Positions 1-64,000 of a stretch of 64,000 nucleotides of DNA are shown here, piece by piece. The position numbers and the translations under genes were made by a program. Each line of letters starts with the position of its first letter. The stretch's first letter is position 1. Origin of the DNA: Saccharothrix sp. S26 (lineage in GTDB: Bacteria; Actinomycetota; Actinomycetes; Mycobacteriales; Pseudonocardiaceae); the NCBI RefSeq assembly GCF_021390395.1, contig NZ_JAJUWT010000003.1:310001-374000 (forward strand), written 5' to 3'. The notes below the pieces were generated by a model. It did no database searches and was not told where the DNA came from. It saw nothing but the letters and a program-made list of their open reading frames with translations.

Positions 1-411
1 GTCTCCCTCGGCGTGTTCCAGCACCGCCGCAGGCGTGGCCGCGGTGAGACCGTCGACGCGCCCGACCTGCCCGAGGACCACGCGAAACCGCCCGCGATCC
101 TCCTGCGGCGCGCCACCGAGGCCCTCGACGAGCTGCGCGGCAACGTCGACGGGCCGCCCGGCGACGCGGTGATCGCCGCCTGGCTCAGCCTCGAACGGGC
201 CGCGCGGGACAGCGGCGTGCCGCGACAGGGCCACCAGACGGCCACCGAGTTCACCGGCGACCTGCTGCGCCGCTACCGGGTGGACGAGCACGCGGCCGGC
301 ACGCTGCGCCGCGTCTACCAGCGGGCCCGGTTCGGCACGGCCGAGGTGACCGCGGCGGACGCCCGCACCGCCACCGAGGCGTTGGAGACGATCGTGCGGG
401 ACCTGCGGTGA
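1..411 (+). CDS. DUF4129-type protein, C-terminal part (gene runs off the window)
   Basis: The reading frame is open from base 1, so the start lies outside the window. What remains is about 136 residues. It begins with a basic stretch (QHRRRRGRG) like the cytoplasmic edge of a membrane segment, followed by a soluble helical domain with 'AWLSLERAARDSGVPR' and 'TATEFTGDLL'. That pattern is typical of the C-terminal DUF4129 domain (transglutaminase-associated) in actinobacterial MoxR/DUF58 clusters. The stop overlaps the next GTG start by four bases, so the genes are translationally coupled. The context (MoxR ATPase and DUF58 protein downstream) agrees. Function is unknown; a role in envelope protein assembly is inferred from the family context. 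Confidence 0.75.
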   Translation, partial: VSLGVFQHRRRRGRGETVDAPDLPEDHAKPPAILLRRATEALDELRGNVDGPPGDAVIAAWLSLERAARDSGVPRQGHQTATEFTGDLLRRYRVDEHAAGTLRRVYQRARFGTAEVTAADARTATEALETIVRDLR

Positions 412-871
412 ACGCCCTCGTCGGCGGCATGGGACGCGCGGTGGCCCTGGGGGTCGCCGTGGCGGTCGGCACGGCGCTGGTGCTGGCCCGCGTGGGCGCG
501 CCGTGGCTGTGGGCGGTCGCGATCGGGTTGCCCGTCGGCGCGTTGGCGCTGCTCGTCGCACGTCTGCCGCGCGCCACGGACGTGCAGTGGGCCCCGCAGC
601 CCACGACCACCTCCACCGCCACGCACGTCCAGGCCAGCACACTGGCGAGCCGCCTCGCCGAAGCCGCCGTCGACCAGGACCGGTTCGCCAAGCGGGTCCA
701 GCCGCGGCTGCGCCGCCTCGCCGAGGCCCGGCTGCGGCAGGTGCACGGCGTGCCCGACCTGCACGACCCGAAGGCACGCGCGGTGCTCGGCGACGAGTTG
801 CACCGCCTGCTCACCGACCCGCAAGCGCCGCTGCCCGAGCCGGCCAGGCTCGCCGACCTGTTGGAGAAGCT

Positions 872-875
<4 letters not shown>
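408..875 (+). CDS. small membrane protein of the MoxR/DUF58 cluster
   Basis: A 155-residue protein starting at a GTG that overlaps the previous stop (GTGA). Residues about 8-50 form two hydrophobic segments separated by a short turn ('VALGVAVAVGTALVLARVG' and 'LWAVAIGLPVGALALLVA'). The remaining 100 residues are soluble, helical and Arg/Leu-rich. No catalytic motif is seen. Its stop overlaps the moxR start by four bases, so it belongs to the same transcript. Similar small two-helix proteins lie between DUF4129 and MoxR genes in related actinobacteria. I cannot give a function beyond membership of this membrane complex-like operon. Confidence 0.75.
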
Positions 876-1849
<974 letters not shown>

Positions 1850-1862
1850 ACCGGCGACGGTC

Positions 1863-3263
1863 ATGAGCCGGGCGGAGCGGCTGCGCGAGGCGTTCACCGG
1901 CGGGCGGGGCGCGCACTGGCACCCCACCGACGCGATGGTGCGCGGCCTCGCGCTGGGCGTGGGCATGGTGGCGCTCGGCGGGCTGCTGCACGAGGTGGAG
2001 CTGGTGCTGTTCGGCGCGCCGCTGCTGATCTCGACGTTGTTGGCGCTGGTCACGCCCGTCACGGGCACGCCGCGGGTCCGGGTGCGGGGCCTGCCGCGCA
2101 CGGGCGAGATCGGCGCGGCGAAGTCGGTGGTGGAGGTGGACCCGGGTGCGGGCGCCGAGGTGATGGCGATCCGGCTGCCGGGCCTCGGCGAGGGCATCGG
2201 CCCGGTGCACCTGGTGTCGGCGTCGGCGCGGGAGATCGAGGTCGTGCTGCGGCGTGACGCGTGGGGCGAGGGCGTCGACCTGCGGCCGGACCACCTGGTG
2301 GCGGGGCCGGACGCGTTGTTCGTGCACGGTCCCGTGACGGCTCCCGAGCGGGGCCGGGTGATCCTGCCGCCGGTCGAGGCGCTGCCCGCCGGGCTGCTGC
2401 CGGCGCGGGCGGTCGGGCTGGTCGGGGCGCACCGGGCGCGGCGGCCGGGCGACTCGGTGGAGCTGCGCGACATCCGGGCGTTCCAGCCGGGCGACCGGCT
2501 GCGGCGGATCGACTGGCGGGTGTCGTTGCGGGCCGGCGGCATGGCCGGGTCGGCCGACGGCACGAACCTGCACGTCCGCGAGCACCACGCGGAGGCCGAC
2601 GCGGACGTCGTGCTGGCGTTGGACACCCGGCTCGACGTCGGCGCGGAGCTGGGTGACTGGGCGGCTCCGGGGCGGGTGGCGTCGGGGCGCGCGCTCGGGC
2701 GGTCGCTCGGCGAGCGGTCGCTGGCGTCCAGGGCGACGACGGTCCGCCCCGGTGGGAGCCTCGACCGGGCGGTGCGGGCGGCGGCGTCGCTGGCGGCCGG
2801 GTACCTGCGGCAGGGCGACCGGGTGGGGCTGGTGGACCTCGGGCGGCCGCAGTTGGGCGCGCGGGCGGGCGTGGGGCGGCGGCAGTTGCTGCGGTTGCGC
2901 AACCAGCTCGTGGTGTGCGCGCGGTCGGCCGGGTGGGCGCAGCGGCCCGTGCTGCGGCCGGAGCAGGTGCCGCACGGCGCGCTGGTGGTGGTGCTGTCGC
3001 CGTTCCTGGACGCCGACGTGGTGGAGCTGGCCGTGCACGCGGCGCGGCGGGGCAACCTGGTGCTGGCGGTGGACGTGCTGCCGTCGCCGTTGCGGGCGGA
3101 CCGCGAGACGCCGTGGGGTGAGAGCGCGTTGAAGGTGATCCGGTTGGAGCACGACGTGCGGCTGGAGGCGATGCGGCAGCACGGCGTGGCGGTGCTGCCG
3201 TGGGGTGCGCCGATCGCGGGCGTGCTGCGTGCCGCCCAGACCGCGCGGCGGGTGTCGCGGTGA
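1863..3263 (+). CDS. DUF58 domain-containing membrane protein
   Basis: A 466-residue protein. Residues about 25-65 hold two hydrophobic helices ('GLALGVGMVALGGLLHEV' and 'LVLFGAPLLISTLLALV'). A beta-rich region follows, then the DUF58 signature 'ELRDIRAFQPGDRLRRIDW' at about residues 200-220. The C-terminal part has a von Willebrand A-like arrangement ('ADVVLALDTR', 'DRVGLVDLG'). DUF58 proteins work with MoxR ATPases, and this gene starts 13 bases after moxR. The role is inferred from the pairing: assembly or activation of an envelope or metal-dependent complex. A 22-bp repeat array begins immediately downstream. Confidence 0.88.
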   Translation: MSRAERLREAFTGGRGAHWHPTDAMVRGLALGVGMVALGGLLHEVELVLFGAPLLISTLLALVTPVTGTPRVRVRGLPRTGEIGAAKSVVEVDPGAGAEVMAIRLPGLGEGIGPVHLVSASAREIEVVLRRDAWGEGVDLRPDHLVAGPDALFVHGPVTAPERGRVILPPVEALPAGLLPARAVGLVGAHRARRPGDSVELRDIRAFQPGDRLRRIDWRVSLRAGGMAGSADGTNLHVREHHAEADADVVLALDTRLDVGAELGDWAAPGRVASGRALGRSLGERSLASRATTVRPGGSLDRAVRAAASLAAGYLRQGDRVGLVDLGRPQLGARAGVGRRQLLRLRNQLVVCARSAGWAQRPVLRPEQVPHGALVVVLSPFLDADVVELAVHAARRGNLVLAVDVLPSPLRADRETPWGESALKVIRLEHDVRLEAMRQHGVAVLPWGAPIAGVLRAAQTARRVSR

Positions 3264-3270
3264 CGCGAAC

Positions 3271-3425
3271 GTGGAGTTCAGGGGGCCTGGGGGTGCGACA
3301 CGCGGGGCGCGGGCGTTCGACACGCGCGTTCCGAGTGTTCAACTCGGGGGTTCTGAACGTAGGACACACGCGGTCTGAACGTAGGACTCTCGCGCGAGTC
3401 CTGCGTTCGGGTGCCGCGTGTCGAA
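3271..3425 (-). repeat. 22-bp register repeat array A (degenerate)
   Basis: Between the DUF58 gene and the next gene lies a degenerate array read on the minus strand. GTAGGAC-type half-motifs fall at 3359 and 3381, the variant unit GTTCAAC at 3337, and weaker copies at 3315, 3293 and 3271, all exactly 22 bp apart. It belongs to the family best seen at 19552. Unlike the other three arrays it does not follow a minus-strand gene, and units are more diverged. No spacers are present, so it is not CRISPR. Confidence 0.8.
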
Positions 3426-3467
3426 CGCTCGGGGTCCGTGGGTTCCACGCTCGGGACGGGGGCGGCG

Positions 3468-3974
3468 GTGCGGGTTGAGCTGGGGGCCGGGTTGCCGGCG
3501 TGGGTGTTGAGGGCGGCGATCGCGGTCGTGGCGGCGGTCGTGGTCGGGGTGCTCGCGGTCAACGGGGTCGAGTGGCCCGCGCTCGTGCTGTACGGGGTGC
3601 TGGTCGTCGCGGCGGTGGCGATCCCCGCGTCCGCCGCCGTGGCGCTGATCATCGGCTACCCGGCGGCGGCGATGGTGTTCGGCGGGGACGAGCGGTCGTG
3701 GCCGAGCGTGCTCGTGCTGGTCGTTCTGCTCCACCTTTTGCACCTTTTGTCGGCTTACGCGGCGCTTCTCCCGATCGGGTCACGCGTTCACCTGGACGCA
3801 CTAAAGGTACCCGCGAAGAGGTTCGCCCTCGTTCAACTCTCCGTGCTCGCCTTCGCGGGCGTGGTCCTCCTGTTGCCGGGCGGCCGAACGGACGAGGCCG
3901 TCGAGGTGGCGGGGCTCGCGTGCGTCGTCGGGCTGGTGGTCGGAGTGGTCCTGCTGATGCGCCGGAAAGGCTGA
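3468..3974 (+). CDS. hypothetical membrane protein, four helices
   Basis: About 168 residues from the GTG at 3468; an upstream ATG at 3411 is possible but would code through the repeat array. Four hydrophobic segments are visible: 'VLRAAIAVVAAVVVGVLAV', 'ALVLYGVLVVAAVAIPA', 'VLVLVVLLHLLHLLSAYA' and 'LACVVGLVVGVVLLM'. A short basic tail (RRKG) ends the protein. No catalytic or binding motif is seen. It is on the same strand as the MoxR/DUF58 cluster but separated by the repeat array. Base composition drops locally around 3720-3790. Function unknown. Confidence 0.65.
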   Translation: MRVELGAGLPAWVLRAAIAVVAAVVVGVLAVNGVEWPALVLYGVLVVAAVAIPASAAVALIIGYPAAAMVFGGDERSWPSVLVLVVLLHLLHLLSAYAALLPIGSRVHLDALKVPAKRFALVQLSVLAFAGVVLLLPGGRTDEAVEVAGLACVVGLVVGVVLLMRRKG

Positions 3975-4144
3975 GGAACCCGGCCCGCCGGCTCAGCGGA
4001 AGCTGACCGTCTGGATCGTTCCTCTCAGCACGTTCACCCGCCGGTGCTGGTCAGGGCGAAGGTGTCGGCAATCACCCGGCGACTGTGGTCACAACGGGCC
4101 CGCTCGATGCGCCGGAAAGCCCCGTGCGGTGCGACCATGTGTGT

Positions 4145-5470
4145 ATGGCTGCTGTGAAGTCGCAACCCACACGGATCGTGATTGTCGGCGGTGGGTACGT
4201 CGGCATGTACACCGCGCTGGGATTGCAGAAGAAGCTGCGTTCCGGCGAGGCGTCCGTCACGGTGATCGACCCTCAGCCGCACATGACCTACCAGCCGTTC
4301 CTCCCCGAGGCCGCGGCCGGTTCCATCGAGCCCCGCCACGTGGTGGTGCCGCTGCGCAAGGTGCTCAAGCGCTGCCACGTCGTCACCGGCCGCGCCACCC
4401 GCATCGAGCACGAGCGCAAGGCCGTCACGGTCGAGCTGGCCGACGGTCACGTCGAGGAGTTCCAGTACGACGTGCTCGTCTCGGCGCTCGGTGCCATCTC
4501 GCGCACCCTGCCCATCCCGGGCCTGCCCGAGGTCGGCATCGGCATGAAGACCATCGGCGAGGCCATCTACCTGCGCAACCACGTGCTGTCGCGGCTCGAC
4601 CAGGCCGCCAGCACCAACGACCCGGAGCTGCGCAGGCGGCTGCTGAGCTTCGTCGTCATCGGCGGCGGGTTCGCGGGCATCGAGACGCTGGCGGAGCTGG
4701 AGGACATGGCCCGCTACGCGCTGCGCTACTACGAGGGCCTCAAGCAGTCCGACATGCACTGGGTGCTGGTCGAGGCCACCGGCCGGATCATGCCCGAGGT
4801 GAGCGCCCGGCTCGGCGTCTACACCGTCGAGCAGCTCGAGAAGCGCGGCATCAAGTGCTACCTCGACACGCGCGTGAAGAGCATGGAGGGCGGCCACGTC
4901 GTCCTGGACGACGGCACCGAGTTCGACTCGGACACCATCATCTGGACCGCGGGCATGAAGGCCAACCCGATGCTGCGCAACACCGACCTGCCGCTCGACG
5001 AGCGCGGCCGGGTCCGCTGCACGGCGGCGATGCAGGTCGTGGGCCTGCCGGGCGTCTGGGCCGCGGGCGACTGCTCGGCCGTGCCGGACCTGTCGCGCAC
5101 CGAGGAGGACCCGACGGCGACCTGCGTGCCCAACGCGCAGCACGCCATCCGCCAGTCCAAGCTGCTGGCCAAGAACATCGTGGCCACGCTGCGCGGCAAG
5201 CAGCCGAAGGACTACTTCCACAAGTACCTGGGCTCGGTCGCGGGCCTGGGCCTGTACAAGGGCGTGGCCGACGTGTTCGGCCTGCGGTTCAAGGGCGTCG
5301 TCGCCTGGTTCATGCACCGCAGCTACCACGTCATGTTCATGCCCACGGTCAACCGCAAGTTCCGGGTGTTCGTGGACTGGACGCAGGCGCTGTTCTCGGG
5401 TCGCGAGGTCGTCGCCCTGGGCCAGATCCACGAGCCGAAGGCCGAGTTCGACCGCGCCACCAAGAGCTGA
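4145..5470 (+). CDS. ndh: type II NADH dehydrogenase (NDH-2)
   Basis: A 441-residue flavoprotein. The first Rossmann motif 'IVGGGYVGMYTALGLQ' lies near the N-terminus (FAD). A second dinucleotide motif 'VVIGGGFAGIETLAELEDMA' near residue 180 binds NADH. The late FAD motif is 'GVWAAGDCSAVPD'. The C-terminal part contains hydrophobic, aromatic segments ('GVVAWFMHRSYHVMFM') consistent with monotopic membrane attachment. NDH-2 passes electrons from NADH to quinone without pumping protons. The ATG at 4145 is preferred over the upstream in-frame ATG at 4085 because homology-like sequence begins there. A strong hairpin follows the stop, so the gene is probably monocistronic. Confidence 0.93.
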   Translation: MAAVKSQPTRIVIVGGGYVGMYTALGLQKKLRSGEASVTVIDPQPHMTYQPFLPEAAAGSIEPRHVVVPLRKVLKRCHVVTGRATRIEHERKAVTVELADGHVEEFQYDVLVSALGAISRTLPIPGLPEVGIGMKTIGEAIYLRNHVLSRLDQAASTNDPELRRRLLSFVVIGGGFAGIETLAELEDMARYALRYYEGLKQSDMHWVLVEATGRIMPEVSARLGVYTVEQLEKRGIKCYLDTRVKSMEGGHVVLDDGTEFDSDTIIWTAGMKANPMLRNTDLPLDERGRVRCTAAMQVVGLPGVWAAGDCSAVPDLSRTEEDPTATCVPNAQHAIRQSKLLAKNIVATLRGKQPKDYFHKYLGSVAGLGLYKGVADVFGLRFKGVVAWFMHRSYHVMFMPTVNRKFRVFVDWTQALFSGREVVALGQIHEPKAEFDRATKS

Positions 5471-5477
5471 TCGCGAA

Positions 5478-5523
5478 CGGCCCCGCGCACGCTGCCCCGT
5501 TCGGTGCGGCAGGCGTGGGGCCG
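5478..5523 (+). terminator. intrinsic terminator-like hairpin after ndh
   Basis: CGGCCCC at 5478 pairs with GGGGCCG at 5517-5523, with further pairing inside (CACGC / GCGTG-type). It sits 8 bases after the ndh stop and separates ndh from the peptide locus. There is no clear T-run, as is usual in this phylum. Confidence 0.7.
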
Positions 5524-5579
5524 TCTGGCGGAGCCCTCTCACTTGAGCCCCCATACGGGCTAACGCAGGGCCAGTCGCC

Positions 5580-5608
5580 TTGACATTGCGTAACGTGAAC
5601 CCGAGAAT
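5580..5608 (+). promoter_or_regulatory. sigma-70-type promoter for the peptide locus
   Basis: A perfect -35 hexamer TTGACA (5580-5585), a 17-bp spacer and a -10-like GAGAAT (5603-5608) stand about 55 bases before the small peptide gene. Such a full consensus -35 is uncommon in this GC-rich sequence. The ribosome binding site GAGAGGTG lies at 5650-5657. Confidence 0.6.
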
Positions 5609-5663
5609 ACAGCTGGTGTATCGCCTAAATGTGTGATGCATCAGTGGGAGAGAGGTGACCGCG

Positions 5664-5786
5664 ATGTCGCTTGAGGAGCTGGCCGCACAGCTTCGCCGCG
5701 GTGAGATCGAGGATCGCGCGCTGGCGGAGTACTCCGCGGAGTACGCCACCGCCGAAAAGCGTTTTTGCAGCAAGAAAGACGACTGA
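5664..5786 (+). CDS. 40-residue peptide, probable RiPP precursor
   Basis: A short gene encoding 40 residues. The start ATG at 5664 is preceded by GAGAGGTG with 6 bases spacing, and the stop (5784-5786) is three bases before the ATP-grasp gene. Residues 1-20 ('MSLEELAAQLRRGEIEDRAL') are charged and helical, like a leader. Residues 23-40 are 'YSAEYATAEKRFCSKKDD', with a near-repeat AEY(S/A)AEY-type segment, one Cys and a run of Ser, Lys and Asp. Those are residues that ATP-grasp ligases of graspetides join as esters or amides. No known peptide family is recognised. That it is the substrate of the two downstream enzymes is inference from tight linkage, size and the shared promoter. Confidence 0.75.
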   Translation: MSLEELAAQLRRGEIEDRALAEYSAEYATAEKRFCSKKDD

Positions 5787-5789
5787 GCC

Positions 5790-6908
5790 ATGTCCGTCTC
5801 CGGGTGGGGGAACGAGACCGTTCCCCCACCCGAGGCCGCCAGACCGGTGAAACAGCCGCCGCTGCTGCTCCAAGGCCAGGACTACCTCTTCCGGTCGCAA
5901 CCCAAGTGCCTGGACTTCCAGGAGCAGGTGCACCGGCTCGGCATGGTGGACGAGGGCGACGGCAGCCCCGTGCCGTGCGTGCTGGTCCTCGCCCGCGCCG
6001 CCGACATGGAGATGAACGAGCTCTCCATCGCGCTCGCCGAACGCGGCATCCGGATGGCCCGCGTCGACGCCGACCGCTCCGCCGACCTGCCGCTGACCGT
6101 CTACACCGACCAGCCGCTGCTGGAGCTCGACCGCTGGCTGCTGCGCCCGCTGCTGGTGTGGCGCAGGCACTTCGAGCTGACCGCCCTGCCCCACGAGCCC
6201 GGCACGCTGGCCGGCGCCTACGCGGTGGACCAGTGGGGCGCGGTCGCCGACTGGCTGTCCAGCCGAGGCGACTGGGCGCACGTCAACCCCAGCCGCAACA
6301 CCTCCCACCTCAACCGGCTCACCCAGCTCGCCGACGCCTCCGCGTTCGGCCTGCGCGTGCCGCGCACCACGGTCACCACCCGCCCCGGCCGCACCCGGCC
6401 CGGCGGCGGCCGGTGCATCGTCAAGACCTCCGGCCGCCACCTGCTCGAACCGCGCCCCGGCATGCAGCACGGCCTGTTCCCGCGCCCGCTGGAGACCAGC
6501 CGGTCCGGTGACGTGCCCGAGTCCGCGCCGGTGATCGTGCAGGAGTACGTGCCCTCCGACACCGAGCTGCGCGTGTTCGTGGTGGGCGAGCGGTGCCTGG
6601 CGTTCCAGGTCGACAAGCTCGACCCGGCGCAGCTGTGGGTCGACCCCGAGGCCGTCCGCGTCACGCCCGTCGACGTGCCGACGTCGCTGACCGACCGGCT
6701 GCTCGCGCTGGCCAGGCACTGGCGGTTGCAGGTGGCCGCGTTCGACCTGCTCGTCTCGGGCGGCGACCACGTGTTCCTGGAGGTCAACGTCAACTGCGAC
6801 TGGCGGTGGTTCGAGCACCGGGCGCAGGACTCGCGGGTGTCCGACGCCGTGCACGAGTGGGTGGCGGCGCGCTTCAAGGAGCTGCTGGGTGCGGGCAAAG
6901 GTCGCTGA
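5790..6908 (+). CDS. ATP-grasp peptide ligase (graspetide-maturase-like)
   Basis: A 372-residue ATP-grasp enzyme. The central segment 'NPSRNTSHLNRLTQLADA' followed by 'LRVPRTTVT' matches the layout of MvdC/MvdD-type ligases. The ATP-binding lysine strand is 'CIVKTSGRHLLEPRPG' (about residue 210), and 'VIVQEYVPSDTELRVFVVG' follows. The metal-binding end is 'VFLEVNVNCDWRWFE' near residues 327-341, where family members have FLE(I/V)NPNG. These enzymes activate Asp/Glu side chains and join them to Ser, Thr or Lys in a precursor peptide. The gene lies three bases after the 40-residue peptide gene, and its end overlaps the SagB-like gene by 20 bases. Substrate and bond type are inferred, not shown. 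Confidence 0.85.
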   Translation: MSVSGWGNETVPPPEAARPVKQPPLLLQGQDYLFRSQPKCLDFQEQVHRLGMVDEGDGSPVPCVLVLARAADMEMNELSIALAERGIRMARVDADRSADLPLTVYTDQPLLELDRWLLRPLLVWRRHFELTALPHEPGTLAGAYAVDQWGAVADWLSSRGDWAHVNPSRNTSHLNRLTQLADASAFGLRVPRTTVTTRPGRTRPGGGRCIVKTSGRHLLEPRPGMQHGLFPRPLETSRSGDVPESAPVIVQEYVPSDTELRVFVVGERCLAFQVDKLDPAQLWVDPEAVRVTPVDVPTSLTDRLLALARHWRLQVAAFDLLVSGGDHVFLEVNVNCDWRWFEHRAQDSRVSDAVHEWVAARFKELLGAGKGR

Positions 6909-7959
6909 GCACGCGACGCTGTTCTACGCCGACGGCGCCGTGGTCTGGGACGACTACCTGCACCACCGGCAGTTCGCGATCAGTGAGACCGCCGAGCTGC
7001 TGTGCCGCAAGTTCACCGAGTTCACCGACGTCGACGAGATGCTCGCGCCGCTGGCCGAGGACGACCGGGCGGCGCTGCGCAAGGTGTTCGACGAGCTGGT
7101 CGAGGCCGGTGTGCTGATCGTCGAGGGCTCGCCCGAGCACGAGGAGGAACGGCGGCTGCTCGCCGCGTGGGGCGAGTGGGGCACCTCCGCGCGGCACTTC
7201 CACTTCGCCAGCCGCACGCTGGCCGACGCGCCGTACCAGGGCTCGGAGGAGCACGACGCGCTGCTGGACGCCAAGCTGGCCGCCGCGCCGCCGCCCGCGC
7301 CGTTCCGCAGCCTGGGCCGCACCTCCGTGCTGCTGCCGCGGCTGGACGGCACGTCGAAGTGGGCGCGGGCCGGTCTGCTGGACGTACTGCTGTCCCGCCG
7401 CACGACGCGCGAGTTCGGGCCGGGGCCGCTGCCGCTGACGAAGGTCGCGGAGCTGCTGGCCGTGCTGGGCGGGCCGTCGCCGGTGCGGTCGCGCATCGGG
7501 CGGTCCGGCACGGTGTTCAAGACCAGCCCGTCCGGCGGCGGGCGGCACCCGGTCGAGCTGTACGCGCACGTGCGCGCCGTCCACGGGCTGGAGCCGGGCT
7601 GGTACCACTACGACGGGCTCGCGCACGCGCTGGAGCCCATCGGGGTGGCGTGGGGCCCGGCGGAGATGACCGCGGCGGCGGGCGACCAGGAGTGGGTCGG
7701 GCAGGCGCCGTTGGTCCTCGCGTACACCGGTGTCCTCGAACGGACCAGATGGCGTTACGACACGTCACGTGCTTACCGCGTTGTGCAAATGGACGTAGGG
7801 CATCTGTCCCAAACGGCTTATCTGGTTGCTACGGCAATGGGTTTTGGTATCGGCTTCACCGCAGCATTGCGGGATGAGCTCGTCGAACAAGCCCTCGACT
7901 GTGATGCTTATCACGAAGTTGTACTCGGTCTGAGCGCCTTGGGCCCATTACCCGAATGA
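6889..7959 (+). CDS. SagB-type nitroreductase-family peptide dehydrogenase
   Basis: A 356-residue protein starting at a GTG inside the end of the ATP-grasp gene. Residues about 1-90 form a helical/winged-helix-like region ('LFYADGAVVWDDYLHHRQF', 'ALRKVFDELVEAGVLIVEG') that may be a PqqD-like peptide-recognition domain. Residues about 160-356 are the FMN nitroreductase fold: 'LSRRTTREFGPGPLPL', 'TSPSGGGRHPVELYAHV', 'GWYHYDGLAHALEPI'. SagB proteins oxidise azolines to azoles, but no YcaO cyclodehydratase is encoded nearby, so the reaction here is open. The last 75 codons have clearly lower GC and different codon use, including TTA at 7948, just before the tRNA gene. Confidence 0.82.
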   Translation: MRAKVAEHATLFYADGAVVWDDYLHHRQFAISETAELLCRKFTEFTDVDEMLAPLAEDDRAALRKVFDELVEAGVLIVEGSPEHEEERRLLAAWGEWGTSARHFHFASRTLADAPYQGSEEHDALLDAKLAAAPPPAPFRSLGRTSVLLPRLDGTSKWARAGLLDVLLSRRTTREFGPGPLPLTKVAELLAVLGGPSPVRSRIGRSGTVFKTSPSGGGRHPVELYAHVRAVHGLEPGWYHYDGLAHALEPIGVAWGPAEMTAAAGDQEWVGQAPLVLAYTGVLERTRWRYDTSRAYRVVQMDVGHLSQTAYLVATAMGFGIGFTAALRDELVEQALDCDAYHEVVLGLSALGPLPE

Positions 7960-8046
7960 GCGCAATAGCGGATCTCATTGAGCCGTGCGGGGGACTTCTT
8001 CTGAACCTGCCCCACGAACGCACGGTAACCGCTTAGGCTCCCCGCT

Positions 8047-8120
8047 GCCCCCGTAGCCCAACCGGTAGAGGCAGGCTCCTTAAAAGAGTCACAGTACGGG
8101 TTCGAATCCCGTCGGGGGCA
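8047..8120 (+). tRNA. unusual class I tRNA with anticodon UAA (Leu-type codon UUA)
   Basis: The 74-base gene folds as a cloverleaf. The acceptor GCCCCCG pairs perfectly with CGGGGGC and the discriminator base is A8120. The D-arm has GCC/GGC pairs and the GG pair in its loop. The anticodon stem GGCTC/GAGTC (one G-U) encloses loop CTTAAAA, giving anticodon UAA. The variable loop is only five bases (ACAGT), and the T-arm is ACGGG TTCGAAT CCCGT. CCA is not encoded. Bacterial tRNA-Leu normally has a long class II variable arm, so this is not the standard tRNA-Leu(UAA) (bldA type). It may be a leucine-inserting oddity, a decayed copy, or a tRNA used in peptide modification. Confidence 0.85.
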
Positions 8121-8139
8121 CGTTCGGCGCCAGATTGAC

Positions 8140-8160
8140 TTCACCCATCTGCTGGGTGAA
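8140..8160 (+). terminator. hairpin after the tRNA
   Basis: TTCACCCA (8140-8147) and TGGGTGAA (8153-8160) form a perfect 8-bp stem with a 5-base loop, 19 bases after the tRNA. It probably marks the 3' end of the tRNA transcript or takes part in its processing. Confidence 0.5.
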
Positions 8161-8195
8161 CAGGCAGCGCTGGGCCGTGCCGGTCACTCCGCGAG

Positions 8196-8227
8196 TCATC
8201 CGGTCGGACCTTCGTCCGACCGGATGA
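8196..8227. terminator. bidirectional terminator hairpin
   Basis: A perfect 13-bp stem (TCATCCGGTCGGA, 8196-8208, with its complement at 8215-8227) and a 6-base loop. It lies between the rightward tRNA and the leftward DUF885 gene that ends at 8240, so it can serve both. Confidence 0.75.
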
Positions 8228-8239
8228 CCACGTTCGGGA

Positions 8240-9868
8240 TCAGCGCGTGCGGACCCACTCCGAGACGACCTCGTCCAGCACGGCCAGCGGCAGCGGACCG
8301 CCGCCCAGCAGCACGTCGTGGAAGTCGCGGATGTCGAAGCGCTCGCCCAGCTCCCGCTCGGCCGCCGCCCGGATCCGCAGGATCTCCAGCCTGCCCACCA
8401 TGTACGCCAGCGCCTGGCCGGGCGCGGCGATGTACCGGTCGACCTCGTTCTCGATCTCGACCAGCGCCAGCGGCGTGTTCCGCAACAGGTACTCCACCGC
8501 CTGCTCGCGGCTCCACCCGTGCGCGTGCAGCCCGGTGTCCACCACGAGGCGCCCCGCGCGCATCGAGTCCATGGCCAGCATCCCGAGCCGCGCCACGTCG
8601 TCGGAGTACAGGCCCATCTCGTCGGCCAGCCGCTCGGTGTACAGGCCCCAGCCCTCCAGGTACGCGGTCACGTGCGCGACCCGGCGCAGCATCGGCAGCT
8701 CGGTGAGCTGCTGCGCCAGCGTGATCTGGAAGTGGTGACCGGGCACGGCCTCGTGGAACGCGATGGCCTCGGCCTGGTAGCGGAACCGCTCCTGCACCCG
8801 GTAGGTGTTGGCGTAGTACGTGCCCGCGCGCAGCCCGTCCGGAGTGGGCGGCGAGTAGTAGGCGATCGGCGCGCCGGGCGCGTCGGCCGCGGGCACCGGC
8901 TCGACCCGGCAGCGCTGCTCGGGCACCCGGCCGAACCAGCGCGGCGCAGCCTGCTCCGCCCTGGCCACGGCCTCGCGCGCGGCCGTGATCAGCTCGTCCT
9001 CGGTGCTCCAGCGCAGCGCCGGGTCGGTGCGCATCCGCTCCAGCACCTCGGCCACGTCGGAGGTGCCGAACACCCGTTGCCCCAGCTCGGCGTACTCCTC
9101 CGCCAGGCCCGCCATCACGTCCAGGCCGGTCTGGTGCAGCTCCTTCGGCGTGCGGTTGGTCGAGGTCTGGACCCGGGTGAGCGCCGCGTACATCGCCTCG
9201 CCGCCGGGCAGCCGACCCAGGCCCACCCGGTCGGACGGGCGGCCCTCGATGCCGGCGACGACCTCCCGGTAGGCGGCGAACGCGGGCCGCACCACGTCGG
9301 CCAGCAGCCGCCGCCGCTCGGCGTCGAACGCCTCGCCGCCCGCCGGACGGGCCAGCGGGTCCTGGTCGGCGGCCAGGTAGCGGTCCAGGTGCGCCACGGC
9401 GGCGTCCACGAGGTGCCGCACCGGCGTGCGGCCGGCCGCCACGCCCGCCAGGTGGCGGTCGGCGACGCGGCGCAGGAACTCGGGGATCGCGGCGAGCCGG
9501 TCCAGGTAGGCCCGCTCGGAGTCCGGCCCGGACAGCACGGTCGTCGGCATGACCGTCAGCACCTCGCCCGCCGGGGCGAAGAACGAGTCGGTGATCGTGT
9601 ACTCGACGCCCAGCGCGTCGATCTGGTCCACGATCGTCTCGGCCTGCTGCACGACCACCGCCCGCGTCACGGGGTCGTCGTCCGCGGGCAGGGCGCGCGC
9701 CCGCTCGGCGATGTCCACCGCCCGTGCCCGCGCGGCCTGCTCGGTCTCCAGCCGGTGGTCGGCCAGCAGGTGGTCGTAGCCCGGCACGCCGTAGACGGTC
9801 GCCCCCAGCGGCGACAACGTGAACATCAGGTCGAGCAGTTCGTCGGCCAACTCCGCGGTCGTGCCCAT
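8240..9868 (-). CDS. DUF885 family putative metallopeptidase
   Basis: A 542-residue protein of the DUF885 family. The zinc-site-like motif 'AIAFHEAVPGHHFQ' (HExxPGHH) is about two-thirds along, and 'VTAYLEGWGLYTERLADEMG' follows with the conserved Glu. Family members resemble gluzincin peptidases; substrates are unknown. The ATG at 9868 is preferred over the in-frame GTG six bases earlier because GGGGG stands five bases upstream. No signal peptide is seen, so it is probably cytoplasmic. It is the last gene in a minus-strand series beginning with the PQQ operon, but the gap after the regulator gene holds its own AT-rich stretch. A second, shorter member of the family is at 45575. Confidence 0.82.
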   Translation of the reverse strand: MGTTAELADELLDLMFTLSPLGATVYGVPGYDHLLADHRLETEQAARARAVDIAERARALPADDDPVTRAVVVQQAETIVDQIDALGVEYTITDSFFAPAGEVLTVMPTTVLSGPDSERAYLDRLAAIPEFLRRVADRHLAGVAAGRTPVRHLVDAAVAHLDRYLAADQDPLARPAGGEAFDAERRRLLADVVRPAFAAYREVVAGIEGRPSDRVGLGRLPGGEAMYAALTRVQTSTNRTPKELHQTGLDVMAGLAEEYAELGQRVFGTSDVAEVLERMRTDPALRWSTEDELITAAREAVARAEQAAPRWFGRVPEQRCRVEPVPAADAPGAPIAYYSPPTPDGLRAGTYYANTYRVQERFRYQAEAIAFHEAVPGHHFQITLAQQLTELPMLRRVAHVTAYLEGWGLYTERLADEMGLYSDDVARLGMLAMDSMRAGRLVVDTGLHAHGWSREQAVEYLLRNTPLALVEIENEVDRYIAAPGQALAYMVGRLEILRIRAAAERELGERFDIRDFHDVLLGGGPLPLAVLDEVVSEWVRTR

Positions 9869-9922
9869 GCGCACCCCCTGGTCGTCGTGGAAACCAAGAT
9901 GGTACTTAGCCTAAGAAACGAT

Positions 9923-10570
9923 TTACACCCGGTCCAAATAGGCGAGCACGGCGAGCACCCGCCGGTTGTCGTCCTCGGACAACGGCAGGTCCAACTTGCC
10001 GAAGATGTTGGCGATGTGTTTGCCGACCGCTTTCTCGGTGACGAACAGCCGCGCGGCGATCGCGCCGTTGGAACGGCCCTCCGCCATCAGCGACAGCACT
10101 TCCCGCTCGCGCGGGGTCAACGTGGTCAGCGGCTGGTCGCGCGCGCCGCGGGCGAGCAGTTGGTTGATGACCTCGGGGTCCATCGCGGTGCCGCCGGTGG
10201 CGACCCGGCGAATGGCGTCCACGAACTGCCGGACGTCCGACACCCGGTCCTTGAGCAGGTAGCCCACCGCGCCGCCGCGGTCGGACAGCAGCTCCCGCGC
10301 GTACAGCTGCTCCACGTACTGCGAGAGGACGAGGATCGGCAGGCCGGGCACCCGCTTGCGCGCCTCGATGGCCGCCCGCAGACCCTCGTCGGTGAACGTG
10401 GGCGGCAGGCGCACGTCGACCACCGCCACATCCGGGCGGTGGTCGACCAGGGCCTTGAGCAGCGCGGGACCGGAGTCGACCGCCTCCACCACGTCGAAGT
10501 CGTAGGCCTCGAGGAGCCGGATCAGGCCGTCCCGGAGGAGGACGAGGTCTTCACCGAGGACAACTCGCAC
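9923..10570 (-). CDS. NarL/LuxR-type response regulator
   Basis: A 215-residue response regulator. The receiver domain (residues 1-120) has the acidic pocket 'LGED' and phospho-acceptor region 'VAVVDVRLPP', then 'LPILVLSQY'. The C-terminal LuxR helix-turn-helix reads 'LTPREREVLSLMAEGRSNGAIAARLFVTEKAVGKH'. The start at 10570 gives the standard N-terminus ('MRVVLGEDLVLLRDG') and makes the gene overlap the sensor kinase end by 49 bases, so the pair is co-translated. The target genes are not shown; the neighbouring PQQ operon and DUF885 gene are the obvious candidates. Confidence 0.93.
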   Translation of the reverse strand: MRVVLGEDLVLLRDGLIRLLEAYDFDVVEAVDSGPALLKALVDHRPDVAVVDVRLPPTFTDEGLRAAIEARKRVPGLPILVLSQYVEQLYARELLSDRGGAVGYLLKDRVSDVRQFVDAIRRVATGGTAMDPEVINQLLARGARDQPLTTLTPREREVLSLMAEGRSNGAIAARLFVTEKAVGKHIANIFGKLDLPLSEDDNRRVLAVLAYLDRV

Positions 10571-11799
10571 GGCAGCTCCATGGTCACGATGGTCGGCCCG
10601 CCCACCGGGCTCGCGATGCCGAGTGTGCCGTCGAACGCGGCCAGCCTGCGCTCGATCCCGCGCAACCCGCCACCCTCGGCTGCCTCCGCGCCACCGCGCC
10701 CGTCATCGCCGATCATCAACGACAGCCGCCCGCCCGCGTGCCGGACCCGCACCCACGCGGCCGTCGCACCGCTGTGCTTGGCCACGTTCGTCAGCGTCTC
10801 GGCCACCGCGAAGTAGGCCGCCGACTCGACCGGCGCCTCCGGCCGCCCGGCCAGCTCCAGGTCCACCTCCACCGGCAGCGGGTGCGCCAGCGCCAACGCG
10901 CGCAGCGCGCCGTCCAGCCCGCGGTCGGCCAGCACCGGCGGGTGGATGCCGCGCACCAGGTGCCGCAGCTCGGCCAACGCCTGCGTGGACGTCTGGCGCG
11001 CCTCCGCCAGCAGTTCCTGCGCGGCTTTCGGGTCACGGGACAGCAGCTCCTCGGCCATGCCCAGGCTCAGGCCCAGCGCGACCAGCCTGGCCTGCGCGCC
11101 GTCGTGCAGGTCCCGTTCGATCCGGCGCAGCTCGGCGGCCTGCGCGTCCACGGTGTCGGCCCGCGAGTCGGCCAGCACCCGCACCCGGTCGGTCAGGGCG
11201 GCGGTGGTGCTCGGCGCGAGCAGCTTGCGGGCGACGGTCGCGTGCAGCCGGGCGGCGCGCGGGGTGGCCCACCACGCCAGCACCAGGAAGCCGATGCCCA
11301 GCAGCGGCGCGAGCACGAAGTTGCCCGGCGTGTCGTAGCCGATCGCCACGTAGTAGACGCGCCCGTGGTCCAGCCAGATCACCGGGTACACGAACCCCAG
11401 CACGCCGTTGATCCACAACGCGGCCGGCAGCACGCCGCAGAGGACGCCGACGATCGCGTTGACCGGCAGGAACGCCAGGTCGCGCCACGTCGCCGGGTCG
11501 GTGGCGATGGTGCGGACCCTGGTCATCGGGCCCCGGTTGACGGGCAGCCGGTACGGCGCGGGGATGTCCACCTCCAGCACCCGTGACGCCCACCGGCGGA
11601 AGAACCCGGTGTAGCGGCGGGCCAGCGCGGTGACCAGCAGCAGCAACGGCACGCCCACGGTCACCAGGATCAACGGGTAGGCGTAGAGCTGGAGCGGGAT
11701 CAGCGCCAGCCCCGCGACGCACAGCGCCGCCCTCGCCAACCCCAGCGCGGCCTGCGTGAGCCGGGCGCGCGCGGCCCGTACCAGGTCGTGGTCCGTCAT
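10522..11799 (-). CDS. sensor histidine kinase (HisKA_3 type)
   Basis: A 425-residue membrane kinase. Hydrophobic helices occupy about residues 15-60 and 115-190 (including 'ILVTVGVPLLLLVTAL'). The dimerisation/phospho-acceptor helix is 'RRIERDLHDGAQARLVALGL', with the acceptor His in 'LHDGAQ'. The ATP-binding domain has 'TNVAKHSGATAAWVRV' (N box), 'IGDDGRGG' (D box) and 'GGLRGIERRLAAFDG' (G box). This architecture pairs with NarL-type regulators such as the one overlapping its 3' end. No extracellular sensor domain is evident, so the signal may be membrane-intrinsic. It starts 60 bases after pqqB on the same strand. Confidence 0.92.
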   Translation of the reverse strand: MTDHDLVRAARARLTQAALGLARAALCVAGLALIPLQLYAYPLILVTVGVPLLLLVTALARRYTGFFRRWASRVLEVDIPAPYRLPVNRGPMTRVRTIATDPATWRDLAFLPVNAIVGVLCGVLPAALWINGVLGFVYPVIWLDHGRVYYVAIGYDTPGNFVLAPLLGIGFLVLAWWATPRAARLHATVARKLLAPSTTAALTDRVRVLADSRADTVDAQAAELRRIERDLHDGAQARLVALGLSLGMAEELLSRDPKAAQELLAEARQTSTQALAELRHLVRGIHPPVLADRGLDGALRALALAHPLPVEVDLELAGRPEAPVESAAYFAVAETLTNVAKHSGATAAWVRVRHAGGRLSLMIGDDGRGGAEAAEGGGLRGIERRLAAFDGTLGIASPVGGPTIVTMELPCELSSVKTSSSSGTA

Positions 11800-11859
11800 G
11801 GCGTCGATTGTTCCGGCTGACCACAGCCGAATCGGTGGGCTTAACCCCCCAATGCGGCC

Positions 11860-12735
11860 CTAGAGCTCGATCACCGTGCCGTCGCCGACGACCTCCACGC
11901 CCGCCTCGGCGATCTTCGCGCGTTCCGGCGACGCCGGGTCCAGCACCGGGTTGGTGTTGTTGAGGTGGGTGTAGATCCGCCGGGTCGACGGGTGCCGGCG
12001 CAGCTCCGGCAGGCTGTGCGCGATCGGCAGGTGCCCCATCGCGGCCTGCCCGCTCGGCCCGCCGGTGACCGAGCCCATCTCCGACGGCGCGGCGAACGTG
12101 CCGTCCAGCAGCACCACATCGGCCTCCGCCACCAGCGCGTCGAACCCCGCGGGCCAGGACGCCAGGCACGGCGCGTACAGCAGCACGCCGCCGGTGGCCG
12201 GGTCGCGGAACCGGTAGGCCACCACCCAGTGGCCCGCCACCGGCGAGTCGGCCGCGTAACGGGGCCGCTTGCCGCTCACCGGGAACGCGGTCACCTCCAG
12301 CCCACCCGCGAGCACGACCGGCCGCCCCGGCTCGACCTGCCGCCACGACCACTCGCCGTACGCGGCCAGCACCGCCCGCGTGGGCGCCAGCGCGTGCAGC
12401 ACGGTCGCGGGCGCGTGGACCTCCAGCCCGGGTGCGCCGCGCAGCACCGCCAGGCCCAGCGTGTGGTCCAGCTCGGCGTCGGTGAACAGCACCCCGCGCA
12501 CCGGCGTCTGGCGCGGCCCGGGACCGGGCGCGAGCGCCGGCGTGGCGGCGAGCTGCGCCCCGAGGTCCGGCGAGGCGTTGACCAGCCACCACCGGGCGCC
12601 GTCCCCACTCACCGCCACCGAGTCCTGCGTGCGCGCGGGCAACCGCCCGTCCCGCACGGCCGCGCACGGCCCGCACGCGCAGTTCCACTGCGGCACGCCA
12701 CCACCGGCGGCCGTGCCGAGCACCACCGCCCTCAC
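11860..12735 (-). CDS. pqqB: PQQ biosynthesis protein PqqB
   Basis: A 291-residue metallo-beta-lactamase-fold protein. The start is the GTG at 12735, which overlaps the pqqE stop (GTGA) and gives the family N-terminus 'VRAVVLGTAAGGGVPQWNC'. The metal-site region is 'LFTDAELDHTLGLAVL', where typical members keep an atypical HxHxDH-like motif. The Cys-rich segment 'WNCACGPCAA' is characteristic of PqqB, which is proposed to hydroxylate a tyrosine in PQQ maturation or aid PQQ handling. Length is slightly below the usual 300. It is the last pqq gene of the operon. Confidence 0.92.
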   Translation of the reverse strand: MRAVVLGTAAGGGVPQWNCACGPCAAVRDGRLPARTQDSVAVSGDGARWWLVNASPDLGAQLAATPALAPGPGPRQTPVRGVLFTDAELDHTLGLAVLRGAPGLEVHAPATVLHALAPTRAVLAAYGEWSWRQVEPGRPVVLAGGLEVTAFPVSGKRPRYAADSPVAGHWVVAYRFRDPATGGVLLYAPCLASWPAGFDALVAEADVVLLDGTFAAPSEMGSVTGGPSGQAAMGHLPIAHSLPELRRHPSTRRIYTHLNNTNPVLDPASPERAKIAEAGVEVVGDGTVIEL

Positions 12736-13805
12736 CGCACGACCGCCCGGTGCTCGACGGGCGCGTCCGCCGCGCCGGCCAGGATCCGGTCCACCACGCC
12801 CCGATGCGGCGACAGCGTGCACACCGGGTCGGTCGCCGCCGCGTCACCGGTGAGCTGGAACGCCTGGCAGCGGCACCCGCCGAAGTCCACCTCGCGCCGC
12901 GCGCACGACCGGCACGGCTCGCGCATCCAGTCGAAGCCCCGGTAGGCGGTGAACGCGGGCGAGGAGTGCCAGATCTCGGCCAACGGCCGGTCCCGCACGT
13001 TCTCCACGCCCAGCCCGTCGATCACGCCCGCCGCCGGGCACGGCAGCACGTCGCCGTCCGGCGTCACGGTGAGCTGCCGCGCGCCCCACCCGTGCATGCA
13101 CGGCTTGGGGTGCGCCTCGTGGTGGTCGGCGACGACGTAGACGATCTCCATGCCCGACCGCGACCGCGCCGCCTCCACCGCCTCACCCGCCCGCGCCACC
13201 TGCTCGCGCGTCGGCAGCAGCGCGGCCCGGTTGCGCAGCGCCCACCCGTAGTACTGGGTGTTGGCCAGCTCCAACCGGTCCGCGCCCATCCGCTCGGCCA
13301 GCGCGACGAGCGCGTCGACGTGGTCGACGTTGAGCCGGTGCAGCACCACGTTCACGGTCAGCGGCAGCCCGGCGGCGCGCACGGCCTCGGCCGCGCGGAG
13401 CTTGGGCTCGAACGCCCTCACCCCGGCGATCAGGTTCGCGCCCGCCTCGTCCGCGTCCTGCACGGACAGCTGCACGTGGTCGACGCCGCGCAGCGCGGCC
13501 AGCCGTTCGGGGGTGAGCCCCAGGCCGCTGGTCACGAGGTTCACGTAGCAGCCGAGCCCGGCCGCGTGCGCGACCAGCTCCGGCAGGTCCTTGCGCGCCA
13601 ACGGTTCCCCGCCCGACAGGTGCACCTGGAGCACGCCCAACGCGCGGGCCTGGTCGAACACCGCGCACCACCGGGCGGTGTCCAGCTCGTCGCCGCGCCC
13701 GACCAGGTCCACCGGGTTGGAGCAGTACCCGCAGCGCAGCGGGCACCGGTGGGTCAGCTCGGCGAGCAGCCCGAACGGCGCGTCCGCCTGCGGCGCCTCA
13801 CCCAT
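12732..13805 (-). CDS. pqqE: PQQ biosynthesis radical SAM enzyme PqqE
   Basis: A 357-residue radical SAM/SPASM protein. The radical SAM cluster motif is 'CPLRCGYC' (CxxxCxxC) near residue 19, followed by 'VHLSGGEPL'. The C-terminal SPASM region carries several Cys: 'PKPCMHGWG', 'DVLPCPAAG' and 'EPCRSCARREVDFGGCRC', fit for auxiliary FeS clusters. PqqE makes the C-C bond between Glu and Tyr side chains of PqqA. It overlaps pqqD by eight bases and pqqB by four, so expression is tightly coupled. Length is typical. Confidence 0.95.
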   Translation of the reverse strand: MGEAPQADAPFGLLAELTHRCPLRCGYCSNPVDLVGRGDELDTARWCAVFDQARALGVLQVHLSGGEPLARKDLPELVAHAAGLGCYVNLVTSGLGLTPERLAALRGVDHVQLSVQDADEAGANLIAGVRAFEPKLRAAEAVRAAGLPLTVNVVLHRLNVDHVDALVALAERMGADRLELANTQYYGWALRNRAALLPTREQVARAGEAVEAARSRSGMEIVYVVADHHEAHPKPCMHGWGARQLTVTPDGDVLPCPAAGVIDGLGVENVRDRPLAEIWHSSPAFTAYRGFDWMREPCRSCARREVDFGGCRCQAFQLTGDAAATDPVCTLSPHRGVVDRILAGAADAPVEHRAVVR

Positions 13806-14067
13806 CGACGTCCACCACCCGCCGCGCCACCAGCCGGTCGACGAGCTCGGCCACGTCGTCCGCCCGCACCCCGTCGAACTCCTCGGCCAGCCGGGCCGCG
13901 ATGCCCTGGACGGACGTGCGGCCGTCGCACAGGCCGACCACCGCCGCCGCGGTCTCGTTGAGCACCAGCACGCCTTCCGGGAACAGCACCACGTGGCTCT
14001 CCCGCGTCGGGTCGTACGCCGCCTTCACCCCGCGGCGCAGGCGCGGCACCGCGTCCGGGGCCGTCAT
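13798..14067 (-). CDS. pqqD: PQQ peptide chaperone PqqD
   Basis: An 89-residue protein starting at ATG 14067, which overlaps the pqqC stop (ATGA); the frame is open upstream but without support. The sequence 'LRRGVKAAYDPTRESHVVLFPEG' then 'LNETAAAVVGLCDG' and 'VADLVDRL'-like C-terminus is classic PqqD, a winged-helix RiPP recognition element. It presents PqqA to PqqE. Length matches the family (about 90). Confidence 0.95.
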   Translation of the reverse strand: MTAPDAVPRLRRGVKAAYDPTRESHVVLFPEGVLVLNETAAAVVGLCDGRTSVQGIAARLAEEFDGVRADDVAELVDRLVARRVVDVDG

Positions 14068-14837
14068 GAGTGGTAGTCCACGGCATCCAGCAGGGCGTTC
14101 AGCACGTCGCACTTGAACGCCAGCGCGGCGACCGCCGCCTCCTGCTGCTCGCGCGTGCGGCAGTGGCGCACCACGATGTCCACAGTGGACTTCCCTTCGT
14201 CGGCGACCACCCGCAGCCGGCGGGTGAAGTAGGCGAAGCCCTCCTCGGCGATCCACGGGTAGTGCGCCCGCATGTCGACCAGCCGCCGCGCCATCAGGCC
14301 GCGGGAGAACATCTCGGTCAGCCCGGACGCCACCGCCTCCACCCACGGCCGGGTGCGGGCGAACGTCACGTAGGCGTCCACGGCGAACCGCGTGCCGGGC
14401 AGCACGTGCCGCTCGTCGAGCACTTCACCGCGGGTCAGCCCGAGCGCCTCGGCCAGCCGCAGCCAGTCCTCCGCGCCGCCCTCGCCGGGCGCGCTGCCGT
14501 CGTGCCAGACGATGCGCTCCCGCCACACCCGGCGGACCTCGACGTCCGGGCAGTTGGCCAGGATCGCGGCGTCCTTGCGCGGGATGGCCCGCTGGTAGTA
14601 CCACCGGTTGGCCGCCCACAGCCGCAGTTCCCGCTCGCTCAACCGGCCCTCGTGCAGCCGGAGGTGGAACGGGTGGCGGTCCCAGTAGCGGGGTGCGAGG
14701 CCACGCAGGCGCGCGGTGAACTCGGCGGGGGACAGCAGCGCGGTGTCGAACGCTTGAGGCACCGGCGGATCGGGCACGGGTGGATCGGACACGGGCGAGC
14801 CGGGCATCAGCGACCCGGGCAGCACGGGGTTGGGCAC
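14064..14837 (-). CDS. pqqC: pyrroloquinoline-quinone synthase PqqC
   Basis: A 257-residue cofactor-less oxidase that performs the last ring closure and oxidation to PQQ. Recognisable segments are 'YWDRHPFHLRLHEGRLS', 'WAANRWYYQRAIPRKDAAILAN', 'VDAYVTFARTRPWVEAVASGLTE' and 'ADEGKSTVDIV'. The first 25 residues are a low-complexity Pro/Asp/Val stretch that repeats 'DPPVP'; they lie before the conserved domain, so the true start may be a little downstream. It follows pqqA by 69 bases and overlaps pqqD by four. Confidence 0.94.
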   Translation of the reverse strand: MPNPVLPGSLMPGSPVSDPPVPDPPVPQAFDTALLSPAEFTARLRGLAPRYWDRHPFHLRLHEGRLSERELRLWAANRWYYQRAIPRKDAAILANCPDVEVRRVWRERIVWHDGSAPGEGGAEDWLRLAEALGLTRGEVLDERHVLPGTRFAVDAYVTFARTRPWVEAVASGLTEMFSRGLMARRLVDMRAHYPWIAEEGFAYFTRRLRVVADEGKSTVDIVVRHCRTREQQEAAVAALAFKCDVLNALLDAVDYHS

Positions 14838-14906
14838 GACGGGAGGGCACCTCTCGGTACGCGGTGCCGCGCCCGTCCCCGGCCGGGTCGGGCGCGGCGG
14901 GCGGGC

Positions 14907-15002
14907 TCAGCGGCGAGCGGCGTAAGCGGTGACTTCCATCGGGGTGTCGACGTCCCGGAAATCGGGCTTCACCCAGGGGCGCTTCTCGGGCTCGGTGGTC
15001 AT
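14907..15002 (-). CDS. pqqA: PQQ precursor peptide PqqA
   Basis: A 31-residue peptide beginning 'MTTEPEKRPWVKPDFRDVD' and containing 'TPMEVTAYAARR'. Glu23 and Tyr27 have the E-x3-Y spacing whose side chains are joined by PqqE and become PQQ. 'KPDF' and 'MEVTAY' are typical of PqqA. It heads the operon pqqACDEB on the minus strand, 69 bases before pqqC. No peptidase gene (pqqF/G) for releasing the cross-linked dipeptide is present in the operon. Confidence 0.93.
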   Translation of the reverse strand: MTTEPEKRPWVKPDFRDVDTPMEVTAYAARR

Positions 15003-15078
15003 GCGCAACTCCTCGGACGCGTGGTGCTTCTCCGTGGGGCGGCGGTAACCCACCGTAGAGCTTCCGGCGGGCACCGCG

Positions 15079-16242
15079 CTAGTTCCGGGCGGCGGGCATG
15101 CGCCTCAACTGTTCCAGCACCACCGGATCCTGCAACTGCATCCACTGGATCACCTCCGTATAGGTGGCGCACACCGTTTCAGGCTTGACACACACCTCCC
15201 CGAGGAAGCTCTCCACCGCGTTGCTGAACGCGCCGCCCGCCCACTCGTTGAAGTGGTTGCCGATCACGATCGGCGCGCGGTTGCCGTTGACCGCCGCCTG
15301 GTGCACCGACCGGTACGTGTCCAGCACGATCCGGGTGTAGTCGGCGGCCTTCTCCGGTTCCTCCTTCGCGCCGTTGAGCGCGTACCAGAGGTTGAAGTCC
15401 ATCATCACGACCTGCTTGCCCAGGGCGGGCACGCGCACCTCCGGCATGGGGAACTCCCACAGGCCCTCGTGCACGTACGGCCAGACCACGCCGAGGCTGA
15501 CGTGGCTGGTGTCGTAGGCCAGGCCGTGCCCGCGCATCGCCGGGAACGCCTGCGGCCAGTCGCCCTCCAGGCACGGCGTCCGACCGCCGCGCACGGCCGC
15601 CGGGTCCAGCTTGAACCCCTGCCGCCTGGCCTTCTCCACGATCGCGAAGAACTGGTCGAGCTCCCGGTTCCACTGCTCGGTGCTCCAGGTGCCGACGTTC
15701 GGCTCGTCACCGACGCAGAAGTGCCCGTTGTAGTGCGTGCCGATCTCGTGGCCCGCGTCGATGGCCGCGTTGAGGTAGCCGATGCGCAGCGCCACGTCCG
15801 CGCGGCTGCCGCCGAACCCGATCGACGAGTAGCCGGACCGGTGGCCGGGGCCGGTGTAGGTCGCGCCCTCGTCGTCGGGCACCAGGTACACGCCCGACAG
15901 CAGGCCGGTGACGTGGGCGTTCACCCGTTCGGCGATCGGCATGATCCGGTCCCAGTGCGGCTTGGACGCCGCGCCGTCGAACGAGAACAGCACGAACTGC
16001 GGCGGCTTCTCGCCGGGCAGCATCCGCCGCATCCACGCCGGCGGCGAGGCCGAGGCGGGCACGGTCGGCGCGGCGGCGGCGCTGGTGCTGCCGGAGGTGC
16101 GCGGCGCCATCGGCAGCGGTGCGGCCAGGTCGCCCACGTCGTTGCCCGGTCCGGGTTCGCGGGCACCCAGCACGGCCAGCACCACCAGGGTCAGCGCCAG
16201 CGCGACGCCCGTGCTCAACCAGCCCCATCGCTTCACAACCAC
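15079..16242 (-). CDS. membrane-anchored polysaccharide deacetylase-like protein
   Basis: A 387-residue protein with an N-terminal anchor or signal ('STGVALALTLVVLAVLGA', residues about 10-27) and a Ser/Ala/Pro linker. The catalytic part starts with 'QFVLFSFDGAASK' (the NodB-type Asp motif) and continues with 'GHEIGTHYNGHFC' (the His motif). Later motifs include 'AYDTSHVSLGVVWP' and 'IVIGNHFNEW'. It should act outside the membrane on wall polysaccharide or related glycans. The start codon could also be one of the neighbouring GTG codons. It is separated from pqqA by 76 bases and probably belongs to a different unit. Confidence 0.85.
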   Translation of the reverse strand: MVVKRWGWLSTGVALALTLVVLAVLGAREPGPGNDVGDLAAPLPMAPRTSGSTSAAAAPTVPASASPPAWMRRMLPGEKPPQFVLFSFDGAASKPHWDRIMPIAERVNAHVTGLLSGVYLVPDDEGATYTGPGHRSGYSSIGFGGSRADVALRIGYLNAAIDAGHEIGTHYNGHFCVGDEPNVGTWSTEQWNRELDQFFAIVEKARRQGFKLDPAAVRGGRTPCLEGDWPQAFPAMRGHGLAYDTSHVSLGVVWPYVHEGLWEFPMPEVRVPALGKQVVMMDFNLWYALNGAKEEPEKAADYTRIVLDTYRSVHQAAVNGNRAPIVIGNHFNEWAGGAFSNAVESFLGEVCVKPETVCATYTEVIQWMQLQDPVVLEQLRRMPAARN

Positions 16243-16303
16243 AAGACGACGCGAAGTGTCCGGAGGTTGCCTGTGCGTGACGCCACCACTGCCCGTGACC
16301 GGG

Positions 16304-17005
16304 TCACGCCACCGGCGTGGCGGTCACGACCTGGTTCTCCTCGTAGCCGGTGTCGCCGCCGACCCACCGCCCTCCGCACGTCACCAGCACCAGCCGGTGC
16401 CCGCCCCGCGGCCCGAACAGCTCGACCGCCCGGGACGGCAGGTCGTCCTTGCGCACCGCCTCGACCCGGGCGACCCGGAACCGGAACGTGCGGCCCGCGG
16501 TGTCGACCACGGTCACGTCCTGGCCGACCGCCGCGCGCCACAGCGCGTCGAACGGACCGGTCAGGCCCTTCCAGTTCACGTGCCCGGCCAGCACCGTGGC
16601 GCCCTCGGCCGCGCCGAGGTCCACGCCCCACCACGTCGCCTCGCCGAGGGCCTCCGGGATCGGCAGCACGCCGTCCGCGGTGACCTCGGCGCGCACCAGG
16701 GTGGCCGAGCCGCCGCCGGGCAGCCGCACCGTGCCGGGCCGCTGCGCGGGCGGGTCGGCGGGCGGCGGGGGAGGGTCGGTGGTGCTCGTCGCCGGTGGCG
16801 GTGACGCGGGCGGGTTCGCGCCGACCGGCATGCCGGCCAGGTCGATGCCGCGCCCGGACCGCGTGCTGTCGCCCAACGGGTGCGGCACGACGGCGTCACC
16901 GGGTACGGGCCTGCCCGCCAGCACGACGTCCGGGGCCTGGGTGGAGACGAGCGCGGCGGAGGCGAGCAGGGCCGCCACCGCCGCGCCGGTCAACAGTGCT
17001 CTCAC
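16304..17005 (-). CDS. class F-like sortase
   Basis: A 233-residue sortase starting at GTG 17005, which overlaps the stop of the upstream surface-protein gene (GTGA). A hydrophobic N-terminal segment ('LLTGAAVAALLASAALV') and a Pro/Thr linker precede the catalytic domain. The His is in 'TVLAGHVNWKG', the Cys in 'LVLVTCGGRW', and the Arg side is near 'NQVVTATPVA'. Sortases cleave a sorting motif and attach the protein to peptidoglycan. The coupled upstream gene ends with a sorting-signal-like tail, so it is probably the dedicated substrate. Confidence 0.88.
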   Translation of the reverse strand: MRALLTGAAVAALLASAALVSTQAPDVVLAGRPVPGDAVVPHPLGDSTRSGRGIDLAGMPVGANPPASPPPATSTTDPPPPPADPPAQRPGTVRLPGGGSATLVRAEVTADGVLPIPEALGEATWWGVDLGAAEGATVLAGHVNWKGLTGPFDALWRAAVGQDVTVVDTAGRTFRFRVARVEAVRKDDLPSRAVELFGPRGGHRLVLVTCGGRWVGGDTGYEENQVVTATPVA

Positions 17006-18423
17006 GACCGCGCGGTCGCCCGTCGCCGCACCAGCAGGCCGACCAGCGTCGCGCCGATCAGCACCACGCCGCCGAACCCGACCAGCGCGCCGGTCGGCGT
17101 CTGCGTGGTGAAGGCGGCCTTCGCGACCACGCCCGCGCCCTCGGAGCCGGCCGGGATCGTGATCGGGACGACCGGCTTGTCCGGCTTGTTGGTCAGCGCG
17201 AGCGCCAACGTCTGGCCGGGCTCGACCTTCCCGCACGCCTTGGGCGGCGCGGTGGGGTCGAAGAACTCCTCGTAGCCCTTGGCCGGTGCGACCTCGATCA
17301 CGCAGATCTCCTGCGGCGTGCGCAGGTCCGGCACCTCCGCGGTGCCGTCCGCCGAGGTCTGCAGCACCAGCGGCGTGCCCTCGGGGCCGGTCAGCGCGGT
17401 GTCGTCCTGCCGCTGGGCGGGCGTCGAGCCGTCGGCCGCGGTCACCTTCAGCGCCACCCCGGAGATCGCCTTGCCGGTCTCGGCGTCGGTCTTGGCGACC
17501 TTCACCACGCCCGGCGGGGTCTTCGCGGTCGTCGACGCGTTCGCGGCCAGCTTCTTCTCGCCGCCCGTGGTGACGATCCGCTGCATGTCGTTGTTGGCCG
17601 GCACGTGGACCTTGGGCCGGTCGGCGGGGCTGTCCAGCTTCACCGTCACCGACGGGTTCGGGCCGGTCGGCACGACCTGCACGGCCAGCGCCTTGCCGTC
17701 GGTGGGCGTGGCCAGCTCGCCCGCCGGCGCGCCGCTCTCCAGCGTCGCGTCGGTCAGCTCCACGCTCACCGGCGCGCCGGCGACCTGGCCGCCGTCGGTC
17801 TTGGTGATGTCCACCACCCACGTGTCGGGCGTGCCGATGACCTGCTCCTTGGTCGGAGCGCTCACCTTCGCCGTCCACGGGCCGCGGTTGGCCGCCGCTT
17901 CCTCCTCCAGCCGCTTCACCGCCTGCTGCGCCTGGCCGAAGCGCCCGAGCTGCTGGTAGTGGAAGTCGGCGTTGTAGGCGATGTGCTTGAAGTCGCTGTT
18001 CGGGTCGAGGGAGATGCCGTTGGCCGGGTCCTCGTACGCCGTCCACGTGTGCAGCAGGTGCGCCAGCGCCGCCGCCTCGTCATTCGACTGGGTGTTCGCG
18101 TACCTCAACAGGAGGTACGAGATGCTGCCCGCCACGTCGTCGGGCAGCCGCGCGCCGCCCTTGGAGCGCAGCTCGTCGCCCTCCTTGTACTCCACGTTGC
18201 TGTCGGGGGCGAGCAGCGAGTACTGCACGCACCACACCTGTTGGCCGCGCCACTTGTAGGAGCCGAGCCAGTCGCCGCCCGCCGGCTTGCCGCGGTAGCC
18301 CTGCGCGTCGGTCTCGTGCCCCGGCCCCTTCTCCACCAGCGGGGGTTGGGCTCCCGCGGCGGGTGCGGCGAGCAGGGCCAGACCGGTCGCGAGCACCGCG
18401 CCGGCGAGTCGTCTCCACACCAT
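17002..18423 (-). CDS. wall-anchored surface protein with TQXA-like and SpaA-like domains
   Basis: A 473-residue exported protein. Residues 1-25 are a signal peptide ('LAGAVLATGLALLAAPAAGA'). Residues about 45-150 resemble a thioester (TQXA) adhesion domain: 'QVWCVQYSLLAPDSN' and 'SNDEAAALAHLLHTW'. The usual Gln of the thioester is not evident in the second motif. The central region has Ig-like or prealbumin-like repeats, including 'VKVAKTDAETGKAISGVALKV' split over two strands. The C-terminus has 'TQTPTGALVGFGG' followed by a hydrophobic helix and 'RRRATARS', a sorting signal. The sortase gene overlaps its stop. It likely functions in surface adhesion. Confidence 0.83.
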   Translation of the reverse strand: MVWRRLAGAVLATGLALLAAPAAGAQPPLVEKGPGHETDAQGYRGKPAGGDWLGSYKWRGQQVWCVQYSLLAPDSNVEYKEGDELRSKGGARLPDDVAGSISYLLLRYANTQSNDEAAALAHLLHTWTAYEDPANGISLDPNSDFKHIAYNADFHYQQLGRFGQAQQAVKRLEEEAAANRGPWTAKVSAPTKEQVIGTPDTWVVDITKTDGGQVAGAPVSVELTDATLESGAPAGELATPTDGKALAVQVVPTGPNPSVTVKLDSPADRPKVHVPANNDMQRIVTTGGEKKLAANASTTAKTPPGVVKVAKTDAETGKAISGVALKVTAADGSTPAQRQDDTALTGPEGTPLVLQTSADGTAEVPDLRTPQEICVIEVAPAKGYEEFFDPTAPPKACGKVEPGQTLALALTNKPDKPVVPITIPAGSEGAGVVAKAAFTTQTPTGALVGFGGVVLIGATLVGLLVRRRATARS

Positions 18424-18672
18424 GATGTCCTGAACCCCTCGGGCGAGCCGGTGGGCGTCGCCGGTCGGTGAGAGCTGCCGGCACAGAGCCTTACGGGTCC
18501 GAGATCACGTCGACAAGCCACCAGCGGGGTGGAACCGCGACTACGCTCCGCAGCGCGGGGTGTGGATTCGAGATCGACAGTCCGAGTAAAGTCACTTTTA
18601 CCCGACGGGAACCGATCGACTCGTGTGGTCGTTGAACCCCGTGACGGCGTCAGCACGCCACAGGAGGACGAG

Positions 18673-19491
18673 GTGCGTACCACCAGCAACCCCGCGTTCC
18701 GCAACCTGCCGACCAGCGGCGGTGGCGGTAACTACGCAGGCTTCGGCCAGCCCTACCAGGGGCAGCAGCAGTACGGCGCGCAGCAGTACGGCGGTTACCA
18801 GCCGGCCCCGCCGACCACCGGTGAGCGCCCGATCACGATCGACGACGTGGTGACCAAGACCGCCACGACGCTCGGTGTGGCCATCCTCACCGGCTTCGTC
18901 TCGGCGTGGCTGGTCCTCTCCGGCGCGGTCGCGCCGTTCGCGCTCGCCGTGCCCGGCATGATCGTCGGCCTGGTCCTGGCCCTGATCATCATCTTCAAGC
19001 AGAAGCCCAGCGGCCCGATGGTGCTCGCCTACTCGGCGGCCGAGGGCGTGTTCCTGGGTGCGATCACCGGCGTGTTCGAGGCGATCTTCCCCGGTATCGC
19101 CTGGCAGGCGATCCTGGGCACGTTCGGCGTGTTCGCCGCGATGCTCGTGGTCTACAAGACAGGCGCGATCCGCGTCACGCCGCGCCTGACCAAGTGGATC
19201 ATCGGCGCCACCGTGGGCGCGGTCGTGCTCATGCTGGCCAACCTGGTGCTGGGCCTGTTCGGCGTGAACATGGGCCTGCGCGACGGCGGCACGCTGGCGA
19301 TCATCTTCAGCCTCGTCGTGATCGGCATCGCGGCGTTCAGCTTCCTGCTGGACTTCGAGGCGGCGAACGAGATGATCCGCGCCGCGCTGCCCGCCAAGTA
19401 CGCCTGGCTCGCCGCGTTCGGCCTGATGACCACGCTGGTCTGGCTGTACCTGGAGATCCTGCGCCTGCTGTCCTACTTCCAGAACGACTAG
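18673..19491 (+). CDS. Bax inhibitor-1/YccA family membrane protein
   Basis: A 272-residue protein starting at GTG 18673, five bases after a perfect AGGAGG (18662-18667). The first 45 residues are Gly/Gln/Tyr-rich ('QQQYGAQQYGGYQPAPP'). Seven hydrophobic helices follow, for example 'LTGFVSAWLVLSGAVAPFAL', 'YSAAEGVFLGAITGVFEAIFP' and 'LLDFEAANEMIRAALP', which is the BI-1/YccA arrangement with acidic residues in the last segments. Related proteins affect calcium or proton leak and protease modulation. The divergent gap of 249 bases to the surface-protein gene carries both promoters. Confidence 0.9.
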   Translation: MRTTSNPAFRNLPTSGGGGNYAGFGQPYQGQQQYGAQQYGGYQPAPPTTGERPITIDDVVTKTATTLGVAILTGFVSAWLVLSGAVAPFALAVPGMIVGLVLALIIIFKQKPSGPMVLAYSAAEGVFLGAITGVFEAIFPGIAWQAILGTFGVFAAMLVVYKTGAIRVTPRLTKWIIGATVGAVVLMLANLVLGLFGVNMGLRDGGTLAIIFSLVVIGIAAFSFLLDFEAANEMIRAALPAKYAWLAAFGLMTTLVWLYLEILRLLSYFQND

Positions 19492-19510
19492 CACCACCCG
19501 CACGGACTCG

Positions 19511-19541
19511 AAGGGCGTCCCGGCTCCGCCGGGGCGCCCTT
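19511..19541 (+). terminator. terminator hairpin after the BI-1 gene
   Basis: AAGGGCGTCCCGG (19511-19523) pairs with CCGGGGCGCCCTT (19529-19541) with one mismatch and a 5-base loop. It lies 20 bases after the BI-1 stop and just before repeat array B. Confidence 0.7.
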
Positions 19542-19551
19542 CTCCGCGCGT

Positions 19552-19680
19552 GTCCTACCTCCAGAACGCGTGAGTCCTACGTTCAGAACGCGTGAGTCCT
19601 ACGTTCAGAACGCGTGAGTCCTACGTTCAGAACGCGTGTGTCCTACGTTCAGGACCCCCGAGTTCAACGCTCAGAACGCC
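19552..19680 (+). repeat. 22-bp register repeat array B (best preserved)
   Basis: Five units of GTCCTACGTTCAGAACGCG plus three bases start at 19552, 19574, 19596, 19618 and 19640, exactly 22 bp apart. A sixth unit at 19662 is the variant GTTCAACGCTCAGAACGCC, in the same register. The first unit has ACCTCC in place of ACGTTC. The array lies between the BI-1 terminator and a convergent small gene. No spacers and no coding bias are present; translated frames (SYVQN-type) are artefacts of the repeat. Confidence 0.92.
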
Positions 19681-19683
19681 GGG

Positions 19684-19893
19684 TCAGCCGCGCCACGCGT
19701 GGTCCTCCTCCATCGTCGAGCCGACCTCCACCAGGCATGGCACGCACAACGTGCCGCTCCGCTCGCGCACCACGTACTCCGGTGGCACGGAGTGGGTGCA
19801 GGCCGCCTCGAAGTACGCCGCCGAAGCCTGGCGCGTGGAAAAGGCGTGGCACAGCCGGTCGTACCCGCTGTGCCACCACACGTACTGCCGCAT
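19684..19893 (-). CDS. small hypothetical protein with CxxC
   Basis: A 69-residue protein, 'MRQYVWWHSGYDRLCHAF' at its start, then 'ACTHSVPPEYVV' and 'TLCVPCLVEVG'. The 'LCVPC' pair and 'HS' could bind zinc. Similar short 'YDRLCHAF...CTHSVPPE...LCLPC' proteins are familiar in Pseudonocardiales but have no assigned role. The ATG at 19893 is chosen over an upstream in-frame ATG (19917) because the conserved-looking part begins there. It is convergent with the BI-1 gene across repeat array B. Confidence 0.6.
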   Translation of the reverse strand: MRQYVWWHSGYDRLCHAFSTRQASAAYFEAACTHSVPPEYVVRERSGTLCVPCLVEVGSTMEEDHAWRG

Positions 19894-19953
19894 CTCCCCG
19901 ACCTCCCCCCTACTCAAGGGTAGGACGTCGGGTAACAGTAATCGTGACGCGGT

Positions 19954-21174
19954 TCAGCTCAGCCGTTCGATGACCATCGCCATGCCCTGGCCGCCGCCGA
20001 CGCACATGGTCTCCAGGCCGAACTGCTTGTCGTGGAACTGCAGCGAGTTGATCAACGTCGTGGTGATCCGCGCCCCGGTCATCCCGAACGGGTGACCCAC
20101 CGCGATCGCGCCACCGTTGACGTTGAGCCGGTCCAGGTCGATGCCCAGGTCCCGGTACGACGGGATGACCTGCGCCGCGAACGCCTCGTTGATCTCCACC
20201 AGGTCGATGTCCGAGATCGACATCCCGGCCAGCGCCAGCGCCCGCTTCGACGCCTCGACCGGCCCGAGGCCCATGATCTCCGGCGACAGCCCCGACACGC
20301 CGGTGGACACGATCCGCGCCAGCGGCGTGATCCCCAGCTCCTTCGCCTTCACGTCGCTCATGATCACCAGGGCCGCCGCGCCGTCGTTCAACGGGCAGCA
20401 GTTGCCCGCCGTGACGCGCCCGTCCGGCCGGAACACCGGCTTGAGCCCCGACACGCCCTCGATCGTCACGCCCGGCCGCGGGCCGTCGTCGGCCGACACG
20501 ACCGTGCCGTCCGGCAGCGTCACGGGCGTGATCTCGCGCGCCCAGAACCCGTTGGCGATGGCCTTCTCGGCGAGGTTCTGCGACCGCACGCCGAACTCGT
20601 CCATCTCCTGCCGCGTCACGCCCTTGGCCAACGCGAGGTTCTCCGCGGTCTGGCCCATGGCGATGTAGATGTCGGGCACCTGGCCGTTCCGCCGCGGGTC
20701 GACCCACTCCGACGCCCCGGTCCCGGCCACGGCGGCCGTGCGGGCCTCGGCCTCGGCGAACACCGGGTTGTGCGTGCCCGGCCACGAGTCCGACGACCCG
20801 CGCGCGAAGCTCGACACCGTCTCGACGCCGGCGCTGATGAACACGTCGCCCTCGCCGGCCTTGATGGCGTGCAGCGCCATCCGGGTCGTCTGCACGCTGG
20901 ACGCGCAGTAACGGGTCACCGTCGTGCCGGGCAGGTTGTCGTACCCGGCCAGCACGGACACCACGCGGCCCATGTTGAAGCCCTGCTCGCCGCCGGGCAG
21001 GCCGCAGCCGAGCATGAGGTCGTCGATGTCGTTCGGGTCGAGCTGCGGAACCTTCGCCAGTGCGGCCTTGAGCACCTGCACGGTCAGGTCGTCGGCGCGC
21101 ATGTCCTTCAGGGAGCCCTTGCCGGCACGCCCGATGGGCGACCGGGCGGCGGAGACGATCACGGCCTCAGGCAT
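19954..21174 (-). CDS. fadA: acetyl-CoA C-acetyltransferase (thiolase)
   Basis: A 406-residue thiolase. The nucleophilic Cys is in 'TRYCASSVQTTRMA' (about residue 93), the second active-site region is 'NGGAIAVGHPFGMTGAR' with the catalytic His, and the C-terminal Cys is in 'TMCVGGGQGMAMV'. It cleaves or forms acetoacyl-CoA in fatty acid beta-oxidation. The position and orientation before cbs match M. tuberculosis fadA3 (Rv1074c). It is transcribed away from cbs with the SGNH hydrolase upstream on the same strand. Confidence 0.94.
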   Translation of the reverse strand: MPEAVIVSAARSPIGRAGKGSLKDMRADDLTVQVLKAALAKVPQLDPNDIDDLMLGCGLPGGEQGFNMGRVVSVLAGYDNLPGTTVTRYCASSVQTTRMALHAIKAGEGDVFISAGVETVSSFARGSSDSWPGTHNPVFAEAEARTAAVAGTGASEWVDPRRNGQVPDIYIAMGQTAENLALAKGVTRQEMDEFGVRSQNLAEKAIANGFWAREITPVTLPDGTVVSADDGPRPGVTIEGVSGLKPVFRPDGRVTAGNCCPLNDGAAALVIMSDVKAKELGITPLARIVSTGVSGLSPEIMGLGPVEASKRALALAGMSISDIDLVEINEAFAAQVIPSYRDLGIDLDRLNVNGGAIAVGHPFGMTGARITTTLINSLQFHDKQFGLETMCVGGGQGMAMVIERLS

Positions 21175-21230
21175 TACGGAACTCCTTTGTTTCGCCGCAA
21201 CGTGTGACGTGCAGCCTAGTTAACGCCCGT

Positions 21231-22010
21231 TCAGCGCGGCCACCACTCGTGACGAAGGACGCCGCACAACGGGGCCAGCAGGATCGACGTCGCCGCCTCG
21301 TACCCGGTCGCGCTCGGGTGGAACCGGTCCCGGCTGAAGTAGTCGGCGTGCCGCGCCCGGAACTCGGCCGCGAGCAGGTCGCCCAACGCCACCGCCACGC
21401 CGCCCGCCCGCTCCACCTCCACCCGCTGCGCCCGCGCCAACCGCCGCGACCAGCCACGCGCCACCGACCGCAACGGCTCCGCGATCGGCCGCACGGTGCC
21501 CAGGTCGGGGCACGTGCCCACGACCACCCCCACCCCGGCCGCACGCAGCCGGCGTACCTGCGCGCCCAGCAACGCCGCCGACACCGGGATCGACAGCCGC
21601 GTGGTCACGTCGTTCGCCCCGATGATCACCAGCGCCACGTCCGGCGGGTCGGCCACCACCCGGTCCACCTGCGCGGCCAGGTCGCGCGACGTGGAACCGG
21701 AGATCGCGTACGTCTCCAGCCGCACGGGCGCGCCCACCTCGTCGGCCAACCCGGTCGCCAGCACCACGCCGGGCAGCTCCGCCGCGTCGTCCACGCCCAG
21801 CCCGGCCGCCATCGAGTCACCCAGCACGGCGAACCGCACCGGCGGCCCGTCACCCTCCCCGTACACGCGGTCGGCGCGCAACGGCGGGGCCTCCGGCACC
21901 CCGATCACCACCCGCGCCCGCCGGGTCTGCTCGGTGACCAGCCCGTACGCCACCCCCGCCAACCCGCCCAACGCCCCCGCGACCACCGCGAGGAGCCGGA
22001 ACCCCCGCAT
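21231..22010 (-). CDS. SGNH/GDSL hydrolase, exported
   Basis: A 259-residue protein from ATG 22010 (an ATG 33 bases upstream is less likely). A signal or anchor helix ('LLAVVAGALGGLAGVAYGL') is at the N-terminus. Block I is 'FAVLGDSMAAGLGVD' with the catalytic Ser, block III 'VIIGANDVTTR', and block V 'RFHPSATGYEAA' with the His. It probably deacylates lipids or glycans in the envelope. It corresponds in position to Rv1075c of M. tuberculosis. The divergent cbs gene starts 97 bases away. Confidence 0.9.
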   Translation of the reverse strand: MRGFRLLAVVAGALGGLAGVAYGLVTEQTRRARVVIGVPEAPPLRADRVYGEGDGPPVRFAVLGDSMAAGLGVDDAAELPGVVLATGLADEVGAPVRLETYAISGSTSRDLAAQVDRVVADPPDVALVIIGANDVTTRLSIPVSAALLGAQVRRLRAAGVGVVVGTCPDLGTVRPIAEPLRSVARGWSRRLARAQRVEVERAGGVAVALGDLLAAEFRARHADYFSRDRFHPSATGYEAATSILLAPLCGVLRHEWWPR

Positions 22011-22107
22011 CGGCACCTCCCTGTCCCCACCCCCATCGTCCACCGGGCCGAACGTCGCGCCACCGATATACGCTCAGCGAGTCATCTCAAGAAGTGGAAG
22101 GTCCGTC

Positions 22108-23478
22108 GTGGAGTACGTCGAGAGCGTCGTAGACCTGGTCGGCAACACGCCGCTGGTGAAGCTGAACGCGGTGGCCGAAGGCCGGCGGCCGCTGATCCTG
22201 GCCAAGGTCGAGTACCTCAACCCCGGCGGCAGCGTGAAGGACCGCATCGCGCTGCGCATGGTCGAGGCGGCCGAGCGCAGCGGCGAGCTCAAGCCCGGCG
22301 GCACGATCGTCGAGCCCACCTCGGGCAACACCGGCGTCGGCCTGGCGCTCGTGGCCCAGCAGAAGGGCTACAAGTGCGTCTTCGTCTGCCCGGACAAGGT
22401 CAGCGTGGACAAGCGCAACGTGCTCAAGGCCTACGGCGCGGAGGTCGTGGTGTGCCCGACCGCGGTCCCGCCGGAGCACCCCGACTCCTACTACAACGTC
22501 TCCGACCGCCTGGTCGCCGAGATCCCCGGCGCGTGGAAGCCCAACCAGTACGCCAACCCGGAGAACCCGGCCAGCCACTACCACGGCACCGGGCCGGAGG
22601 TGTGGCGGCAGACCGAGGGCCGGATCACGCACTTCGTCGCGGGCGTCGGCACCGGCGGCACGATCTCCGGCACCGGCCGTTACCTCAAGGAGGTCTCCGA
22701 GGGTCGCGTGAAGATCATCGGCGCGGACCCGGAGGGCTCGGTCTACTCCGGCGGCAGCGGCCGGCCGTACCTGGTCGAGGGCGTCGGCGAGGACTTCTGG
22801 CCGGACGCGTACGACCGGGACGTGTGCAACGAGATCGTCGCGGTGAGCGACGCGGACTCGTTCGAGATCACCCGCCGGCTGGCGCGCGAGGAAGGACTGC
22901 TCGTCGGCGGCTCGTGCGGCATGGCGGTCGCCGCGGCGTTGCGGGTGGCCGACAACGCGGGCCCGGACGACGTGATCGTGGTGCTGCTGCCCGACGGCGG
23001 GCGCGGCTACCTGTCGAGCGTGTTCAACGACAAGTGGATGGCGCAGTACGGCTTCCTGTCGCCCGACACGTCCGGTGCGACGGTCGGCGACGTGTTGCGG
23101 CGCAAGGACGGCACGATGCCCGACCTCGTGCACGGCCATCCCAACGAGACGGTCGCCGAGGCCGTCGCGATCATGCGCGAGTACGGCGTCTCGCAGATGC
23201 CGGTCGTCAACGCCGAGCCGCCCGTGATGGCCGCGGAGGTCGCGGGCGCGGTCAACGAGCGCGACCTGCTCGACGCGCTGTTCACCGGCAAGGCGCAGCT
23301 GACCGACCGGCTCGACCGGCACATGTCGTTGAAGCTGCCGACGATCGGCGCGGGCGAGTCGATCAGCTCGGCCATGGCGGCACTGTCCTCAGCGGACGGT
23401 GCGCTGGTGCTGGACGACGGCAAGCCCGCCGGCGTCGTCACCCGGCAGGACATCCTGGGTTTCCTCGCCGGTCGCTGA
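22108..23478 (+). CDS. cbs: cystathionine beta-synthase
   Basis: A 456-residue PLP enzyme. The N-terminus 'YVESVVDLVGNTPLVKLN' and the PLP-lysine motif 'NPGGSVKDRIALRMVE' are typical, as is 'EPTSGNTGVGLALVA'. The phosphate loop is 'GVGTGGTISGTGRYLKE'. Residues about 340-456 are a CBS-domain pair ('PNETVAEAVAIMREYGVSQMPVV' split across the first domain). It condenses serine and homocysteine to cystathionine (transsulfuration). The GTG at 22108 is selected because the family begins here. Gene order cbs, RDD protein, metB equals Rv1077-Rv1079. Confidence 0.95.
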   Translation: MEYVESVVDLVGNTPLVKLNAVAEGRRPLILAKVEYLNPGGSVKDRIALRMVEAAERSGELKPGGTIVEPTSGNTGVGLALVAQQKGYKCVFVCPDKVSVDKRNVLKAYGAEVVVCPTAVPPEHPDSYYNVSDRLVAEIPGAWKPNQYANPENPASHYHGTGPEVWRQTEGRITHFVAGVGTGGTISGTGRYLKEVSEGRVKIIGADPEGSVYSGGSGRPYLVEGVGEDFWPDAYDRDVCNEIVAVSDADSFEITRRLAREEGLLVGGSCGMAVAAALRVADNAGPDDVIVVLLPDGGRGYLSSVFNDKWMAQYGFLSPDTSGATVGDVLRRKDGTMPDLVHGHPNETVAEAVAIMREYGVSQMPVVNAEPPVMAAEVAGAVNERDLLDALFTGKAQLTDRLDRHMSLKLPTIGAGESISSAMAALSSADGALVLDDGKPAGVVTRQDILGFLAGR

Positions 23479-23495
23479 CCGGCCGCCCCGCCGCC

Positions 23496-23538
23496 GTCAA
23501 CGTGTCCTGATCGTCACCGCGGATCGGGACACGTTGAC
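23496..23538 (+). terminator. terminator hairpin after cbs
   Basis: GTCAACGTGTCC (23496-23507) pairs perfectly with GGACACGTTGAC (23527-23538) across a 19-base loop that holds a further GATC/GATC pairing. It lies 17 bases after the cbs stop. Confidence 0.7.
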
Positions 23539-23628
23539 CGGTTGCGCGTGGCCAGAGCGGTGGCATCCGCTAGCGTTGGCCACCGACTCATACACCTACG
23601 GCCCGTGCCAAGGGGGTTGGAAACTCCG

Positions 23629-24693
23629 ATGAACGCTCCGCAGCCGCCAGGGAACCAGCAGTTCGGCGGTCAAAACCAGCAGGAGCAGGGGCAGGGTGCC
23701 CAGCCCCCGAACGCCGACGCGACGCAGGTCGTGCCGAGCGGCGGTCAGCCCCCTGCTTTCCCGCCGCCGGAGGCGACCCAGGTCGTGCCCTCCGGCCAGC
23801 CGCAGTCGAACCCGGACGCCACGCAGGTCGTGCCGCCGGCCGCGACGCAGCAGCCCGCTTCCAACCCGTACGGCCAGCCGCCGCAGCAGCCCGGCTCCGG
23901 CGCGTTCCCGGCGCAGCAGCCGCCCGCGTACGGCCAGCAGCCGCCCCAGTACGGCCAGCAGCCGTACGGGCAGCAGCCGCCGTCGAACCCGTACGGCCAG
24001 CCCGCCGCGAACCCCTACGGCCAGCAGCCGCCGTCCAACCCGTACGGCCAGCCCGCGTCCAACCCCTACGGCCAGCCGCAGCAGCAGGCGTGGGGCGCGC
24101 AGCCCGGCTACCCGTCCCAGCCCGCTTACGGCGCGCCCGCGGGCGGTTACGCGGAGTGGGGCAGCCGCGCGGTCGGCTTCCTGATCGACTACGCCGCGCC
24201 CGGTGTCGTCGTCGGCATCCTGGCCGGCATCGGCGCGGCCACCGGTGACCCGACGATCTCGTTGATCCTCAGCGGCATCGGCTACCTGGGCTGGCTCGGC
24301 TTCATGATCTACAACTCCTGGTACCTGGCCGGCACCACGGGCCAGTCGATGGGCAAGAAGATCGCCAAGATCAAGCTCATCAAGGAGGAGACGGGCCAGC
24401 CGATCGGCTTCGGCAACGCCTTCGTGCGGCACCTGTGCCACTTCGTCGACTCGCTGCCCTGCTACGCGGGCTGGTTCGCCCCGCTGTGGGAGGCCAAGAA
24501 GCAGACGTGGGCCGACAAGATCATGGGCACCATCGTGGTCAACGCACCCGAGACCGCGGCACCCGGCGGCTACCCCGGCTCCGGCGGCTACGGCCAGCCG
24601 GCCCCGAACCCGTACGGCCAGCCGCCCGCGTCCAACCCGTACGGCCAGCCGCAGCAGAACCCGTACGGCCAGCAACCTCCCCAGCAGTGGTGA
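23629..24693 (+). CDS. proline-rich RDD family membrane protein (Pra homologue)
   Basis: A 354-residue protein. Residues 1-170 and the last 40 are low complexity, rich in Pro, Gln, Asn and Tyr, with many 'NPYGQP' and 'ATQVVP' units. The RDD domain lies between, with 'YAEWGSRAVGFLIDYAAPG' (the RDD Arg/Asp region), helices 'GVVVGILAGIGAATG' and 'LILSGIGYLGWLGFMIYNSW', and 'TGQSMGKKIAKIKLI'. M. tuberculosis Rv1078 (proline-rich antigen homologue) has the same design and position. Function is unknown; related RDD proteins are membrane proteins, some linked to ion transport. Confidence 0.9.
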   Translation: MNAPQPPGNQQFGGQNQQEQGQGAQPPNADATQVVPSGGQPPAFPPPEATQVVPSGQPQSNPDATQVVPPAATQQPASNPYGQPPQQPGSGAFPAQQPPAYGQQPPQYGQQPYGQQPPSNPYGQPAANPYGQQPPSNPYGQPASNPYGQPQQQAWGAQPGYPSQPAYGAPAGGYAEWGSRAVGFLIDYAAPGVVVGILAGIGAATGDPTISLILSGIGYLGWLGFMIYNSWYLAGTTGQSMGKKIAKIKLIKEETGQPIGFGNAFVRHLCHFVDSLPCYAGWFAPLWEAKKQTWADKIMGTIVVNAPETAAPGGYPGSGGYGQPAPNPYGQPPASNPYGQPQQNPYGQQPPQQW

Positions 24694-24728
24694 GGTAGGT
24701 CGGACACCGATCCGTCAGCGATTCACCC

Positions 24729-24769
24729 AACCGTCCGTCGGCCTTCCGGTCGACGGGCGGTTGCTTTTT
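24729..24769 (+). terminator. intrinsic terminator with T-run
   Basis: AACCGTCCGTCG (24729-24740) pairs with CGACGGGCGGTT (24751-24762) with one G-U pair, followed by GCTTTTT. It ends the RDD-protein transcript immediately before the metB promoter. Confidence 0.85.
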
Positions 24770-24770
24770 C

Positions 24771-24790
24771 GGTCGCCGTACCCTAGGGGC
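24771..24790 (+). promoter_or_regulatory. probable leaderless promoter of metB
   Basis: CGCCGTACCCT ends at 24784. The -10-like TACCCT (24779-24784) stands only six bases before the metB ATG, so transcription probably starts at or next to the start codon. The same 11 bases precede ispH (62656-62666). Confidence 0.5.
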
Positions 24791-25942
24791 ATGACGGACA
24801 CCGGCCACTACGGTTTCGCGACCAGGGCTATCCACGCCGGGCAGGACCCCGACCCGACCACGGGCTCGGTCATCGTGCCGATCCACGCCACCTCGACCTA
24901 CGCCCAGGACGGCGTCGGCGGGCTGCGCGGAGGGTTCGAGTACTCCCGCACCGGCAACCCGACCCGTGCCGCGCTGGAGGAGTGCCTGGCGGCGCTCGAA
25001 GGCGGGCGGCACGCGCGGGCGTTCGCCTCCGGCATGGGGGCGACCGACACCGCCCTGCGCGCGATGTGCCGTCCGGGTGACCACGTCGTCATCCCGAACG
25101 ACGCGTACGGCGGCACGTTCCGGCTGATCGACAAGGTGCTGTCGCACTGGGGTGTCGAGCACACGCCCGCGCCGCTGTCCGACGTCGACGCGGTGCGCGC
25201 GGCGATCCGGCCGAACACCAAGGTCGTCTGGGTCGAGACGCCGACCAACCCGTTGCTCAACATCGCCGACATCGCGTTGCTCGCGCAGGTCGCGCACTCG
25301 GCGGGCGCGCGGCTCGTGGTGGACAACACGTTCGCCTCGCCGTACCTGCAGAGCCCGTTGGAGCTGGGCGCGGACGTGGTGCTGCACTCGACCACCAAGT
25401 ACGTGGGCGGGCACTCCGACGTCGTCGGTGGGGCGCTGGTCACGTCGGACGACGACCTGGACGCGCAGTTCGGGTTCCTGCAGAACGGCGCGGGTGCCGT
25501 GCCGGGGCCGTTCGACGCGTGGTTGACGTTGCGCGGGATCAAGACCCTCGAAGTGCGCATGGAGAAGCACTCGGACAACGCCGAGAAGGTCGTCGAGGCG
25601 CTGGTGCGGCACCCGAAGGTGACCCGCGTGTACTACCCGGGCCTGCCCGAGCACCCCGGCCACGAGGTCGCGGCGAAGCAGATGCGCCGGTTCGGCGGGA
25701 TGATCTCGTTCACCGTGGCGGGTGGTGAGGAGGAGGCGCTGCGCGTCTGCTCCCGCACGAAGCTGTTCACCCTGGCCGAGTCCCTGGGCGGCGTCGAGTC
25801 CCTGATCGAGCACCCGGGCCGCATGACCCACGCCAGCACCGCCGGCTCCCTGCTGGAGGTGCCGTCCGACCTGATCCGCCTGTCCGTGGGCATCGAGTCG
25901 GCCGACGACCTGGTCACCGACCTCCTGACCGCCCTCTCCTAA
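24791..25942 (+). CDS. metB: cystathionine gamma-synthase
   Basis: A 383-residue PLP enzyme of the Cys/Met metabolism family. The N-terminus 'FATRAIHAGQDPDPTTGSV' is typical. The PLP lysine is in 'VLHSTTKYVGGHSDVVGG' near residue 200. 'EYSRTGNPTRAALEECLAALEGG' and 'FTLAESLGGVESLIEHPGRM' are further family signatures. It joins an activated homoserine to cysteine in methionine synthesis. The ATG at 24791 is chosen because of the adjacent -10 and the conserved start. The gene ends eight bases before repeat array C. Confidence 0.93.
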   Translation: MTDTGHYGFATRAIHAGQDPDPTTGSVIVPIHATSTYAQDGVGGLRGGFEYSRTGNPTRAALEECLAALEGGRHARAFASGMGATDTALRAMCRPGDHVVIPNDAYGGTFRLIDKVLSHWGVEHTPAPLSDVDAVRAAIRPNTKVVWVETPTNPLLNIADIALLAQVAHSAGARLVVDNTFASPYLQSPLELGADVVLHSTTKYVGGHSDVVGGALVTSDDDLDAQFGFLQNGAGAVPGPFDAWLTLRGIKTLEVRMEKHSDNAEKVVEALVRHPKVTRVYYPGLPEHPGHEVAAKQMRRFGGMISFTVAGGEEEALRVCSRTKLFTLAESLGGVESLIEHPGRMTHASTAGSLLEVPSDLIRLSVGIESADDLVTDLLTALS

Positions 25943-25949
25943 CCCGAGA

Positions 25950-26056
25950 GTCCTACGTTGAGAACGCGTGTGTCCTACGTTCAGAACGCGTGTGTCCTAC
26001 GTTCGGAACGCGCGTGTCCTACGTTCAGAACCCCCGAATTCAACGCTCAGAACGCC
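25950..26056 (+). repeat. 22-bp register repeat array C, forward half
   Basis: Units begin at 25950, 25972, 25994 and 26016 (GTCCTACGTT...), with the variant terminal unit ATTCAACGCTCAGAACGCC at 26038, all in the 22-bp register. It follows metB on the same strand and ends at a perfect hairpin. Confidence 0.9.
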
Positions 26057-26091
26057 GAACCCCGCGCCCAGCCACCTCGGGCGCGGGGTTC
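26057..26091. terminator. perfect hairpin at the centre of array C
   Basis: GAACCCCGCGCCC (26057-26069) and its exact complement (26079-26091) enclose a 9-base loop. The hairpin is the symmetry centre between the forward and reverse halves of array C and serves convergent metB and the DUF2277 gene. Confidence 0.8.
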
Positions 26092-26105
26092 GCGGTGTTC
26101 TGAAC

Positions 26106-26222
26106 GTTCAACTCGGGGGTTCTGGACGTAGGACACGCGCGACGCGAACGTAGGACACGCGCGACGCGAACGTAGGACACGCGCGACGCGAACGTAGGAC
26201 TCACGCGGCGTGGAGGTTGGAC
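26106..26222 (-). repeat. 22-bp register repeat array C, reverse half
   Basis: Mirror copy on the minus strand. The terminal variant lies at 26106, and GTAGGAC motifs start at 26128, 26150, 26172 and 26194, with a degenerate GTTGGAC at 26216. All are 22 bp apart. Several units carry GCGACGCGAAC instead of TTCTGAAC. It lies just after the DUF2277 gene on the strand of that gene. Confidence 0.9.
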
Positions 26223-26230
26223 TCTCGAGG

Positions 26231-26503
26231 TCAGCGGGGGCCGAAGCGGGCGGCGGAGCGTTCCTTGGCCTTGGCGGCCTCGACCTCGCGGTCACGCGGT
26301 GCGGCGGTCGTGACCAGCGAGTCCAGCAGCACGCGGGTCGCCTCGGCCACCGCTTCCACGGCCGCGTCGAACGCCTCCTGGTTCGCCGCCGACGGACGCG
26401 TCGACCCGCTCACCTTGCGCACGTACTGAACGGCCGCCGCACGGACCTCGTCCTCGGTGGCGGGCGGTTCGAAGTTGTGGAGCACCCTGATGTTGCGACA
26501 CAT
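26231..26503 (-). CDS. DUF2277 family protein
   Basis: A 90-residue protein with the family start 'MCRNIRVLHNFEPPATEDEV', followed by 'AVQYVRKVSGSTRPSAANQE' and a helical C-terminus. DUF2277 proteins are small, cytoplasmic and of unknown function. The ATG at 26503 is preferred to one 18 bases upstream because MCRNI is the conserved start. It is convergent with metB across array C. Confidence 0.85.
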   Translation of the reverse strand: MCRNIRVLHNFEPPATEDEVRAAAVQYVRKVSGSTRPSAANQEAFDAAVEAVAEATRVLLDSLVTTAAPRDREVEAAKAKERSAARFGPR

Positions 26504-26534
26504 GGCTCCACTATCACCCAAACCGACGACCGCG

Positions 26535-26765
26535 TCAGGGCTTGACGTCGTACCGGGCGTTCTCCACCCGCGGCACGGCGGGCAGCTCGTGCCCGTCCAC
26601 GCACCCGCCGACGAACTCCACCACGCCGTCGCGCTCCACGAACCTGCCGCCGTCCGCGCACCCCGCGTGCGCCACGGTGAAGAAGGCCGCGCCGGTCAAC
26701 GCCACGGCCGTGGCCACCGCTCCGACGAGCGGGAGCACCGCGGTGACCCGTGCCGCGAGCGCCAT
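26535..26765 (-). CDS. small exported or membrane protein
   Basis: A 76-residue protein from ATG 26765, preceded by GGAGGG. Residues 8-34 are hydrophobic ('VLPLVGAVATAVALTGAAFF'), a signal or anchor. The rest, 'GCADGGRFVERDGVVEFVGGC' and 'VDGHELPAVPRVENARYDVKP', contains two Cys that could form a disulfide outside the membrane. No family is recognised. It lies 31 bases upstream of the DUF2277 gene and may be co-transcribed. Confidence 0.6.
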   Translation of the reverse strand: MALAARVTAVLPLVGAVATAVALTGAAFFTVAHAGCADGGRFVERDGVVEFVGGCVDGHELPAVPRVENARYDVKP

Positions 26766-26864
26766 CGCCACCCTCCAGGTGAATGCTGTGTGAGCTGCCC
26801 CCGCACCGAGCGTACCGCTCCCGGCGCGCCCGGTACGGCGATCGTCAGCGTTCCGACCGCAAAA

Positions 26865-26891
26865 GGCCGGCCCGGGGTGCCCGGACCGGCC
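26865..26891 (-). terminator. intrinsic terminator of hppD
   Basis: GGCCGG-type arms (26865-26875 with 26881-26891, one mismatch) are followed on the minus strand by TTTT (26861-26864). It is about 50 bases after the hppD stop. Confidence 0.75.
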
Positions 26892-26938
26892 CGTTGCCGT
26901 CCCAACGCCGGGCCGGGCCCGGCGGTTCCAGCGGGAGC

Positions 26939-28123
<1,185 letters not shown>

Positions 28124-28195
28124 TCACAGCATGTGGAATGCTGGTCAGGGTGAGCAACAGTCTCTTGATTCGCTGGTCATCTTGTACAGTGGTTC

Positions 28196-28690
28196 ATGGC
28201 TTCCGACTCGCAAACTGAACACTCTGACCAGGCCGTGGACGCTCTGGACGCACGGCTGTTGCTGCTGCTCACCGACGAGCCCAGGCTGGGCGTGCTGGAG
28301 TGCTCACGGCGCCTGGGCGTGGCCCGCGGCACGGTGCAGGCGCGGCTGGACCGGCTGGTGGCGCGCGGTGTGCTGACCGGGTTCCCGCCCGCGCTGGACC
28401 TGGCCGCGATGGGCTACGGGCTGACCGCGTTCGCCGTGCTGGAGATCGCCCAGGGGCGGCGGCACGAGGTGTCGCAGGGCCTGGCCGCGATCAACGAGGT
28501 GTGCGAGGTGCACGCGACGACCGGGCCCGGTGACCTGTTCGTACGGGTCGTGGCCCGGTCCAACGCCGACCTGCAACGGGTGATCGACTCCATCGTGGAC
28601 GTGCCGGGCGTGCAGCGGCTGTCCACCTCGATCGCCCTGTCCACCCCCGTCCCGCCCCGCGTGCGGCCCCTGCTGGAACGCATCACGTGA
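28196..28690 (+). CDS. Lrp/AsnC family transcriptional regulator
   Basis: A 164-residue regulator. The N-terminal helix-turn-helix is 'LLTDEPRLGVLECSRRLGVARGTVQARLDRLVARGVL'. The C-terminal ligand-binding RAM-like domain includes 'AFAVLEIAQGRRHEVSQGL' and 'HATTGPGDLFVRVVARSNADL'. It is divergent from hppD and probably controls it in response to an aromatic amino acid or its keto acid (inference from position). A TACAGT -10-like box ends five bases before the ATG, suggesting a nearly leaderless transcript. Confidence 0.92.
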   Translation: MASDSQTEHSDQAVDALDARLLLLLTDEPRLGVLECSRRLGVARGTVQARLDRLVARGVLTGFPPALDLAAMGYGLTAFAVLEIAQGRRHEVSQGLAAINEVCEVHATTGPGDLFVRVVARSNADLQRVIDSIVDVPGVQRLSTSIALSTPVPPRVRPLLERIT

Positions 28691-28703
28691 CGCGACAGCA
28701 GAA

Positions 28704-28731
28704 GGGCGGCCACCCCGCGGGGTGGCCGCCC
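28704..28731. terminator. perfect palindromic bidirectional terminator
   Basis: A 28-bp perfect palindrome, GGGCGGCCACCCC-GC-GGGGTGGCCGCCC, between the convergent Lrp and greA genes. Confidence 0.85.
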
Positions 28732-28748
28732 ATCCGATGTCTTGGGGG

Positions 28749-29237
28749 TCAGCCGGAGTACGGCACGGCCTTGATCAGCGTGACTTTCATCGTGCTGCCG
28801 TTGGGCAGTTCGTACTCACGGGCCTCGCCCTCCTTCGCGCCGAGCAACGCCTTGCCCAGCGGCGACGAGGGGGAGTAGACCTCGAGCGCGCCGTGCGCGC
28901 CCTCCTCACGGGTGGCGAGCAGGAACTCCTCCGTCTCGTCGTCCCCGTCGTAACGCACGGTGAGCACCATGCCGGGCGCCGCGACGCCCGTCACCGTGGG
29001 TGCCTCGCCGACCTTGGCGACCCTCAGCAGCTCCTGCAGCTGGCGGATGCGGGCCTCCTGCTTGCCCTGCTCCTCGCGTGCCGCGTGGTAGCCACCGTTC
29101 TCCCGGAGGTCACCCTCCTCGCGACGCGCGTTGATCTCCGCAGCAATGACCGGGCGATTCTCGATCATCTCGTCCAGCTCAGCCTTGAGCCGGTCGTAGG
29201 CCTCCTGGGTCAGCCAGGTCACCTCAGTGTCGCTCAC
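28749..29237 (-). CDS. greA: transcription elongation factor GreA
   Basis: A 162-residue GreA. The N-terminal coiled coil is '[20 protein letters not shown]' with the acidic tip '[19 protein letters not shown]' that inserts into the RNA polymerase secondary channel. The C-terminal domain has '[18 protein letters not shown]' and '[18 protein letters not shown]'. It rescues backtracked polymerase by stimulating RNA cleavage. The GTG at 29237 is supported by AAGGAG upstream and the normal family length. Position equals Rv1080c. Confidence 0.95.
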
Positions 29238-29428
29238 GGTCACCAACTCCTTGTCTTGCTCCGGCCCACGGCGTGGGCTGGCAGTTCCCGGGCGCACCTG
29301 CCCGGAACGGAAAAACACGGCCCGCGTCGGGGCCGTGCTGAATGGCCAGAGTAACACGCACAGAACGTTCAGCGACGGCGTTTTGTTCCCGGATCCGCCA
29401 CTAAACCCGCAGATCACCCGCTTGGCCG

Positions 29429-29839
29429 CTACCTCGTGGACAGGTACGCCGGAACCTGGTAGGAGCAGCCGAACACCTCTCCGGTGACCGGTGGTTTGGA
29501 CGTCCGCAGCACGCTCGTCGCGCGCACGGTGCCGGCTCCCGGCTCGACGAGGACTTCGCGCCGCCCCGCCTCGTCACCGTCCTCGGCACGCGCGCGCACG
29601 ATGCACACGACCGGCTGGTCCGGTGTCTGCCTGACCACCTCGAACGTGATCCGCACCGAGCTGTCGTCGAGCACCTCGAACGCCGTCTGCTTGGCCTCGA
29701 CGGGCATCGTGCCCAGGTTGCGGTAGCCGACCCACGCGACGACCCCGCCCACCAGCACCGCGATCACGGGGAGTGACCACCGGGCCCACCGGGGCAGGGG
29801 CCTGCGGGGCTTGCCGTACCGACCCTCCGGCAGTGCCAC
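29429..29839 (-). CDS. DUF4307 domain-containing membrane protein
   Basis: A 136-residue protein from GTG 29839. After '[17 protein letters not shown]' comes one membrane helix ('[17 protein letters not shown]'), then an extracytoplasmic beta-rich domain with '[17 protein letters not shown]' and '[15 protein letters not shown]', ending '[11 protein letters not shown]'. DUF4307 proteins are restricted to actinobacteria and lie beside mca, as here and in Rv1081c/Rv1082. Function unknown. It is divergent from mca with a 109-base gap. Confidence 0.9.
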
Positions 29840-29948
29840 TGTCCGAAGCCCTCCTGCCCTGGGGAACAATGTCCCTCGACCACCGCGTTGAGTGTCGCAG
29901 GGACCGGGCCGGACGGGTCCGGCAGGGGCGAGGAGGAGCACCACCGTC

Positions 29949-30830
29949 ATGGTTGAGAAGCTGCGCCTGATGGCGGTGCACGCGCACCCGGACGACGAGT
30001 CCAGCAAGGGCGCCGCCACGATGGCCCGCTACGTCGCCGAGGGCCACGAGGTCATGGTCGTGACGTGCACGGGCGGTGAGGCGGGCAGCATCCTCAACCC
30101 CGCCATGGACCGCCCCGACGTGCTGGAGAACATCGCCGAGATCCGCCGCCAGGAGATGGCCCGCGCCGCCGAGATCCTGGGCGTGCGGCACCGCTGGCTG
30201 GGCTTCGTCGACTCGGGCCTGCCCGAGGGCGACCCGCTGCCGCCGCTGCCCGAGGGCTGCTTCGCCCTCGTGCCGCTGGAGGAGTCGACGCCGCCGCTGG
30301 TCCAGGTGATCCGCGAGTTCCGCCCGCACGTGATCGTCACCTACGACGAGAACGGCGGCTACCCGCACCCGGACCACATCCGCTGCCACGAGGTGTCGGT
30401 CGCCGCCTTCGACGCGGCGGGCGACCCGGAGCGCTACCCCGAGCTGGGCGAGCCGTGGCAGCCGTTGAAGCTGTACTACTCGCACGGCTTCTCCCGCGCG
30501 AAGCTGATGGCGTTCCACGAGGCGCTGGTCGCGGCCGGTCAGGAGTCCCCGTACGCCGAGTGGCTGGCCGGCTGGGACGCCGACAGGCCGGACGTCATCG
30601 AGCGGGTGACCACGCGCGTCGAGTGCGCCGACTACTTCCCGGTGCGCGATGAGGCCCTCAAGGCCCACGCCACCCAGATCGACCCCGAGAGCCGCTGGTT
30701 CGCCGTGCCGCTGGAGATGCAGCGCTCGGTGTGGCCGACGGAGGAGTACGAGTTGGCGCGGTCGCTGGTCGACAGCACCGTGCCCGAGGACGACCTGTTC
30801 GCGGGCGTCCGGGAGAGGGTGACCGCGTGA
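29949..30830 (+). CDS. mca: mycothiol S-conjugate amidase
   Basis: A 293-residue zinc amidase of the LmbE/PIG-L family. The zinc site begins with '[20 protein letters not shown]' and includes '[17 protein letters not shown]'. It cleaves mycothiol-toxin conjugates to release mercapturic acids for export. The start ATG at 29949 has GAGGAG upstream. It is distinguished from MshB by the segments '[20 protein letters not shown]' and '[21 protein letters not shown]'. Its stop overlaps the next GTG by four bases. Position equals Rv1082. Confidence 0.94.
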
Positions 30831-31111
30831 CCTCGTTCGACCCGGTCCCGTGGTCGCAGACCACGGCGGTCGTGCTGGCCCGGCAGCCGTCCACCGAGAA
30901 GGACCCGGGTGGTCAGCAGGAGGACTTCGGCAAGTCCTCACCGCTGGGCCTGCTGATCCTCGTGCTGTTCTTCATCGCCGTGTTCTTCCTGGTCAAGTCG
31001 ATGAGCAAGCACCTGAAGAAGCTGCCGGCGTCGTTCGACGAGCCCGAGCCCGAGCCCGAGGCCAAGCCGGAGGCGAAGGCCGGCAACGGCGACGTGAAGA
31101 AGGACGACTAG
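30827..31111 (+). CDS. small single-pass membrane protein (Rv1083-like)
   Basis: A 94-residue protein starting at GTG 30827, overlapping the mca stop. One membrane helix lies mid-protein ('[20 protein letters not shown]'), followed by '[10 protein letters not shown]' and a charged tail rich in Glu-Pro and Lys. It corresponds in order and design to Rv1083, the gene after mca in mycobacteria. Function is unknown; coupling to mca suggests a related membrane role. Confidence 0.85.
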
Positions 31112-31176
31112 CCGCGCGATCCCGCGCCCGCTCCGACCGTCGCGTCCGGCCGCGGTCGTGGACCTACTGTGGAGCC

Positions 31177-33144
31177 ATGACGAACCGGCTCGCGTCCTCG
31201 ACCAGCCCGTACCTGCTCCAGCACGCCGAGAACCCGGTGGACTGGTGGCCGTGGTCGCCGGAGGCGTTCGAGCAGGCGCGCGAACGCGGCGTGCCGGTGC
31301 TGCTCTCGGTCGGGTACGCGGCGTGCCACTGGTGCCACGTGATGGCGCACGAGTCGTTCGAGGACGAGGCCACCGCGGCGTTCATGAACGAGCACTTCGT
31401 CAACGTGAAGGTGGACCGCGAGGAGCGGCCGGACGTGGACGCGGTCTACATGGCCGTCACGCAGGCGCTCAGCGGGCACGGCGGCTGGCCGATGACGGTC
31501 TTCCTCACCCCCGACGGCGAGCCGTTCTACGCGGGCACGTACTACCCGCCGTCGCCGCACCCGGGGCTGCCGTCGTTCCGGCAGGTGCTGGAGGCCATCG
31601 CGCACGCGTGGCGCGAGCAGGGCGACGAGGTGCGCGAGTCGGCGGCGGGGATCGTGGCGCAGTTGGCGTTCAAGCCGCTGCCGCAGTCCACTGTGGATGA
31701 CGAAGTGCTGGCCGGCGCGGTGGTGTCGCTGCTCGGGCACTTCGACCGGGCCAACGCCGGGTTCGGCGGCGCGCCGAAGTTCCCGCCGTCGATGGTGCTG
31801 GAGTTCCTGCTGCGCCACCACGAGCGGACCGGGTCGGTGCAGGCGCTGTCGATGGCGCGGGCGACGTGCGGCGCCATGGCGAACGGCGGGCTGTACGACC
31901 AGTTGGCGGGCGGGTTCGCGCGCTACAGCGTGGACGCGGCGTGGGTGGTGCCGCACTTCGAGAAGATGTTGTACGACAACGCTTTGCTGCTGCGCGCGTA
32001 CACGCACATGAGCCGCCGTGACGACGACCCGCGCCACCGGCAGGTGGCCCGTGAGACGGCGGAGTTCCTGATCCGCGACCTCGGCACGGACGAAGGCGGG
32101 TTCGCCGCGTCGTTGGACGCCGACACCGAGGGCGTCGAAGGCGCCACGTACGTGTGGACGCCCGCGCAGCTGGTCGAGGTGCTCGGGCTGGCGACCGGGG
32201 CGCGGGCGGCGGCGCTGTACGGGGTGACCGACGAGGGCACGTTCGAGCACGGCACGTCGACGTTGCGGATGCTCGGCGAGCCCGATCCCGAGATCGCGGC
32301 GAAGCTGCTCCGGGCGCGTGACCGCCGGCCGCAGCCGGGGCGTGACGACAAGGTCGTGACGGCGTGGAACGGGCTGGCGATCGCGGCGCTGGCCGAGGCG
32401 GGCGCGGTGTTCGGTGAGCCGCGGTGGGTGGAGGCGGCCGTGCGGGCGGCGTCACTGCTCCTGGACGTGCACCTGGTCGACGGAAGGCTGCTGCGCACCT
32501 CCCGCCACGGGGTCGCGGGCACGGCGGCGGGCGTGCTGGAGGACTACGGCTGCTTCGCCGACGGGCTGCTGGCGCTGCACCAGGCGACCGGTGACGTCAA
32601 GTGGTTCACCGTCGCCTGTGGACTGCTGGACACCGCGCTGGCCCGGTTCGCGGGCGAGGAGCCCGGCGTCTACTACGACACGGCCGACGACGCGGAGGCG
32701 TTGGTGCAGCGGCCGTCGGACCCCTCGGACAACGCGACCCCGTCCGGTGCGTCGTCGCTGGCCTCGGCGCTGGTGACGGCGTCCGTGCTGGGCGGGCCGC
32801 AGACCTACCGCGACGCGGCCGAGGCCGCCCTGGGCCGGGCCGGGCTGCTGGCGGCGCGCGAGCCCCGGTTCGCCGGGCACTGGTTGAGCGTGGCCGAGGC
32901 GTTGGCGCTCGGGCCCGTGCAGGTCGCCGTGGTCGGTGACGCGTCGGAGCTGGTCAGCGCCGCGTGGCACGGGGTGCACGGCGGTGGCGTGGTGGTCGCG
33001 GGGGAGCCGGGTTCGGCCCCGTTGCTGGCCGACCGGCCGTTGGTGGACGGCGGCGCGGCGGCTTACGTGTGCCGCGGGTACGTGTGCGACCGGCCCGTGA
33101 CGACGGTGGAGGACCTGACCGCGGCGCTGGCTGTCCACCGGTAG
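31177..33144 (+). CDS. thioredoxin domain-containing DUF255 protein (YyaL/SSP411 family)
   Basis: A 655-residue protein. The N-terminal DUF255 thioredoxin-like domain starts '[20 protein letters not shown]' and contains '[18 protein letters not shown]', the conserved CxxC-like CHWC motif. The large C-terminal part is an alpha/alpha-toroid related to N-acylglucosamine epimerase folds ('[17 protein letters not shown]', '[17 protein letters not shown]'). The reaction of this family is unknown. Position equals Rv1084. The start ATG has GGAGCC and a TACTGT box just upstream. Confidence 0.92.
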
Positions 33145-33219
33145 CGAACCACGGCGCTGGGTCGTCGTAACGCGCGTAGCGTCGGCATCGTCGTAATCAT
33201 GTAATCGAGGTGGTGCGAG

Positions 33220-33777
33220 ATGCGACGTGGATGGGGAGGCCGGGGCGGCCGGCAGCAGGCCGAGCAGCCACCGGCGGACGACGCGGCGGGCTGGTTCAGC
33301 GGCAGGCTGCCCGACGGCTGGTTCACCGGCGCGCCGGACGTGACCGTGGACCGCGAGGAGATCCTGGTCGTCGGCACGCTGCCCGACCTGGAGGGCGAGT
33401 TCGCCGACGACGCCGAACGCGCGGCGGCCGAAGCGGGCCGGATCAGCCGGTTCCGCGAGCAGACCAGGGACGAGCGGATCGAGATCGCCCGCCAAGCCGA
33501 GCACCGCTACCGGCGCAAGGTCGCGTGGGGCGCGCGGCTCGGTGGCACGGAGGAGCTGTTCACCACGCTGTCGGTGCCCGTGATGACGCGGCTGCGGCAG
33601 CCCGAGCGGATGGTGCTGGACACGCTGGTCGCGGCGGGCGTGGCGCGGTCGCGCTCGGAGGCCCTGGCGTGGGCCGTGCGGCTGGTCGGCGAGCACGCGG
33701 ACGCGTGGCTGACCGAACTGCGCGAGGCGATGACCCGGGTGGACGACCTGCGCGCCCAAGGCCCCGACCTCGCGTGA
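33220..33777 (+). CDS. hypothetical protein
   Basis: A 185-residue cytoplasmic protein. The first 35 residues are Gly/Arg/Gln-rich. The middle has 'DGWFTGAPDVTVDREEILVV', 'GTLPDLEGE' and a charged helix. Residues about 110-185 are helical ('ETLFTTLSVPVMTRLRQPER'-like region, then 'LVAAGVARSRSEALAWAVRL'), resembling a ribbon-helix-helix-like or metal-free regulatory fold, but this is not assignable. A GAGGTGG box is upstream of the ATG. High third-position GC supports coding. A strong hairpin follows the stop. Confidence 0.75.
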   Translation: MRRGWGGRGGRQQAEQPPADDAAGWFSGRLPDGWFTGAPDVTVDREEILVVGTLPDLEGEFADDAERAAAEAGRISRFREQTRDERIEIARQAEHRYRRKVAWGARLGGTEELFTTLSVPVMTRLRQPERMVLDTLVAAGVARSRSEALAWAVRLVGEHADAWLTELREAMTRVDDLRAQGPDLA

Positions 33778-33780
33778 CGC

Positions 33781-33815
33781 CACCCCCGTTCCCGGCTGGC
33801 TCGGGACCGGGGGTG
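33781..33815 (+). terminator. terminator hairpin
   Basis: CACCCCCG and CCCG at 33781-33794 pair with CGGG and CGGGGGTG at about 33802-33815, separated by GCTGGCT. It directly follows the gene ending at 33777. Confidence 0.7.
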
Positions 33816-33823
33816 TCCCCGTC

Positions 33824-34003
33824 ATGCCGACCGCGTCCCACGAGCCGGCCCGGCCCCCGTCCGCGGACCGCGGTTTCCGCCGGGTGGTCGACCCGGTCGA
33901 CGGCCAGGTCCACCTGTACGCGACGAACTCCCCGGACGTCACCGGCCGCACGATGTATGGAAAACAGGGCCCAGCCGACCCCATAGCCGCTGGTCAGGAG
34001 TAG
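33824..34003 (+). CDS. possible small protein ending in the attachment site
   Basis: A 59-residue frame: 'MPTASHEPARPPSADRGFR', 'RVVDPVDGQVHLYATNSPDV', then 'TGRTMYGKQGPADPIAAGQE'. Third-position GC is very high up to about 33953 and falls after, where the sequence begins to resemble the right end of the integrated element. The stop TAG lies inside the 38-bp att repeat. It could be a genuine host gene whose last 15 codons were replaced by an integration event. No family is recognised. Confidence 0.4.
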   Translation: MPTASHEPARPPSADRGFRRVVDPVDGQVHLYATNSPDVTGRTMYGKQGPADPIAAGQE

Positions 34004-34024
34004 ATCGCGAACCAGATGGCGATG
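33987..34024 (+). repeat. attachment site, left 38-bp direct repeat
   Basis: Identical to 42663-42700. It starts CCGCTGGTCAGGAGTAGATC and continues to GGCGATG. On the minus strand it encodes the end of TrhA, 'IAIWFAIYS' and stop. At the left copy this is a detached remnant. Confidence 0.93.
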
Positions 34025-34132
34025 ATCTGGTCACTGGTTGGAAACCTCGTGGCGAAGGACGCCTGAAATCGCCTTCTAGCTGCGACGATGGCACTCAACG
34101 GTTCTCCACACTTCTCACCGTCTCCCGACGTC

Positions 34133-34157
34133 TGACGGCCTGGAGACGGCCTGATCA
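34133..34157 (+). repeat. second direct repeat, possible integrase arm site (left)
   Basis: 25 bp identical to 42609-42633. The unit itself holds two copies of GACGGCCTG separated by GA. The right copy is the last part of int. The pairing near each end suggests arm-type binding sites for Int or Xis (inference). Confidence 0.6.
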
Positions 34158-34184
34158 AGGACGGGCACCACCACGGCACAACGC

Positions 34185-34565
34185 GTGTCAGGTGGTGCCC
34201 GTTCGCGTGTCTGCGCCTGGTGCTTCCAGCCGAACCACCTCCTCGATGGCAAGGCGGCGAAGCCGTCGCGGCAGCCGATCGCCGTGCCCAGCCCGACCAG
34301 GCCGCGTGACCGCGCGATCGTCCCGGCCGGTGTCCCTGCCGAGCTGCTTCACGCCACGCCTCCAGCCTGCCGCGTGCTGCCACCCGACCACGTGCACCGA
34401 CTCCGCGCCCGGCCGACGGGCGAAGCGGAGCGGGAGCCCGGCGTGCCGGGATGCGGGGAGTCGGTGCGAACGTGCGTCGGACCCTGCCGCGCGCCGCCGC
34501 AGGCGGCGCGCCTTGATCCCATACAGCACAATTCGGCAATGTATCGGAATACTGTTACAGGCTGA
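34185..34565 (+). CDS. hypothetical small protein at the left end of the element
   Basis: A 126-residue frame with start GTG at 34185. 'SRVCAWCFQPNHLLDG' carries a CxxC pair, and later 'GVPGCGESVRTCVGPC' has four Cys, so a zinc-binding protein is possible. Codon composition is consistent with coding up to about 34500 and then becomes AT-rich. Frames on the opposite strand overlap it, so the call is uncertain. The end overlaps the 3' end of the convergent gene at 34555. Confidence 0.35.
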   Translation: MSGGARSRVCAWCFQPNHLLDGKAAKPSRQPIAVPSPTRPRDRAIVPAGVPAELLHATPPACRVLPPDHVHRLRARPTGEAEREPGVPGCGESVRTCVGPCRAPPQAARLDPIQHNSAMYRNTVTG

Positions 34566-35232
34566 CGCTGTTGAGGTCGACCTGCATCCGTTGGCGCAAG
34601 ACCGTTATGCGACTTTGTAGTTCCTTGAACCGACGCTCTTCTTCGTCGTCGTCCGGGCTGGCTACGTAGTGCATCAAAGCTAGCGTGACGTCCATCGCGG
34701 GACGGTGAAGTCTTCCTTCGCTGAGGAACCCTGCTTCGGCCACGCCTGTGAATAGATCTTCAAGCGCTATATGGGTCGCATTATCCAAGTTGGTGAAGCC
34801 GACCTTGGTCAAAAGTTCCCGTCGTCGAGCTTCGGTGAACTCTTTCATCTCTTTTTCCAGTTCGGCGTTTACTATGGCCGTCACCTGTTTGGTGAAATTT
34901 TCTGCCGGTGTGCCTGTAAGTTCTTTGGGGATGCTATCTGCAATGTGCTGCGCGATAACATCGTCTAGCTTCTTTCCCTTTATGGTCGCATTTTCGCGGA
35001 TGGCTCGACGTGCCAGGCGGTCTGATGTGGCGAACGCGGTTGCGCGTTCAATTTTTCCGAGCAGGCGACTGTAAGTCTGGCGTTTCTCTTTCTCGAGTTC
35101 GAGGTCGCTCTTGTTCTGATCTTGAAGTACGGCGACCTCTTTACTTGTTCTCCTTTGCTGGGCACCTGTTCGAAAAGTTCCATAGATGCCCGCCAGGCCG
35201 ACTAGGGCGGTTCCGATCCATTCGTATGCCAT
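34555..35232 (-). CDS. AICE cargo: membrane-anchored coiled-coil protein
   Basis: A 225-residue protein of clearly lower GC than its surroundings. One N-terminal membrane helix ('WIGTALVGLAGIYGTF') precedes a long charged helical region ('TSKEVAVLQDQNKSDLELEK') and a second helical domain with 'TNLDNATHIALEDLFTGVAE' and a coiled-coil end. No catalytic motif is seen. It is the only element gene without a counterpart in the pSAM2 plan. Exclusion, immunity or defence roles are possible but unproven. It is likely recently acquired, given its base composition. Confidence 0.75.
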   Translation of the reverse strand: MAYEWIGTALVGLAGIYGTFRTGAQQRRTSKEVAVLQDQNKSDLELEKEKRQTYSRLLGKIERATAFATSDRLARRAIRENATIKGKKLDDVIAQHIADSIPKELTGTPAENFTKQVTAIVNAELEKEMKEFTEARRRELLTKVGFTNLDNATHIALEDLFTGVAEAGFLSEGRLHRPAMDVTLALMHYVASPDDDEEERRFKELQSRITVLRQRMQVDLNSVSL

Positions 35233-35294
35233 GGCTGCCTAACGCGCTGTTCGAGTGCATTATCTACGCTATTGGAATTAGCTGGCAGGCGAAA

Positions 35295-35732
35295 TCACTC
35301 ATGCTCGGATGGGATCGTATGGACCCCGTCGTGGGCGCGTGTGAATGGTCCTGTTTCAAGTGCATCTGCCACTCGTATGGCGTATGCCGGTGTCATCATG
35401 TCAATGGCATCCTCTGGGGCGGCCCAGCGAATTTCGGCCGCCTCTACTGTAGGTCCGCCGGATTCATTTAATGGAGTACAGCGGTAAACCAAGGCGACGA
35501 TGCCCCGTTTCATGTTCTTGTAAACTCCCGTTAGGCGCTCGACCTGAGTGGATATCCCGGTTTCCTCAAGGATTTCACGTCGAACGCCTTCCTCGATCGT
35601 CTCGGTCAGCTCAAGTACTCCGCCGGGTGGCTCCCAATGGCCGTTGTCTCGACGACGGATGATGAGGACTTCGCCCGACTCGTTTACGACGATTCCGGCG
35701 ACGCTGACCGAATGGCGCGGCGTGTCTGCCAT
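35295..35732 (-). CDS. Nudix hydrolase, Pif-like
   Basis: A 145-residue Nudix protein. The complete Nudix box is 'GGVLELTETIEEGVRREILEETGI' in two parts: GGVLELTE and RREILEETGI, fitting GX5EX7REUXEEXGU, with Mg-binding Glu residues present. The N-terminus is 'RHSVSVAGIVVNESGEVLII'. In pSAM2 the Nudix protein Pif is the immunity factor that blocks transfer between carriers; a matching role here is inferred from position next to the GntR gene. It is divergent from the GntR regulator. Confidence 0.85.
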   Translation of the reverse strand: MADTPRHSVSVAGIVVNESGEVLIIRRRDNGHWEPPGGVLELTETIEEGVRREILEETGISTQVERLTGVYKNMKRGIVALVYRCTPLNESGGPTVEAAEIRWAAPEDAIDMMTPAYAIRVADALETGPFTRAHDGVHTIPSEHE

Positions 35733-35776
35733 TGCTCCGGCTTTCGTTCGCGAGGCCCCTGTGGGACCATGTACAC

Positions 35777-35788
35777 GTCTAGTCGTCT
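35777..35788. promoter_or_regulatory. putative GntR operator upstream of its own gene
   Basis: GTCTAGTCGTCT is the reverse complement of AGACGACTAGAC and matches the repeated boxes at 36628 and 36655. It lies 17 bases before the GntR start, in the divergent promoter region with the Nudix gene. Confidence 0.5.
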
Positions 35789-35804
35789 GTAGGAGTAGGA
35801 GACC

Positions 35805-36584
35805 ATGCTCGATCTAGGGACTATAGACAGAACAGTGGATCGTCCGCCGTATCGGCAGATCGCTGACATCCTGCGTCAGCACATCGAGCGCGGTCGCCTG
35901 GCTCCTGGCGAGCAGTTGCCGTCCGAGGCGGTGATGATCGAGCACTATGGCGTGGCGCGGATGACGGTTCGTGAGGCCATCAAGGAGCTCCGAACCGAGG
36001 GCCTGGTGGTGGCGCAGCACGGCAAGGGTGTCTTCGTGCGGTCGGCTCCACCGGTGCGTCGGCTGGCGTCGGACCGGTTCGCGCGGCGGCATCGGCAGGA
36101 GGGGAAGTCGGCCTTCCTGGCTGAGGCGGAGGCGGCTGGGCATGTGCCGGGGGTCGACCAGATCCGGGTCACGAACGAGCCTGCGTCGGCTGAGGTGGCG
36201 GAGCGGTTGGGGTTGAAGCCGTGGGAAAGGGTGATCGTGAGGGCGCGCCGGTACCTGGCTGATGGGCGGCCGGTGGAGGTGGCCACGTCGTACATCCCGG
36301 AGTCGATTGCCAAGGGGACGGCCATCGCGGAGGTCAACACCGGGCCTGGTGGGATCTACGCGCGGATCGAGGAGGCGGGGTACGAGCTGGCGCGGTTCAC
36401 CGAAGAGGTGTCAGCGCGGATGCCTACGCCGGATGAGCGCAAGACGTTGGAGATCGGGTCTGGGTCGCCAGTGTTGACGTTGGTCCGTACGGCGTTCGAC
36501 ACCAAGGGCCGTGCAGTGGAAGTCTGCGACACGGTCAAGGTGGCCACGTCCTTCGTGCTGGAGTACGACGTCCCGGCCAAGTGA
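35805..36584 (+). CDS. GntR/HutC-type regulator (KorSA-like)
   Basis: A 259-residue regulator. The winged helix is at residues about 12-80 ('YRQIADILRQHIERGRLAPG', 'MTVREAIKELRTEGLVVAQHG'). The UTRA effector domain follows ('GLKPWERVIVRARRYLADGR', 'IYARIEEAGYELARFTEEVS'). Proteins of this kind (KorSA in pSAM2) repress pra and their own gene and so hold the element in the integrated state. The boxes at 35777 and 36628/36655 fit that role. Confidence 0.9.
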   Translation: MLDLGTIDRTVDRPPYRQIADILRQHIERGRLAPGEQLPSEAVMIEHYGVARMTVREAIKELRTEGLVVAQHGKGVFVRSAPPVRRLASDRFARRHRQEGKSAFLAEAEAAGHVPGVDQIRVTNEPASAEVAERLGLKPWERVIVRARRYLADGRPVEVATSYIPESIAKGTAIAEVNTGPGGIYARIEEAGYELARFTEEVSARMPTPDERKTLEIGSGSPVLTLVRTAFDTKGRAVEVCDTVKVATSFVLEYDVPAK

Positions 36585-36627
36585 GCTGGTTGCAAAAGCG
36601 AAGAGAAAGGCGGAGTAGTTGAGCTCC

Positions 36628-36669
36628 TCTAGACGACTAGGTACGGTGGACTTGTCTAGAGGACTAGGT
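36628..36669. promoter_or_regulatory. pair of putative GntR operators before the pra-like gene
   Basis: TCTAGACGACTAGGT (36628-36642) and TCTAGAGGACTAGGT (36655-36669) differ by one base and start 27 bp apart. They precede the pra-like gene by about 55 bases and match the box upstream of the GntR gene. Confidence 0.6.
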
Positions 36670-36723
36670 GAGCTGATCGGCTCCGGACAAGGAGCCCAAA
36701 GCAAGACCGAGAAAGGTCGCACG

Positions 36724-37155
36724 ATGGCTATTCCTGCTGGTCACAGGTTCCCGATTACCTTCGACGAGCTGTTCCCGCAAGGGTTCTTCGTGCTGAAGGT
36801 GGAGCGGGCGCAGGAGTTCAATGAGGGCAAGGCACCGCGCCCGGCCAACGACAAGGTGACGGGCCTGCCCGTGTGGACGGTGCAGGGCACTGACCCTTCG
36901 GCGCGGGGCAAGAACACCGGGGCGGTGGTCAAGATCGCGTCGGAGTACCAGCCGGTTCCGCCGGAGGTGCTGCCCGGTACGCCGTTCCGTCCTGCGGTCT
37001 TCACGGGGTTGAAGGTGTCGCCGTACGTCCGGGATGGCTGGGTCAACTACACGATCTGGGCCGAGGAGATGTTGTCGCCGCAGGACGCGGCCAAGGGGCG
37101 TCGGGGCAACGGCAAGTCCGACTCGTCGGCGGGCGCTCCGCCGGTTGCGGCCTGA
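36724..37155 (+). CDS. Pra-like activator of AICE replication, integration and excision
   Basis: A 143-residue protein, 'GHRFPITFDELFPQGFFVLK' at the start, then 'GLPVWTVQGTDPSARGKNTG' and 'EVLPGTPFRPAVFTGLKVSP', ending in a Gly/Ser/Ala tail. Proteins with this 'FPITFD..FPQG' and 'GTPFRP..F.GL.V.PYV' pattern are annotated as plasmid replication, integration and excision activators in AICEs. In pSAM2, Pra switches on rep, xis and int. The double operator upstream suggests GntR repression. Assignment rests on remembered family pattern and context. Confidence 0.7.
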   Translation: MAIPAGHRFPITFDELFPQGFFVLKVERAQEFNEGKAPRPANDKVTGLPVWTVQGTDPSARGKNTGAVVKIASEYQPVPPEVLPGTPFRPAVFTGLKVSPYVRDGWVNYTIWAEEMLSPQDAAKGRRGNGKSDSSAGAPPVAA

Positions 37156-37168
37156 GAGGGGACGGGTC

Positions 37169-37474
37169 GTGGAGATCGAAGGGTTGTTGACGCCTGGTCC
37201 GAACGCCAGGCCGGAGGTGGTGACCAAGCCGGGTACGGACTGGTACGGGCTGCGGCTGGTGATGGATCCCGGTGAGGTCGTGTTGGGGCTGCCGGAGGAT
37301 GAGGACGGGCGGGCGAGGTTGGCGACCTTCCTGACCGAGCTGGGCAGGGCGGCGTACTTCCTCGCCGGGGTGCTCGATCCGTCGCCGAACCACCTGTTGA
37401 TGCCGGGAGGCGGCACGGTGCTGTCGGACGCCACGTTCTACGGGGAGTCGGGGCCGGGGAGTCGACCGCGATGA
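37169..37474 (+). CDS. hypothetical AICE protein
   Basis: A 101-residue protein starting at GTG 37169, thirteen bases after the pra-like gene and with GGGGACGGG upstream. It reads 'EIEGLLTPGPNARPEVVTKP', 'GTDWYGLRLVMDPGEVVLGL', 'EDGRARLATFLTELGRAAYF'. No family is recognised. Its stop overlaps the next ATG by four bases (ATGA), so it is part of the element operon. Confidence 0.65.
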   Translation: MEIEGLLTPGPNARPEVVTKPGTDWYGLRLVMDPGEVVLGLPEDEDGRARLATFLTELGRAAYFLAGVLDPSPNHLLMPGGGTVLSDATFYGESGPGSRPR

Positions 37475-37725
37475 CCGCTGCCGCCGGTGCCAAGTCGAAG
37501 TACACGGTGTTCTTACGGGCGAACTCGTTCGGGCGGGCCATGGCGTTGGCGGGGTTCCGGTCGGAGTACGCGTTGGCCAAGGCCATGGGGCTCAACCGGT
37601 CGACGGTGAAGCGCGTGCGGACCGGTGAGTTGATGCCGGGATCGGGGTTCATCGCCGGTGCGTTGAAGGCTCTCGCGCCGATGGCGTTCGAAGACCTGTT
37701 CGAGGTCGACGTCAACGAGGAGTGA
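37471..37725 (+). CDS. small helix-turn-helix protein of the AICE
   Basis: An 84-residue protein with a Cro/CI-like helix-turn-helix: 'FGRAMALAGFRSEYALAKAM' and 'GLNRSTVKRVRTGELMPGSG'. A short acidic tail follows. It contains a rare TTA leucine codon at 37513-37515. It probably regulates transfer or replication genes downstream. It overlaps the preceding gene by four bases. Confidence 0.75.
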   Translation: MTAAAGAKSKYTVFLRANSFGRAMALAGFRSEYALAKAMGLNRSTVKRVRTGELMPGSGFIAGALKALAPMAFEDLFEVDVNEE

Positions 37726-37781
37726 CCGTGCCTGCGGGCGCGTGACAACTGAACAGAACGCGGCTGGTCGGTGTGGTCGCG

Positions 37782-37821
37782 GGGAGACAGTCCAAGTCTT
37801 GGCGGGCTCCGGCTGTCTCCC
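37782..37821 (+). promoter_or_regulatory. stem-loop before the transfer gene
   Basis: GGGAGACAG (37782-37790) pairs with CTGTCTCCC (37813-37821); the loop holds a further palindrome CCAAGTCTTGG (37792-37802). It could be an attenuator for tra or part of a cis-acting transfer site (clt). Neither is shown. Confidence 0.4.
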
Positions 37822-37880
37822 TGCGACTCACCTGACTGGCTTCGCCATGCACTTTCGTTGACACACAAGGGATTCCAGTC

Positions 37881-38072
37881 ATGTCAAGGGTATCTCGTCG
37901 CGGGGGACGTGCGTCAAGTCGGGCCGTCGCCCCGTCAGGGTGGAAGCTGTCCAACGGTTCGAAGTGCCAGCGGTGCAAGCGGTTCGGTGTGTTCGCGCCC
38001 GGACAGCTCGCCTGCTGCGCCTGCCTGGGCTGGCTCGCGCTGATCTTCGCCCCGGCAAGGGGCGGGGCCTGA
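37881..38072 (+). CDS. possible small zinc-ribbon protein
   Basis: A 63-residue frame whose stop overlaps the tra start (TGATG). 'KCQRCKRFGVFAPGQLACCAC' contains C-x2-C and CC-x-C groups, compatible with a zinc ribbon. The N-terminus is Arg/Ser-rich. There is no strong ribosome binding site. Small zinc-ribbon proteins are common between AICE regulatory and transfer genes, but this one is not certain. Confidence 0.45.
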   Translation: MSRVSRRGGRASSRAVAPSGWKLSNGSKCQRCKRFGVFAPGQLACCACLGWLALIFAPARGGA

Positions 38073-39544
38073 TGGCGCGGTGGGTTGACCCGGCTCCGTT
38101 CGAGGGTGCTCGGCCTCGGGTGCCGTGGTGGGCGTTGGTGCCGGGCAAGCTCAAATGGCTGGCCCTGCTGGTCGCGGTGGTGTGGCTGGCGCTGGTCGGT
38201 GTCGTGCGCCTGGTGCTCGTCGTGGTCCGGTACCCGGTGGTCACGCTGGTGCCGTTGACGGCGGCCTGGTGCTGGCTGCGGTTCGGGCTGTCGCCGCTGG
38301 TCCTGGCCTTGCTGAGCCTGACGGCGGGGCTCACGGTCTGGGCCGGCCTGGATCGGCGGTCGTTCCTGCGGCACGTGTGGTTCCGGCTGGTCACCGAGTA
38401 CCGGCGGGCGACGGTCTACGTGCCGCGTTGGCGCACCACCATGCGCCTGGCTGAGCTGGCCAAGGACAACCGGGGACGTGAGTACCGGCCCAAGTTGCGG
38501 CACATCCGGTCCGAGGGTTGGCGGGATCGGGTCCGGGTGCGGATGATCCCGGCGCAGGCACCAGAGGCGTGGGAGCTGCGCCGTGACGGCCTGGCGCACT
38601 CGTTCGGGGCGCAGTCGTGCCGGGTCCGGGTGCTGCGGCCGAAGGTGATCGAACTCGACTTCATCCACTCCGACCCGTTGGCGCGGTCGCTGCCGGTGCC
38701 GTCCCTGGCCGACGATGCGGACGCGGTAGATCTCAAGCGGGTGGTAATCGGGCGCACGGAGACCGGTAAGCCGTGGCGGATTCGCTTGCAGGGCAACCAA
38801 GTCCTCGGCGTCGGCGTGCAGGGTGCGGGCAAGGGGTCGGTGCTGTGGTCGATCATCTGGCACCTTGCGCCAGCGGTGCGTGCTGGTCTCGTGCGCCTGG
38901 TCGGGATCGACCCCAAGGGCGGTATGGAGCTGGGGCAGTGCCCGGACGCGTTCGCCCGGCTGGTGTTCGTCAACGGCCGTGAGGCGGTCGAGCTGCTGGA
39001 AGAGATCGCTGCCGAGGTCAAGGAGCGGGCTTCGCGGTATCGGGGCGTCCGCCGGCTGTGGGCTCGCTCGAACGGTGAGCCGTTCACGGTGCTGGTGGTC
39101 GATGAGCTGGCGGACCTGATCGCCTACCAACCGGACAAGGGTCTGCGTGAGCGGGCCACTCGCGCTATCCAGACCATCACCTCACAGGGTCGCGCTCCGG
39201 GCTTCTGCGTCCTGGGCCTGGTGCAAGACCCGCGCAAGGAGGTCGTGGGCTTCCGACACCTGTTCGGTACCCGCGTGGCGCTGCGCCTGGACGAGTCGGC
39301 GCAGGTGGACATGGTCTTGGGCGACGGTGCCCGTGCCCGTGGCGCTGCGGCTCACGAGATCAGCGAGCAGACACCCGGCGTGGCCTGGGTGAAGACCGAT
39401 GGACGCGGTGAGCCTGAGCGCGTGCGGGCCTTCCACGTCACCGACGCCGACCTGGTCGAGCTGGGTGTCTACCTGGCCGACGCGACCGTGCACGAGTTCC
39501 CAAACCGACCCGATGGCGACGCGACCGGAGGTGCTGCGGCATGA
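38072..39544 (+). CDS. FtsK/SpoIIIE-type DNA translocase (TraB/TraSA-like)
   Basis: A 490-residue protein. Residues about 25-90 carry hydrophobic helices ('LLVAVVWLALVGVVRLVLVV', 'SPLVLALLSLTAGLTVWAG'). The ATPase part has Walker A 'LGVGVQGAGKGSVLWSI' (GxxGAGKGS), Walker B 'FTVLVVDELADLI', and 'RATRAIQTITSQGRAPGFC'. Such proteins move double-stranded DNA between mycelial cells in AICE and Streptomyces plasmid transfer. The start ATG overlaps the preceding stop, and the end overlaps the rep gene by four bases. Confidence 0.9.
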   Translation: MARWVDPAPFEGARPRVPWWALVPGKLKWLALLVAVVWLALVGVVRLVLVVVRYPVVTLVPLTAAWCWLRFGLSPLVLALLSLTAGLTVWAGLDRRSFLRHVWFRLVTEYRRATVYVPRWRTTMRLAELAKDNRGREYRPKLRHIRSEGWRDRVRVRMIPAQAPEAWELRRDGLAHSFGAQSCRVRVLRPKVIELDFIHSDPLARSLPVPSLADDADAVDLKRVVIGRTETGKPWRIRLQGNQVLGVGVQGAGKGSVLWSIIWHLAPAVRAGLVRLVGIDPKGGMELGQCPDAFARLVFVNGREAVELLEEIAAEVKERASRYRGVRRLWARSNGEPFTVLVVDELADLIAYQPDKGLRERATRAIQTITSQGRAPGFCVLGLVQDPRKEVVGFRHLFGTRVALRLDESAQVDMVLGDGARARGAAAHEISEQTPGVAWVKTDGRGEPERVRAFHVTDADLVELGVYLADATVHEFPNRPDGDATGGAAA

Positions 39545-41178
39545 CCACCCCTGTTGTTCCTGCGGTGCCGCTCGACGTGGCGGGCATGACCTCGGCCGAA
39601 CGCGCCCGCCTGCCGCTGTCCCTCGACGTGGTCAAGGCGGCGGCCGAGCAACACGGCGTCTGCACCCGGCCCGTGCTGCGGGAAGTCGTGGACCTGGACA
39701 CCGGAGAGGTGCGGATCGTCGGCATCCGCTGCAACTCCACCCAGGCGTCCAAGTGCCCGGCCTGCGCCGAACGCAACCGCCGCTCCCGCATGGCCCAGTG
39801 CCGTGAGGGCTGGCATCTCGACCACGAGCCCGTGGCCGAACGTCACGCGCCCACGGTCGACCAGGTCGAGCTCGTCACCTACCGCTCGGACCTGACCGCC
39901 GAGTACCGCCGTGCCGTGGCTGAGGGTGCCGAAGACCAGGTGGAAGACCTACGCGAGGGCATCCGGGAAGCGGACACCGACCTCAAGCGGGAGGGAGTCC
40001 GCGGGAACCTCCCCAACGTCGAGCGTCCTGGTCGACCGGCGCCCACGCGCTCCACCCGGCGCAGGCAGGACGCGCCCAACCTGCCTCGTCGCAAGGTCGC
40101 CAAGCGCACCGTGGGGCGGGAGTTCGCGGGCAAGTACCGGCCCTCGACGTTCATCACGCTCACGCTCGACAGCTACGGCAAGGTCGGACCGGAGGGTGCC
40201 CCGCTCGACCCGGACACCTACGACTACCGGCGGGCGGCTCGGGACGCCGTGCACTTCGCCTCCCTGGTCGACCGATGGTGGCAGAACCTGCGTCGGGTCG
40301 TCGGCTGGGACGTCCAGTACTTCGGCACGGTCGAACCGCAGCGTCGGATCACGCCTCATGCGCACTTCGCCGTGCGCGGGTCGATCCCGCACAAGGTCGT
40401 CCGCCAGGTCACGGCGGCCACGTACTTGCAGGTCTGGTGGCCCCAGCACGACCGGATGATCTACGGCGGTGACCGGCTGCCGGTCTGGGACATGCGCACC
40501 AAGGGCTTCGTGGACCCGGACACCGAACAGCCGCTGACCACCTGGGCCGACGCCGTGGCAGACCTCGACGCACCGGCCCACGTAGTCGAGTTCGGCCGCC
40601 AGGTTCACTCGAAAGGCATCCTTGGCGGCACAGAGGAGTCCGGGCGGCACATCGGCTACCTGACCAAGTACCTCACCAAGTCCATCACCGAAGTGGTCGA
40701 CGCGGACACCTCGCCCCGACTCGCCGACCATGCCGACCGCCTGGCCGCTGAGCTGGCCGCCACGCCGTGCTCGGAGCGCTGCGCGGTCTGGCTGCTCTAT
40801 GGCGTCCAACCCAAGGGCGTCACGTCCAAGGCCACACCCGGCCACTGCAAGGGCAAGGCGCACCGCCGGGACACCCTCGGCCTTCCTGGTCGCCGTGTCC
40901 TGGTCTCCCGGCGCTGGTCGGGCAAGACGCTGGCCGAGCACAAGGCGGATCGGGCCACGTTCGTCCGCGAGGCGCTCAAAGCCGCTGGCATCGCCAAGCC
41001 GGAAGACGACCGGTCACGCCTCCAGTGGGGACCAGTCCGGCCCGGTGATCCACACGCCCCGTCCCGGGCAGAGCTGCTGATGCACATGATCGCCCAGCGG
41101 CTCGCCTGGCAGGCCGAGTACCAGCAGGCACAAGCGGCGCTGGCACCTCCGCCGGACCTTTCAGCAATCGCAGCTTGA
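39541..41178 (+). CDS. replication initiator, RepSA family
   Basis: A 545-residue rolling-circle-type initiator. N-terminal Cys pairs 'KCPACAERNRRSRMAQC' suggest zinc binding. 'FITLTLDSYGKVG', 'RRITPHAHFAVRG' (HxH metal motif) and 'GYLTKYLTKSI' (the region of the catalytic Tyr) match RepSA-like proteins of AICEs. It would nick the element origin and start replication after excision. The origin often lies within or next to this gene; I cannot pinpoint it. It overlaps tra by four bases. Confidence 0.88.
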   Translation: MTTPVVPAVPLDVAGMTSAERARLPLSLDVVKAAAEQHGVCTRPVLREVVDLDTGEVRIVGIRCNSTQASKCPACAERNRRSRMAQCREGWHLDHEPVAERHAPTVDQVELVTYRSDLTAEYRRAVAEGAEDQVEDLREGIREADTDLKREGVRGNLPNVERPGRPAPTRSTRRRQDAPNLPRRKVAKRTVGREFAGKYRPSTFITLTLDSYGKVGPEGAPLDPDTYDYRRAARDAVHFASLVDRWWQNLRRVVGWDVQYFGTVEPQRRITPHAHFAVRGSIPHKVVRQVTAATYLQVWWPQHDRMIYGGDRLPVWDMRTKGFVDPDTEQPLTTWADAVADLDAPAHVVEFGRQVHSKGILGGTEESGRHIGYLTKYLTKSITEVVDADTSPRLADHADRLAAELAATPCSERCAVWLLYGVQPKGVTSKATPGHCKGKAHRRDTLGLPGRRVLVSRRWSGKTLAEHKADRATFVREALKAAGIAKPEDDRSRLQWGPVRPGDPHAPSRAELLMHMIAQRLAWQAEYQQAQAALAPPPDLSAIAA

Positions 41179-41190
41179 TCAAGGGGAGCC

Positions 41191-41370
41191 GTGGGGGAGA
41201 TCGAACCGCTGTGGGGAGTGGAAGAGGTCTCGGCGTTCCTGGGAGTGCCGGTGAAGACGCTCTACCAGTGGAAATGGCGTCGCTACGGGCCGCCGGTGCG
41301 GAAGGTCGGCAAGCACCTCCGCTACGTGCCCGCACAAGTCCGTCGATGGGTTGAAGACCTCGCCGCCTAG
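41191..41370 (+). CDS. xis: excisionase (MerR-like helix-turn-helix)
   Basis: A 59-residue protein from GTG 41191, with GGGGAG a few bases upstream. The sequence 'WGVEEVSAFLGVPVKTLYQW' followed by 'RRYGPPVRKVGKHLRYVPAQ' is the standard winged-helix excisionase fold. It directs Int toward excision. It lies 12 bases after rep and 36 before int, the usual AICE order rep-xis-int. Confidence 0.9.
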   Translation: MGEIEPLWGVEEVSAFLGVPVKTLYQWKWRRYGPPVRKVGKHLRYVPAQVRRWVEDLAA

Positions 41371-41406
41371 CTGTTTCAGCAGTTCAAACGACAGGAGGAG
41401 TCTGCC

Positions 41407-42630
41407 GTGGGCCACATCCAAGATCGCTGGTGGAAGGAGGAGCGCGACCCCGTGACGCAGCAGGTCACGCGGGTCAAGACCTCCTCGTACGGCAAGGGCC
41501 TGCGCTACAAGGTCCGCTACCTCGACCCGCAAGGCGTCGAGAAGAGCAAGAGCTTTCCGGACCGACAGAAGAAGCGAGCGGAGGACTTCCTGCTGGAGGT
41601 CGAGTCGGACAAGCGGGAAGGCAAGTACGTCGACCCGAAAGCCGGAGAGATCAAGTTCTCCAAGTACGTGGAGACCTGGTTCGGCGGCCAGTCCCAGGAC
41701 GCCGCCACGCAGGAGAACCTGCGCAGCCAGGTGGACAAGCGACTGGTCCCCTTCTTCGGCGGGATGGCCATGAAGTCGATCACCATCCCGAGGGTCCGGG
41801 AGTGGTTGGGCTCGATGGGTGAGGCCGGTCTGAGTCTCCGCTACCAGCAACTTCTGTTCGACCGGCTGTCCTCGATCCTGAACGCGGCGGTGGAGGAGAA
41901 GATCATCACTGGCAACCCGTGCAAGGCCCGGAGCGTGCAGCGGCCGTCACCGCCGGAGCGACGCATCAAGCCGTGGCTGGAAGCACGGATGCGGGCGGTC
42001 CAACTCGCCCTGCCGGTGGAGTACAAGATCGCCTTGATACTCGCTGCGGGTACCGGCCTGCGCCAAGGTGAGATCTTCGGCCTGGGCGTGGACGAGATTG
42101 ACCGGGACGCCCGTGAGCTGCACGTCGTCCGTCAAGTCCGGATCGTCGGCAACCAGCTCGTCTACGCACTACCCAAGAGCAAGAAGGCGCGCACGGTGCC
42201 GCTCGGTGACGGCGTCCTGGACGCGCTGGATGACCACATGGCGGCTCACCCGCCGGTTGACGTCACCCTGCCGTGGGACCGGCCCGGCGGTGACCCGGTG
42301 ACCGTGCGCTTGGTGCTCACGATGGATGGTGGGGCGGTCCGACGCCAGGTGTTCAACATGGGCATCTGGCGTCCGGCCTTCGAGGCGGCAGGACTGGAGT
42401 ACCGGGAGCGTGAGGACGGGATGCACGGCCTCCGGCACCTCTACGCGTCCAGTCAGCTGGAGAACGGCGTCTCCATCAAGGCCCTGTCCGCCCACCTCGG
42501 GCACCACGATCCGGGCTTCACGCTCCGCACCTACACCCACCTGATGCCGACCAGCCACGACAAGAGCCGCAAGGCCGCCAACCGCCTCTTCAAGCCCAAG
42601 AAGCGCGTTGACGGCCTGGAGACGGCCTGA
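41407..42630 (+). CDS. int: tyrosine recombinase integrase
   Basis: A 407-residue integrase starting at GTG 41407 after AGGAGGAG. The N-terminal SAM-like DNA-binding region includes 'VETWFGGQSQDAATQENLRS'. Catalytic residues are the Arg in 'GTGLRQGEIFGLGVDEI', the HxxR in 'GMHGLRHLYASSQLENG', a His in 'LGHHDPGFTLRTYTHLMP' and the Tyr in the same segment. It acts on the 38-bp att site that begins 32 bases after its stop. Its 3' end includes the 25-bp repeat also found at 34133. Confidence 0.94.
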   Translation: MGHIQDRWWKEERDPVTQQVTRVKTSSYGKGLRYKVRYLDPQGVEKSKSFPDRQKKRAEDFLLEVESDKREGKYVDPKAGEIKFSKYVETWFGGQSQDAATQENLRSQVDKRLVPFFGGMAMKSITIPRVREWLGSMGEAGLSLRYQQLLFDRLSSILNAAVEEKIITGNPCKARSVQRPSPPERRIKPWLEARMRAVQLALPVEYKIALILAAGTGLRQGEIFGLGVDEIDRDARELHVVRQVRIVGNQLVYALPKSKKARTVPLGDGVLDALDDHMAAHPPVDVTLPWDRPGGDPVTVRLVLTMDGGAVRRQVFNMGIWRPAFEAAGLEYREREDGMHGLRHLYASSQLENGVSIKALSAHLGHHDPGFTLRTYTHLMPTSHDKSRKAANRLFKPKKRVDGLETA

Positions 42631-42633
42631 TCA
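42609..42633 (+). repeat. second direct repeat, possible integrase arm site (right)
   Basis: Identical to 34133-34157 (25 bp), holding two GACGGCCTG copies. It covers the last seven codons of int and the following bases, 29 bp before the right att repeat. Confidence 0.6.
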
Positions 42634-42662
42634 TGGAAAACGACTACCGGCCGACCATAAAA

Positions 42663-42700
42663 CCGCTGGTCAGGAGTAGATCGCGAACCAGATGGCGATG
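42663..42700 (+). repeat. attachment site, right 38-bp direct repeat
   Basis: Identical to 33987-34024. It forms the 3' end of the intact TrhA gene (minus strand, residues 'IAIWFAIYS' and stop). This is an att site in a protein-coding gene, not a tRNA. Confidence 0.93.
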
Positions 42701-43341
42701 TAGTGGCACAACGCCGCCAGCACGGTCGCGGCGTGGAAGAACTCGTGGTAGCCGAAGACTTCCGGCCAGGGGTTCGGCCAGCGGGTGGCGTAGAAGACGG
42801 CGCCGGCGGTGTAGAGGAGGCCGCCCACCAGCAGCAGGACCAGGGCCGCCACGCCGACGTGCTCCAGCAGGTCGGGCAGGACGAAGACGGCCACCCAGCC
42901 CAGCGCGATGTAGATCGGCACGCCGAGCCAGCGCGGCGCGTGGGGCCAGGCCAGTTTCAGCGTCACGCCGCCCAGCGCGCCCAGCCACACCACGAGCAGC
43001 ACGACGTTGCCGGTGGCCGGTGGCATGGCCAGCAGGGCGAACGGGGTGTAGGTGCCCGCGATGAAGACGAAGATCATCGAGTGGTCGAGGCGCTTCATCC
43101 ACGTCCGGGCGCGCACGCTGACCCAGTTCACCCGGTGGTACAGGGCGCTGACGCCGAACAGGCCGAGCACCGTCGCCCCGTACACGGACGTGGCCAGCGC
43201 GGCCTTCGCCGACACGGTGGCCGCGGCCAGGGCGACCAGCGTCGCGCCCGTCGCCACGGACACCACGAACGACCAGAGGTGCAGCCATCCTCGCAAGCGC
43301 GGCCGCAGCGCCGGCTGCGGCTGGTGAGTCGACGTGGTCAC
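42670..43341 (-). CDS. trhA: hemolysin III/TrhA family membrane protein
   Basis: A 223-residue protein with seven hydrophobic helices, e.g. '[20 protein letters not shown]', '[20 protein letters not shown]' and '[20 protein letters not shown]'. The conserved Ser, His and Asp of the PAQR/hemolysin III family are in 'SALYHRVNW', 'RLDHSMIF' and the final '[19 protein letters not shown]'. The function in bacteria is linked to membrane energetics or lipid homeostasis. Its 3' end is the AICE attachment site, and the product is unchanged by integration. Neighbour order matches Rv1085c-Rv1086. Confidence 0.92.
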
Positions 43342-43422
43342 GCACCGAGGTTACGGGAGCGTAGGTGACCCGGTCAGCACACGACGGCGTGACCGCGCCC
43401 ACCCGGCGTACGCTCTTCCAGC

Positions 43423-44205
43423 GTGGGTCTTCGCGAGCGCATCAAGGACAAGCTCCTCCTGCCGGTCTACGAGTACCGGCTGAACCGGTGGCTCGACGGC
43501 AAGCAACGACCACGTCACGTCGGCGTGGTGCTCGACGGCAACCGCCGGTGGGCCAAGGAAGCCGGCTTCACCGACGTCGCGCACGGCCACCGCGCCGGCG
43601 CGCGCAAGATCCTGGAGCTGCTGAGCTGGTGCCGCGAGGCCGAGGTCGAGGTCGTCACGCTGTGGATGCTGTCCACGGACAACCTCAACCGCCCGGCCGA
43701 AGAGCTGGAGCCCCTGCTCGACATCATCGCCGACATCGTCGACGAGCTCGCCGAGCCCGGTAACCCGTGGCGCATCCGGCACGTCGGCGCGCTGGACATG
43801 CTGCCCACCGAGACCGCCGCCCGGCTGTCCGCCGCGGCGCTGCGCACCAAGGGCCGCACCGGCCTGGAGGTCAACGTCGCGGTCGGTTACGGCGGCCGGC
43901 AGGAGATCGCCGACGCGGTCCGCAAGCTGCTGCAGAAGCACGCCGAGTCCGGCGGCACGATCGAGGAGCTGGCCGAGGTCCTCGACGTCGACCACATCGC
44001 CGAGCACCTCTACACCTCCGGCCAGCCCGACCCCGACCTGCTCATCCGCACCTCCGGCGAGCAGCGGCTGTCCGGGTTCATGCTCTGGCAGTCCGCGCAC
44101 TCCGAGTTCTGGTTCACCGAGGCCTACTGGCCCGAGTTCCGCCGCACCGACTTCCTGCGCGCCCTGCGCGACTACGCCGTCCGGCACCGCCGCTTCGGTT
44201 CCTGA
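43423..44205 (+). CDS. short-chain cis-prenyl (Z,E-farnesyl-type) diphosphate synthase
   Basis: A 260-residue cis-prenyltransferase of the UppS family. The catalytic Asp is in 'VGVVLDGNRRWAKEAGFTDV', with 'HRAGARKILELLSWCREAEV' after it and 'LLIRTSGEQRLSGFMLWQSA' near the C-terminus, binding diphosphate and Mg. It ends 'AYWPEFRRTDFLRALRDYA'. Its position beside the hemolysin III gene equals M. tuberculosis Rv1086, which makes Z,E-farnesyl diphosphate as primer for decaprenyl phosphate. The exact chain length here is inferred from that synteny. Confidence 0.92.
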   Translation: MGLRERIKDKLLLPVYEYRLNRWLDGKQRPRHVGVVLDGNRRWAKEAGFTDVAHGHRAGARKILELLSWCREAEVEVVTLWMLSTDNLNRPAEELEPLLDIIADIVDELAEPGNPWRIRHVGALDMLPTETAARLSAAALRTKGRTGLEVNVAVGYGGRQEIADAVRKLLQKHAESGGTIEELAEVLDVDHIAEHLYTSGQPDPDLLIRTSGEQRLSGFMLWQSAHSEFWFTEAYWPEFRRTDFLRALRDYAVRHRRFGS

Positions 44206-44226
44206 CCGCCGACCCCGGACAACGCC

Positions 44227-44264
44227 CGAGGGCGGCACCCCCCGACCGGGAAGTGCCGCCCTCG
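44227..44264. terminator. bidirectional terminator hairpin
   Basis: CGAGGGCGGCAC (44227-44238) and its exact complement (44253-44264) with a 14-base loop, between the convergent prenyl synthase and secreted-protein genes. Confidence 0.8.
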
Positions 44265-44281
44265 AGAACTCCAGCGTTGGC

Positions 44282-44638
44282 TCAGTCCTCCGAGCTGTTG
44301 TCCCCGGCGGAGTCCGAGTCGTTGTCGTCGTTGTCGGTCGCGATGCAGTAGCTCTCGTCGTTGTTCGAGAGGATCGGGATCGCGATGACGTTGACCTCCA
44401 GCTCGCAGAGGTTGACCTGGCTCAGCAGGTCGGAGTCGTTGCCGAAGTTGATGAGGCCGAACTGGTCGGCGACCGTCTCCTCGTCCGCGTCGTCCTCGAA
44501 GTACTGCTGGTTGTGGAGCTCGCCGATGGCGGTGTAGTGGCCGTCGTCGTAGTCCCCGTGCGGAGTCGCGAACGCGGGGGAGCCCAGCAGCATCAGACCG
44601 GCCGCAGCGATGGCGACGGCACCTGCCTTCTTGAACAT
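44282..44638 (-). CDS. secreted acidic protein with chaplin-like core (paralogue 1)
   Basis: A 118-residue exported protein. Residues 1-24 are a signal peptide ('MFKKAGAVAIAAAGLMLLGS' then AFA). The mature part begins 'DYDDGHYTAIGELHNQQYFE', and 'DQFGLINFGNDSDLLSQVNL' leads into 'CELEVNVIAIPILSNNDESY' and a second Cys. That Cys-flanked segment resembles the chaplin pattern VNVCGNTVNVIGLLNP. The C-terminus is strongly acidic ('DNDDNDSDSAGDNSSED'). A GAGGAG site is upstream. The paralogue at 44959 shares the whole design, including the 5' leader. Confidence 0.8.
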   Translation of the reverse strand: MFKKAGAVAIAAAGLMLLGSPAFATPHGDYDDGHYTAIGELHNQQYFEDDADEETVADQFGLINFGNDSDLLSQVNLCELEVNVIAIPILSNNDESYCIATDNDDNDSDSAGDNSSED

Positions 44639-44958
44639 CTAAACACACTCCTCTAGTGGGGAATTGATGTGACGCCCATAACCTTGCTCGTTCGATCCGA
44701 GCATTCGGGGAGTCTGCGGCTCAGGCGGTTTGCCCTTGCTCAGGTAACCTACTGGTCGGCGTTGTGGATCGCACCCGGATGAACACCATCGTGTGAAAGC
44801 GTTCTTTTCCGGTTTTAGTTATCGGGAACGGGAATCCGGACGTCGTGTCCTGAATTCCCGCCGTCCATTCCGCGGGGTGCGCCCGGTGCGCCGTCACCGG
44901 TGCGCACGCCCCTTCCGCCACCGGGCACGTCCGGCGCCCGGTGGCAGGATCCGGTGGA
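44639..44958. other. intergenic region between the two secreted-protein paralogues
   Basis: 320 bases with no supported gene. It contains the promoter and leader of the gene at 44282, including a conserved 5' stretch (TAGAGGAGTGTG on the minus strand) also found upstream of the paralogue, and is AT-richer than average around 44780-44860. Confidence 0.5.
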
Positions 44959-45342
44959 TCAGCTCTCGGAGCTGTTGTCCCCGGCGTCGGCAGAGTCGTT
45001 GTCGTCGTTGTCCGACGTCAGGCAGAGGTTCTCGTCGTTGTTCGAGAGCACCGGGATGCCGAGGACGGCGTTCACCTCGACCTCGCAGATGCTCAACTGG
45101 TTCGCGGCGTCGGAGTCGTTCCCGAGGTTCAGCAGGCCGAACTGGTCGGCGATCGTGGTGTCGCCCGAACCGTCTTCGACGTACTGCTGGTTGTGGAGCT
45201 GCCCGATGGCGGTGTAGTGGCCGTCGTCGTAACTCGGCCCGCGCCCGTCTTCGTGGGGTTCGCCGGTGACGGCGAACGCGGGAGCGCCCACCAGCATCAG
45301 TCCGGCCACGACCGCGGCGAGCGTACCTGCCTTCTTCAGCAC
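44959..45342 (-). CDS. secreted acidic protein with chaplin-like core (paralogue 2)
   Basis: A 127-residue paralogue of the protein at 44282, starting at GTG 45342 with GAGGAG upstream. Signal peptide 'VLKKAGTLAAVVAGLMLVGA' and AFA cleavage region; then 'SYDDGHYTAIGQLHNQQYVE', 'ADQFGLLNLGNDSDAANQLS', and 'CEVEVNAVLGIPVLSNNDEN' with a second Cys two residues later. The C-terminus is acidic ('DNDDNDSADAGDNSSES'). About half the mature residues are identical to paralogue 1, so this is a local duplication. A surface or aerial-structure role is suggested by the chaplin resemblance only. Confidence 0.8.
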   Translation of the reverse strand: MLKKAGTLAAVVAGLMLVGAPAFAVTGEPHEDGRGPSYDDGHYTAIGQLHNQQYVEDGSGDTTIADQFGLLNLGNDSDAANQLSICEVEVNAVLGIPVLSNNDENLCLTSDNDDNDSADAGDNSSES

Positions 45343-45574
45343 TTCACACTCCTCTGTGCGGGTTTCCCCGGTCGATCCAGCGTTGTTCCGAAGCCGGATG
45401 TGGTTGCCTGTCCGGCAAACTACCGAATCCCCGCCCCCAGGTGGATCTCCATAACCCCATTGTGTGATCGACCGAAGGTGGCTATCCCTCGTTACGGTGT
45501 CTTTGGTCGTCATAATTAGTCGGTGCGTTCGCCATGTGGTAAACCGGGCGGTCTTCTCGTATGGTCTTCAGTCC

Positions 45575-46813
45575 GTGGACGGTGACCGGATCGTGCGTGA
45601 GTACCTGGTGCTCGGGTTGAGACTCGATCGGCTGTCACCCGGTCTGGTCGACTCGTTCACCGGCGACCGGGCGCTGCGCCGCGCCGTGGACGCCGAACCG
45701 AGGCCGCACCCCGTCGCGCTGACCGAGCAGGCCCGGCTCCTGCGCCGCGAGCTGCCCGGCTGCGACCTCGAACCGGACCGCAAGCGCTTCCTCGACGCCC
45801 ACCTCACCGCCGCCGAGACGATCGCGCGCAAGCTCGCCGGCGTGCGCGTCGGCTTCGTCGAGGAGGTGCGGTCGTACTTCCAGGTCGACATCCGCCCCGG
45901 CCACCCCGACGCCTACCGCCGCGCGCACGCGGACCTGGACGAGCTGCTGCGCGGACCCGGCACGCTGGCCGAACGGCTCGCCGACCACCGCGCGCTGGAC
46001 GAGATCCCGCCGCGCAAGCTCAAGGATGCCGTGCACGCCCTGTCCAGCGCGCTGCGCGACCGCGTCAGGCAGCGGTTCGAGCTGCCCGCCAACGAGGTCG
46101 TGGAGTACGAGATCGTCACGGACAAGCCGTGGAGCGGGTTCAACTACTACCTGGGCGGCTTCCGCTCGCGCGTGGCGGTCAACGCCGACCTGGGTCACCG
46201 GATGTCGAACCTGCCGCACCTGGTCGCGCACGAGTCCTACCCCGGCCACCACACCGAGCACTGCCGCAAGGAGATCGGCCTGGTCGGCAAGCGCGGGCAC
46301 GCCGAGCAGGCGTTGTTCCTGATCAACACGCCGCAGTGCCTGATGGCCGAGGGCATGGCCGAGCTCGGGCTGCACGCCGTCGTCGGCGCCGGCTGGGGCC
46401 GCTGGGCCGAGGAGGTCATGGCCGACCTGGGCCTGCGGATGGACGGCGAGCTGGCCGAACGGGTCGAGGGCGCGCTCGCCGGGCTGCTCACCGTGCGTCA
46501 GGACGCTGCCCTGATGTTGCACGACCGGCGTGCTCATCCGGATGACGTGGTCGCTTTCCTGTGCCGGTGGTTGCTGGTTCCCGAACGCCGGGCCCGGCAC
46601 ATGCTGCGCTTCCTCGGTGACCCTCTGTGGCGGGCGTACACGACGACGTACGTGGAGGGCGTGCGGCTGATCCGCGCGTGGCTCGACTTGCGTGCCCCCA
46701 CGGACACGCTGGGTGACCGCTACCTGCGGCTCCTCGACGAACCGCTGGTGCCGGCGACGTTGGCGGCCGAAGTCGCGGCAGGGGTGCCCTGGCTGCCCCG
46801 CGACCCAGGGTGA
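45575..46813 (+). CDS. second DUF885-family putative metallopeptidase (short form)
   Basis: A 412-residue protein from GTG 45575 (the frame is open further upstream into AT-rich sequence). The zinc-like motif is 'LPHLVAHESYPGHHTEHCRK' (HExxPGHH). 'NTPQCLMAEGMAELGLHAVV' supplies the downstream Glu. It is about 130 residues shorter than the family member at 8240 and only distantly similar. No signal peptide is seen. The substrate is unknown. It stands alone, facing the secreted paralogue in divergent orientation. Confidence 0.78.
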   Translation: MDGDRIVREYLVLGLRLDRLSPGLVDSFTGDRALRRAVDAEPRPHPVALTEQARLLRRELPGCDLEPDRKRFLDAHLTAAETIARKLAGVRVGFVEEVRSYFQVDIRPGHPDAYRRAHADLDELLRGPGTLAERLADHRALDEIPPRKLKDAVHALSSALRDRVRQRFELPANEVVEYEIVTDKPWSGFNYYLGGFRSRVAVNADLGHRMSNLPHLVAHESYPGHHTEHCRKEIGLVGKRGHAEQALFLINTPQCLMAEGMAELGLHAVVGAGWGRWAEEVMADLGLRMDGELAERVEGALAGLLTVRQDAALMLHDRRAHPDDVVAFLCRWLLVPERRARHMLRFLGDPLWRAYTTTYVEGVRLIRAWLDLRAPTDTLGDRYLRLLDEPLVPATLAAEVAAGVPWLPRDPG

Positions 46814-47188
46814 CGGTCCCGGCCACACCCGGCCGCACGGCCCCTGAGCTGCGTGGACGACGTCGTGTTGCGCCGATGTGACGGCTCGACTTCATCCGCG
46901 AGCAGTCGGAGCGACCATCTTTCGCCGATTTTGCGACGAGGTGACGAATTGACGAATCACCTGTGTGGCTGCCTGCATAAGAGGGACTCGCGGAGGTAAC
47001 TTCCGGTTGGCGGGACGCGTCCACTGCGGACCGCGCAGGGAGGCCCTGATCGTGGCGGTGTGCGCGAGGGGGCCGGCACCCGGCCCTCGTGGTCGGTGCG
47101 CCTGAGCTAGACGGCGTGCCGGTCGATCGGGGTGGTGCCTGGCCCAGCGAGGAGCGGACGCGGGTGCCGCGTTCGTGAGGGAGTTGCC
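46814..47188 (+). other. leader region upstream of the PIN-PhoH gene
   Basis: 375 bases without a supported gene. It contains a possible -35 TTGACG near 46950, a run GCATAAGAGGG near 46975, and a stem GAGGGGGCCGG (47066-47076) with CCGGCCCTC (47080-47088). It probably carries a long 5' leader for the gene at 47189. Confidence 0.4.
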
Positions 47189-48565
47189 GTGAACGCACGA
47201 CGACCCGCGAGCCGTTCCTCAGGCTCATCGCGCAGCACTTCCCGGCGCCGTGGCGCGCCGACGACCAACACGTACGTGGTGGACACGTCCGTGCTGCTCT
47301 CCGACCCCCTGGCCACCACGCGGTTCGCCGAGCACGAGGTCGTGCTGCCGCTCGTGGTGATCAGCGAGCTGGAGGGCAAGCGGCACCACCCCGAGCTGGG
47401 TTGGTTCGCCCGGGAGGCGCTGCGCCTGCTCGACGACCTGCGCCTGCGCCACGGCCGGTTGGACCACCCGGTCCCGATCGGCGAGAGCGGCGGGACGCTG
47501 CGCGTCGAGCTCAACCACTCCGACCCGGAGGTGCTGCCCGCGGGTTTCCGCACGGACTCCAACGACGCCCGGATACTGGCCTGCGCGCTCAACCTCGCGG
47601 CCGAGGGGCACAACGTCACGCTGGTCACCAAGGACATGCCGCTGCGGGTCAAGGCGGGCGCGGTCGGCCTGGCCGCCGAGGAGTACCGGGCGCACGACGT
47701 GACGCTGTCGGGCTACTCGGGCATGTCCGACTTGGACGTCGACCAGTCCGTCGTGGACGCGCTGTACCGCGACTCGGTGATCGACCCGGCGCTGTTCGAC
47801 CTGGCGCACGTGGCCGAGCTGCCGTGCCACAGCGGGTTGCGGCTGCTGGCGGGCACGTCGAGCGCGCTGGGTCGGGTGACGCCGGACAAGCAGCTGCGGC
47901 TGGTGCGCGGCGACCGCGAGGCGTTCGGGTTGCACGGCCGGTCGGCCGAGCAGCGCGTGGCGCTTGACCTGCTGCTGGACACCGAGGTCGGCATCGTCTC
48001 GCTGGGCGGACGGGCCGGGACCGGGAAGTCGGCGCTCGCGCTGTGCGCGGGCCTGGAGGCGGTCATGGAGCGCCGCCAGCACCGCAAGGTCGTGGTCTTC
48101 CGCCCGCTGTACGCGGTCGGCGGCCAGGAGCTGGGGTACCTGCCCGGTTCCGAGAGCGAGAAGATGCAGCCGTGGGCGCAGGCGGTGTTCGACACGCTCG
48201 GCGCGCTGGTCAGCCAGGACGTGGTCGAGGAGGTCATGGACCGCGGCATGCTGGAGGTCATGCCGCTGACCCACATCCGCGGCCGGTCGCTGCACGACTC
48301 GTTCGTGATCGTGGACGAGGCGCAGTCGTTGGAGCGCAACGTGCTGCTGACCGTGCTGTCGCGGTTGGGCGCCAACTCGCGGGTCGTGCTGACGCACGAC
48401 GTGGCGCAGCGCGACAACCTGCGCGTGGGGCGGCACGACGGGGTGGCGGCCGTGATCGAGAAGCTGAAGGGCCACCCGCTGTTCGCGCACGTCACGCTGA
48501 CGCGGTCGGAGCGCTCGCCCATCGCGGCGCTCGTGACGGAGATGCTGGAGGACTACGCCTCCTGA
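47189..48565 (+). CDS. PIN domain-PhoH ATPase (PhoH2 type)
   Basis: A 458-residue fusion. After a basic Arg/Ser N-terminus comes the PIN nuclease domain ('[20 protein letters not shown]' with an active-site Asp; '[11 protein letters not shown]'; '[20 protein letters not shown]'). The PhoH ATPase domain follows with Walker A '[20 protein letters not shown]' and Walker B '[20 protein letters not shown]'. PhoH2 proteins act as RNA helicase and nuclease. The GTG at 47189 is chosen because of GAGGGA upstream; the frame is open further. Position relative to the core matches Rv1095. Confidence 0.93.
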
Positions 48566-48576
48566 CGCCGTGACCT

Positions 48577-48617
48577 GGGAGGGGCCGGTCCGACCGCGTG
48601 TCGGACCGGCCCCTCCC
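48577..48617. terminator. perfect 18-bp bidirectional terminator
   Basis: GGGAGGGGCCGGTCCGAC (48577-48594) with its exact complement at 48600-48617 and a 5-base loop, between convergent PhoH and guaB1 genes. Confidence 0.88.
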
Positions 48618-48645
48618 GCTTCTGCCGTGAGTCACACCTCGGGAG

Positions 48646-50497
<1,852 letters not shown>

Positions 50498-52033
50498 TCA
50501 CCCGATCGTGTTCGGAGGGGAGGGTTCGCGCGGGGGGAGGAGGGCGCGGACGGCGGTGATGGTGTCGGCTTCGGAGGGGTCCTTGTCCGGGCGGTAGCGG
50601 AGGACTCGGGCGAAGCGCAGGGCGACGCCGCCCGGGTAGCGGGGGCTCACCTGGACGCCGTCCAGTTCGATCTCGATCACCAGCTCGGGCCTGACCATGA
50701 CGACCCAGTCGGTCTTCTCCGTGGCGATCGCCATCAGCTCGCGCGTCTGCCAGGCCAGCAGCTCGTCGGTCAGCCCCTTGAACGTCTTGCCGACCATGAT
50801 CGGCGGACCGCCGTCGGGGTCGCGCGCGCCCAGGTGCAGGTTCGACAGCAGCCCCTTCCGCCGGCCGCTGCCCCACTCCACCCCGAGCACCACCAGGTCG
50901 AGCGTGTGCACCGGCTTCACCTTCTGCCACGCCCGCCCCCGTCGCCCGGCCGCGTACACCGACTCGAGCGACTTCACCATCACGCCCTCGTGCCCCGCAC
51001 CCAACGACTCGTCCAGCACCCGCGCCGCCTGCTCCTCCGACGCGGCGACGACGCCCGGGATGACGTGCGGGCCGGCCACTCGGCGCAACGCCTCCAGCCG
51101 CGCCCGCAGCGGCTCGTCCAGCAGGTCCACGCCGTCCAGGTGCAGGCAGTCGAAGAAGAACGGGCTCAGCAGCAGCTCCCGCTCGTCCCGCGCCCCGAAC
51201 CGGCTCATCGTCTCCTGGAACGGCCGGGGTTTGCCGTCGTCGTTCAACGCCAGCGTCTCCCCGTCGAGCACCACCGACGTGCACGGCAGCGCCCGCACCA
51301 GCTCCACCAGCTCCGGCACGGTGCCGGTGATCTCGCGCAACGTCCGCGTGAAGATCCGCACCTCCTCGCCCGACCGGTGCACCTGGATCCGCGCGCCGTC
51401 CAGCTTGTGCTCCACCACGCACGACCCCAACTCGGCCAGCGCGGCGCCCAGCGACTCAGCGGGCGACGCCAGCATCGGCCGCACCGGCCGACCCACCTCC
51501 AGCCGGAACGCCGACAACGCCTCCTCGCCGCTCATCGCCGCCACCGCCGTCCCCGGCAGCGAACCGGACAGCATGAACGCCCGCCGCACCACCTCGCCGG
51601 GCACGTCGGCCGCCCGCGCGATCGCGTCCAACATCACCCCTTCGAGTGCACCTTGGCGGAGTTCGCCCGTCAGCAGCCGACGCAGGAAGTCCTGCTCGGC
51701 CGCCGTCGCCCGGCCGAACAGCGAGGTCAGCGCCTCCACCCGCCGCGCGGCCGACCCCTTCCCGCTGATCGACGCGAACCGACCCAGCGCCTCGTCCACA
51801 TCGGACACCGTCAGCGACGGCACCGCGGCGGGCGGCACGGCCAGGTCGAACACGGTGCGCCACCCCGCGCCGATCCGGCCCTGGCTGGGCACGCCGACCA
51901 GGAACGACACCACCGCGGGCGTGCTCATCCGGCGCACCAGCTCGGCCAGGGCGGCGACCTTGGCCAAGCGGGAGCGCGTCGCCGCCACCGCGGCGGACGT
52001 CTCGACGACTTCGGTGAACAACACGCCGACCAT
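50498..52033 (-). CDS. ATP-dependent DNA ligase (LigB type)
   Basis: A 511-residue ligase. The adenylation Lys is in 'CVVEHKLDGARIQVHRSGEE' (KxDG). Other nucleotidyltransferase motifs are 'IFTRTLREITGTVPELVELV', 'FFFDCLHLDGVDLLDEPLRA', 'GHEGVMVKSLESVYAAGRRG' and 'KVKPVHTLDLVVLGVEWGSG'. The N-terminal 200 residues are the helical DNA-binding domain. It resembles M. tuberculosis LigB along its length. The ATG at 52033 is chosen for the GGGTG upstream; GTG 52024 is also possible. It is a non-essential repair ligase in related species. Confidence 0.9.
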   Translation of the reverse strand: MVGVLFTEVVETSAAVAATRSRLAKVAALAELVRRMSTPAVVSFLVGVPSQGRIGAGWRTVFDLAVPPAAVPSLTVSDVDEALGRFASISGKGSAARRVEALTSLFGRATAAEQDFLRRLLTGELRQGALEGVMLDAIARAADVPGEVVRRAFMLSGSLPGTAVAAMSGEEALSAFRLEVGRPVRPMLASPAESLGAALAELGSCVVEHKLDGARIQVHRSGEEVRIFTRTLREITGTVPELVELVRALPCTSVVLDGETLALNDDGKPRPFQETMSRFGARDERELLLSPFFFDCLHLDGVDLLDEPLRARLEALRRVAGPHVIPGVVAASEEQAARVLDESLGAGHEGVMVKSLESVYAAGRRGRAWQKVKPVHTLDLVVLGVEWGSGRRKGLLSNLHLGARDPDGGPPIMVGKTFKGLTDELLAWQTRELMAIATEKTDWVVMVRPELVIEIELDGVQVSPRYPGGVALRFARVLRYRPDKDPSEADTITAVRALLPPREPSPPNTIG

Positions 52034-52061
52034 GGTGCACCCGAGCACCGACAAAAACAGG

Positions 52062-53429
52062 TCAGGCGGCCGCGCGCAGCTCCAGCACCGCCTCCCGGAG
52101 CCGGTCGGGCGTCAACGCCGCGTAGCCGAGCACCAGCCCCGGGAACGTCGGCGTGCGCGCGTACCGGGCCAACGCCGGCGCGTTCACCCCGCGCCGCGCC
52201 AGCCGCTCCTGCAACGCCACGTCGTCCGTCCCGTCCGGCAGCCGCACGACCACGTGCAACCCGGCCGCCACCCCGATCGGCTCCCACCGCGGCAGCACCT
52301 CGCGCAGCGCCTCCAGCAACGCGTCCCGCCGCGCCCGGTACAGCTGGCGCGTGCGGCGCAGGTGACGGTCGTACCCGCCGGTGCTCAGCAGCCGGGCGAA
52401 CGCCGCCTGGTGCAGCGTCCCCGTGCCCAGGTCGTCCAACCGCTTGCGCTCGACCACGACGTCGCGCAACGCCGGCGGCAGCACCAGCCACCCCAGCCGC
52501 AACGCGGGCGCGAGCACCTTGCTCGTGCTGCCCTGGTACGCCACGCGCGTCGGGTCGAGCGCCTGCATCGCGCCCAGCGCGGGCCGGTCGTAGCGGTGCT
52601 CGGCGTCGTAGTCGTCCTCCACCACCAAGCCGTCGCACGCGCGCGCCCACTCCAACAGCGCGCGCCGACGAGACGGGTGCAGCACGACACCCAACGGGAA
52701 CTGGTGCGCCGCCGTCACGAGCACCGCACGGCAGTCCGTTGTGGACAGCAGGTCGACCCGCAAGCCGTCGGGGTCGACCGGGACCGGCACGACCTCCAGC
52801 CCGTGCGACGTGAGGATCTCCGCCGCGCCGAAGTGGCTCGGCTCCTCCACGGCCACGCCGCGGTGCCCGGCCGCCCGCAAGACCCGGCCCAGCAGGGAGA
52901 TCCCCTCCGCCGCGCCGTTCGTCACGACCACTTCGGACGGTCGCGCGGCCACGGCGCGCACCCGTCCCAGGTAGTCGGCGAGCTCCCGGCGCAACGGGCC
53001 GAACCCGGCCGGGTCGGGGTAGCCGAGGTCGTCGTTGGACAGGTCCGCGAGCGCCGACTTCTGCGCCTGCAACCACTCGTCACGCGGGAAGGCGCTCAAC
53101 GCGGGCACACCGGGTTTGAGGTCGTACCGGAACCTCGGCGCGGGCTCGGGTTCGGCGGCGGCCGCGCCGGGCCACGTGCAGGCGGCCGTCACGGTGGTGC
53201 CCGAGCCGCGGCGCGCGCTCAGGTAACCCTCGCCGATGAGCTGCGCGTACGCCGAGGTGACCGTGCCGCGGGCGACGCCGAGCTGGGCGGCCAGGTCGCG
53301 GCTGGACGGCAGCCGGGTGCCGGGCGCGAGCCGCCCGTCGCGCACCGCGCGCCGCAACTCCGACTCCACCCCGCGCCTGCCGTTCGGGGCGAGGAGGAGC
53401 TCGCGGAAAGTGGTCCAGTTGGCGGGCAT
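52062..53429 (-). CDS. MocR/PdxR-type GntR regulator with aminotransferase-like domain
   Basis: A 455-residue protein. The N-terminal GntR winged helix covers residues about 15-80 ('VESELRRAVRDGRLAPGTRL', 'DLAAQLGVARGTVTSAYAQL'). The rest is a class I aminotransferase fold with PLP lysine in 'RVAYQGSTSKVLAPALRLGW' and 'VVTNGAAEGISLLGRVLRAA'. MocR proteins sense PLP or amino compounds and often regulate a divergent transporter. Here the divergent gene is an EamA-family exporter, 48 bases away, with a palindromic box between. The target is therefore probably that transporter. Confidence 0.92.
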   Translation of the reverse strand: MPANWTTFRELLLAPNGRRGVESELRRAVRDGRLAPGTRLPSSRDLAAQLGVARGTVTSAYAQLIGEGYLSARRGSGTTVTAACTWPGAAAAEPEPAPRFRYDLKPGVPALSAFPRDEWLQAQKSALADLSNDDLGYPDPAGFGPLRRELADYLGRVRAVAARPSEVVVTNGAAEGISLLGRVLRAAGHRGVAVEEPSHFGAAEILTSHGLEVVPVPVDPDGLRVDLLSTTDCRAVLVTAAHQFPLGVVLHPSRRRALLEWARACDGLVVEDDYDAEHRYDRPALGAMQALDPTRVAYQGSTSKVLAPALRLGWLVLPPALRDVVVERKRLDDLGTGTLHQAAFARLLSTGGYDRHLRRTRQLYRARRDALLEALREVLPRWEPIGVAAGLHVVVRLPDGTDDVALQERLARRGVNAPALARYARTPTFPGLVLGYAALTPDRLREAVLELRAAA

Positions 53430-53455
53430 CGAAGTGGAGCTTAAACCTGGACCAC
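53410..53455. promoter_or_regulatory. inverted repeat in the MocR/EamA divergent promoter
   Basis: GTGGTCCAG (53410-53418) and CTGGACCAC (53447-53455) are exact inverted copies 28 bases apart. The first lies in the first codons of the MocR gene and the second just before the transporter start. This fits a two-site operator for the MocR regulator. Confidence 0.5.
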
Positions 53456-53476
53456 CGGTCGCGGAGAGTGCTCGTC

Positions 53477-54391
53477 ATGAGAAACGCCAGGACCGCGATC
53501 GCAGCGGGTGCGATGTCGTCAATGATCGTGGGCGCGTCCGTGCCGGTGACCGGCTTGCTCCAGGGGTACCCGCTGCTCACGGGGCAGGCGATGCGGTACG
53601 CGTTGGGCGGGCTGGTGCTGCTCGCGTGGATCCGGTTGCGGGGCGGGCGGCTGCCCGTGCCGGGGAGGCGGGACTGGCCCGCGCTGGTCGGGCTCGTGGT
53701 GACCGGGATGCTCGGGTTCAACGCGTGCGTGCTGTACGCGCAGCGGTACGCCGAGCCGGGGTTCGTGGCGGCGGTGCTCGGGGCGAGTCCGCTGGTGCTG
53801 GCGCTGGTGGCGCCGTTGCTGGCGGGGCGCAGGCCGTCTGGTGCGGCGGTGGTGGGCGCGGTGGCCGTGGTCGGCGGGGTGGTGGTGCTGTCCGGCGGCG
53901 GGTCGTGGCACGGGCCGGGGCTGCTGCTGGCGGTGTTGACGATGGCCGGTGAGGCGTCGTTCACGCTGTTCGCGGTGGGTGTGGTGCGGCGGTTGGGCGG
54001 GGTGGCGGTGGCGACGTGGTGCTGCCTGATCGCGGCGGTGGGCGGTGCGGCGCTGGGCACGGTGGTCGGCGGGTGGCAGGTGCCGACGGCGCGTGAGGGG
54101 GTGGCGCTGGTGGTGCTGGGGATCGTGGTGACGGCGGTGGCGTTCGGGCTGTGGTACTTCGCGGTGGCGGGGTTGGGCGCGGACCGGGCGGGGGTGCTGA
54201 TCGGGTTGATGCCGGTGGCCGGGCTGGTGGCGTCGGTGGTGCTGGGTGCGCAGGCGTTGACGGCGGTGGCGTTGGCCGGTGCGGTGGCGGTGGCGGTGGG
54301 GTGCGTGGTCGGGCTGCGGGGGCGGGCGGCCGAGGTCGACCGCCCGCCCCTGGTCGAGCCGCAAGTCCAGGTCGCGCGTTCTGAGCGTTGA
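53477..54391 (+). CDS. EamA/DMT family exporter
   Basis: A 304-residue membrane protein with ten hydrophobic helices in two EamA halves, e.g. 'GLVVTGMLGFNACVLYAQRY', 'GFVAAVLGASPLVLALVAPL' and 'VAFGLWYFAVAGLGADRAGV'. Such proteins export amino acids or metabolites. The ATG at 53477 is chosen; another is nine bases upstream. It is divergent from the MocR regulator and likely controlled by it. Its 3' end runs into repeat array D, whose first unit overlaps its stop. Confidence 0.88.
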   Translation: MRNARTAIAAGAMSSMIVGASVPVTGLLQGYPLLTGQAMRYALGGLVLLAWIRLRGGRLPVPGRRDWPALVGLVVTGMLGFNACVLYAQRYAEPGFVAAVLGASPLVLALVAPLLAGRRPSGAAVVGAVAVVGGVVVLSGGGSWHGPGLLLAVLTMAGEASFTLFAVGVVRRLGGVAVATWCCLIAAVGGAALGTVVGGWQVPTAREGVALVVLGIVVTAVAFGLWYFAVAGLGADRAGVLIGLMPVAGLVASVVLGAQALTAVALAGAVAVAVGCVVGLRGRAAEVDRPPLVEPQVQVARSER

Positions 54392-54490
54392 ACTCGAGGG
54401 TCCTGAACGTAGGACACGCGTGACGCGAACGTAGGACACGCGCGTTCTGAACGTAGGACTCTCGCGTTCTGAACGTAGGACTCGCGTGGG
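54387..54490 (-). repeat. 22-bp register repeat array D
   Basis: On the minus strand, units lie at 54387 (terminal variant GTTGAAC), 54409, 54431, 54453 and 54475 (GTAGGAC), exactly 22 bp apart. The array fills the gap between the convergent EamA and fumC genes and is in the orientation of fumC, as arrays B and C are for their genes. Confidence 0.92.
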
Positions 54491-55882
<1,392 letters not shown>

Positions 55883-55946
55883 ACCACCGAGTTTGGACCG
55901 CACGCCGGCACTGGGCACGGTGGGCTGGAACACCTATGGTCGAAGG

Positions 55947-56918
55947 ATGGAGCTTGAGGTCGACCTGCTGATCGTCGGTGCGGGCCCCACGGGGCTGTTC
56001 GCGGCGTACTACGCGGGTTTCCGGGACCTGTCGGTCGCGTTGGTCGACGCGCTGCCCGAAGCGGGCGGCCAGATCACCGCGATGTACCCCGAGAAGATGA
56101 TCTTCGACGTGGCCGGGTTCCCGGCGGTGCGCGGGCGCGAGCTGGTGAGCGCGCTCGTGCAGCAGGCGGACCAGTGGAAGCCGACGTACCTGCTCGGCCG
56201 CCAGGCCCGCACGTTGTCCGATGTGGACGGACGTTTGGAGGTCGGGCTGGCCGACGGCGGCGTGGTGCGCGCCGGCGCGGTGCTGATCACCGCGGGCATG
56301 GGCGAGTTCCGGCCGCGCCCGCTGCCCGCGGGCGACGGGTGGCTGGACCGGGGCGTGGTGCACTTCGTGCCCAAGCTGAACGTGCACACCGGGCAGGACG
56401 TGGTGGTCGTCGGCGGCGGTGACTCGGCGTTCGACTGGGCGCTCGCGCTGCACCCGATCGCGGCCAGCGTCACGGTCGTGCACCGGCGGGCGACGTTCCG
56501 GGCGCACCCGCCGACCGTGCGGCAGGTCCGCGAGCTGGGCGTGGAGATCATCACCGACGCGGAGGTGCTGGAGCTGCGCGGTGACGACGGCCTGGCCGAG
56601 GTGGAACTGGGGCTCAAGGGCGGTGACCGCAAGGTGCTGCCCGCGCAGACCGTGGTCGCGGCGCTGGGTTTCACCGCCGACCTGGGCCCGATCGAGTCGT
56701 GGGGCCTGGAACTCGACCACCGGGCGGTGCTGGTGGACACCACCATGCGCACCGCCCGGGATCGCGTCTACGCGGCGGGCGACGTCGCCCAGTACCCCGG
56801 CAAGGTGAAGCTGATCGCCACCGGGTTCGGCGAGGCCGCCACCGCGGTCAACAACATCGCCGTGATGCTCAACCCCGAGGCCCACCTGTTCCCGGGGCAC
56901 TCCAGCAACGCGGGGTGA
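55947..56918 (+). CDS. ferredoxin/flavodoxin-NADP reductase, thioredoxin-reductase type
   Basis: A 323-residue flavoprotein. FAD motif 'LIVGAGPTGLFAAYYAGFRD' at the N-terminus; 'LPEAGGQITAMYPEKMIFDV' is typical. The NADPH motif is 'VVVGGGDSAFDWALALHPIA', and 'RVYAAGDVAQYPGKVKLIAT' is the late FAD motif. There is no CxxC redox pair between the domains, so it is a YumC-type ferredoxin NADP reductase rather than thioredoxin reductase. It is divergent from fumC. The ATG at 55947 is preceded by GAAGG. Confidence 0.92.
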   Translation: MELEVDLLIVGAGPTGLFAAYYAGFRDLSVALVDALPEAGGQITAMYPEKMIFDVAGFPAVRGRELVSALVQQADQWKPTYLLGRQARTLSDVDGRLEVGLADGGVVRAGAVLITAGMGEFRPRPLPAGDGWLDRGVVHFVPKLNVHTGQDVVVVGGGDSAFDWALALHPIAASVTVVHRRATFRAHPPTVRQVRELGVEIITDAEVLELRGDDGLAEVELGLKGGDRKVLPAQTVVAALGFTADLGPIESWGLELDHRAVLVDTTMRTARDRVYAAGDVAQYPGKVKLIATGFGEAATAVNNIAVMLNPEAHLFPGHSSNAG

Positions 56919-56973
56919 AGTCGCGAACCACCGACTTCACCGCCGTCTGCGGAGCAGCGGCAATCCGACGCGG

Positions 56974-57414
56974 TTAGGGGACTACCTGGACTTGTTCGCC
57001 CGGGAACAGGTTGTCGTAGAACACCAACGACTCCTGCGGGCCCAGGCGGACGCAGCCGTGCGACCGGGTGTTCGTGTCGCCCTGGTGGAACGCGATGCCG
57101 TCCGTGGTGAAGTACACCGCGTTCGGCATCGGGCCGTTGTAGGGCACGCTCCAGTCGTCCTTCACCTTGCGCAGCACGGGATAGGTGCCGACCGGGGTCT
57201 CGTAGCCGGGCATCCCGTGGGACACCCGGACGGGGCCGTAGCTGGCGTTCCCGTTGTAGATCAGCCACGCCTGGTTGGTGGACAGCTGCACGCACGCGCC
57301 GTTCTGCACGGAGCACGGCGTGCCGGTCGCAGCGTTGGCGGGAGTCGCGAGGCCGAAGGTCAGAGCCGCCGCGGCTAACGCCGTCGTGCCGATCGTCTTC
57401 CTCATCGCTATCAC
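56974..57414 (-). CDS. secreted L,D-transpeptidase
   Basis: A 146-residue protein with a signal peptide ('ALAAAALTFGLATPANAATG'). The YkuD catalytic motif is 'HQGDTNTRSHGCVRLGPQES' with the Cys in SHGCVRL. It probably forms 3-3 cross-links or hydrolyses peptidoglycan peptides. Length is short for an L,D-transpeptidase, comprising only the catalytic domain plus 'VQLSTNQAWLIYNGN'. The adjacent upstream gene encodes a related lipoprotein. Confidence 0.88.
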   Translation of the reverse strand: MIAMRKTIGTTALAAAALTFGLATPANAATGTPCSVQNGACVQLSTNQAWLIYNGNASYGPVRVSHGMPGYETPVGTYPVLRKVKDDWSVPYNGPMPNAVYFTTDGIAFHQGDTNTRSHGCVRLGPQESLVFYDNLFPGEQVQVVP

Positions 57415-57461
57415 TCCTCGGTGTCAGGATTACCCACCGAGGAGTGATCCGACACACCCTG

Positions 57462-58082
57462 TTACGCCGTCACCTGAACTTGGTCGCCCACCCGGAGGGT
57501 GTGGAAGTACTTCGCCGCCGCTTCGCGGGACAGGTGGATGCAGCCGTGCGACTCGTCGTAGAGGCTGCCCTCGTGGAACGCGATGCCGTTGCCGACGAAG
57601 TAGGTCGAGTACGGCATCTCGGCCATGCCGAAGTCGCGGCTGTAGTCGAGTTCGACCTTCCACAGCACCTCGTGGTAGCCGACGGGCGTCTCGTAGCCGG
57701 GCCGGCCGGACGTCGTGGGCACCGGCCCGTAGCTGATCCTGCCCCCGCTGATCAGCCACGACTGGTTGGTGGACAGCCGCACGCACGCGCCCTCGGTGAT
57801 GTCGCACGGCGTGCCGGGCACGGTCACCGGCGGAGGTGGCGGGGCGGGCTGCGGGTCCGGCGTGGGGTCCGCCGACGGCGCGGCAGCCGATGAGGAAGCC
57901 GACGAGGAAGACGATGGTGCGGCAGCCGACGAAGATGTCGACCAGGAAGACGATGGTGCGGCGGCCGACGAGGAAGCCGACGAGACCGTGGACGACGGCG
58001 GGGTCGTCGCCGGGCCGGAAGCCTCGGACGTCCCGCACGCCGTCGCCAGGAAAGCGATTACCACCAGTGCTGCTCCGCGCAT
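57462..58082 (-). CDS. L,D-transpeptidase lipoprotein
   Basis: A 206-residue lipoprotein. The lipobox is 'FLATACGTSE' with the lipid-bearing Cys at about residue 16. A linker of repeated Ser/Ala/Pro (SSSAAAPSS units) spans residues 25-85. The YkuD domain follows with 'VRLSTNQSWLISGGRISYGP' and catalytic 'YDESHGCIHLSREAAAKYF'. It is a membrane-anchored paralogue of the enzyme at 56974. Repeated linker DNA may vary in length by slippage. Confidence 0.88.
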   Translation of the reverse strand: MRGAALVVIAFLATACGTSEASGPATTPPSSTVSSASSSAAAPSSSWSTSSSAAAPSSSSSASSSAAAPSADPTPDPQPAPPPPPVTVPGTPCDITEGACVRLSTNQSWLISGGRISYGPVPTTSGRPGYETPVGYHEVLWKVELDYSRDFGMAEMPYSTYFVGNGIAFHEGSLYDESHGCIHLSREAAAKYFHTLRVGDQVQVTA

Positions 58083-58170
58083 CGCGCGCCCCCCAAGAGA
58101 TCGTGCTGACTCTGATCCAGGAGACGTGCGCCCGAAGCCCCTGGTTGCAGGCCCTTCGGTAACGAATAGG

Positions 58171-58207
58171 GAAGGGCCGCCCCACCCGGAGGAGGGACGG
58201 CCCTTCG
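58171..58207 (-). terminator. terminator hairpin after the serine protease
   Basis: GAAGGGCCG near 58171 pairs with CGGCCCTTC ending at 58207, with further G/C pairing in the arms, about 20 bases after the protease stop on the minus strand. Confidence 0.65.
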
Positions 58208-58226
58208 AACGCGCGGACGAGCGGGA

Positions 58227-58994
58227 CTACACCGCGCCCGCGTACTGCCCGATCCACGAGCGGAACGCCGGCACGTCCATGTAGATCGACGGGCCGGTGG
58301 CGCAGGTGGAGTTGTTGTTGCCCGCGCGGCTGGTGGCGCCGATCAGCTGCCACACACCGTTCACGGACTTGATCTGCGGGCCGCCCGAGTCGCCGTAGCA
58401 CGCGCCCGAGTTGCCGTTCGGGTTGTTCGTGCAGATCTCGTACGCGCCGTAGATGCCCAGGCAGTTGCTGTCGGCCACGATCGACGTGTTCAGCTCCTGC
58501 AGGATCGTCGGCGCGCCGCACCCACCGCGCGGGGCGCACGTCTGGCCCCAGCCGATGATGCGGGTGGCCGTGCCGACCGCGCCCGACGTCGACGCCACCG
58601 CGATCGGCGTCTGGCTCACCGAGGTGGCCAGGCGCACCAGCGCGATGTCGTACGACGGGTGGGTGACCACCTGGGCGCCGGACGCGACCGTGCCGCCGCT
58701 GGTGCGGTTGGTCGTGCCGATGCGGGCCCTGATGGAGGACGCCGACCGGCCCTGCACGCAGTGCTTGGCCGTGACGACCCAGTTGGCCTTGATCAGCGAG
58801 CCGCCGCAGAAGTGGCTGCCCGTGGTGCTCTGCAGGGACACCATGAACGAGTAGGTCTGCGTGGCGTTGCCGCCGCCCACGATGAACGGGGTGACGCCGC
58901 CGTCGGTCGCCGGGGCCGCCGCCGCCCCGGCCGCCGAGGCGAGAGCCGCGCCGACCGCCACCGCGAAGGCGGTGAACAGGGTACGAACCTTCAT
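58227..58994 (-). CDS. secreted trypsin-like serine protease
   Basis: A 255-residue S1 family protease with a signal peptide ('[20 protein letters not shown]') and a short propeptide ending before '[20 protein letters not shown]'. Catalytic His is in '[13 protein letters not shown]', Asp in '[13 protein letters not shown]' and Ser in '[14 protein letters not shown]'. Six Cys fit three disulfides. It is an extracellular protease typical of filamentous actinobacteria. The replacement of Ala by Lys before the catalytic His (TAKHC) is a small departure from TAAHC. Confidence 0.92.
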
Positions 58995-59120
58995 CGCTTC
59001 CTCTCCGTCCCCGGCGCAGGGTGCTCGGGGACGGATCGGAAACTAGGGATGAACCTGGCGTGATCACCACAGCCGATCGGCCGGTAACGCTCGGTTCACA
59101 GTTGACAGCGGCCCGTAGGG

Positions 59121-60176
59121 CTACGGCAGCGGCGGGAGGGCGTCCTCGGCGCTCGGCGGGATGTCGAAGTCGACCGACGAGTACTCGCGCAGCTTGGTGA
59201 GCCGGTGGAAGCCGTCGATCATCCGCACCGTGCCCGACTTCGACCGCATCACGATCGACTGGGTCGTGCAGCCGCCCGCCCGGTAGTGCACCCCGCGCAC
59301 CAGGTCACCGTCGGTGACCCCGGTCGCGCAGAAGAACACGTTGTCGCCGCGCACCAGGTCGTCGGTCAGCAGCACGCGGTCCAGGTCGTGGCCCGCGTCC
59401 AGCGCCTTCTGCCGCTCCTCGTCGTCCTTGGGCCACAGCTTGGCCTGGATCGAGCCGCCCATGCACTTCAGCGCCGCCGCCGCGATGATTCCCTCCGGCG
59501 TGCCGCCGATGCCGGCCAGCAGGTCGATGCCGGTGTTCGGCCGGGCCGCCGAGATCGCGCCCGCCACGTCGCCGTCGGAGATGAAGTGGATCCGCGCGCC
59601 CGCCGACCGCACCTCGCGCACCAGCGACTCGTGCCGCGGCCGGTCCAAAATGCACACCGTCACGTCCGAGACGTCGCTGTGCTTGGCCTTGGCCACCCGG
59701 CGGATGTTCTCCCCGATCGGCGCGGTGATGTCCAGGACGTCCGCCGCCTCCGGCCCGGTGGCGAGCTTCTCCATGTAGAACACGGCCGACGGGTCGAACA
59801 TCGCGCCCCGCTCGGCCACCGCGAGCACCGCCAACGCGTTCGGCATGCCCTTGGCCATCAACGTGGTCCCGTCGATCGGGTCGACCGCCACGTCGCACTC
59901 GGGGCCGTTGCCGTCACCGACCTCCTCGCCGTTGAACAGCATGGGCGCCTCGTCCTTCTCGCCCTCGCCGATCACCACCACGCCGCGCATCGACACCGTG
60001 CCGATCAGCTTGCGCATGGCGTCCACCGCCGCGCCGTCGCCGCCGTTCTTGTCACCGCGACCCACCCAGCGCCCGGCGGCCATGGCGGCCGCCTCGGTCA
60101 CCCGGACGAGCTCCAGCGCGAGGTTCCGGTCGGGCGCCTCTCGCCGACGCTCGGACTGGCTGCTGCCTGTGACCAT
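59121..60176 (-). CDS. glpX: class II fructose-1,6-bisphosphatase
   Basis: A 351-residue GlpX. Metal-binding motifs are '[20 protein letters not shown]' and '[20 protein letters not shown]' (DPIDGTT). '[20 protein letters not shown]' is another signature. It dephosphorylates fructose-1,6-bisphosphate in gluconeogenesis. The ATG at 60176 has GGAGG upstream and is preferred over an earlier in-frame start at 60227. Order with xseB/xseA follows Rv1099c-Rv1108c. Confidence 0.94.
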
Positions 60177-60231
60177 GAGGGTTCCTCCCGCGACTGCGAT
60201 TACCGGCCGGTAGACCAATCCTCGCACGTCG

Positions 60232-60441
60232 TCACGCCTCGGCCACGTCCTCCTCGGTCACACTGAGTGCTTGATCGATCCGCTCCCGGGCGCCCGCGAG
60301 CTGCCGCTCGCAGGTCTTCGCCAGGGCCTCGCCGCGTTCCCACAGCGCCAGCGACTCCTCCAGCGACAGCCCGCCCGCCTCCAGCTTGCGGACCACCTCC
60401 ACCAACTCGTCCCTGGCCTGCTCGTAGCCCGGCTCGCTCAC
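60232..60441 (-). CDS. xseB: exodeoxyribonuclease VII small subunit
   Basis: A 69-residue helical protein from GTG 60441, overlapping the preceding stop (GTGA). '[20 protein letters not shown]' and '[20 protein letters not shown]' are standard XseB. It forms exonuclease VII with XseA, whose gene is one gene upstream. Confidence 0.93.
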
Positions 60442-60848
60442 GTGGACAACTTCCCCAATCGGTTCTGGACGTGCACCACGACGGTCGCGACCGCCTGGTC
60501 GTAGCCGATGAACGCCTCGGCGAACTCCGCGCCGTCGCCCTCGCGCACCGCGTCGTCGATGCGGTGCTCGGCGTCGGCGACGCGCCTGCGGTGCACCGAG
60601 CCGTGGCCCAGCCACCACCGCATCCCGGCGTAGCTGGAGGTCGCCTCGGACAGGTCGTGCAACCGCTTGATCAACGTCTGCCTGCCCGACGTGCAGCCGG
60701 CCACCAGGGACAGCCAGCAGTCCGCGGCGGCGCGGTCGGCCGACTCGGCGCGGTCGCGCACCGCGACGGCGCCCGCGTCGTCGGCGTCACCCGCGGCGGA
60801 CACCGTCAAGGGCAGGAACGTGGGCTCACGTGCCGGGTTCGGCACCAC
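60438..60848 (-). CDS. hypothetical protein between xseA and xseB (DUF4254-like)
   Basis: A 136-residue protein, overlapping xseA by 23 bases and xseB by four. A helical sequence with '[20 protein letters not shown]', '[20 protein letters not shown]' and '[20 protein letters not shown]' is seen. It resembles DUF4254-type proteins only loosely. The tight overlaps show co-translation with exonuclease VII subunits, which suggests a related role. Start could be either of two adjacent GTG codons. Confidence 0.7.
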
Positions 60849-62127
60849 CGCCTCCTTCTTGGGGCTCGTTGCCGTCTCCGTCGGCGGTGACGACAGCGTG
60901 CACCGCGCCGTCGGCCACGCGCACCCTCAACCGGGTGCCCGCGGGAGCTTGGGACGTCGACCGGAGCACCCCGTCGACCCCGTCGGGGGTGACGAGCTGG
61001 ACCACCGCGTACCCCCGCGCCAGCGTGGCGGCAGGCCCGAGGGTCGTCAAGCGCGCCGTGGTCGCGGTCAGGCCCGCGGTCTCCGAATCGAGCCGGTTGC
61101 GCACCGCCCGCCGGGCGCGTTCCCGCAGCCGGTCCACGTCCTCGGCACGCCGGTCCAGCGGGCCGTACGGGTCGGAAAGCGCAGGTCGGGTGCGCAACGC
61201 GGCCAGCAGCTTGCGCTCGCGGTCCACCCAGCCGTGCAGCGCGCGGCGGCTGCGGTCACGCAACTGGCGGATCCGCTCGCCCTCCTCCGCGACGTCCGGC
61301 ACGACCCGCTTGCCCGCGTCGGTCGGCGTGGAGCAGCGCACGTCCGCCACGTGGTCGACCAGCGGGGTGTCCGGCTCGTGCCCGATCGCGGACAGCACCG
61401 GCGTGCGGCACTGCGCCACCGCCCGGCACAGCGCCTCGTCGGAGAACGGCAGCAGGTCCTCCACGCTGCCGCCACCGCGGGCGAGCACGATGACGTCCAC
61501 TTCGGAGTCGCGGTCCAGAGTCGACAGTGCGGTGAGGATCTGCGGCACCGCCAACGCCCCCTGCACCGCCACGTTGACCACCCGGAACCGCGCACCCGGC
61601 CAGCGGGCGTGCGCGTTGGTCAGCACGTCGCGCTCGGCGGCGGACGCGCGGCCGGTGATGAGGCCGATCTTGTTCGGCAGGAACGGCGGCTTGCGCTTGC
61701 GCCGCGGGTCGAACAGGCCCTCGGCGTTGAGCAGCTTGCGCAGCCGTTCGATGCGGGCCAGCAGCTCACCGATGCCGACCTGCCGGATCTCGTCCACGCG
61801 CAGGCTCAACGTGCCGCGGTTGGGGAAGAAGTTGGGCTTGCCGTGCACCACGACCCGACTGCCCTCGGTCAGCTGCAACTCGCGCACCATGCCCACGGGC
61901 GCGGTCAGCTGCATCGACATGTCCACCGACGGGTCGCGCAGCGTCAGGAACGCCGTCGCCGTGCCCGGACGCGCGCTGAGCTGGGTGACCTGGCCCTCCA
62001 CCCACACGTCGCCGAGCCGGTTGATCCAGTCGAAGATCTTGCGCGCGACCGTCCGCACCGGCCACGGGTTCTCCGGGCTGGACCGTTCGACCTGGGACCG
62101 CTCGGTGCTCGTCTCCCCGGCGTTCAC
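60826..62127 (-). CDS. xseA: exodeoxyribonuclease VII large subunit
   Basis: A 433-residue protein from GTG 62127 (overlaps the previous stop as GTGA). The N-terminal OB-fold includes '[20 protein letters not shown]' and '[14 protein letters not shown]'. The catalytic domain carries '[20 protein letters not shown]', '[20 protein letters not shown]' and '[20 protein letters not shown]'. It degrades single-stranded DNA in repair. The long coiled helices near the C-terminus bind XseB. Confidence 0.94.
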
Positions 62128-62609
62128 TGCTGCTTGAGGTTCGCGATGCGGCGGGTGAGCATGCCGGTGAACTCGGGCCGGGCCGCGTGCGTGCGCTCGT
62201 GCGCCAGCAGCTCTTCCAGGTCTTCCGCGGTGAGGGTGCGCAGACGTGCCCTGAGCTGCGCCAACGACAGCTCGTCGTAGTTGGGCAGCACGGCGGGGGG
62301 CTCGGCGGCCAGCGCCTGCTCCTCCTCCGCCCACGGGTCGTCCGCGACGGGCACGCGCACCTCGGGCACGTCCTCGTCGAACGTCGCCCACTCGGGCTCC
62401 TGCTCCGCGGGGCGCAGCACGGACAGCACGTCGTCACCCTTGATTGCGAGTTCCGTCACCCGCTGCTGGACCCGCATGGACAGCTGCAACGCCTCACTGA
62501 CCACGGTGACCGGGAGACCCGCGAGCTGCCGCGGGAGCTTCCGGGCCTGCTCGACGGCGGTGACCGCCAGTCCCGCGGCCAGGCGGACGGTCAGGGGCAG
62601 TGGCTTCAT
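62124..62609 (-). CDS. lipid droplet-associated-type conserved protein (Rv1109c-like)
   Basis: A 161-residue protein. An amphipathic hydrophobic N-terminus ('[20 protein letters not shown]') is followed by helical '[20 protein letters not shown]', an acidic stretch, and the C-terminal '[20 protein letters not shown]' helix pair. Homologues are found only in actinobacteria next to xseA and ispH (Rv1109c) and are labelled lipid droplet-associated. Direct function is unknown. It overlaps xseA by four bases and is divergent from ispH. Confidence 0.85.
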
Positions 62610-62655
62610 GCCCTACAGCCTGCCGCAGTCGGCCGTCGGATGCCTACATCCGGCA

Positions 62656-62673
62656 CGCCGTACCCTGGAGGCC
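62656..62673 (+). promoter_or_regulatory. probable short-leader promoter of ispH
   Basis: CGCCGTACCCT (62656-62666) contains -10-like TACCCT seven bases before the ATG, with GGAGG in the gap. The same 11 bases precede metB. Confidence 0.45.
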
Positions 62674-63618
62674 ATGGACAAGCGAGTGCTCCTGGCCAAG
62701 CCGCGTGGCTACTGCGCCGGCGTGGACCGTGCCGTCGTGACCGTCGAGAAGGCGCTGGAGCAGTACGGCGCGCCGGTCTACGTGCGCAAGGAGATCGTCC
62801 ACAACAAGCACGTCGTGGAGACGCTGTCCGCGCGCGGCGCGATCTTCGTCGACGAGACCGACCAGGTGCCCGAGGGGGCGCTCGTGGTGTTCTCGGCGCA
62901 CGGCGTGTCGCCGGCCGTGCACCAGGAGGCGGCCGACCGGGGCCTGCGCACGATCGACGCCACCTGCCCCTTGGTGACCAAGGTCCACAACGAGGCCAAG
63001 CGGTTCGCCCGTGAGGACTACGACATCCTGCTCATCGGCCACGAAGGACACGAGGAGGTCGAGGGCACCTACGGCGAGGCGCCGTCGCACATCCAGCTCG
63101 TGGACACCGCCGAGGACGTGGACAAGGTCGTGGTGCGCGATCCGTCCAAGGTGGTGTGGCTCTCGCAGACCACGCTGTCGGTGGACGAGACCATGGTGCG
63201 GGTGCGCCAGCTCCAGGACCGGTTCCCGGACCTCCAGGAGCCGCCGTCGGACGACATCTGCTACGCCACGTCCAACCGGCAGACCGCCGTGAAGACGATG
63301 GCGCCGGAGTGCGACCTGGTGCTGGTCGTCGGGTCGAAGAACTCGTCCAACTCGGTGCGGCTCGTCGAGGTGGCGTTGCAGGCGGGGGCCAAGGCGGCGT
63401 ACCTGATCGACTACGCGCGCGAGGTCGACCCGGCGTGGCTGGAGGGCGTGACGACGGTCGGCGTGACGTCGGGTGCGTCGGTGCCGGACATCCTGGTGAT
63501 GGAGCTGCTGGAGTACCTGGCGACGCAGGGGTACGGCGACGTCGAGGAGATCACCACGGCGAACGAGAAGATCGCCTTCGCGTTGCCGCGCGAGCTGCGC
63601 AAGGACATGGTCCGGTAG
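62674..63618 (+). CDS. ispH: 4-hydroxy-3-methylbut-2-enyl diphosphate reductase
   Basis: A 314-residue FeS enzyme, last step of the MEP isoprenoid pathway. The cluster Cys residues lie in '[20 protein letters not shown]', '[18 protein letters not shown]' and '[20 protein letters not shown]'. Substrate His residues are in '[12 protein letters not shown]' and '[12 protein letters not shown]'. '[20 protein letters not shown]' is also conserved. Divergent from the Rv1109c-like gene, as in mycobacteria (Rv1110, lytB2). Confidence 0.96.
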
Positions 63619-64000
63619 GGCGGGTCGGGGCTGGGGCCTGAAAGATCCAAAGATCAAAAGCGTCCTCGCCGGACGGGCAGATCAGCAGGATGACCCCAAC
63701 TACCCCTGGATGCTGCGGTTGCGTCGTGGGTCGGGTTTCGTGTCATCCCACCGACCTCCCTCCGGGCTACCACACGCGTCAAGGGGGCGACATCGGTCAA
63801 CGCCGTAGCCCGCAGTGGACTACGCCCCCTTGACACGTGCGGTAGGGCAAAGCCAGGTCGGCGGGATGACACGAAGCCCTCCCTGTATTTAGGGAAGGGC
63901 ATCGCGGCCTCACCGCGCCGGACGGGACCGGACCCCCAGGCCCGTCGGCGACCCCCGATCCCCTCCACTGGACGTCTTTTGCCTCAAAAGTAGGGCTTCG
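63619..64000. other. non-coding right end of the window
   Basis: 382 bases after ispH with no supported gene. A minus-strand frame of 104 residues spans the inverted repeat and is not trusted. The main content is the 139-bp inverted repeat at 63737-63875. Confidence 0.6.
63737..63875. repeat. 139-bp imperfect inverted repeat, MITE-like
   Basis: Two 53-bp arms (63737-63789 and 63823-63875) align without gaps at 44 of 53 positions, with a 33-base loop. The outer ends are TTCGTGTCATCCC and its complement; the inner ends GTCAAGGGGGCG and its complement are exact. No transposase and no clear target duplication are seen. It may be a miniature transposable element or a large regulatory stem. Confidence 0.85.

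Follow-up and report, generated by a model that had tools for sequence, protein, structure and literature searches.

In the genome of Saccharothrix sp. S26, a soil actinobacterium of the family Pseudonocardiaceae, a gene for a 40-aa peptide, an ATP-grasp ligase gene and a gene for a SagB-type flavoenzyme follow one another in that order from one promoter. We consider it probable that they make up a RiPP maturation locus, in which a short precursor and its ATP-grasp ligase would form the core, an amide would be made at a lysine of the tail, oxidation by SagB would be optional, and one conserved product would result. The pairing had been predicted in outline before, in the sections of PMC8939145 available to us, and the locus is real and conserved.

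The window, the whole 64,000-nucleotide stretch of contig NZ_JAJUWT010000003.1 that was analysed, carries the locus on its plus strand. A sigma-70-type promoter match (5580..5608; TTGACA, a 17-nt spacer and GAGAAT), scoring 10 of 12 where shuffles expect 0.1, is followed by the precursor peptide gene (5664..5786), whose ATG lies behind a purine-rich ribosome-binding-type stretch. Read from the ATG at 5664 to the stop at 5786, the peptide is MSLEELAAQLRRGEIEDRALAEYSAEYATAEKRFCSKKDD, with a leader motif, LAEYSAEY, and a C-terminal tail, SKKDD. The gene for a predicted ATP-grasp peptide ligase of 372 aa (5790..6908, plus strand) starts 3 bases past the peptide stop, and that for a putative SagB/ThcOx-type oxidase of 356 aa (6889..7959, plus strand) overlaps the ligase gene by 20 bases. 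An earlier note on this DNA had described the three genes and their shared promoter within 5580..7959, and all coordinates hold. Amongst relatives, TTGACA is kept in 68 of 72 loci and replaced by TTGACT in three more (L090 has neither); it starts 82-98 bases 5' of the peptide start (shuffle rate 0.019), and the promoter forms a conserved block in the alignment.

For the peptide itself Pfam and NCBIfam give only sub-threshold family matches (E 0.024 and 0.081), and the case for it is one of conservation. Our genome scan gave 73 loci, 72 of them with upstream DNA once L103, a contig-end fragment, was dropped. With no condition placed on the ending, tblastn found a homologous peptide 5' of the ligase in all 72 (weakest match E 0.008, in L075), and a second script relocated peptides of 39-40 aa, with coordinates, in 72 of 72. 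Every one ends in KDD (71 KKDD, one RKDD), a count taken from the tblastn peptides read to their stop, the second script's expression having required a DD ending. The last three residues are invariant among the 38 distinct peptide sequences, and the tail codons vary silently (AAA/AAG at -3, GAC/GAT at -1). Across the whole peptide pN/pS is 0.25 (48 peptides of 40 aa) or 0.37 (24 peptides of 39 aa), and over the last four codons it is 0.006 and 0.0 in the same two length classes, the pairs compared not being independent. A homologue in every locus, together with low pN/pS that comes close to zero at the tail, argues that the peptide is not a chance frame. The earlier note had read a RiPP-type locus here and had named the lack of a conserved upstream peptide as grounds for abandoning that reading; with such a peptide upstream of the homologous ligases in 72 of 72 loci, it is not refuted. 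From the peptide to the aligned ligase the distance runs from a 4-base overlap to 256 bases, the one larger value (548) coming from L063, with its long N-terminal extension of the ligase frame.

Peptide and ligase also travel together. Scans drew 200 genomes from the family, 396 from the phylum and 394 from the class, the latter two scoring five candidates per genome, at which depth distant relatives may be missed. Within the family, 72 of 200 genomes have the ligase (E below 1e-50) and 71 have the peptide (E below 1e-10), all of them within the 72; these 72 genomes and the 72 named loci are two sets, overlapping in species. In all 71 the two genes share contig and strand, with a gap of at most some 0.3 kb other than in G021 (about 0.9 kb) and G059 (about 1.0 kb), and in the sole ligase genome lacking the peptide, G011, a contig start truncates the ligase. 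Inheritance is apparently vertical and family-wide. The ligase tree places L099, whose record bears the name Nocardia sp. NRRL S-836, among Lentzea, and that record is perhaps mislabelled.

The ligase, 98% identical to that of S. carnea, is nearest to the graspetide synthetases in both sequence and fold, and structure alignments place it at 17-22% identity to MdnC, AMdnB, CdnC, PsnB and PruB. Its best NCBIfam match is TIGR04187 (2.9e-26, 92.4 bits), which misses the cut-off of 350, and its MvdC and MvdD scores (55 of 425 and 51.4 of 475) are likewise below the curated cut-offs. Asp319, Glu331 and Asn333, which we take to be metal-site residues, are invariant across eight ligases. The locus encodes a graspetide-type ATP-grasp ligase together with a small precursor; unlike in graspetides, the tail acids are missing in some relatives, and the ligase falls far below the NCBIfam cut-offs.

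The third gene product clears the TIGR03605 cut-off of 78.4 with 112.6 bits, and its best NCBIfam match, below the cut-off of 240, is TIGR04511, SagB-related dehydrogenase 2 (162.8 bits over residues 58-352); the partners that we presume for TIGR04511 are not among the window neighbours scanned. As in the ThcOx/McbC/SagB azoline oxidases, the predicted fold is that of ThcOx, N-terminal region included, with Trp-Arg-Tyr at ThcOx's Trp-Lys-Tyr site. From its topology in a model of modest confidence (mean pLDDT 63.9), the N-terminal domain may be RRE-like.

Whilst the earlier note treated SagB as integral, only 21 of the 72 named loci have its gene next to that of the ligase and 51 have none there (including L050 and L055, with only some 200-240 bases of DNA past the ligase), so that the core is peptide plus ligase and SagB is accessory. 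Of the 72 ligase genomes in the 200-genome scan, 21 likewise have SagB as the ligase's neighbour. Ligase-adjacent SagB genes score 2e-111 or better, save in G192 (4e-78) and G061 (split), and the best SagB match in the SagB-less ligase genomes is 2e-82 (G126, 45% identity). SagB-less loci keep the same tail and leader, and the peptide bears no mark of SagB action. On the 76-row ligase tree, a rapid build whose outgroup branches are long, this distribution needs at least five changes, three of them forced by starred branches, a count that cannot separate gain from loss. After the intact ligase of one Saccharothrix genome (G184) lies a 143-codon open frame, SagB-like at both ends (L112:7007-7438). 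Since distant trios of peptide, ligase and SagB carry the oxidase, and G184 holds this remnant, the simpler reading is that SagB is ancestral and was repeatedly lost.

SagB would here appear to act without YcaO. None is found in the locus, as the earlier note had it; genome-wide its absence does not stand, one YcaO being encoded on another contig. In five of the 16 trio genomes chosen no YcaO match is seen, and the other 11, this one included, have at least one elsewhere, which supports the view, as far as sequence matches go, that YcaO would not be required by trio loci. Unlike azole (LAP/cyanobactin) loci, then, the window locus lacks a YcaO cyclodehydratase, and its tail has no conserved Cys, Ser or Thr. 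We considered and rejected an azole made from the Cys of FCSKKDD: Cys is found at position -6 in two of the 38 distinct peptides, and no Cys, Ser or Thr of the tail is invariant.

Upstream lies a gene for an NDH-2-like pyridine nucleotide-disulphide oxidoreductase (4085..5470, plus strand), outside the system, found upstream of peptide and ligase in 72 of 72 loci; homologues of 65-73% identity also occur in all 13 family genomes chosen as lacking a close ligase (one of which, G020, has a weak ligase-type match of 7e-9), and we therefore rejected it as a functional partner and treat it as neighbourhood. After the SagB gene come a tRNA-Leu (8047-8121) and, as the next protein gene, a convergent DUF885 gene (8240-9874, minus strand), of a family that is presumably peptidase-like; a DUF885 match is seen in 17 of 72 related loci. 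About 4 kb downstream lie PQQ-biosynthesis-like genes, PqqB, PqqE and PqqC (11860-14837, minus strand). Within the flank that was fetched, 23 of 72 related loci have a PqqB match, but with PqqE-like genes common across the whole family, and 17 of the 72 ligase-bearing genomes having no PqqE match below 1e-50, these too were rejected as needed partners and regarded as shared neighbourhood. The earlier note saw no adjacent transporter or dedicated peptidase: Pfam indeed gives no transporter among the ten neighbouring proteins scanned (503 to 16242), with the caveats that DUF885 is next downstream and that two of the ten have no Pfam match. Plasmid-borne copies, a defence role and a phage origin were each considered and rejected: searches of a plasmid collection gave no match, PADLOC gave none for ligase or SagB, and amongst PHROGs the ligase has only a weak RimK-like match and SagB none.

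Distant loci, in other families and another class, keep the same gene order and end their peptides differently. L104, a divergent trio of the same family, has a 52-aa peptide ending KSCHGG; that of L142, a trio of L104's genus followed by an MFS gene, ends CGKGCH; and that of L145, a trio in another family, ends CKGCHGG. None of these three has Asp or Glu in its last 11 residues (L145 has Asp at -12). In another class, the peptides of trios L124 and L123 end KKDN and KKDS respectively, the SagB gene of L123 running off its contig, and two Streptomyces genomes (L122 and L177) have the ligase, no SagB match seen nearby, and peptides ending NKSETE and NKSESE. The tails CKSCHGG of L104 and CKGCHGG of L145 both show a CxxCH pattern and a GG end. 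The core of our own locus, SKKDD, offers a nucleophile and a side-chain acid, and KDD is there in 72 of 72 family loci; a nucleophile-acid pair is not common to every relative, L104, L142 and L145 being acid-free.

What the nine compared peptides do share is a leader pattern, hydrophobic-xx-hydrophobic-xxx-Tyr; counted from that Tyr, a Lys follows at 8-11 residues and the chain ends at 11-14. First noticed by eye and then applied as a fixed rule to all short frames in the roughly 700 bases upstream, this pattern recurs in all 72 family loci and all seven distant ones, each of the latter matching in the named peptide alone. It is found in none of the six next-nearest ligase loci, none of 21 further graspetide-type ligase loci (several of these 27 control loci having rounded ligase starts) and none of 2413 stretches drawn at random from the same loci; as the pattern was derived from the very peptides it refound, only these zero rates are independent. 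The distant peptides, first picked by eye from short-frame lists and, where ligase-linked, covered by the fixed rule, represent only some four lineages outside the home clade, and two weak phylum-scan matches (L120, L121) lie outside the comparison.

By these sequence comparisons the ligase group appears narrow, since neither the pattern nor SagB is present at the six ligases that come next in similarity (E about 1e-79 to 1e-82). In three of these loci (L146, L147 and L150) short frames before position 1501 end in TPC or PPC, and are perhaps another precursor type. There are, besides, nine loci with SagB-like genes, 39-44% identical, behind a short upstream frame (L105:5057-6294, L106-L111, L114 and L115), whose fetched DNA gave no ATP-grasp match. 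All seven peptides picked by eye beside such genes carry the same leader motif without the Lys, at single shuffle rates of 0.016-0.09, and eight of the nine loci hold a large gene (970-1103 aa), a BTAD regulator in the three cases scanned, with L108 lacking the regulator. Possibly these are a separate small RiPP type.

How might such a locus work? We infer each chemical step, the recognition of the leader and the role as follows. The helical leader motif would be recognised by the ligase itself and, where SagB is present, by the RRE-like domain of that enzyme as well. With ATP, the ligase would convert a carboxylate to an acyl phosphate and then to an amide within the last few residues, the conserved Lys most likely serving as acceptor through its side-chain amine. 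Either the peptide itself, through an Asp or its C-terminus, or a small partner molecule could provide the carboxylate. In SagB-keeping lineages the modified tail would then undergo a two-electron oxidation with FMN, and with no YcaO. Release of a product is assumed, the window locus having no identified linked leader peptidase or exporter.

The locus could instead encode a plain graspetide pathway, with a small Lys-Asp lactam inside KKDD (for instance from Lys -4 to Asp -1) and SagB as a late tailoring enzyme; we give this a minority chance, worth keeping in mind. The ligase is closest to graspetide synthetases by sequence and fold, KKDD supplies both amine and acid, and the corallotide pathway, in the text of PMC13097080 accessible to us, sets a precedent in which an ATP-grasp enzyme makes a Lys-Asp isopeptide that is later oxidised. 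That pathway resembles our proposal in having ATP-grasp action on Lys followed by an oxidative enzyme, and differs, on the same partial account, in its repeated KxxxD motifs, its 2OG-iron oxygenase and its host, Corallococcus (PMC13097080). However, relatives end in KKDN or KKDS, a four-residue ring would probably be tight, and the precursors of clusters 367 and 1115 are described, in the sections of PMC8939145 available, as lacking the usual graspetide motifs. Tails with no Asp or Glu open the graspetide linkage to doubt: an Asp/Glu side-chain lactam is possible for KKDD and does not explain the acid-free tails of L104, L142 and L145. The side-chain cross-link implied by the earlier note is thus only one option.

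Less likely still, the peptide could be a scaffold, with an outside amine or amino acid joined to its C-terminus (or an acid to its Lys), SagB oxidising the adduct, and the small molecule then cut off and the peptide recycled. PEARL pathways follow this logic, releasing a small molecule from a peptide scaffold that is recycled. A free C-terminus 11-14 residues past the leader Tyr in all nine compared peptides, a last residue that differs between clades, and the want of an identified exporter or linked leader peptidase in the window would fit such a scheme. Yet only NDH, of the neighbours tested, recurs in 72 of 72 loci, with no partner-making or releasing gene standing out, and the near-invariant tail side chains of the family would be needless on a mere scaffold. 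That the small protein is no RiPP precursor at all, and is instead a regulatory or partner protein (of NDH, for example) whose neighbouring enzymes act elsewhere, is very improbable: NDH does lie upstream in every family locus, but close homologues occur in 13 of 13 family genomes lacking a close ligase, and in distant loci the peptide-ligase pair persists where the fetched DNA, as little as 1.5 kb on a side for L145, gives no NDH match.

Returning to a short precursor modified at its tail Lys, the type was not as new as the earlier note held when it called it undescribed. Makarova et al. 2022 (PMC8939145), in the sections available, predicted precursors for branch-6 ATP-grasp loci (clusters 367 and 1115) with SagB-like nitroreductases, and suspected that branch 6 may lie outside the graspetide class. 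Like the window locus, these loci combine an ATP-grasp enzyme, a SagB-like enzyme and a short precursor with no GG or Phhx(1,2)h motif, and ours is likely one of them, matched by description and not by precursor sequence (PMC8939145). The invariant KKDD tail, the leader motif with its Lys, the patchy SagB and the YcaO-free genomes go beyond that account, as far as its available sections extend. A search of titles and abstract openings, with most subscription journals outside its reach, gave no other description of ATP-grasp with SagB, and the literature search, mostly without subscription journals, found no experiments on such a locus; PMC12710340, in the part seen, names both enzymes merely as search terms.

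The locus provides an example of SagB seemingly acting without YcaO and a natural experiment in related species with and without SagB, and its precursor pattern can be used for mining further such loci. It also opens a question: how would a graspetide-type ligase act on a tail that has no acid side chain? More tentatively, and by analogy with PQQ and mycofactocin, the tail may become a peptide-derived small molecule of general use, such as a cofactor, metal binder or signal. The locus would then be a conserved Pseudonocardiaceae ATP-grasp RiPP, in a wider group whose ligases act on a tail Lys and whose SagB enzymes oxidise without YcaO; we regard this extension as speculative. RiPP loci are often fast-changing and hop between strains; here the tail is nearly fixed across many genera and kept with its ligase. 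A fixed tail and a steady ligase, while the oxidase comes and goes, point to a conserved function. A tail this close to invariant, inherited across the family in a seemingly vertical manner, suggests that the locus yields a single conserved product, of household or signalling use within the family, and not a fast-evolving antibiotic.
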